Below are positions 1 to 22,492 of a stretch of DNA of 22,492 nt, one piece after another. The notes under the pieces are model-generated. The model worked only from the letters and a program-made list of their open reading frames with translations, did no database searches and was not told the DNA's origin. The translations under genes and the position numbers were made by a program. Origin of the DNA: Lysobacterales bacterium (GTDB taxonomy: Bacteria; Pseudomonadota; Gammaproteobacteria; Xanthomonadales; Rhodanobacteraceae); the NCBI GenBank assembly GCA_013298265.1, contig JAAFHE010000003.1, positions 1 to 22,492 of the forward strand. Reading direction: 5' to 3'. Position 1 is the first letter of the stretch. The number at the start of each line of letters is the position of its first letter.

Positions 1-64
<64 letters not shown>

Positions 65-95
65 GTGAAACGTGTCAACCGCGGCAGTATTTCAA

Positions 96-169
<74 letters not shown>

Positions 170-185
170 TCAAGCTAGAACCGGC

Positions 186-271
186 TGGTGGAGGGAGGTG
201 GATTCGAACCACCGAAGGCGTGAGCCAGCAGATTTACAGTCTGCCCCCGTTGGCCGCTTGGGTATCCCTCC
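186..271 (-). tRNA. tRNA-Tyr (GTA anticodon)
   Basis: A complete 86-nt class II tRNA. Acceptor GGAGGGA pairs with TCCCTCC, followed by discriminator A and an encoded CCA. The anticodon loop CTGTAAA shows GTA, there is a long variable arm, and the T arm GGTGGTTCGAATCCACC is canonical. It is the first gene of the cluster, just downstream of the promoter described at 287-315. Confidence 0.97.
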
Positions 272-286
272 AGCGCGGAGCCCGGC

Positions 287-315
287 ATTCTCGTTATCTG
301 CAGACCGAAAGTCAA
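287..315 (-). promoter_or_regulatory. sigma70-type promoter of the tRNA Tyr-Gly-Thr operon
   Basis: On the minus strand a -35 box TTGACT (310-315) and a -10 box GAGAAT (287-292) are separated by exactly 17 bases (293-309). The stretch just downstream of the -10 is GCCGGGC, a GC-rich discriminator of the kind found in stringently controlled stable-RNA promoters. The tRNA-Tyr 5' end lies at 271, a short leader away. The position and match make this convincing; the stringent control is inferred from the discriminator only. Confidence 0.75.
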
Positions 316-487
316 TGCCGTTGCGGAATGAATTTCTTGGCCGCTGACGAGGACTGCGCGGGGCCGCGGAAGATACCTGTAACGCTCGTCGATGCCAAGC
401 CGTATAGCGCTGAATGCGCTGATCCGTTGCCTGCCCAGTTTCCGCGTTCGGCGCTGAGATAATGTGAACATCCGAAACAAAATGCGC

Positions 488-493
488 TATACA
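488..493 (+). promoter_or_regulatory. possible -10 element for the pilus-like operon
   Basis: TATACA occurs 78 bases before the GTG start of the pilin-like gene, in the locally most AT-rich part of the 272-570 gap. No good -35 box is seen at 16-18 bases upstream. TGTGA at 463 and TCACA at 494 flank the area but are too far apart for a CRP site. Apart from this element and the tRNA promoter I see nothing else in the gap. Confidence 0.3.
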
Positions 494-556
494 TCACAGT
501 TCGGCACAACCCGTGCTTTCCTGCCGTGCCTGCCAACGGGCAGCACGCCCACTACC

Positions 557-561
557 AGAGG
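557..561 (+). promoter_or_regulatory. ribosome binding site that fixes the pilin-like GTG start
   Basis: AGAGG lies 9 bases before GTG at 571. It favours this start over the longer in-frame GTG at 526. The residues between the two starts do not look like protein, and the signal peptide begins properly only from 571. Confidence 0.6.
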
Positions 562-570
562 TATTCCATC

Positions 571-1257
571 GTGACATCGAAACTGCGCTTTGTTCCCCGC
601 CTTGCCGCGCTCGCGCTCGCTTCGGCCGCCTGCTTTCCTTCGGGTGTCTTCGCCCAGGCCCAGGGCTCGGTGGACGTCGACATCACGCTCAACAACGGCA
701 TCACCATCCTTTACTACTACTCCTCGGTCGACGTGAATATCTCGCTGACCGACTTGTTCGGCACTCCTGCTGGCTGCGTCGCCTCGGGCGATACGCGCGC
801 CTGCGCCATCGCGCCGCTGGCTTCGGCCGTGACCGCGGTGCCGACGGCGGGTGAGCTGGTTGCCAACTTCAATATCAATCCGGCTGCCTTGTCGATCAAC
901 GCCGCGGCGGTACCGCTCGTGCTTCAGAATCTCTGGGCCGTGCGCGCCGTCGGCGGTACCGCGAACACCACGACCGTCGCAATCGCGGGCGGCTCGAGCA
1001 CCCTCAACGGCCCGTCCGGCTCAAGCATCGCGATGAGCAACTTCCGCGTGCAGTCGCCGGTGTTCGGCGCCGCCGCGGCGGTCGGCCCCGGCGCCAGCGT
1101 GCAATTCCCGGATCCGGGCCTGGTCACAGCGCGTCCGGGTGACGTTCGCATCGATCTGAACCTGACCGGTGCGACCGTGCTCGGCGACTATTCAACCACC
1201 GGCACGATCGGTTCGAACGCCGACAGCAACTTCACCCTGACCGTCACCAGCACCTGA
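571..1257 (+). CDS. putative major pilin / exported structural subunit of a chaperone-usher-like system
   Basis: A 228-residue protein. Residues 1-28 form a signal peptide (basic MTSKLRFVPR, hydrophobic core, probable cleavage after VFA). The mature part is small-residue- and beta-rich (DVDITLNNGITILYYYSSVD, then many Ala/Gly/Thr/Val) and ends with GDYSTTGTIG and FTLTVTST. That Gly-Asp-Tyr-Ser plus closing-strand pattern resembles the last strand of usher-assembled pilins. I do not recognise a named pilin family; CS1-like or archaic Csu-like pilins are only distant analogies. It is the first gene of six, and the downstream chaperone and usher-like genes support a role as the exported, possibly polymerised, subunit. 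Being first suggests high expression. The next gene is in the same reading frame, two codons past the TGA stop. Confidence 0.6.
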   Translation: MTSKLRFVPRLAALALASAACFPSGVFAQAQGSVDVDITLNNGITILYYYSSVDVNISLTDLFGTPAGCVASGDTRACAIAPLASAVTAVPTAGELVANFNINPAALSINAAAVPLVLQNLWAVRAVGGTANTTTVAIAGGSSTLNGPSGSSIAMSNFRVQSPVFGAAAAVGPGASVQFPDPGLVTARPGDVRIDLNLTGATVLGDYSTTGTIGSNADSNFTLTVTST

Positions 1258-1263
1258 CACGCC

Positions 1264-1842
1264 ATGGCCGCCTTGCTGCCAATGCTGGCCCTGGGGGCGT
1301 CCCTGATCGTGGCCGCGGCATCCCCTAACGGGATGCCGCCCGCCTCGAAGCTGGAACTCGCCAACAGCAGCACCGCAGCGGTGCTTAGCGTCAGCCAGGC
1401 CTCGATCCAGCTGGAACCCATCACCGTGCACGAATTGCTTGGCAATTCCGCACCGATGCAGCCGGCGACGCGCCTCAATGCTCATTTCGACGGCAGCACG
1501 GCGACAGCCGTAGCTGACTTGCGCCCGGCGCCGCTGGCGACGACGATTCGCCGGCGCATTCCGGCCTTGTGGCGCCTGAGCAACCCCAAAGGTGGCAGTT
1601 TGCAGGAACATGTAAAAGTCTCGATCGAAAGCATTGATGGAATACCGGGCGTGCTCAATGCAGCAGACGCCAGCAGCTTGACCGTCCCCGTCTCTGTGAA
1701 GGAGCTTGCGCCGCGCAACGTCGCCATCGGACGTGAGCAGTACGGACTGGAAGGCGACGTCATCCTGGAAATCCCCACCGCGGCGCTCGGTGATGCCACC
1801 CGCTATCGCGGGCGGCTGGTCATCCGCGTCGAAGGCTACTGA
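1264..1842 (+). CDS. small exported protein, possible minor subunit of the pilus-like system
   Basis: A 192-residue protein of unrecognised family. It begins with a hydrophobic stretch (MAALLPMLALGASLIVAAAS) that resembles a signal peptide but lacks the usual basic residues. The rest is beta-type sequence; the end, GDATRYRGRLVIRVEGY, looks like the closing strand of a pilin-type immunoglobulin-like domain. The ATG lies 6 bases after the pilin-like stop in the same frame, with no Shine-Dalgarno sequence, so translation probably depends on reinitiation from the upstream gene. By position between the pilin-like and chaperone genes, it could be a minor or initiating subunit. That is inference, and a fold search would be needed to support it. 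Confidence 0.5.
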   Translation: MAALLPMLALGASLIVAAASPNGMPPASKLELANSSTAAVLSVSQASIQLEPITVHELLGNSAPMQPATRLNAHFDGSTATAVADLRPAPLATTIRRRIPALWRLSNPKGGSLQEHVKVSIESIDGIPGVLNAADASSLTVPVSVKELAPRNVAIGREQYGLEGDVILEIPTAALGDATRYRGRLVIRVEGY

Positions 1843-1846
1843 TCCC

Positions 1847-2677
1847 ATGCATCTACTGCGGTTGATTGCCTCCCTGCTGATCCTCTTTGCCGCTTCCGTC
1901 CCCGCACTGGCCCAGGTCGGCATCAGCCCGGCCTATCACGACCTCAGCGCGACCGAAGCCGGTAAGACCCAGACCTTCCGCCTTTTCAACTACACCGACG
2001 AAGTCAAGCGCGTGCGTGTGTCGCTGGCACCATGGGACGCCGATCCGTCCAACCAGCCCCGCCTGCTGCCGCCCGGCCCGACGACGCTGGATCAGTGGGT
2101 CGTGGTCAACCCGGTCGAATTCGAAGTCAAGCCGCAGTCATCCCAGGCGGTACGCTTCAGCGTGCGCCCGGCCGCGGAACTGCCGAACGGGGAACAGCGC
2201 GTCATGTTCATCTTCGACGAAGTCAGTCCGCCCTCGCCCGACGGCAACATGCGTGCGCGCTTCCAGTTCCGCTCAGCGCTATATGTCCAGACCGGACCCA
2301 CAGCGCGCAAAGGCGACATCGAATCGCTGACCGCTTCGACCGACGGCGCCCGGGTGCGGCTGAAGAATGCGGGCAACGCCAATGTGCGCCTGATAGGTCA
2401 GTTCGCAATCTGGCAGGCCGATGCCTTTCCGGGCGTCGAGGCGACCGCACTGATTTCCGGCCTCGGTACGCCCGATGCCAAGCTTTCACGCGGACAGCTC
2501 ATCGCCAACAGTCTCCCCGGTACGCCGGTGCTGCCTGGCGAAACCCACGACATCACGTTCCCGTTCGGGCCGACGGTGCTCAAGCCGGGCCGCTACGTGC
2601 TCGACCTCAATGGCAAGCTCGGCGACGCGGTGCTCGACCGCTCGGTCGAGTTCGTCGTCGGCGCTGCGGCGCGCTGA
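1847..2677 (+). CDS. periplasmic PapD-like pilus assembly chaperone
   Basis: A 276-residue protein with a clear signal peptide (MHLLRLIASLLILFAASVPALA). The mature part has the two-domain chaperone pattern. An N-terminal Ig-like domain starts VGISPAYHDL, continues with FRLFNYTDEVKRVRVSL, and includes the F1-G1-type segment VEFEVKPQSSQAVRFSVRP, followed by GEQRVMFIFDEV, equivalent to the family's drES-x-F strand. The C-terminal domain runs from about residue 155. Such chaperones cap subunits in the periplasm and deliver them to the usher. At 276 residues it is longer than classical PapD. The ATG was chosen over the in-frame start at 1706 because only here does a signal peptide begin; the upstream stretch overlaps the preceding gene. 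It starts 4 bases after that gene and ends 3 before the usher-like gene. Confidence 0.75.
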   Translation: MHLLRLIASLLILFAASVPALAQVGISPAYHDLSATEAGKTQTFRLFNYTDEVKRVRVSLAPWDADPSNQPRLLPPGPTTLDQWVVVNPVEFEVKPQSSQAVRFSVRPAAELPNGEQRVMFIFDEVSPPSPDGNMRARFQFRSALYVQTGPTARKGDIESLTASTDGARVRLKNAGNANVRLIGQFAIWQADAFPGVEATALISGLGTPDAKLSRGQLIANSLPGTPVLPGETHDITFPFGPTVLKPGRYVLDLNGKLGDAVLDRSVEFVVGAAAR

Positions 2678-2680
2678 ATC

Positions 2681-5266
2681 GTGGCAACGCGGTTCCACTG
2701 TGCGCTGGCTCTTTCCGGGGCCATCGCGAGCCTGCTCGCCGCAGGCGCGGTGGAAGCCGCACCTGCACCGGCGCCGCGCCCGGAGTTCTCCTCCTTTGGC
2801 GCAGCGATTCCGTCGAGCACGCAGAAGCAGGTGTTGCTGGTCGTACCGATCCTCAACAAGAAAGAAGTCGACGCGAGCCTGGCCCTGTTGCGCCAGCCAG
2901 ACGGGCGCGATTTCGTGAGCGTCGATGACTTCACCCAACTCTGCGCAATCGGCAGCCGGCGCGAAGCCGACGGCAGCATCCACCTGAGCACCCCGCTTGG
3001 CGAAGCACTGCTGACGGGCGAGGTGCTGCTTGACGACAACGGCGTGACCTACGTCGACGTGGCTGCGCTGTCGACGGTTCTCGCCGCCCAGGTCGCGTTC
3101 GACCCAGGCGAGTACGCACTGCGCGTCCTACTGCCCTGGACGCCGGGTGTCGATGCCGACGGCAGGTTGCCGACGCGCGACGAGGGTCCGGTCGACATCC
3201 GCGCGCCGCGCGCCAGCCTGTCGCGTTGGCGCAGCGAAGTCATGACGGTCCAGTCCAACGGCGACCTGTCCAGCGCGGCCAACCATCGCCTGGTCGGCGC
3301 ACTCGGCCCGGGCAACTGGCGTGCGGATTTCAGTCACTATCTGACCGGTGACGACCGCGGCATCGACGTAGGTGCCCTGTCGTGGCGGCTGGATCGTGGC
3401 AATTCGCGCTACCTGATCGGACAGGAACGTGTCTTCCTGCATCCGCTGCTGCAGTCCTTCGACCTGGCCGGCGCGCAGTACGCGTGGACCAACCGGCCGG
3501 GCCAGGTATTCGATTCCAGCCTGGGCGACGCCGGCCAGCTGCTCGCCTACCAGGCGCGACCGACCAGCACGATCCGCGGCAGCGGCCCGCCCGGCGGCAC
3601 GGCGGAACTGCGCTACGCCGGCACCGTGTTCGCGCGCCAGACCATACGCCTCGACGGTCGCTACGAATTCACCGACGTTCCCGCGGCGCCGGGCGATGCG
3701 ATTCCCGTCGAAGTCGCGGTCTACGAATTCGGCGACAACGGCACGCCGCTGCGCGTGGACCACACCTATTCCCAGGCCAGCAACCTGCAGCTGCCGGCCG
3801 GCGCCCAGGCGCACTACCTCGGCGCGGGCAGCAACGGTTTTCTGCTCGATGACCCGCGTATCGGCAACGGCAGCGCGGCCTTCTACCAGTTCCGCCGCGG
3901 CCTGAGTGAACGCTTCACCGGCGACCTGATCATCCAGTCCGTCGGCGGACGCACGCAGAGCGTGATCGGCACCGCCGCCAACCTCGGCATGGCAGGTAGC
4001 TGGGCGGGCTATGTCGGCCGCGACGACAACGGCAGCGAGGCACGCCAGGTGCTCGGCGACGGCCAGCGCGGACCGTGGTTCTGGCGCGCAAACTGGCTGG
4101 AGTACGGCGCCGGCTACCAGACCGACCAGACCGTCGCCAGCCACAACCTGCGCGTCGAGGCGGGCCGCACGATCGGCACCAACCTGCGCGTCGCGCTGAT
4201 CCATGCGAACGCCAGCGTGACCGGCGCGGAGGACATCAAGTACACCTTGCCCGCCGTGAGCTGGCGCCCCACAAGGAATCTGCAGCTGTCGGCGCGACCG
4301 GAGTACGACGGCCGATATTCGTACGACGCGCAATGGGGCGTGCGCCGTGGCACGCGGCTGTCGGCGACGCGCTACGGCAACCTGAGCCAGGTCGGCGTCG
4401 ACCAGGCCTTCGGCCGGAACTCCCGTCTAGCCGTGATGGCGCAGCATGACAGCGACCGCGGCAATCGTCTCAGCGCGATCTTCCAGCGCTATCAGCCGGG
4501 GGTCTCAGGACTGGCCTGGTCGGCTGGCGTACTGCACGGCGAAGGCCGCAGCGGGTTCATCGCCGACGCCAGCATGGAGCTGCGGCCTGGCCTGAGCGCG
4601 CGCCTGCAGGCCGTGCGCGACCCGCTCGCACCGGCCAACGGCACCGTGGTCGGTCTTTCCGTGATCGCCGATTTCGCTGTGACCGGTGCCGGCCTCGCGC
4701 GCGGTGGCGCCAATCTCGGTCAGGTGCGCGACGGCGGCGTCTCCGGCCTGATCGGCCAGGGCTCACGCGCCGGCGGCATCGACCTGTCCGGCGTGCCGGT
4801 GCTTGTCGACGGCCATGTGCGTGCGCGCAGTGACGCAGACGGGCGCTTCCACGTGCCGAACCTCGCGCCCGGCGTACACCGCGTCGAACTGGACAGCGAG
4901 GGCCTGCCGATCGAGTTCAGCGTGCATGAGGCGCCACGCCGCGTCGAAGTCCGCGCCGGCAGTCTGACGCGGGTCGATTTCACGCTTGACCTGCGCCTGG
5001 GCCTGGCTGGCCAGCTACGCGCGCCCGACGGCAAGGCGCTAGGCGGGATCGACATCCACCTGGTCGACACAGGGCAGTCCATCCAGGGGCGTGCGCGCAG
5101 CAATACCTATGGCTACTACCGCATCGACGGCATCGCGCCGGGCCGCTACGAGCTGCGCGCGATGGCGCCGGACGGCCGCGTTCTGGCGCGCAAGGACGTG
5201 TTGCTCGATGATCGTTTCCTGTTCGGACAGGAACTCACCACCGCTGCACAAGGCCTATCGCCATGA
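2681..5266 (+). CDS. usher-like outer-membrane protein with carboxypeptidase-regulatory-like domains
   Basis: An 861-residue exported protein starting with GTG 3 bases after the chaperone stop. Residues 1-27 form a signal peptide. Residues about 45-150 (VLLVVPILNKKEVDASLALL, then DNGVTYVDVAALSTVL) resemble the N-terminal periplasmic domain of archaic ushers. A long alternation of amphipathic strands (about 175-290 and 390-690) fits a beta-barrel, interrupted near 290-350 by a plug-like Ig domain (STIRGSGPPGGTAELRYAG, then DGRYEFTDVPAAPGDAI). Two small Greek-key-type domains close the protein (about 703-747 and 774-827, each with a G-R/Y-F/Y-x-I/V-x-x-L/I-A-P-G motif). The role inferred is the translocation pore for subunits handed over by the chaperone. 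It lacks the classical C-terminal cysteine pair, so it is divergent, and an automatic pipeline might only call the regulatory-like domains. Confidence 0.65.
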   Translation: MATRFHCALALSGAIASLLAAGAVEAAPAPAPRPEFSSFGAAIPSSTQKQVLLVVPILNKKEVDASLALLRQPDGRDFVSVDDFTQLCAIGSRREADGSIHLSTPLGEALLTGEVLLDDNGVTYVDVAALSTVLAAQVAFDPGEYALRVLLPWTPGVDADGRLPTRDEGPVDIRAPRASLSRWRSEVMTVQSNGDLSSAANHRLVGALGPGNWRADFSHYLTGDDRGIDVGALSWRLDRGNSRYLIGQERVFLHPLLQSFDLAGAQYAWTNRPGQVFDSSLGDAGQLLAYQARPTSTIRGSGPPGGTAELRYAGTVFARQTIRLDGRYEFTDVPAAPGDAIPVEVAVYEFGDNGTPLRVDHTYSQASNLQLPAGAQAHYLGAGSNGFLLDDPRIGNGSAAFYQFRRGLSERFTGDLIIQSVGGRTQSVIGTAANLGMAGSWAGYVGRDDNGSEARQVLGDGQRGPWFWRANWLEYGAGYQTDQTVASHNLRVEAGRTIGTNLRVALIHANASVTGAEDIKYTLPAVSWRPTRNLQLSARPEYDGRYSYDAQWGVRRGTRLSATRYGNLSQVGVDQAFGRNSRLAVMAQHDSDRGNRLSAIFQRYQPGVSGLAWSAGVLHGEGRSGFIADASMELRPGLSARLQAVRDPLAPANGTVVGLSVIADFAVTGAGLARGGANLGQVRDGGVSGLIGQGSRAGGIDLSGVPVLVDGHVRARSDADGRFHVPNLAPGVHRVELDSEGLPIEFSVHEAPRRVEVRAGSLTRVDFTLDLRLGLAGQLRAPDGKALGGIDIHLVDTGQSIQGRARSNTYGYYRIDGIAPGRYELRAMAPDGRVLARKDVLLDDRFLFGQELTTAAQGLSP

Positions 5267-7179
5267 GCACTGTTTCCTATCGCGCACGTCAGCTGCTGTT
5301 GGGCCTGGTGGCGCTGACGCCACTCGCCCAAGCGCAGATTCCGGTCAACGGGGGGTTCGAGACCGGCACCATTGCAAGCTGGACCGCCGGCGGCGACACC
5401 CGCGCCGACGCGATTCGCGCGAGCTATGTCAGCGGCACGATCGTGATTCCCGAAGGCACTTGGGCCGGCGCGATTTCCAGCGGTCCGGGCGCGAGGACCA
5501 GCGGACCGCTGGATTTCGACGGCTTCGGGGGCAACAACGACTATGACCTGTCGTGGCTGGAATCGACATCGGCGGTCACCTTCAGCCCAGCCTTCGTCGC
5601 GTTCGACTGGGCATTCGCCTCCAGCGAACAGAACGAGCCCGACCAGTTCGACGACGTGATGGACCTGAAAGCCGACGGTGTGCGCATCTTTTCGCGCTCC
5701 AGCTGCAAGCTCAACGGATCAAGCTATTCGCCGCTCGCCAACGCGAGCTGCCAGAACGCGGCCGTCGTCAACAATACGATCAGCAATCCCGCCACGCTGA
5801 ACACCGTCAACCTGCGCTTCGGACCGCCGTCGTTCCAGCGTGCCTGCCTGGAGATCCCCGCGGCCACGCTCACCGACAACAGCGTGACCCTGCGCTTCAG
5901 CGTCGCCGACAGCAACGACCGCGCCGTCGACTCCACGTTGTTCATCGACGACGTGCAGATCAAGACCTCCTGCAACGAAATCGGCAGCATCGTGCAGCGC
6001 ACCGTCACCACCGGGCGCAACGTCGAACTCAAGGGCGGCACGTTCTTCTTCCGCGGCGCCAACGCGCGCCTGATCGCCAACAACTCGACCGGCGAGACCG
6101 TCGCCTTCGTCACCAGTGCCGACCTGGGCAGCAACCCCAACCTGCTCGACCAGATCTACATCTGGAACGGCACGGCATTCACCCGCGCCACCGGCTTCAA
6201 CGTGACCAGCGGCGGCGGCATCTCCGGGCTCGCCATGTCCTACCAGGACGGCGGCCGCTACCTCGCGATCGCCGCGCGCCTGACGGATACCGCGACCACG
6301 CAGATCTACCGCTACGATCGCAATACCAACACGTTCCTGACGCTGACCAGCACGCCGGCCGGCTGCGAGAACGGCACGCCGACCATCGACGGCGACGGCA
6401 ACGTCGTCGCGTTCGAATCGACCTGCAACGCGCTGACCGGTTCGGGAACAGCGAAGAAGATCGTGGTCTGGAACGGCACGACCAACAGCAGTTCGCTGTT
6501 CGGCACAACGAACAACTGCACGATGGCCGAGCCGGCGCTGACCAAAAACAACAACGGCCGCTATCTCCTCTTCAAGTCCACCTGCGTGCACACCAGCGCC
6601 AACGCCGATGCCAACTTCGAGATCTACCGCTTCGACCGCGGCGCTGCCGGCACCAACAGCGGCACCACGGCCGCCAATTTCACGCGCATCACCGACACAA
6701 CCACGAACGGCGCCGGCGGCCCGCAGACCAACAACAGCTCGGCCGTGCTCGACGGCAGCACGAACGGCACCTACGCCTATTTCCTGTCGGACGGCAACCT
6801 CACACCGAGCGCGGCGAACTTCAACACCGATTTTTCCTCGGAAATATTCCGCTACGAAGTCGGCGCCGGCACGCCGATGACCCAGCGCACGAACAGCTCC
6901 GACGACGCCTATATCGGGGTCGACGTCGAGACCGACGGCACGCTCAACTACGCCTACGAGCGCATCAGTCTGCTCAACGGCCAGTTCTCGGTGGGCCAGC
7001 GCCGCGTCAACGGCACCAGCGACATCGAGAACAACCTCGCCACCGGCCTGACCACCAACGGCGCGCGGATCGGCCGCACCAGCACCGTCATCCCGGTCGT
7101 GAACTTCATATCGGCGGAGAATTTCCTCGGCACCAATGCCGACCGGAATGCCGAGATCTGGCAGGGGAGAGTGCAATGA
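5263..7179 (+). CDS. secreted beta-sandwich plus beta-propeller protein, candidate adhesin of the pilus-like system
   Basis: A 638-residue protein with a signal peptide (cleavage after about residue 25, AQA). Residues about 27-235 form a lectin-like or anchor-type beta-sandwich: it opens NGGFETGTIASW and ends DSTLFIDDVQI, with several cysteines. Residues about 245-638 repeat a pattern of a G-x-x-V/L-A/F-F strand and an E/Q-I-Y/F/W-x-Y/W/F strand (DQIYIW, TQIYRYD, KKIVVW, FEIYRFD, SEIFRYE, AEIWQG), which fits a TolB/WD40-like propeller of about seven blades. The ATG overlaps the usher-like stop as ATGA, so translation is coupled. Its place directly after the usher-like gene, where tip adhesins often lie, suggests a surface-exposed binding role. 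Neither the ligand nor attachment to a fibre can be read from sequence. Confidence 0.6.
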   Translation: MSTVSYRARQLLLGLVALTPLAQAQIPVNGGFETGTIASWTAGGDTRADAIRASYVSGTIVIPEGTWAGAISSGPGARTSGPLDFDGFGGNNDYDLSWLESTSAVTFSPAFVAFDWAFASSEQNEPDQFDDVMDLKADGVRIFSRSSCKLNGSSYSPLANASCQNAAVVNNTISNPATLNTVNLRFGPPSFQRACLEIPAATLTDNSVTLRFSVADSNDRAVDSTLFIDDVQIKTSCNEIGSIVQRTVTTGRNVELKGGTFFFRGANARLIANNSTGETVAFVTSADLGSNPNLLDQIYIWNGTAFTRATGFNVTSGGGISGLAMSYQDGGRYLAIAARLTDTATTQIYRYDRNTNTFLTLTSTPAGCENGTPTIDGDGNVVAFESTCNALTGSGTAKKIVVWNGTTNSSSLFGTTNNCTMAEPALTKNNNGRYLLFKSTCVHTSANADANFEIYRFDRGAAGTNSGTTAANFTRITDTTTNGAGGPQTNNSSAVLDGSTNGTYAYFLSDGNLTPSAANFNTDFSSEIFRYEVGAGTPMTQRTNSSDDAYIGVDVETDGTLNYAYERISLLNGQFSVGQRRVNGTSDIENNLATGLTTNGARIGRTSTVIPVVNFISAENFLGTNADRNAEIWQGRVQ

Positions 7180-7982
7180 ACCACCGCGCCGCATCGCTGT
7201 TGCTTCTCGCGGCACTGGCCGCACCCTGCCAGGCCGGCACCAACCCGCGCGCGCAGCTGACCCAGCTCGATGGCTACGGCCATTTCGCGTCGGCCGACCC
7301 GGCGCTGTGCACCTACGCACCCATCGACGTCGACGGTGGCACGACGCTGAACCCGATTGCGGCATCGCCTTCCGCCACCGCCCTAGACGACGGCGCGGCC
7401 ACGTTCGCGCTGAGCCAGCCGTTCCGTTTCTTCGGCACGGACTACGGCACCCTGGTCGTGTCGACCAACGGCTACGTCGCCTTCGCGGCGGGCCTCGCCG
7501 AGGAAAACGGCGGCGATTTCAGCAACGACATCTATCTGCCCGCGGTACCCGACAACGCGCCTTTCGCCGCCGCGCGCCTGCTGGCCTATCACGATGAACT
7601 GAGCGGCGAAGGCGCAGGCGCCACGCTGACGCAGCAGTTCTTCGCGACCTGCCCGCGCCCGTCCGGCCTGATCGCTGACGAAGCCTGCAGCGTGGTGCGC
7701 TGGAAAAATTGGAATCGCCTCGGCGACAACCAGCCTCTGACGTTTCAGCTCGTGCTGTATCACGCCAGCCAGGCTGCAGTCGTGCAGTACACCGCGCTCG
7801 ACGCGACGGCCGGCAGTTCGGCCTGCGCCGGCCTGCAATCCGACGGTGCCGCCGACGGCGGTGCCTGGAGCTGCAACGGCACACGCACCCTGGAAACCGG
7901 TACCGCGCTGTGCCTGTTCGATCCGGCCCACCTGCCCTCGACGAGCAACGACAGCCTGTTTGCCAACGGTTTCGAGTCCTAG
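7176..7982 (+). CDS. secreted nidogen-like domain protein, last gene of the pilus-like operon
   Basis: A 268-residue exported protein with signal peptide MNHRAASLLLLAALAAPCQA. The core resembles a NIDO (nidogen-like) extracellular beta-domain: FRFFGTDYGTLVVSTNGYVA, then a section ending ACSVVRWKNWN, then LTFQLVLYHASQAAVVQY. Several cysteines suggest disulphides. The protein closes with NDSLFANGFES, a short tail also seen in variant form on the 8629-9645 protein. The ATG overlaps the previous stop as ATGA and has a good Shine-Dalgarno (GGGGAG, 7163-7168), so it belongs to the operon. It may be a second surface adhesin or a matrix component; function is not assignable from sequence. Its reading frame happens to be open far upstream, but that part is a composition artefact. 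Confidence 0.6.
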   Translation: MNHRAASLLLLAALAAPCQAGTNPRAQLTQLDGYGHFASADPALCTYAPIDVDGGTTLNPIAASPSATALDDGAATFALSQPFRFFGTDYGTLVVSTNGYVAFAAGLAEENGGDFSNDIYLPAVPDNAPFAAARLLAYHDELSGEGAGATLTQQFFATCPRPSGLIADEACSVVRWKNWNRLGDNQPLTFQLVLYHASQAAVVQYTALDATAGSSACAGLQSDGAADGGAWSCNGTRTLETGTALCLFDPAHLPSTSNDSLFANGFES

Positions 7983-7998
7983 CCCATGACGACCGCGC

Positions 7999-8496
7999 TC
8001 AGCCGTTGCGCTCGATGTCGTGGCGCACACGCTCGAGCTCCTGCTGCTGCTCGCGCGACATGGCGATGATCTTCTCGGCGTAGGACGCCAGGATGCGGTC
8101 GTCCTCGGTTTGCGGCAGCCACGGTGGGATCGAAGCGGGCCGGCCTTCGGGCGCGTCCAGGGCGACGAAGCTGATCATGCAGTGCGTCGCAAGGCGTTCA
8201 CTGCCGCTCTTGAGGTCACGTGCAATCACGTCGACCGCGAAATGCATGCTGCTGCTGCCGGTGCGGATCAGCTTGCAGCGCACGATCACGATATCGCCGA
8301 TCAGGATCGGCTTGACGAACTGGATGCCACCCAAGGCGACCGTGACGCAGTATTTGCCGCTCCAGCCGACTGCAGCGGCGTAGCCGGCCTGGTCTATCCA
8401 TTTCATGACCATGCCGCCATGGACCTTGCCGCCGAAATTCACGTCGGACGGCTGGGCCAGGAAGCGGAAGGTGGTTTCGCGTTGTTGACCTGGCAT
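7999..8496 (-). CDS. acyl-CoA thioesterase, hotdog fold (YciA/BACH-like)
   Basis: A 165-residue cytosolic hotdog-fold protein. The segment PSDVNFGGKVHGGMVMKWID (residues 16-35) is the family active-site region, with N20 and the HGG turn leading into the central helix and D35. VTVALGGIQFVKPILIGDIV is the typical second strand pair. Enzymes of this family hydrolyse acyl-CoA to free acid and CoA, controlling acyl-CoA pools. The C-terminus is a charged, probably coiled helix (EKIIAMSREQQQELERVRHD). It stands alone and converges with the pilus-like operon, whose end is 16 bases away, without a visible terminator between them. No strong Shine-Dalgarno precedes the ATG. Substrate chain length cannot be told. 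Confidence 0.88.
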   Translation of the reverse strand: MPGQQRETTFRFLAQPSDVNFGGKVHGGMVMKWIDQAGYAAAVGWSGKYCVTVALGGIQFVKPILIGDIVIVRCKLIRTGSSSMHFAVDVIARDLKSGSERLATHCMISFVALDAPEGRPASIPPWLPQTEDDRILASYAEKIIAMSREQQQELERVRHDIERNG

Positions 8497-8580
8497 GGCG
8501 CGGCTCAGCGTGGGGACAGCACGAATCCTAACCCATGGCCTGGAATGTGAGCGCCGTCACGCTGCGCGAATGCACAGACC

Positions 8581-8586
8581 TATACT
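8581..8586 (+). promoter_or_regulatory. possible -10 element for the secreted DUF11-type gene
   Basis: TATACT matches five of six -10 consensus bases and lies 43 bases before the ATG at 8629. No convincing -35 box is present at the right spacing. The leader would include the hairpin CGGCGG-CCTG-CCGCCG (8596-8611) just before the GGGGA ribosome binding site. Confidence 0.4.
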
Positions 8587-8628
8587 TTTCCCCGACGGCG
8601 GCCTGCCGCCGCGCAATGGGGAATCAGC

Positions 8629-9645
8629 ATGAAGCGGTGGGCATTCGCGCTGGCGACAGCGCTGTACGGCATTAGCGCGGGCGCGGTCGAGCAGACCGTG
8701 CAGAACGACTCCCTCGGCAACGGAGATACCGGCGTACTCGTCTATGGCTTCGCGTCCAACGAGGCGGCCGCGTCCTGGCTCACGTCCCCGTGCGCCGGCA
8801 CGCTGCGTGCGGTACAGGTGTTCTGGCGTTCGCCCAGCGGCACTCAGGCGCAGGAAATCCACGACTCGGTGACGGTCTACCGCGCCGGCACGTTTCCGAA
8901 TCCCGGTGCGCAAGCTGCCGTGGTCGACGGCCCGATCCTGAGCGACGGCGTGGTCAACGAATGGCGCTATCTCGACGAAAACAACACGATCCCGCTTGCG
9001 GTGTCGCTCGCGGCCAACGAGCAGTTCGTCGTGTCATTCCAGTTCTTGACCCCGCCGCTCACCAATTCCGGCCCCACCGTAGTGCGCGATACCAATGGCA
9101 TACAGAGCGGCCGAAACGCCTTGCTGGCCAACATCGGCGGCACCTTCATGTGGTTCGACAGCGCGGCGCTGGGCCTGACCGGCGACTGGGTGATTCGCGG
9201 CGTGGTCGACTGCCCGGTCGGACCGCAGACGGCGGATCTCGTCGTCGGCATGAACACGACTCCCCTGGCGTATACGCCGGGTGGACCACTGGTCTACACA
9301 ATCACGGTAGCCAATACCGGGCCGTCGGCGGCGGCCGCTACCGTCGTCGACATCTTCCCGACCAGCTATGCCAATGTGTCGTGGATCTGCCAGGTCACCG
9401 GCGGCGCCACCTGTACCGCCAGCGGCAACGGCAACATCACGCAGAACATCAGCCTGCCCCTGGGAGGGGTGGCGACCTATACCGTCAGCGGCACAGTCGC
9501 ACCAGGCACCACGGGCAGCCTCACGAACACCGCCACTGCCGTCGTCGGCTCGCCGGTCACCGACCCGGTCAGCGGCAACAACACGGCAACGGCGGCGCTC
9601 CAAGCGGATACGGATCGCATCTTCGACGACAATTTCGAACCCTGA
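8629..9645 (+). CDS. secreted DUF11-type repeat protein with a short C-terminal tail motif
   Basis: A 338-residue exported protein preceded by a good ribosome binding site (GGGGA, spacing 7). Residues 1-20 form the signal peptide. The N-terminal half (to about residue 195) is a beta-rich domain of unknown type with a possible disulphide (the Cys in SPCAGTLRAV and that in VVDCPVGP). Residues about 200-325 match the DUF11/CARDB-like pattern found in bacterial surface proteins: ADLVVGMNTTPLAYTPGGPL, then YTITVANTGPSAAA and TNTATAVV. The protein ends DTDRIFDDNFEP, similar to the tail SLFANGFES of the 7176-7982 protein. It is a single gene with no partners nearby; a cell-surface or secreted role is all that can be said. 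Confidence 0.75.
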   Translation: MKRWAFALATALYGISAGAVEQTVQNDSLGNGDTGVLVYGFASNEAAASWLTSPCAGTLRAVQVFWRSPSGTQAQEIHDSVTVYRAGTFPNPGAQAAVVDGPILSDGVVNEWRYLDENNTIPLAVSLAANEQFVVSFQFLTPPLTNSGPTVVRDTNGIQSGRNALLANIGGTFMWFDSAALGLTGDWVIRGVVDCPVGPQTADLVVGMNTTPLAYTPGGPLVYTITVANTGPSAAAATVVDIFPTSYANVSWICQVTGGATCTASGNGNITQNISLPLGGVATYTVSGTVAPGTTGSLTNTATAVVGSPVTDPVSGNNTATAALQADTDRIFDDNFEP

Positions 9646-9658
9646 CAACGCCGTAGCT

Positions 9659-9684
9659 GGCCGGCCTGCGCAAAAGGGCCGGCC
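9659..9684. repeat. GGCCGGCC stem-loop after the DUF11-type gene
   Basis: Two copies of GGCCGGCC (9659-9666 and 9677-9684) are separated by 10 bases and can form an 8-bp stem. No T-tract follows on either strand, so it is not a classical intrinsic terminator, though it may help end or stabilise the plus-strand transcript finishing at 9645. Confidence 0.45.
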
Positions 9685-9813
9685 CCGCAACCGAAATCGC
9701 GGTGCTGAATGAATTCAGGGTCGATTTCAACACGAGATCAGGCGCGGGGACGATGGATCGCAGCGCTACTCGGCGACGGTTCCGAGGCAGCGCCAAGAAA
9801 GTCTCACACGCTG

Positions 9814-9843
9814 AAAAAACCGCGGCTTCCCGCAGGAAGCCGC
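9814..9843 (-). terminator. intrinsic terminator of the ychF transcript
   Basis: Read on the minus strand, GCGGCTTCC and GGAAGCCGC form a perfect 9-bp stem (9835-9843 with 9822-9830) around a 4-base loop. The stem is followed by G and then six Ts (9819-9814). It lies 60 bases after the ychF stop, the expected place for a Rho-independent terminator ending the minus-strand housekeeping block. Confidence 0.88.
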
Positions 9844-9902
9844 AGAGTTGCAGTGGTTATCCACAACGTCGCGCCGCCGCCAGGCGGTAGCCCGGATGGT
9901 CG

Positions 9903-10994
9903 TCAGACGTTGAAGCGGAAATGCAGCACATCGCCTTCCTTGACGATGTAGTCCTTGCCTTCCAGGCGCAGGCGGCCGGCGTCGCGTGAGCCCGCTTCGC
10001 CCTTGTACTTGATGAAATCGTCGTAGGCGATGGTCTCGGCGCGGATGAAGCCGCGCTCGAAGTCCGTATGAATCACAGCCGCCGCCTGTGGCGCGGTGGC
10101 GCCGATCCTGACCTGCCAGGCGCGCACTTCCTTGACGCCGGCCGTGAAGTACGTCTGCAGACCCAGCAGGCGGTAGCCGGCACGGATCACGCGATTGAGG
10201 CCCGGCTCGTCCAGGCCCATGTCCTGCAGGAAGGCGTCGCGATCGGCATCCTCGAGCTGGGACAGTTCTTCTTCGATCGCGGCGCAGACCGGCACCACTT
10301 CGGCACCTTCGGTCGCGGCACGCTCGCGCACCTTGTCCAGCAACGGATTATTGGTAAAGCCGTCCTCGAGCACATTGGCGATGTACATCAACGGCTTCAT
10401 CGTCAGCAGGAACAGGTCGCGCACCAGCGCCTTCTCATCGTCGTCGAGCCCGGCCGCGCGGGCAGGCTTGCCTTCGTTGAGCGTCGTCGCGAGCTTCTGC
10501 AGCACCGGACGCTTGGCCATGGCTTCCTTGTCGGCGGCCTTGGCGGCGCGTTCGGCGCGGTTCAGGGCCTTCTCGACCGACTCGAGATCGGCCAGTGCAA
10601 GCTCCGTGTCGATGGTGTCGATATCCGAGATCGGATCGACCTTGCCCGACACATGGATGATGTCGGTGTGCTCGAAGCAGCGCACGACATGGGCGATCGC
10701 ATCGACTTCGCGGATGTGCGCGAGGAACTTGTTGCCGAGGCCTTCTCCCTTGGACGCACCGGCGACGAGGCCGGCGATGTCGACGAACTCCATCGATGTC
10801 GGGATCACCTTCTGCGGTTTGACGATGTCCGCCAGCGCGCCCAGACGCGGATCGGGTACAGGCACCACGCCGATGTTCGGATCGATGGTGCAGAACGGGA
10901 AATTCGCCGCGGCAATGCCTGCCTTGGTCAGCGCGTTGAACAGGGTGGACTTGCCGACGTTAGGCAGGCCGACGATGCCGCATTTGATGCCCAT
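9903..10994 (-). CDS. ychF: YchF/OLA1-type ribosome-binding ATPase
   Basis: A 363-residue protein, the full usual length of this Obg-related P-loop family. The G1 loop GLPNVGKST is at residues 9-17 and the G3 region [19 protein letters not shown] follows near residue 70. The G4 position reads NVLE rather than NKxD, the NxxE variant linked to ATP instead of GTP preference. The middle is the family coiled-coil insertion, and the C-terminus is a TGS domain ([10 protein letters not shown], then [17 protein letters not shown]). YchF binds ribosomes and modulates oxidative stress responses in E. coli. It follows pth in the same direction, an arrangement common in gammaproteobacteria, and a clear terminator lies behind it. 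Confidence 0.97.
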
Positions 10995-11046
10995 GAGGGA
11001 TTGTCCAAAAAGCAGTTAAAGGAATTAAGGAAAAAGCGGGCGGTAA

Positions 11047-11634
11047 TCAGGGCTTCGCCGGAGCGGTATGCAGGCGTTTCATGGCTTCATTGAAGTCGCC
11101 CGACAGCGCCAGAGGTAGCACGTCGAAGGCGGCGCCGATCGACGCCATGATCGCATCCTCGTCCCTGGCCCCGGCGCGGCTGAGCACCCAGCCGGTGACC
11201 TTGTCCTTGTGACCTGGGTGGCCGATGCCCACGCGCAGGCGGTGGAACTTGCCGTCACCGAGATGGGCCATGATGTCGCGCAGGCCGTTCTGGCCGCCGT
11301 GGCCGCCGTCGAACTTGAGCCGCGCCGTCCCCGGTGGCAGGTCCAGCTCGTCATGCGCGACCAGCATCTCGTCTGGCTCGATCTTGTAGTAGCGCAGCGC
11401 CGAGGTGACGGCGATGCCGCTCTTGTTCATGAACGTCGTCGGTTTAAGCAACAGCACCGACTGACCGCCGAGGGAGACCTTCGCCGTCTGCGCGTGCAGC
11501 TTGGATTCGACGCCGAAGCGCGCACCCAGCTTGTCCGCGAGGGCGTCAATAAACCAGAACCCGGCATTGTGCCGGGTTCTGAGGTAGTCGGCCCCGGGGT
11601 TGCCGAGGCCGACGAGCAGGCGCAATTGAGCCAT
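11047..11634 (-). CDS. pth: peptidyl-tRNA hydrolase
   Basis: A 195-residue protein of the bacterial Pth family, which frees tRNA from peptidyl-tRNAs that drop off the ribosome. The catalytic set is intact: N12 in GLGNPG, H22 in RTRHNAGF, N70 in TTFMNKSG, D95 in VAHDELDLPPG and N116 in GGHGGQNGLRDI. These correspond to E. coli N10, H20, N68, D93 and N114, shifted by two. No Shine-Dalgarno is seen before the ATG; the start is preceded by a large hairpin that fills the gap to rplY, so translation may depend on the upstream gene or on that structure. It sits between rplY and ychF, as in related genomes. Confidence 0.97.
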   Translation of the reverse strand: MAQLRLLVGLGNPGADYLRTRHNAGFWFIDALADKLGARFGVESKLHAQTAKVSLGGQSVLLLKPTTFMNKSGIAVTSALRYYKIEPDEMLVAHDELDLPPGTARLKFDGGHGGQNGLRDIMAHLGDGKFHRLRVGIGHPGHKDKVTGWVLSRAGARDEDAIMASIGAAFDVLPLALSGDFNEAMKRLHTAPAKP

Positions 11635-11641
11635 GCGGAGC

Positions 11642-11667
11642 GGTTTCGCGTCGGACGACGCGAAACC
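11642..11667 (-). repeat. perfect 12-bp stem hairpin between rplY and pth
   Basis: On the minus strand GGTTTCGCGTCG (11667-11656), two bases TC, then CGACGCGAAACC (11653-11642) form a perfect palindrome. It starts directly after the rplY TAA stop and ends 7 bases before the pth ATG. No T-run follows, so it is not an ordinary terminator. It could be an RNA processing site, a partial attenuator or a translational control element between the two genes. Confidence 0.8.
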
Positions 11668-12387
11668 TTACTTCTTCTTGGCCGGAGCCGCTGGAGCCTT
11701 CGCCGCAGCCTTGGCGGGCGCGGCCGCCGGCGCCTTCGCTGCCGCCTTGCCGCCCTTGGCAGGAGCTGCCGGAGCCGCCGCCTCCGGCGCGACTTCTTCG
11801 ACTTCCACGCGCGCCAGCTTGGCCAGCACGACGGCTACGTCGTGCTCCTTGCCCAGCTTGAGTTCCGGAATTTCCAGACCGGCCGGCAGCTTGAGGTCCG
11901 ACAGGTGGACGATGTCGCCCTGCGAGAGCTCGCTCAGGTCGACTTCGATGTATTCCGGCAGATCGCGCGGCAGGCAGGAAACGATGATCTCGTTGAGTTC
12001 ATGCGTGACCAGCACGCCAGCGGTTTTGCCGGCCGGCGATTTTTCCTGATTCAGGAAGTGCAGCGGAACTCGGATCTTGAGCGCTTCGTTCTCGCTGACG
12101 CGCTGGAAATCCAGATGCAGCAGCCGCTGCTTGTACGGGTGGCGCTGCATGTCACGCAGCAGAGCCTTCTGGTTCTTGCCGTCGATCTTGAGGTCCAGGA
12201 TCGCCGAGTAGAACCACTCGTGCTGGGATGCCATATAGACGTCCTTGTGCACGAACTGGATGTTCTGCGCCTTTTCCTTGCCGCCGTACAGGATGGCCGG
12301 AACGACGTCCGCGTGACGCAGGCGGCGGCTCGCACCTTTCCCCTGGTCGTTGCGGATTTCGGCCGGAATTTCGTGAATCTTTGCCAT
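11668..12387 (-). CDS. rplY: 50S ribosomal protein L25/Ctc, long form with Ala-Pro-Lys tail
   Basis: A 239-residue L25 of the long Ctc type. The N-terminal 5S rRNA-binding beta-barrel (about residues 1-95) begins with basic EIRNDQGKGASRRLR and contains PAILYGGKEKAQNI and RDMQRHPYKQRLLHLDFQRV. The TL5-like C-terminal domain (about 100-195) includes NEIIVSCLPRDLPEYIEVDL. The last 40 or so residues are low-complexity Ala/Pro/Lys, probably disordered and RNA-facing. A good ribosome binding site (AAGGTGA, 6 bases before ATG) fixes the start. A GGCTCC/GGAGCC hairpin lies in the leader (12432-12455). The gene lies between prs and pth as in other gammaproteobacteria. Confidence 0.96.
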   Translation of the reverse strand: MAKIHEIPAEIRNDQGKGASRRLRHADVVPAILYGGKEKAQNIQFVHKDVYMASQHEWFYSAILDLKIDGKNQKALLRDMQRHPYKQRLLHLDFQRVSENEALKIRVPLHFLNQEKSPAGKTAGVLVTHELNEIIVSCLPRDLPEYIEVDLSELSQGDIVHLSDLKLPAGLEIPELKLGKEHDVAVVLAKLARVEVEEVAPEAAAPAAPAKGGKAAAKAPAAAPAKAAAKAPAAPAKKK

Positions 12388-12431
12388 GACGAATCACCTT
12401 GCAGGAATGGACCACTTCGCAGCGGCCTGAA

Positions 12432-12486
12432 GGCTCCCCCGCGACCAGAGGAGCCGGATCGTCGATCGATCGCAGATCAATCGACG
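12432..12486 (-). repeat. two stem-loops in the prs-rplY gap
   Basis: CGTCGAT and ATCGACG (12480-12486 with 12460-12466) form a 7-bp stem that includes the last prs codons before the TGA stop. GGCTCC and GGAGCC (12450-12455 with 12432-12437) form a second stem closer to rplY. Neither is followed by Ts, so they are unlikely to be strong terminators. They may mark mRNA ends or control L25 expression; this is inference. Confidence 0.45.
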
Positions 12487-13433
12487 TAAAGCGAACTCAC
12501 CGATTCACCGAAGGCCACGCGGCGTATCGTTTCGGCCAGCAATTCCGCCACCGTCAGCTGACGGATGCGGTTGCACGCCTGGATTTCCGGCGTCAGCGGG
12601 ATGGTGTCGGTGACGACCAGCTCATCCAGCTGCGAATTCATGATGTTGCTCAGCGCCGATCCCGACAGCACCGGATGGGTGCAGTAGGCCACCACCTTCC
12701 TCGCGCCCTGTTTCTTCAGCGCGTTCGCCGCAGCGCACAGCGTGCCGGCGGTATCGACGATGTCATCGACGAGCACGCAGGTCTTGTCGCGCACGTCGCC
12801 GATGATGTTCATCACGGTCGACTCGTTCGGCCGCGGACGGCGCTTGTCGATGATGGCCAGATCCGCATCGTCGAGGCGCTTGGCGATCGCGCGGGCGCGC
12901 ACCACGCCTCCGACGTCCGGGCTGACCACGATCAGGTTGTCGGTGCCCTGACTGCGCCAGATGTCGGCCAACAGCACCGGCGACGCATACACGTTGTCGA
13001 CCGGGATATCGAAGAAGCCCTGGATCTGGTCAGCGTGGATGTCGACCGTGAGCACCCGGTCTGTGCCGACCGTGCAGATCATGTCCGCGGCGACCTTGGC
13101 CGTGATCGGCACACGGGCCGAGCGCGGGCGCCGGTCCTGCCGCGCGTAGCCGAAATACGGGATCACCGCCGTCACCGTGGCCGCCGACGCGCGCTTGAGC
13201 GCGTCGATCAGCACCAGCAGTTCCATGAAATTGTCCGCCGTGGGCGCGCACGTCGGCTGGATCACGAAAACATCCTGACGGCGGACGTTCTCTTCGATTT
13301 CGACCTGCACTTCGCCGTCGGAAAAACGGCCGCAAAGCGCTTTCCCCATAGGGATGCCGAGCCGGTGCGACACGTTCTCCGCCAACCGCCGGTGCGCGTT
13401 GCCGGTGAACAGCATCAAACCTTGCGTATTCAT
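12477..13433 (-). CDS. prs: ribose-phosphate pyrophosphokinase (PRPP synthetase)
   Basis: A 318-residue class I PRPP synthetase, making PRPP from ribose 5-phosphate and ATP for purine, pyrimidine, NAD, His and Trp synthesis. All landmarks are present: [20 protein letters not shown] at the N-terminus, the flexible-loop region [20 protein letters not shown], the [15 protein letters not shown] segment, and the PRPP-binding loop [14 protein letters not shown] chose ATG at 13433 over the in-frame GTG at 13445 because GGTGGAG lies 6 bases before this ATG. The gene follows tRNA-Gln and ispE and precedes rplY in the same direction, the usual order for this group. Confidence 0.97.
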
Positions 13434-13439
13434 GTGAAT

Positions 13440-13446
13440 CTCCACC
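13440..13446 (-). promoter_or_regulatory. ribosome binding site deciding the prs start
   Basis: GGTGGAG on the minus strand ends 6 bases before ATG 13433. The alternative GTG at 13445 would lie inside this site, so the shorter start is preferred. Confidence 0.7.
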
Positions 13447-13504
13447 AGCCGCCAGGTACCGGACCGACGTCCGGTGCTTTGGGTGATTCATTCGGGTAAT
13501 GCAA

Positions 13505-13580
13505 TGGCTGGGGCGGTAGGACTCGAACCTACGGATGCGGGAATCAAAATCCCGTGCCTTACCGACTTGGCGACGCCCCA
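13505..13580 (-). tRNA. tRNA-Gln (TTG anticodon)
   Basis: A complete 76-nt cloverleaf. Acceptor TGGGGCG pairs with CGCCCCA, followed by discriminator G and an encoded CCA. The anticodon arm CGGGATTTTGATTCCCG carries TTG, and the T arm GTAGGTTCGAGTCCTAC is canonical. It lies between ispE and prs on the same strand. Its first 22 bases overlap the 3' end of ispE, including the ispE stop codon. Confidence 0.97.
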
Positions 13581-14431
13581 GCAGCGAAACTTTCCAGTGC
13601 GGCCAGCAGCGGCGAACGGTTCACACCGCGCGCGGCCCAGGCCGACCATTCCCGAGGACAAGCTGCCGCCAGCGCCTCTGCCTCGGCCTCGGTCGCCACG
13701 TCGACGAAGACGCAACCACCGGAACCGGACAAACGCGGGCGACCGTACGGTTCAAGCCATAACAACGCTGCTGCTACCGCGGGGTAGCGCGCGCTGACCA
13801 CTGGCTCGAACACGTTCGAGGTCTCAGCCCCAGCAAGGAAGCGCGGAATTGTCGTGGCACGGGCATCGCGTGTCAATTCCGCAGCCTGGAACAATGGCGC
13901 GGTTGGCACAGGAGTTTTCGGATCGACGACGACGTACCAGCGGTCCGGCAACGTTAGCGGAGTCAGGACTTCCCCGACTCCTTCGGCCCAGGCCGAGCGG
14001 CCCAGCACGAACACCGGCACGTCCGCGCCCAATGACAGGCCGAGCTCGGCCAGCGCCTCGATGGCCAGACCACAGCCCCACAGCCGATTGAGCGCGGCCA
14101 GCACCGTCGCAGCGTCCGAGCTGCCGCCGCCGAGGCCGCCACCCAGCGGAATGCGTTTTTCGACCGCGATATCGGCGCCGGCGCCCGCGGATGCGTAGGG
14201 CTTGAGGGCAAGCGCGGCACGCACGACCAAGTCCTGCGCCGGCGCAACCCCGGCCAGCTCGCTCAGACGCTCGACGCGTCCGTCATCGCGCATCCGCAGG
14301 CGCACCGTATCGCCCCTGTCCAGCAGCTGGAACACGGTCTGCAGCAGGTGATAGCCGTCGCCGCGCCGGCCAGTGATCTTCAGGAATAGATTGAGCTTGG
14401 CCGGGGCGGGCCAGCTGCTCCAGGCGGTCAT
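13559..14431 (-). CDS. ispE: 4-diphosphocytidyl-2-C-methyl-D-erythritol kinase
   Basis: A 290-residue GHMP kinase of the non-mevalonate isoprenoid pathway; it phosphorylates CDP-ME using ATP in the cytoplasm. The catalytic K12 sits in PAPAKLNLFLKI, the ATP loop PLGGGLGGGSSDAATVLAAL spans about residues 95-114, and D137 lies in GADVPVF. The closing glycine motif SGSGGCVF is also present. The start overlaps the lolB stop by 4 bases (ATGA), showing translational coupling. The last six codons and the TAA stop lie inside the tRNA-Gln gene, with the TAA formed by D-loop bases; this could bring tRNA processing and ispE mRNA integrity into conflict. Confidence 0.96.
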   Translation of the reverse strand: MTAWSSWPAPAKLNLFLKITGRRGDGYHLLQTVFQLLDRGDTVRLRMRDDGRVERLSELAGVAPAQDLVVRAALALKPYASAGAGADIAVEKRIPLGGGLGGGSSDAATVLAALNRLWGCGLAIEALAELGLSLGADVPVFVLGRSAWAEGVGEVLTPLTLPDRWYVVVDPKTPVPTAPLFQAAELTRDARATTIPRFLAGAETSNVFEPVVSARYPAVAAALLWLEPYGRPRLSGSGGCVFVDVATEAEAEALAAACPREWSAWAARGVNRSPLLAALESFAAGASPSR

Positions 14432-15042
14432 TGCAACTGCCAGTCCTCGACGAACAGGCGTACGCGATGCTTGCCCTTGGTCGCGAATACCTTGCGCGGC
14501 AGGGCCGGTTCGCGGTCAGCGAAATAGTCGCGGTATTCAATGATCCAGCCCGACTGCAGCAGCTTCGCGGGCCGCTGCGCCTCGTCGAAAGTCAGCTCGG
14601 CCGCACTACCGGGCGCGCGCAAACCACGCACCCAGTATTCCAGCTCAGCCACCGGCAGTTGCCAGTTCGCCTCGCGCGCCAGCAGTTCGGCCGCATTGCT
14701 GCCGGTCAGCGCCTGCTCGCGCACGCCTTCGAGCGTGGCCGAACGTGCATCGCCGTGCAGGCGCCAGTTCTTGCCACTGACGGGAGCACGCAGGCGCAGG
14801 TCGTAGCGTCCACCATCCTGGCGCCATTCCACGTCGGCGTTGCCACCATCGTCGCCGTTGCTGACGGCGATGCGGCCGCTGAACTGCCAGCGTGTCTGCG
14901 CCAGCACGGCCGTTTCGCGCGCGCGCTGCGCGCCCAGCGTCGAATCGTCTTCGCGCAGGCGCAGCGGCGCGCAGGCGGCCAGTCCCAGCGTCAGCACGGC
15001 CACCAGCAGCCGCGCTGCAGAAATTCCCGCACGCAAGCGCAT
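14428..15042 (-). CDS. lolB: outer-membrane lipoprotein LolB
   Basis: A 204-residue lipoprotein. The signal peptide ends in a lipobox LAAC with Cys24 as the acylated residue. The mature protein has LolB features: WQFSGRIAVSN near residue 52, WRQDGGRYDLRLRAP, and a C-terminal strand series ending KHRVRLFVEDWQLQ. LolB receives lipoproteins from the periplasmic carrier LolA and inserts them in the outer membrane. It shares TGATG with the upstream TPR gene and ATGA with ispE, so the three are one translationally coupled unit. Sequence identity in this family is low; the lipobox and the neighbour ispE make the call firm. Confidence 0.92.
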   Translation of the reverse strand: MRLRAGISAARLLVAVLTLGLAACAPLRLREDDSTLGAQRARETAVLAQTRWQFSGRIAVSNGDDGGNADVEWRQDGGRYDLRLRAPVSGKNWRLHGDARSATLEGVREQALTGSNAAELLAREANWQLPVAELEYWVRGLRAPGSAAELTFDEAQRPAKLLQSGWIIEYRDYFADREPALPRKVFATKGKHRVRLFVEDWQLQ

Positions 15043-16763
15043 CAGACGCCCAGCCTGCGCATGGCCTCGACGACGGACTTGTTCTTCGCGTCTTTCTTGC
15101 GTGCCTGCTCAAACACGGCACGCGCTTCGTCACGCTTGCCCTGCACCCACAGTACCTCGCCCAGATGCGATGCAATCTCGCCATCGGACTGCTTTTCGAA
15201 CGCACGGCGCAGCGCCTTTTCGGCACCGCCGAGATCGCCGCGGCGGTACAGCACCCAGCCGTAGGAATCGATGACCGCAGCATCCTCGGGGCGGGCCGCC
15301 AGCGCACGCTCGATCAACGCCAGCGCCTCGTCGAGCTTGCGATTCGCGTCGGCCAGGGTATAGCCGAGCGCATTGGTCGCGTCCAGGTCCTCCGGCTTGA
15401 GTTCAAGCACGCGGCGCAGGTCCGCCTCGGCCCGATCGACCATGCCATTGGCGGCGGCGTGCAGGGCGCGCGCATAGAGCAGGCGCGTATCGTCCGGCAT
15501 CTGCTTGAGCGCGCGCGCGTAGACGGCCTGCGCCGCCTCGTGCTGGTCGCGCTTGGCCAGCAGTTCCGCTTCAAGCATGAACGCATCGACCAGCGCCGTC
15601 GGCAGGTCGCCGACACGCTGCTGCAGCTCATGGGTGAGTGCCATCGCCTGGTCGTGTCTGCCCTGGTCGTCGACGAGCACGGCGATACGCACCTGGCTCG
15701 AGAACCAGTCCTCGTCGTCCACGCTGACCTGTTCGTACCAGCTCAGCGCGACGGCTTTCTGCTCGAGCATCTCGGCCAGCTGGCCGAGCAGGTGCGCCCG
15801 TGCGGCGCGTTCCTCGGACGGACGCCCCTTGAGTTCGTCGTAGAGCGACTGGATCAGGCTCTTGTCATTGGCACGCGCGACGTAGGCGGCACGGGCGGCG
15901 TAGCTGTAATCGTCCTGCGGGCCGTCGGCGAGCAGCTTGGCCGCGGCCTTGTTGTCGCCCTGCTGGCCCAGCATCAGCGCGTAGGCAGCGCGCAGGCGGA
16001 TGTCCTTGGGCGCGCGCTTGATCGCCTCCTGGTAATCGCGACTGGCACGGGCCTTGTCACCCTCGTCGACCGCGAGCTGGGCCGACCAGCCGTACGCCGA
16101 CGCACTCGTGAATTTTTTCAGCACCGCATCCGCGAGCTGGCGCGAATAGGGCTTGGCTTCGAGCTTGAACGCGAGCTGGCTCATCGCGATCCAGGTTTCC
16201 TCAGGCGCACCCGCGAGGCTCAGCGGCGTCGCCAGGCGCTGAAGCAACGTCGCCGCGGTCGCCTTGTCGTTGGTTCCCAGCAGCACCTGGCCCAGCAACC
16301 GCCAGCCTTGCTGGTTTGGCAGCGCAAGCAGGCGGGACAGGGACTGGAACGCAAGATCAGCATTGCCGTCGCTAAGCGCCAGGCTGGCCTCGACCTGGGT
16401 CTGGCCCGGATCGTCCGGCTTGAGGCTGCGCCAGCGCGCCAATGACTCGCGCGCGAGCGCCCAGTCCTTCGCAACCAGCGCCAGCCGGGTCGCATGCGCG
16501 GCAACCTGCGGGTCCTTGCTGAGAACGGCAGCACGGGCGTAGCTCCGGGCCGAAGCGGCGATATCCGCCTTGCCGAGCGCGAACTCGCCGGCCAGCATCT
16601 GCGCGAGCAGGTCTTCCTCAAGCGGGACCGGGGTCATGACAGCCTGCCCCGGCTGCGCGGCAGTTTGTCGCACGGTCGCCGTCGTGCAGGCGGTCAGCAC
16701 GAAGACAGCCGCCAAAGCGACGAGCCGTGCCGCGGTCACAGCGCGATCAACGCGAAATTTCAT
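15042..16763 (-). CDS. TPR-repeat lipoprotein of the lolB-ispE operon
   Basis: A 573-residue lipoprotein. The signal peptide ends in lipobox LTAC (Cys26). Almost all the rest is helical TPR repeats; clear ones toward the C-terminus are GWVLYRRGDLGGAEKALRRA and the following IASHLGEVLWVQGKRDEAR. ATG 16763 is preferred over ATG 16769 because GGTGG lies 6 bases before it but abuts the other. TPR lipoproteins upstream of lolB are common in this bacterial group. The likely role is as a periplasmic scaffold at the outer membrane, perhaps linked to lipoprotein or envelope assembly; that is inference. It is transcribed away from hemA across a 179-base gap holding an inverted repeat. Confidence 0.85.
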   Translation of the reverse strand: MKFRVDRAVTAARLVALAAVFVLTACTTATVRQTAAQPGQAVMTPVPLEEDLLAQMLAGEFALGKADIAASARSYARAAVLSKDPQVAAHATRLALVAKDWALARESLARWRSLKPDDPGQTQVEASLALSDGNADLAFQSLSRLLALPNQQGWRLLGQVLLGTNDKATAATLLQRLATPLSLAGAPEETWIAMSQLAFKLEAKPYSRQLADAVLKKFTSASAYGWSAQLAVDEGDKARASRDYQEAIKRAPKDIRLRAAYALMLGQQGDNKAAAKLLADGPQDDYSYAARAAYVARANDKSLIQSLYDELKGRPSEERAARAHLLGQLAEMLEQKAVALSWYEQVSVDDEDWFSSQVRIAVLVDDQGRHDQAMALTHELQQRVGDLPTALVDAFMLEAELLAKRDQHEAAQAVYARALKQMPDDTRLLYARALHAAANGMVDRAEADLRRVLELKPEDLDATNALGYTLADANRKLDEALALIERALAARPEDAAVIDSYGWVLYRRGDLGGAEKALRRAFEKQSDGEIASHLGEVLWVQGKRDEARAVFEQARKKDAKNKSVVEAMRRLGV

Positions 16764-16821
16764 CCACATCCACCATCATCGATGCCCGCCCCTGCCGGGA
16801 AGGCTTGCTTGATCTTGCTGG

Positions 16822-16846
16822 ATCGCGACCGCACACTAGTCGCGAT
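16822..16846. promoter_or_regulatory. inverted repeat in the hemA / TPR-lolB divergent promoter region
   Basis: ATCGCGAC (16822-16829) and GTCGCGAT (16839-16846) form a perfect 8-bp dyad around 9 bases. It lies about 100 bases before hemA and 60 before the TPR gene, in the only gap that can hold both promoters. It may be an operator or, read on the plus strand with the following TTT, a weak hairpin. No clear sigma70 boxes were found near it. Confidence 0.45.
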
Positions 16847-16942
16847 TTTGTGCAACGCGGCAGCAGAATGCCGTACTCGGGCTCCCCAGGGAGCTTCACG
16901 CGTCCAAGCTTAGCTGATTGTTGCCCGCGCGGCCCCGCATAC

Positions 16943-18217
16943 ATGGCATTGCTAGCCCTCGGTCTCAATCACATCACTGCTCCGCTGGACCTGCGCGAAA
17001 AAGTCGCGTTCGGCCCCGAGCAAGCCAGGCCCGCACTCGAAGAACTCGCCGCCCAGGCCGGTATCGAAGAAGCTCTGATCCTGTCCACCTGCAACCGTAC
17101 CGAACTCTACTGTTCGGTCGCCGACGGCGCGCAGATCGTGCCGGCCGAATGGTTGCACCGGTATCACCAGCTGACCCACGGCCGGCTCGACGAGTTCCTG
17201 TATCGGCATGACGACGACGCGGCAGTGCGGCACATGTTCCGCGTCGCCACGGGGCTCGACTCGCTGGTCCTCGGCGAGCCGCAGATCCTCGGCCAGGTCA
17301 AGGACGCCTACCATGTCGCACGCAGCGCGCGCACCTTGAAGGCGTCGATGGAACGCATGCTGCAGCACACCTTCGCCGTGGCCAAGCGCGTGCGCACCGA
17401 CACGCGCATCGGTGCGAGCCCGGTATCGGTCGCCTACACCGCCGTGCGCTTGGCCGGGCAGCGCTTCGCCGATCTCGCCGGCGCCTGTGTGCTGCTGATC
17501 GGCGCCGGCGAGACGATCGAACTCGCGGCGCGCCACCTCAGCGACGCCAAGGTGCGCCGCCTCATCGTCGCCAACCGCACGCTCGACAACGCACAGGGCC
17601 TCGCCCAGCGCTGCGGCGGCTACGCGATCTCGCTATCCGACCTGCCCGCGCATCTGGCCGAAGCCGACATCGTCATTTCCTCGACCGCGAGCCGCGAACC
17701 GGTACTGACCCGCGCCATGGTCGAGGCCGCGCTCAAGCGGCGCCGGCGCAAGCCCATGTTCCTCGTCGACATCGCCGTGCCGCGCGACATCGAGGCCTCC
17801 GTCGCCCAGGTAGACGATGCCTATCTGTATACGATTGATGATTTGAAGCAAGTGATCGACGACAACCTGCGTTCACGCGAAGCCGCCGCGCGCGAAGCCG
17901 AAGCCATCATAGACCTGCAGGTCGAGCGCTATATGGCCTGGCGCCGTGCCCTGGAACGCGGCAATCCGGTGCAGGACCTGCGCCGCCAGGCCGAAGCCGA
18001 GCGCGACGACGTGCTGGCCCGCGCCACCGCCATGCTCGCGCGCGGACGGACCGCGGAGGAAACGCTGGCGTTTCTCGCCAACACCCTGACCAACAAGCTG
18101 CTGCACGCGCCCAGCGCAAACCTGCGTGCGGCCGCGCTGCGCGGCGACGGTGAACTGATCCAGGCGGCCGCCCGGCTGTTCGACCGCGCCGCCGCCAACG
18201 ACGAAAAGGACGCATGA
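16943..18217 (+). CDS. hemA: glutamyl-tRNA reductase
   Basis: A 424-residue GluTR, which reduces glutamyl-tRNA to glutamate-1-semialdehyde with NADPH, the first committed step of C5 tetrapyrrole synthesis. The catalytic C50 sits in [10 protein letters not shown]97 and the motif [17 protein letters not shown] follow, then the NADPH-binding loop [13 protein letters not shown] (about 187-199) and a C-terminal dimerisation helix region. I chose ATG 16943 because the protein then starts [10 protein letters not shown] like other HemA proteins; the longer in-frame start at 16727 would begin within the divergent TPR gene. No good Shine-Dalgarno is visible. It overlaps prfA by 4 bases, the classical hemA-prfA pairing. 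Confidence 0.97.
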
Positions 18218-19299
18218 GCCCCAGCATCCGCCGCAAGCTCGAACAACTGGCCGAGCGCTTCGAGGAGGTCGGCGCGCTGCTCGCGCAGCCCGATGCCGCC
18301 GCCGACTCGAACCGTTTCCGCGCGCTCAACCGCGAGTACGCCCAGCTCGAACCGGTAGCCGCCGCGCTGAAGGCCTATGACGCGAACGAGGCCGCGTTCG
18401 CGTCGGCCCAGGCGCTGCTCAAGGATCCGGAGATGAAGGAGCTCGCCGAAGCCGAGCTGCCGCAGCTACAGGCCACGCGCGACACACTCGACAAGGAGCT
18501 GCAGGTCCTGCTGATCCCGAAGGATCCGCGCGACGACGCCAACCTGTTCCTGGAAGTGCGTGCCGGCACCGGCGGCGACGAGGCGGCGATCTTCGCCGGC
18601 GACCTGTTCCGCATGTACAGCCGCTATGCCGAACGCCAGCGCTGGAACGTGGAAATCATCTCGGCCAGTCCCGGCGAACACGGCGGCTACAAGGAAGTCA
18701 TCGCGCGCGTCGAGGGCAAGGCGGCTTTCGCCCGGCTCAAGTTCGAATCCGGCACGCACCGCGTGCAGCGCGTGCCGGCGACCGAAGCCCAGGGTCGTAT
18801 CCACACGTCTGCCGCAACCGTCGCCGTTCTTCCCGAAATGGATGAAGTGGACGATATCGACATCAAGGACGCCGACATCAAGGTCGACACCTTCCGCGCC
18901 TCCGGCGCCGGCGGCCAGCACGTCAACAAGACCGACTCCGCGATCCGCATGACCCACCTGCCCAGCGGCATCGTCGTCGAATGCCAGGACGAGCGCAGCC
19001 AGCACAAGAACCGCGCACGCGCGTTTTCTCTGCTCAAGGCGCGGCTGCTCGACGCGGAACGCTCCAAACAAGCGGCGGAACAGGCCGAAAACCGCCGCCT
19101 GCAGGTCGGTTCGGGCGACCGCAGCCAGCGCATCCGAACCTACAATTTTCCACAAGGTCGCATCACCGACCACCGCGTGGAAGGACTGACCCTGTACCGA
19201 CTGCCCGAGATCGTCGAAGGCGACCTGGACGATCTGATCCAGCGGCTGACCCAGGAAAACCAGGCCGATCTGTTGCAGGCCTTGACCCAATCGGGCTGA
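18214..19299 (+). CDS. prfA: peptide chain release factor 1
   Basis: A 361-residue class I release factor reading UAA and UAG. The tripeptide PAT (188-190, in [13 protein letters not shown]) identifies RF1 rather than RF2. The GGQ motif (233-235, in [18 protein letters not shown]) enters the peptidyl transferase centre to hydrolyse peptidyl-tRNA. The N-terminal helical domain 1 and the C-terminal segment [17 protein letters not shown] are intact. The ATG overlaps the hemA stop as ATGA. In E. coli prmC, the methylase for the GGQ glutamine, follows directly; here it does not, so prmC must be elsewhere if present. Confidence 0.98.
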
Positions 19300-19479
19300 T
19301 CCGCGCGCTAGCCCGCCTTTCTCCTCCCCCTTCTACAGCGGCCGCCGATACGCTCGCCCCGACGCGCGCTGCTCCAATGCCGACGATCATAGGTGCGGTG
19401 ACCAGCGATCTGCGTGGCCCGTTGCGACCATCGCGCACCGGCGCGCATCTGGCCAGACAGTTCCCCGCCAAGGCCACCC

Positions 19480-20790
19480 ATGCCGCGCCGCATCATTTTC
19501 CTTTTATGTACTGCGTTGACCACGAACGCGGCCGTTGCCGCCGACGAATCCTGGCTGGTCACGACCGACCGCTGGGGCAACGCCAGCCATCAGGCGCTGG
19601 AACTGCATACTGACGGCGACACGCTCAGCGGCACGCTTGGCGGCGACGCATTGCAGGGCTCGCGGCGCGGTGACCGGCTGAGCTTCACCGTCACCGACGA
19701 GCAGGGAGCGCAGTACGTCTTCACCGGCAAACGCAGCGGCGAGCGGATCGCGGGCGAAGCCGACTTTCCCGATACGAACCGTGCGGATCGGCGCGCGCGC
19801 CACGTCTTCAGCGCACGGCGAATTCCCTCCCGTCCCGACGGTCCGCCGCGCACTCACACCTTCGCGCCGTCGACGTATTCCAACGAATTCTCCGCCACGC
19901 GCGCACCGGTGCTGACACTCTGGCCCGGCGACAGCGTACGGACCACGACGCTGGATTCGGGCGGCGTCGACGAGCATGGCGTCACGCGGGCGCTCTACGG
20001 CAATCCGCAGACCGGTCCGTTCTACATCGCCGGCGCGGTGCCCGGCGACACGATTGCCGTGCACCTCACGCGGCTGCGCCTGAACCGTGACTACGCAGAC
20101 AGCCTGGACGGCATCGTGCCGCGCGCGCTCAACGCGGCGCAGGCAGTCAGGAGCGCCGATCTCGGCAAACCCGTGCGCTGGGCACTGGATCTCACGCGGG
20201 GCACCGCGTCGCCGCAGGACGCCGGCGGCGCGCTGTCAGCGTTCACGGTGCCGTTGCGGCCCATGCTCGGCGGCCTCGCTGTCGCGCCCGCAGACGGCTG
20301 GCCGCCCATGTCCGCCGGCGATACGGGGCGCAACGGCGGCAACATGGATTTCAACGAGGTGGTGGAGGGCAATGTCGTCTACCTGCCGGTGTTCCAGCCC
20401 GGCGCCCTGCTCTATCTCGGTGATGCGCACGCGCTGCAGGGCGACGGCGAAACGTCGCAGTACGGGCTCGAAACCTCGATGGAGGTCGAGTTCCGCGTGG
20501 AACTCGTGCGCGGCAAGGCAATCACCATGCCGCGTATCGAATCGCCGCGGCAGATCTTCGTGCTCGGCCAGGCCGGTTCACTCGACGAGGCCCTGCGCGC
20601 GGCAACGGACGGCATGCTGCAATGGCTGCGGCAGGACTATGGGCTCGATGCGTCCGAAGCCGCACAGGTGCTCGGCAGCAGCGTGCAGTACCGTGTCGCC
20701 AACCTGGCAGGCCGCAGCGTCGGCCTCGCCGCGGCGATCGACAAGGCGCGGCTGGAGAACCTGCGCCGCGGCGGAGACGGATCTCCGTGA
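19480..20790 (+). CDS. secreted acetamidase/formamidase-family protein with extra N-terminal domain
   Basis: A 436-residue protein. ATG 19480 was chosen because it has AAGG 6 bases upstream and opens a signal peptide (MPRRIIFLLCTALTTNAAVA). Residues about 21-120 form an added beta-rich domain with G-x-L-S-G-T-x-G-G-type turns (DGDTLSGTLGGDALQG, then FTGKRSGERIAGE). The rest matches the FmdA/AmdA family: FYIAGAVPGDTIAVHLTRL, NGGNMDFNEVVEGNVVYLPV and LYLGDAHALQGDGE, the most conserved family segment. Family members hydrolyse formamide, acetamide or related amides, usually in the cytoplasm; an exported version implies a periplasmic or extracellular substrate. The true substrate is unknown. It stands alone after prfA and nearly meets the next, minus-strand gene. 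Confidence 0.87.
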   Translation: MPRRIIFLLCTALTTNAAVAADESWLVTTDRWGNASHQALELHTDGDTLSGTLGGDALQGSRRGDRLSFTVTDEQGAQYVFTGKRSGERIAGEADFPDTNRADRRARHVFSARRIPSRPDGPPRTHTFAPSTYSNEFSATRAPVLTLWPGDSVRTTTLDSGGVDEHGVTRALYGNPQTGPFYIAGAVPGDTIAVHLTRLRLNRDYADSLDGIVPRALNAAQAVRSADLGKPVRWALDLTRGTASPQDAGGALSAFTVPLRPMLGGLAVAPADGWPPMSAGDTGRNGGNMDFNEVVEGNVVYLPVFQPGALLYLGDAHALQGDGETSQYGLETSMEVEFRVELVRGKAITMPRIESPRQIFVLGQAGSLDEALRAATDGMLQWLRQDYGLDASEAAQVLGSSVQYRVANLAGRSVGLAAAIDKARLENLRRGGDGSP

Positions 20791-20796
20791 TGCGTT

Positions 20797-21168
20797 TCAG
20801 GCATCAGGGCCGCCCCATTTGATCGAGCGGATCTTCGCCATCCTCCCCTGCCGCGCCACGACCACCGTGATGCCTTCGACATAGTCCTCGCCGGCAATGC
20901 CGACGTAGGCCCAGCCCAGATCGTCAGTCTCGCGCTCCGGCCATTGCACCAACGTCGACACGACCGAGACGTCGATCGGCGGACCGTCGCCGCCGTCGAT
21001 CAGTGCCTGGTAGCGCGCACCGAGCGCTTGCGCATCCAGTGTCGACCGCAGCTCGTCAGCCAGCATTGCCTGCGCCGCGTCGTAGTCTTCAGCGACGAGC
21101 GCCTGGGCGAACGCCAGCGCGAGTTCGGCGAACGGCGCCGGTGTGCCTGGCGTCGGTAACGTAGTCAT
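20797..21168 (-). CDS. small NTF2-like/SnoaL-type hypothetical protein
   Basis: A 123-residue soluble protein without signal peptide. The layout, an N-terminal helix pair (FAELALAFAQALVAEDYDAA then AQAMLADELRSTLD) followed by strands (IDVSVVSTLVQWPE, GWAYVGIAGED, EGITVVVARQGRMAKIRSIK), fits the cone-shaped NTF2-like fold often seen in small binding or stress proteins. I recognise no active-site set and give no function. It converges with the amidase-family gene, with 6 bases between the two stop codons, and no strong Shine-Dalgarno precedes its ATG. Confidence 0.7.
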   Translation of the reverse strand: MTTLPTPGTPAPFAELALAFAQALVAEDYDAAQAMLADELRSTLDAQALGARYQALIDGGDGPPIDVSVVSTLVQWPERETDDLGWAYVGIAGEDYVEGITVVVARQGRMAKIRSIKWGGPDA

Positions 21169-21257
21169 CGGTGAGCCTGTACGGAGCCATGGCGGAGTGC
21201 CGCGCGCAGTCTATGCGCAACCGCCGATGCGATCGACATGGCGGTGCCCGCTTCAAG

Positions 21258-21342
21258 GCGGATTTCTCACCCCCTCCTCGCTACCGCAGCCGCCGACACG
21301 CCTGCCTGATGGCCTGGCCAAAAAAGGGTCCGAGAAATCCGC
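21258..21342. repeat. long-range 11-bp inverted repeat upstream of the EreA/ChaN-like gene
   Basis: GCGGATTTCTC (21258-21268) and GAGAAATCCGC (21332-21342) are perfect reverse complements, 63 bases apart. The loop holds a pyrimidine-rich run and GGCCTGGCC followed by six As. It lies 77 bases before the ATG at 21420, so it could be a leader structure or paired protein-binding sites. Apart from this I see nothing clear in the 21169-21419 gap. Confidence 0.5.
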
Positions 21343-21419
21343 AGTAAACCCTGAGCTGCGGCAACAGCATCCGACCGGCACGGGCCGAATCGCCGGCCCG
21401 CCAACGACCAGGGAAATCC

Positions 21420-22492
21420 ATGTCACCGTTATCCCATCACGTGGCGCGCTGCGCCGTCTTGCTCGCCACATTCATCGGTAGCGTTTCCGCCGCCGACACT
21501 CCTGCCGAAAAGACACCCGAGCAGGTGTTGTCGGAACTGCTCACGACGCACCGCAGCGAACTGACGCTAGCGGCCGACGGCCTCGGCGGCGGTGGCGCGA
21601 AAGCCCTGCTCGATCGCGCACGCAGCGCGCAGTTCATCCTGATCGGCGAGGACCACGGCTTTGCCGAAGTGCCGGAATTCGTGCTCGCACTGCGCCAGTC
21701 ACTGGGCCGCGACACGCCGCAGAACCTCGTACTCGAAATCGGCCCCTACTCGGCGCAGCGCGCCGCCAGTGCGGCGCGCGAAGGCAGCCTTCGCGCGCTG
21801 TCGCGTGACTACCCCGCCGCGATGCCGTTCCTCAACCTGCAGGAAGACGGCGCCATGGCGAGCGCCTGGCAGCACGGCGACAAACGCGAGCGCCTGTGGG
21901 GGCTCGATCAGGAATTCCTGTTCAGCGGACGCCTGATCCTCGAACGGCTGCAGGCGCTGGCCACGACCGATATCGCGAAGAAAGCCGTCGCCGACGCGCT
22001 CACACGCAACGCGCTCGCGGACAAGCAGGCAATGGCTCAGCACGACACCGCGCCAACCCTGCTGCTGCAGTGGCAGGACGCCGACTTCGCCCAGCTACGC
22101 GCGGCGGTCAAGCCCAGTCCGGGCAGCGAAGCCGCACGCCTCATCGACGAGCTCGACGAGAGCACACGGATCTACCGCGGCCAGCAGACCGACGGCTACG
22201 CCTCCAACAACCAGCGCGCGCTGCTGATGAAGCGTCATTTCATGGACTACTACCGGGCCGCGCAGAAGGCGGGCGATACTCTGCCGCGCGCGCTGTTCCG
22301 CTTTGGCGCGAACCATATGATCCGCGGCATCAGCCCGACCAACCTGTTCGACCTCGGCAACTTCGCCAGCGAGTTCGCCGCAAGCAACGGCCGTACATCG
22401 CTGCATGTGCTGGTCCTCGTCGGCGGCGGCAGCGCCAACCGCTGGCTACCGTTCATCGCCGATGCCAGTCTGAAGGCGCAGCCCTACGACCC
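21420..22492 (+). CDS. exported EreA/ChaN-like (TIKI-superfamily-type) protein, 3' end outside window
   Basis: An open frame of at least 357 residues that runs off the window. ATG 21420 follows AGGGA at good spacing and opens a signal peptide (to about residue 25, SVSAA). The motif FILIGEDHGFAEVPEF (72-87, with E77 and H79), the strand NLVLEIGPY (E106) and the later FRFGANHMIRGISPTN (H299) follow the Glu/His pattern of the EreA/ChaN-like fold. That fold includes haem-binding ChaN lipoproteins, erythromycin esterases and TIKI-type metalloproteases. The paired acidic and His residues suggest a metal- or haem-linked or hydrolytic function in the periplasm, but the substrate cannot be told. It stands alone after a divergent gap with an inverted repeat. 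Confidence 0.65.
   Translation, partial: MSPLSHHVARCAVLLATFIGSVSAADTPAEKTPEQVLSELLTTHRSELTLAADGLGGGGAKALLDRARSAQFILIGEDHGFAEVPEFVLALRQSLGRDTPQNLVLEIGPYSAQRAASAAREGSLRALSRDYPAAMPFLNLQEDGAMASAWQHGDKRERLWGLDQEFLFSGRLILERLQALATTDIAKKAVADALTRNALADKQAMAQHDTAPTLLLQWQDADFAQLRAAVKPSPGSEAARLIDELDESTRIYRGQQTDGYASNNQRALLMKRHFMDYYRAAQKAGDTLPRALFRFGANHMIRGISPTNLFDLGNFASEFAASNGRTSLHVLVLVGGGSANRWLPFIADASLKAQPYD

Follow-up and report, generated by a model that had tools for sequence, protein, structure and literature searches.

The window analyzed here, a 22,492-nucleotide stretch of contig JAAFHE010000003.1 from a Lysobacterales bacterium, raises the question of how a chaperone-usher-like operon relates to a propeller protein and a further protein encoded directly behind its usher gene. 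Six open reading frames were confirmed on the forward strand, each with a start codon consistent with its homologues: g1 (571-1257, 228 aa), g2 (1264-1842, 192 aa), g3 (1847-2677, 276 aa), g4 (2681-5266, 861 aa), g5 (5263-7179, 638 aa) and g6 (7176-7982, 268 aa). A sequence-only reading had placed six genes in one operon with gaps of at most 6 bases, and this was verified by their common strand and by the spacings from g1 to g6 (6, 4, 3, -4 and -4 bases), with 4-base ATGA overlaps joining g4 to g5 and g5 to g6. Promoter and terminator scans of the locus were uninformative. We conclude that the locus is a divergent non-classical chaperone-usher system, because g4 models as an usher, the Pfam usher model is blind to its family and g3 carries non-classical residues. 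Its core is formed by g1, g2, chaperone and usher, and the propeller protein is an add-on, not a necessary tip. Tahibacter relatives carry a little-noticed pilus-building outer-membrane machine with two probably exported partners, and no description of such a system was found among the titles and abstract starts listed from the open-licence PMC literature.

The usher and its chaperone

Profile searches did not find the usher. PF00577 (Usher) matched none of the 26 g4 family members at E<=1 and gave no match at the g4-type usher in any of the 11 carrier genomes among 61 genomes scanned, NCBIfam yielded no usher match for g4, and a PDB search with the single g4 sequence was empty, while a PDB search with the g4 profile returned matches mainly to C-terminal domains. 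Since sequence-only detection failed, the usher assignment was built on the structural model, the plug position, a weak hhalign alignment and matches overlapping PF00577 ushers. In the predicted model, an N-terminal domain defined by secondary structure (residues 50-150; 2828-3130, forward strand) is followed by a barrel region aligned to PapC 146-636 (residues 178-668; 3212-4684, forward strand). The barrel includes a plug domain assigned from model topology (residues 298-362; 3572-3766, forward strand) and inserted after barrel strand 6, with 6 strand segments before the plug and 20 after it. Many invariant columns of the family alignment surround GPPGGxAEL in the plug. Two C-terminal sandwich domains complete the model (residues about 685-772 and 775-854; 4733-5242, forward strand), and CarboxypepD_reg matches this part in two stretches (E 9.4e-17, Pfam).

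The top 18 solved-structure matches to the g4 model were all FimD or PapC, and no archaic usher structure appeared among the structural matches listed, whose coverage lay outside the g4 N-terminal domain. Thus, the earlier proposal of a divergent chaperone-usher system is supported by an usher-type barrel with plug, and modeling of the 861-residue protein did not give a non-usher fold. The weak hhalign usher alignment fell at the g4 C-terminal domains (E about 0.003, probability about 10). Three of the five weak usher matches overlapped PF00577 ushers (G010, G025 and G030); the remaining two were in G072, without a PF00577 match, and in G092, which is outside the 61 scanned genomes. A whole-protein search saw no POTRA domain in the g4 model and no such Pfam match, with approximately 100 folded residues preceding the barrel. 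Overall, g4 is predicted to be an usher barrel with an internal plug and two C-terminal domains. The absence of the usual C-terminal cysteine pair, noted previously for the window protein, extends to the family, as none of the 26 members (one of them, P0010, a partial record) has two cysteines in its last 200 residues. In contrast, the pair is present in the ushers compared, namely FimD (855/877), EcpC (803/823) and one archaic Psychrobacter usher (802/823).

The product of g3 is a PapD-superfamily periplasmic chaperone of the non-classical type. PapD_N matched the window protein under the Pfam cut-off (E 0.0099); at E<=0.1 it was found in 11 of the 20 family members, with 3.9e-5 as the best value. 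Among three chaperones compared by hhalign, g3 aligned best with an archaic one (pairwise E 4.9e-8), followed by EcpB (5.7e-7) and FimC (0.28). Residues P89, R118 and R181 are invariant in 20/20 members and align with Pro60, Arg89 and Arg148 of EcpB, taking its mature numbering as precursor minus 20. In the available text of PMC4654587, this proline and both arginines are conserved in non-classical (archaic/alternative) chaperones, with Arg 148 serving the subunit carboxylate and a tyrosine as partner (EcpB 169, CsuC 196). The tyrosine position is outside the stretch aligned between g3 and EcpB, and no invariant tyrosine occurs at the expected spacing in the g3 alignment. Profile matches, signature residues and a gene adjoining the usher together uphold the original description of g3 as PapD-like.

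Candidate pilins and the proteins behind the usher

Both g1 and g2 are probably exported and are the probable major and minor pilins, respectively; signal peptides of all exported candidates were judged by eye. The start of g1 resembles a signal peptide, its putative mature N-terminus forms an alternating hydrophobic strand and its last strand is conserved (alignment, by eye). A search returned 76 g1 homologues at E<=0.001; one of these, P0073, is named spore coat protein U domain protein in UniRef. At the g2 position, the g2 profile, which itself includes rows placed by position, matched in 13/13 loci holding that stretch, and it weakly resembles the g1 profile (107 columns, hhalign pairwise E 0.001, probability 21). 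By eye, the strand patterns of both proteins would fit pilin subunits with an incomplete Ig fold completed by a donor strand. The earlier label "pilin-like" for g1 likewise comes from patterns read by eye; Pfam, PDB and hhalign comparisons gave no pilin match. As four-gene operons leave only g1 and g2 as substrates, these are the likely fiber subunits.

The sandwich-plus-propeller architecture proposed for the 638-residue g5 was recovered in a model (pLDDT 80.0) with a sandwich (residues 25-235) and a beta-propeller (245-638). Its first Foldseek matches were TolB (E 5.1e-10); the structural matches listed cover the propeller rather than the sandwich by itself. Among 36 homologues, choice_anch_L matched 20 and the TolB propeller 26 at E<=0.01, while PD40 matched 28 and CBM_4_9 matched 13 at E<=0.1; PD40 in the window protein was weak and under the cut-off (E 0.083). 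Eight cysteine columns are conserved. No pilin domain or donor strand was recognized at either end of g5 and its C-terminus is the last propeller strand, so polymerization through the usher pore is unlikely.

For g6, which is probably exported judging from its sequence, no Pfam family was found, and five cysteines are kept in 14/14 rows. The earlier description "nidogen-like" relied on patterns seen by eye, and g6 is not demonstrably of this type: none of 14 members scanned gave a NIDO match at E<=1. A conserved C-terminal tail (7950-7979, forward strand; about D-x-[IL]-F-x-[DN]-G-F-[ED]) occurs in 9 of 10 g6-bearing loci of one set (L054 lacks it), is altered in L091-L093 and is absent in L134. 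An exclusive tie between g6 and ushers was rejected, as its domain occurs in 76 of 398 genomes of the order at E<=1e-6. The domain also occurs outside pilus operons. It is often part of much longer open frames, approximately 1150 residues in length, and a trypsin-like domain was present in both of the two such large proteins scanned. In G285 and G162, g6 immediately follows another usher-like gene, a second one that is more distant.

Distribution, gene order and tree conflict

The g4-type usher was found in 15 of 398 genomes of the order and full-length g5 in 12, all within those 15, thus restricting g5 to usher carriers in the sample searched. In 11 of the 12, g5 directly follows the usher; in the remaining genome, G156, the usher is located at the very end of its contig. 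G156 holds three g5 copies as a safe count, because a copy cut by a contig end overlaps the cut g5 of another contig (394 bases, 98%). Restriction of g5 to the genus of the window was rejected, as it was found outside the genus. The complete order g1-g6 was observed in 13 of 14 loci, all selected for carrying g4-g6; in the remaining one, a contig end truncates the locus. Overlaps of 4 bases join g4 to g5 in 11 and g5 to g6 in 13 of these loci, both upper counts as the start nearest to the overlap was taken for each gene. Such conservation of order across distant genomes far exceeds what chance would give. The six genes therefore stay together in related genomes, as the sequence-only reading required, though 3 of the 15 usher genomes have the core without g5 and g6. 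Hence, the order held while the idea of an intrinsic six-gene system did not, the core being g1, g2, chaperone and usher only. A shared pathway for all six proteins is suggested by co-location and by the 12/12 co-occurrence of g5 with the usher in related genomes.

Four-gene core operons were identified in L043 (= G048), L049 (= G031), L045, L047, L050 and G147, and the core family was found across several phyla. In a Thermoanaerobaculales MAG, a g5-like propeller end and a g6 relative lie beside the core in another order. Psychrobacter and Moraxella were not borne out as four-gene-core carriers: in nine loci g3 and g4 were matched weakly, and eight of these loci also had a g1 match, but a g2 call between g1 and g3 was lacking.

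Phylogenies of the usher and the added genes disagree. In the usher tree, a single clade of the seven same-genus rows is rejected (p-AU 0.0005), whereas the g5 and g6 trees unite them (100/100 and 100/99) and reject the usher-tree grouping (p 2e-10 and 0.001). As the tested groups were named after a first tree had been seen and the usher tree brings long branches together, this conflict strongly suggests that modules were exchanged but does not prove it.

Comparison with known pili and possible roles of g5 and g6

Archaic (sigma) pili, such as Csu of Acinetobacter, have the chaperone closest to g3 among the three compared, with the proline and arginine residues in common, and a multi-phylum spread as here (according to part of PMC9452303). 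In contrast to these pili, the usher here is missed by PF00577, the candidate pilins g1 and g2 have no detectable similarity to archaic pilins, no two-domain tip adhesin was recognized, and g5 and g6 are extra. The alternative (alpha) E. coli common pilus (Ecp) shares the order pilin-chaperone-usher-large protein, a chaperone (EcpB) related to g3, and an usher (EcpC) whose C-terminal part aligns weakly with that of g4 (pairwise E 0.0032, probability 9.9). However, EcpD is annotated as a fimbrial adhesin whereas g5 is a propeller, and Ecp has two chaperones (available text of PMC4654587) compared to one here. FimD and PapC share the usher fold with a plug after barrel strand 6, but only 10-15% identity to g4 over structural alignments, and profile alignments of g3 and g4 with FimC and FimD were not convincing. 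The CupB cluster of P. aeruginosa also combines a chaperone-usher system with a non-pilin exported protein; however, in the text available from PMC3031594, the P-usher CupB3 contains a POTRA domain while CupB5 resembles TpsA, and neither feature was seen here. The Pfam usher model is thus blind to this branch of chaperone-usher systems, and a pilus census resting on that model would miss it.

We consider it probable that g1 and g2 form a fiber via g3 and g4, and that g5 and g6 are exported to serve this surface structure as accessory proteins. Here, g3 would hold the major (g1) and minor (g2) pilins through donor-strand complementation and hand them to g4, which would pass the fiber across the outer membrane. 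Both g5 and g6 would share this transcript, be translated through stop-start coupling, enter the periplasm by export and be oxidized at their conserved cysteines. On the cell surface, they may then bind ligands or contact the matrix as accessory components of that structure, and would not polymerize through the usher.

Alternatively, g5 and g6 could be periplasmic proteins that assist in assembling the usher or in quality control and never leave the cell, like the TolB or BamB propellers. The TolB matches of the g5 model and of its homologues, as well as the overlap of the g5 and usher genes, fit this role. Yet g5 has an added choice-of-anchor L/CBM_4_9-like domain (weak for single members), three copies as in G156 would be odd for a helper, four-gene operons dispense with g5, and one g6 relative carries an IPTL-CTERM-like motif at its end (below the Pfam cut-off, E 0.012), leaving this role rather unlikely. 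That g5, together with g6, is a true usher client, a non-pilin tip or cap crossing the pore, appears improbable. Its passage in an unfolded state is conceivable, since subunits bound to non-classical chaperones stay partly unfolded, and partly folded delivery is published for archaic and alternative systems (available text of PMC4654587). Likewise, the non-pilin exoprotein CupB5 depends on the usher CupB3 (available text of PMC3031594), and full-length g5 never occurred without this usher among the 398 genomes. Against this stand g5 ends devoid of a pilin domain or donor strand, a g4 model in which no POTRA domain like that of CupB3 was seen, and conflicting g4 and g5 trees, which argue against a tight usher-g5 fit. 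Slightly less probable still is that g5 and g6 are unrelated passengers in the transcription unit of a g1-g4 pilus operon. Histories of core and tail do appear different in the trees, and the core often lacks both genes, but the 12/12 co-occurrence of g5 with the usher, the kept overlaps, a g6 that also follows another usher-like gene, and g5 and g6 relatives beside the core in another phylum speak for a connection.

With the g5/g6 module, a large non-pilin protein is linked to an usher operon in a concrete form that can be tested: non-Ig proteins may be among the clients of ushers, or else partners exported by a separate route are recruited by pili. Because the machine exists with four genes and with six, the two forms can be compared directly in nature. 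A further reading, which we regard as doubtful, is that the usher system itself delivers or docks a dedicated pair of propeller and g6, a non-pilin cargo or cap module portable between usher subtypes. If true, this would extend the range of usher clients beyond Ig-fold subunits, and would do so without a POTRA domain. Portability is suggested by the conflicting trees, by g6 behind the second usher-like gene and by the occurrence of both relatives in another phylum.

Layout and distribution of the operon

The six ORFs, all on the forward strand, encode a probable major pilin (g1, 571-1257), a probable minor pilin (g2, 1264-1842), a chaperone (g3, 1847-2677), an usher (g4, 2681-5266), a sandwich-plus-propeller protein (g5, 5263-7179) and a probably exported protein (g6, 7176-7982), with successive spacings of 6, 4, 3, -4 and -4. 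Genes for tRNA-Gly and tRNA-Tyr lie upstream on the opposite strand and a convergent thioesterase gene downstream. Past the latter (8629-9645) is a gene for a probably exported 338-aa protein with a DUF11 domain, and similar genes occupy the same position in same-genus loci. The source genome is a draft (833 contigs, 87.6% complete); the usher's nearest named relative is from Tahibacter harae (77%).

The order g1-g6 was found at 13 of 14 loci compared, which were picked for carrying g4-g6 (omitting L026 and L027, which lack g5/g6, and the genome G156, where contig breaks interrupt the locus); in the remaining one, a contig end falls inside the usher. The loci represent the window's genus, G032, G286, a Dokdonella MAG and two families of the order, f6 and f10. 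Among 398 genomes of the order, the usher was present in 15 and full-length g5 (E below 1e-90) in 12; all 12 fall among the 15, a co-occurrence that comes from related genomes and is not a probability. In 11 of the 12, g5 stands behind the usher, and in G156 the usher lies at a contig end. The core (g1-g2-g3-g4) was also observed without g5/g6 in Vreelandella, Nitrospinota and other Pseudomonadota MAGs, with flanks not complete in all. Psychrobacter and Moraxella loci gave weak matches to g1, g3 and g4, with no g2 match between them. In six of nine such loci (L061-L069), the slot behind the usher, held by g5 in the window, has a different gene, encoding a 259-276-aa protein with a pilin-like last strand by eye. 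One locus (L133 in G131, 4944-7305) is a decayed copy in which g1 and g2 are still there, a single ORF joins the first part of the chaperone to the end of g5, g6 is broken and no usher match was found within these bounds.

The g3 chaperone and candidate fibre subunits

PapD_N matched window g3 weakly (E 0.0099) and reached E<=0.1 in 11 of the 20 family members. In profile comparisons, g3 resembled an archaic chaperone from Psychrobacter (pairwise E 4.9e-8) and EcpB of the E. coli common pilus (5.7e-7), versus 0.28 for FimC. According to PMC4654587, archaic and alternative chaperones have a proline and an arginine in common, and domain 2 contributes another arginine. P89, R118 and R181 of g3 align with the residues named there and are invariant in 20/20 rows. 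By these profile similarities and shared residues, g3 is a chaperone of the non-classical kind. For the tyrosine partner of such chaperones, no invariant g3 residue was seen at the spacing expected.

Read by eye, g1 and g2 resemble small exported proteins: close to the mature N-terminus both have alternating hydrophobic strands, and their last strands are conserved. The two profiles show a weak resemblance to each other over 107 columns (pairwise E 0.001, probability 21). No naming match for g1 was found in Pfam or PDB, and hhalign gave no likeness to EcpA or an archaic pilin; one g1 homologue carries the UniRef name spore coat protein U domain protein. The best argument for g1/g2 as fibre subunits is a four-gene operon, seen at several MAG loci and in G031, G048 and G147, comprising g1, a gene in the g2 place, chaperone and usher, which has no other fibre candidate because the usher there precedes a convergent gene.

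Judged by its predicted fold, the window system belongs to the chaperone-usher superfamily and, by its signature, to the non-classical chaperone kind. In the likeliest mechanism, g3 and g4 would assemble g1 as the major and g2 as the minor subunit through donor-strand exchange, as non-classical systems do, with g5 and g6 as putative exported, oxidised partners acting with the fibre at the surface. According to PMC3031594, the CupB cluster is a precedent for a non-pilin exoprotein carried by a chaperone-usher cluster, but its usher has a POTRA domain. New in the window system are the undetected usher, the missing cysteine pair and the g5-g6 module, and no paper on such a system was found among the listed titles and abstract starts of the open-licence PMC literature.

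History of the core and the g5-g6 module

When trees were matched across 13 loci, the usher divided the genus into two groups, whereas g5 and g6 held it together, and the grouping found with one data set was rejected by the other (p-AU 0.0005, 2e-10 and 0.001, for groups picked after a first tree and with long branches present). Most simply read, the core was exchanged in place and the g5-g6 module remained behind it. The conflicting trees speak against a tight usher-g5 fit.

g5 and g6 in other arrangements

In G156, the order g5, g5, g6, g5, g6 is spread over two contigs apart from the usher contig: C339 (L092) carries g5, g5, g6 and a cut g5, and C224 (L137) a cut g5 and g6. The cut pieces overlap by 394 bases (98%), and this third g5 is cut at both contig ends. 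At L054, from a Thermoanaerobaculales MAG, g1-g2-g3-g4 are preceded by the end of a g5-like propeller (pairwise E 3.3e-5), which comes with a P_proprotein domain, and by a g6 relative.

The g6 domain is more widespread than g5 or the usher (76 of 398 order genomes). In G285 and G162, g6 directly follows a second, more distant usher-like gene adjoining a chaperone, recognised by a C-terminal match (E 6e-11 and 1e-9) and position alone; similar matches were found in G157 and G208. Such second, more distant chaperone-usher-like operons, with the usher-like gene directly followed by g6, were seen at L134 (898-5143) and L135 (1517-5792), neither with a g5 match. Elsewhere, the g6 domain is part of large proteins, with a trypsin-like domain in 2/2 scanned. 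Those at L130, L131 and L132 are 1133-1165 residues long and carry the g6 domain around positions 590-840, and in the two scanned (L130 and L131) the trypsin-like domain is N-terminal to it. The C-terminal tail of g6, approximately D-x-[IL]-F-x-[DN]-G-F-[ED] (window 7950-7979), was present in 9/10 g6-bearing loci of one set and is possibly a sorting or processing signal. At L035 and L036, the same tail also closes the product of the gene that comes next on this strand; the corresponding window gene has a variant of the tail at its end.
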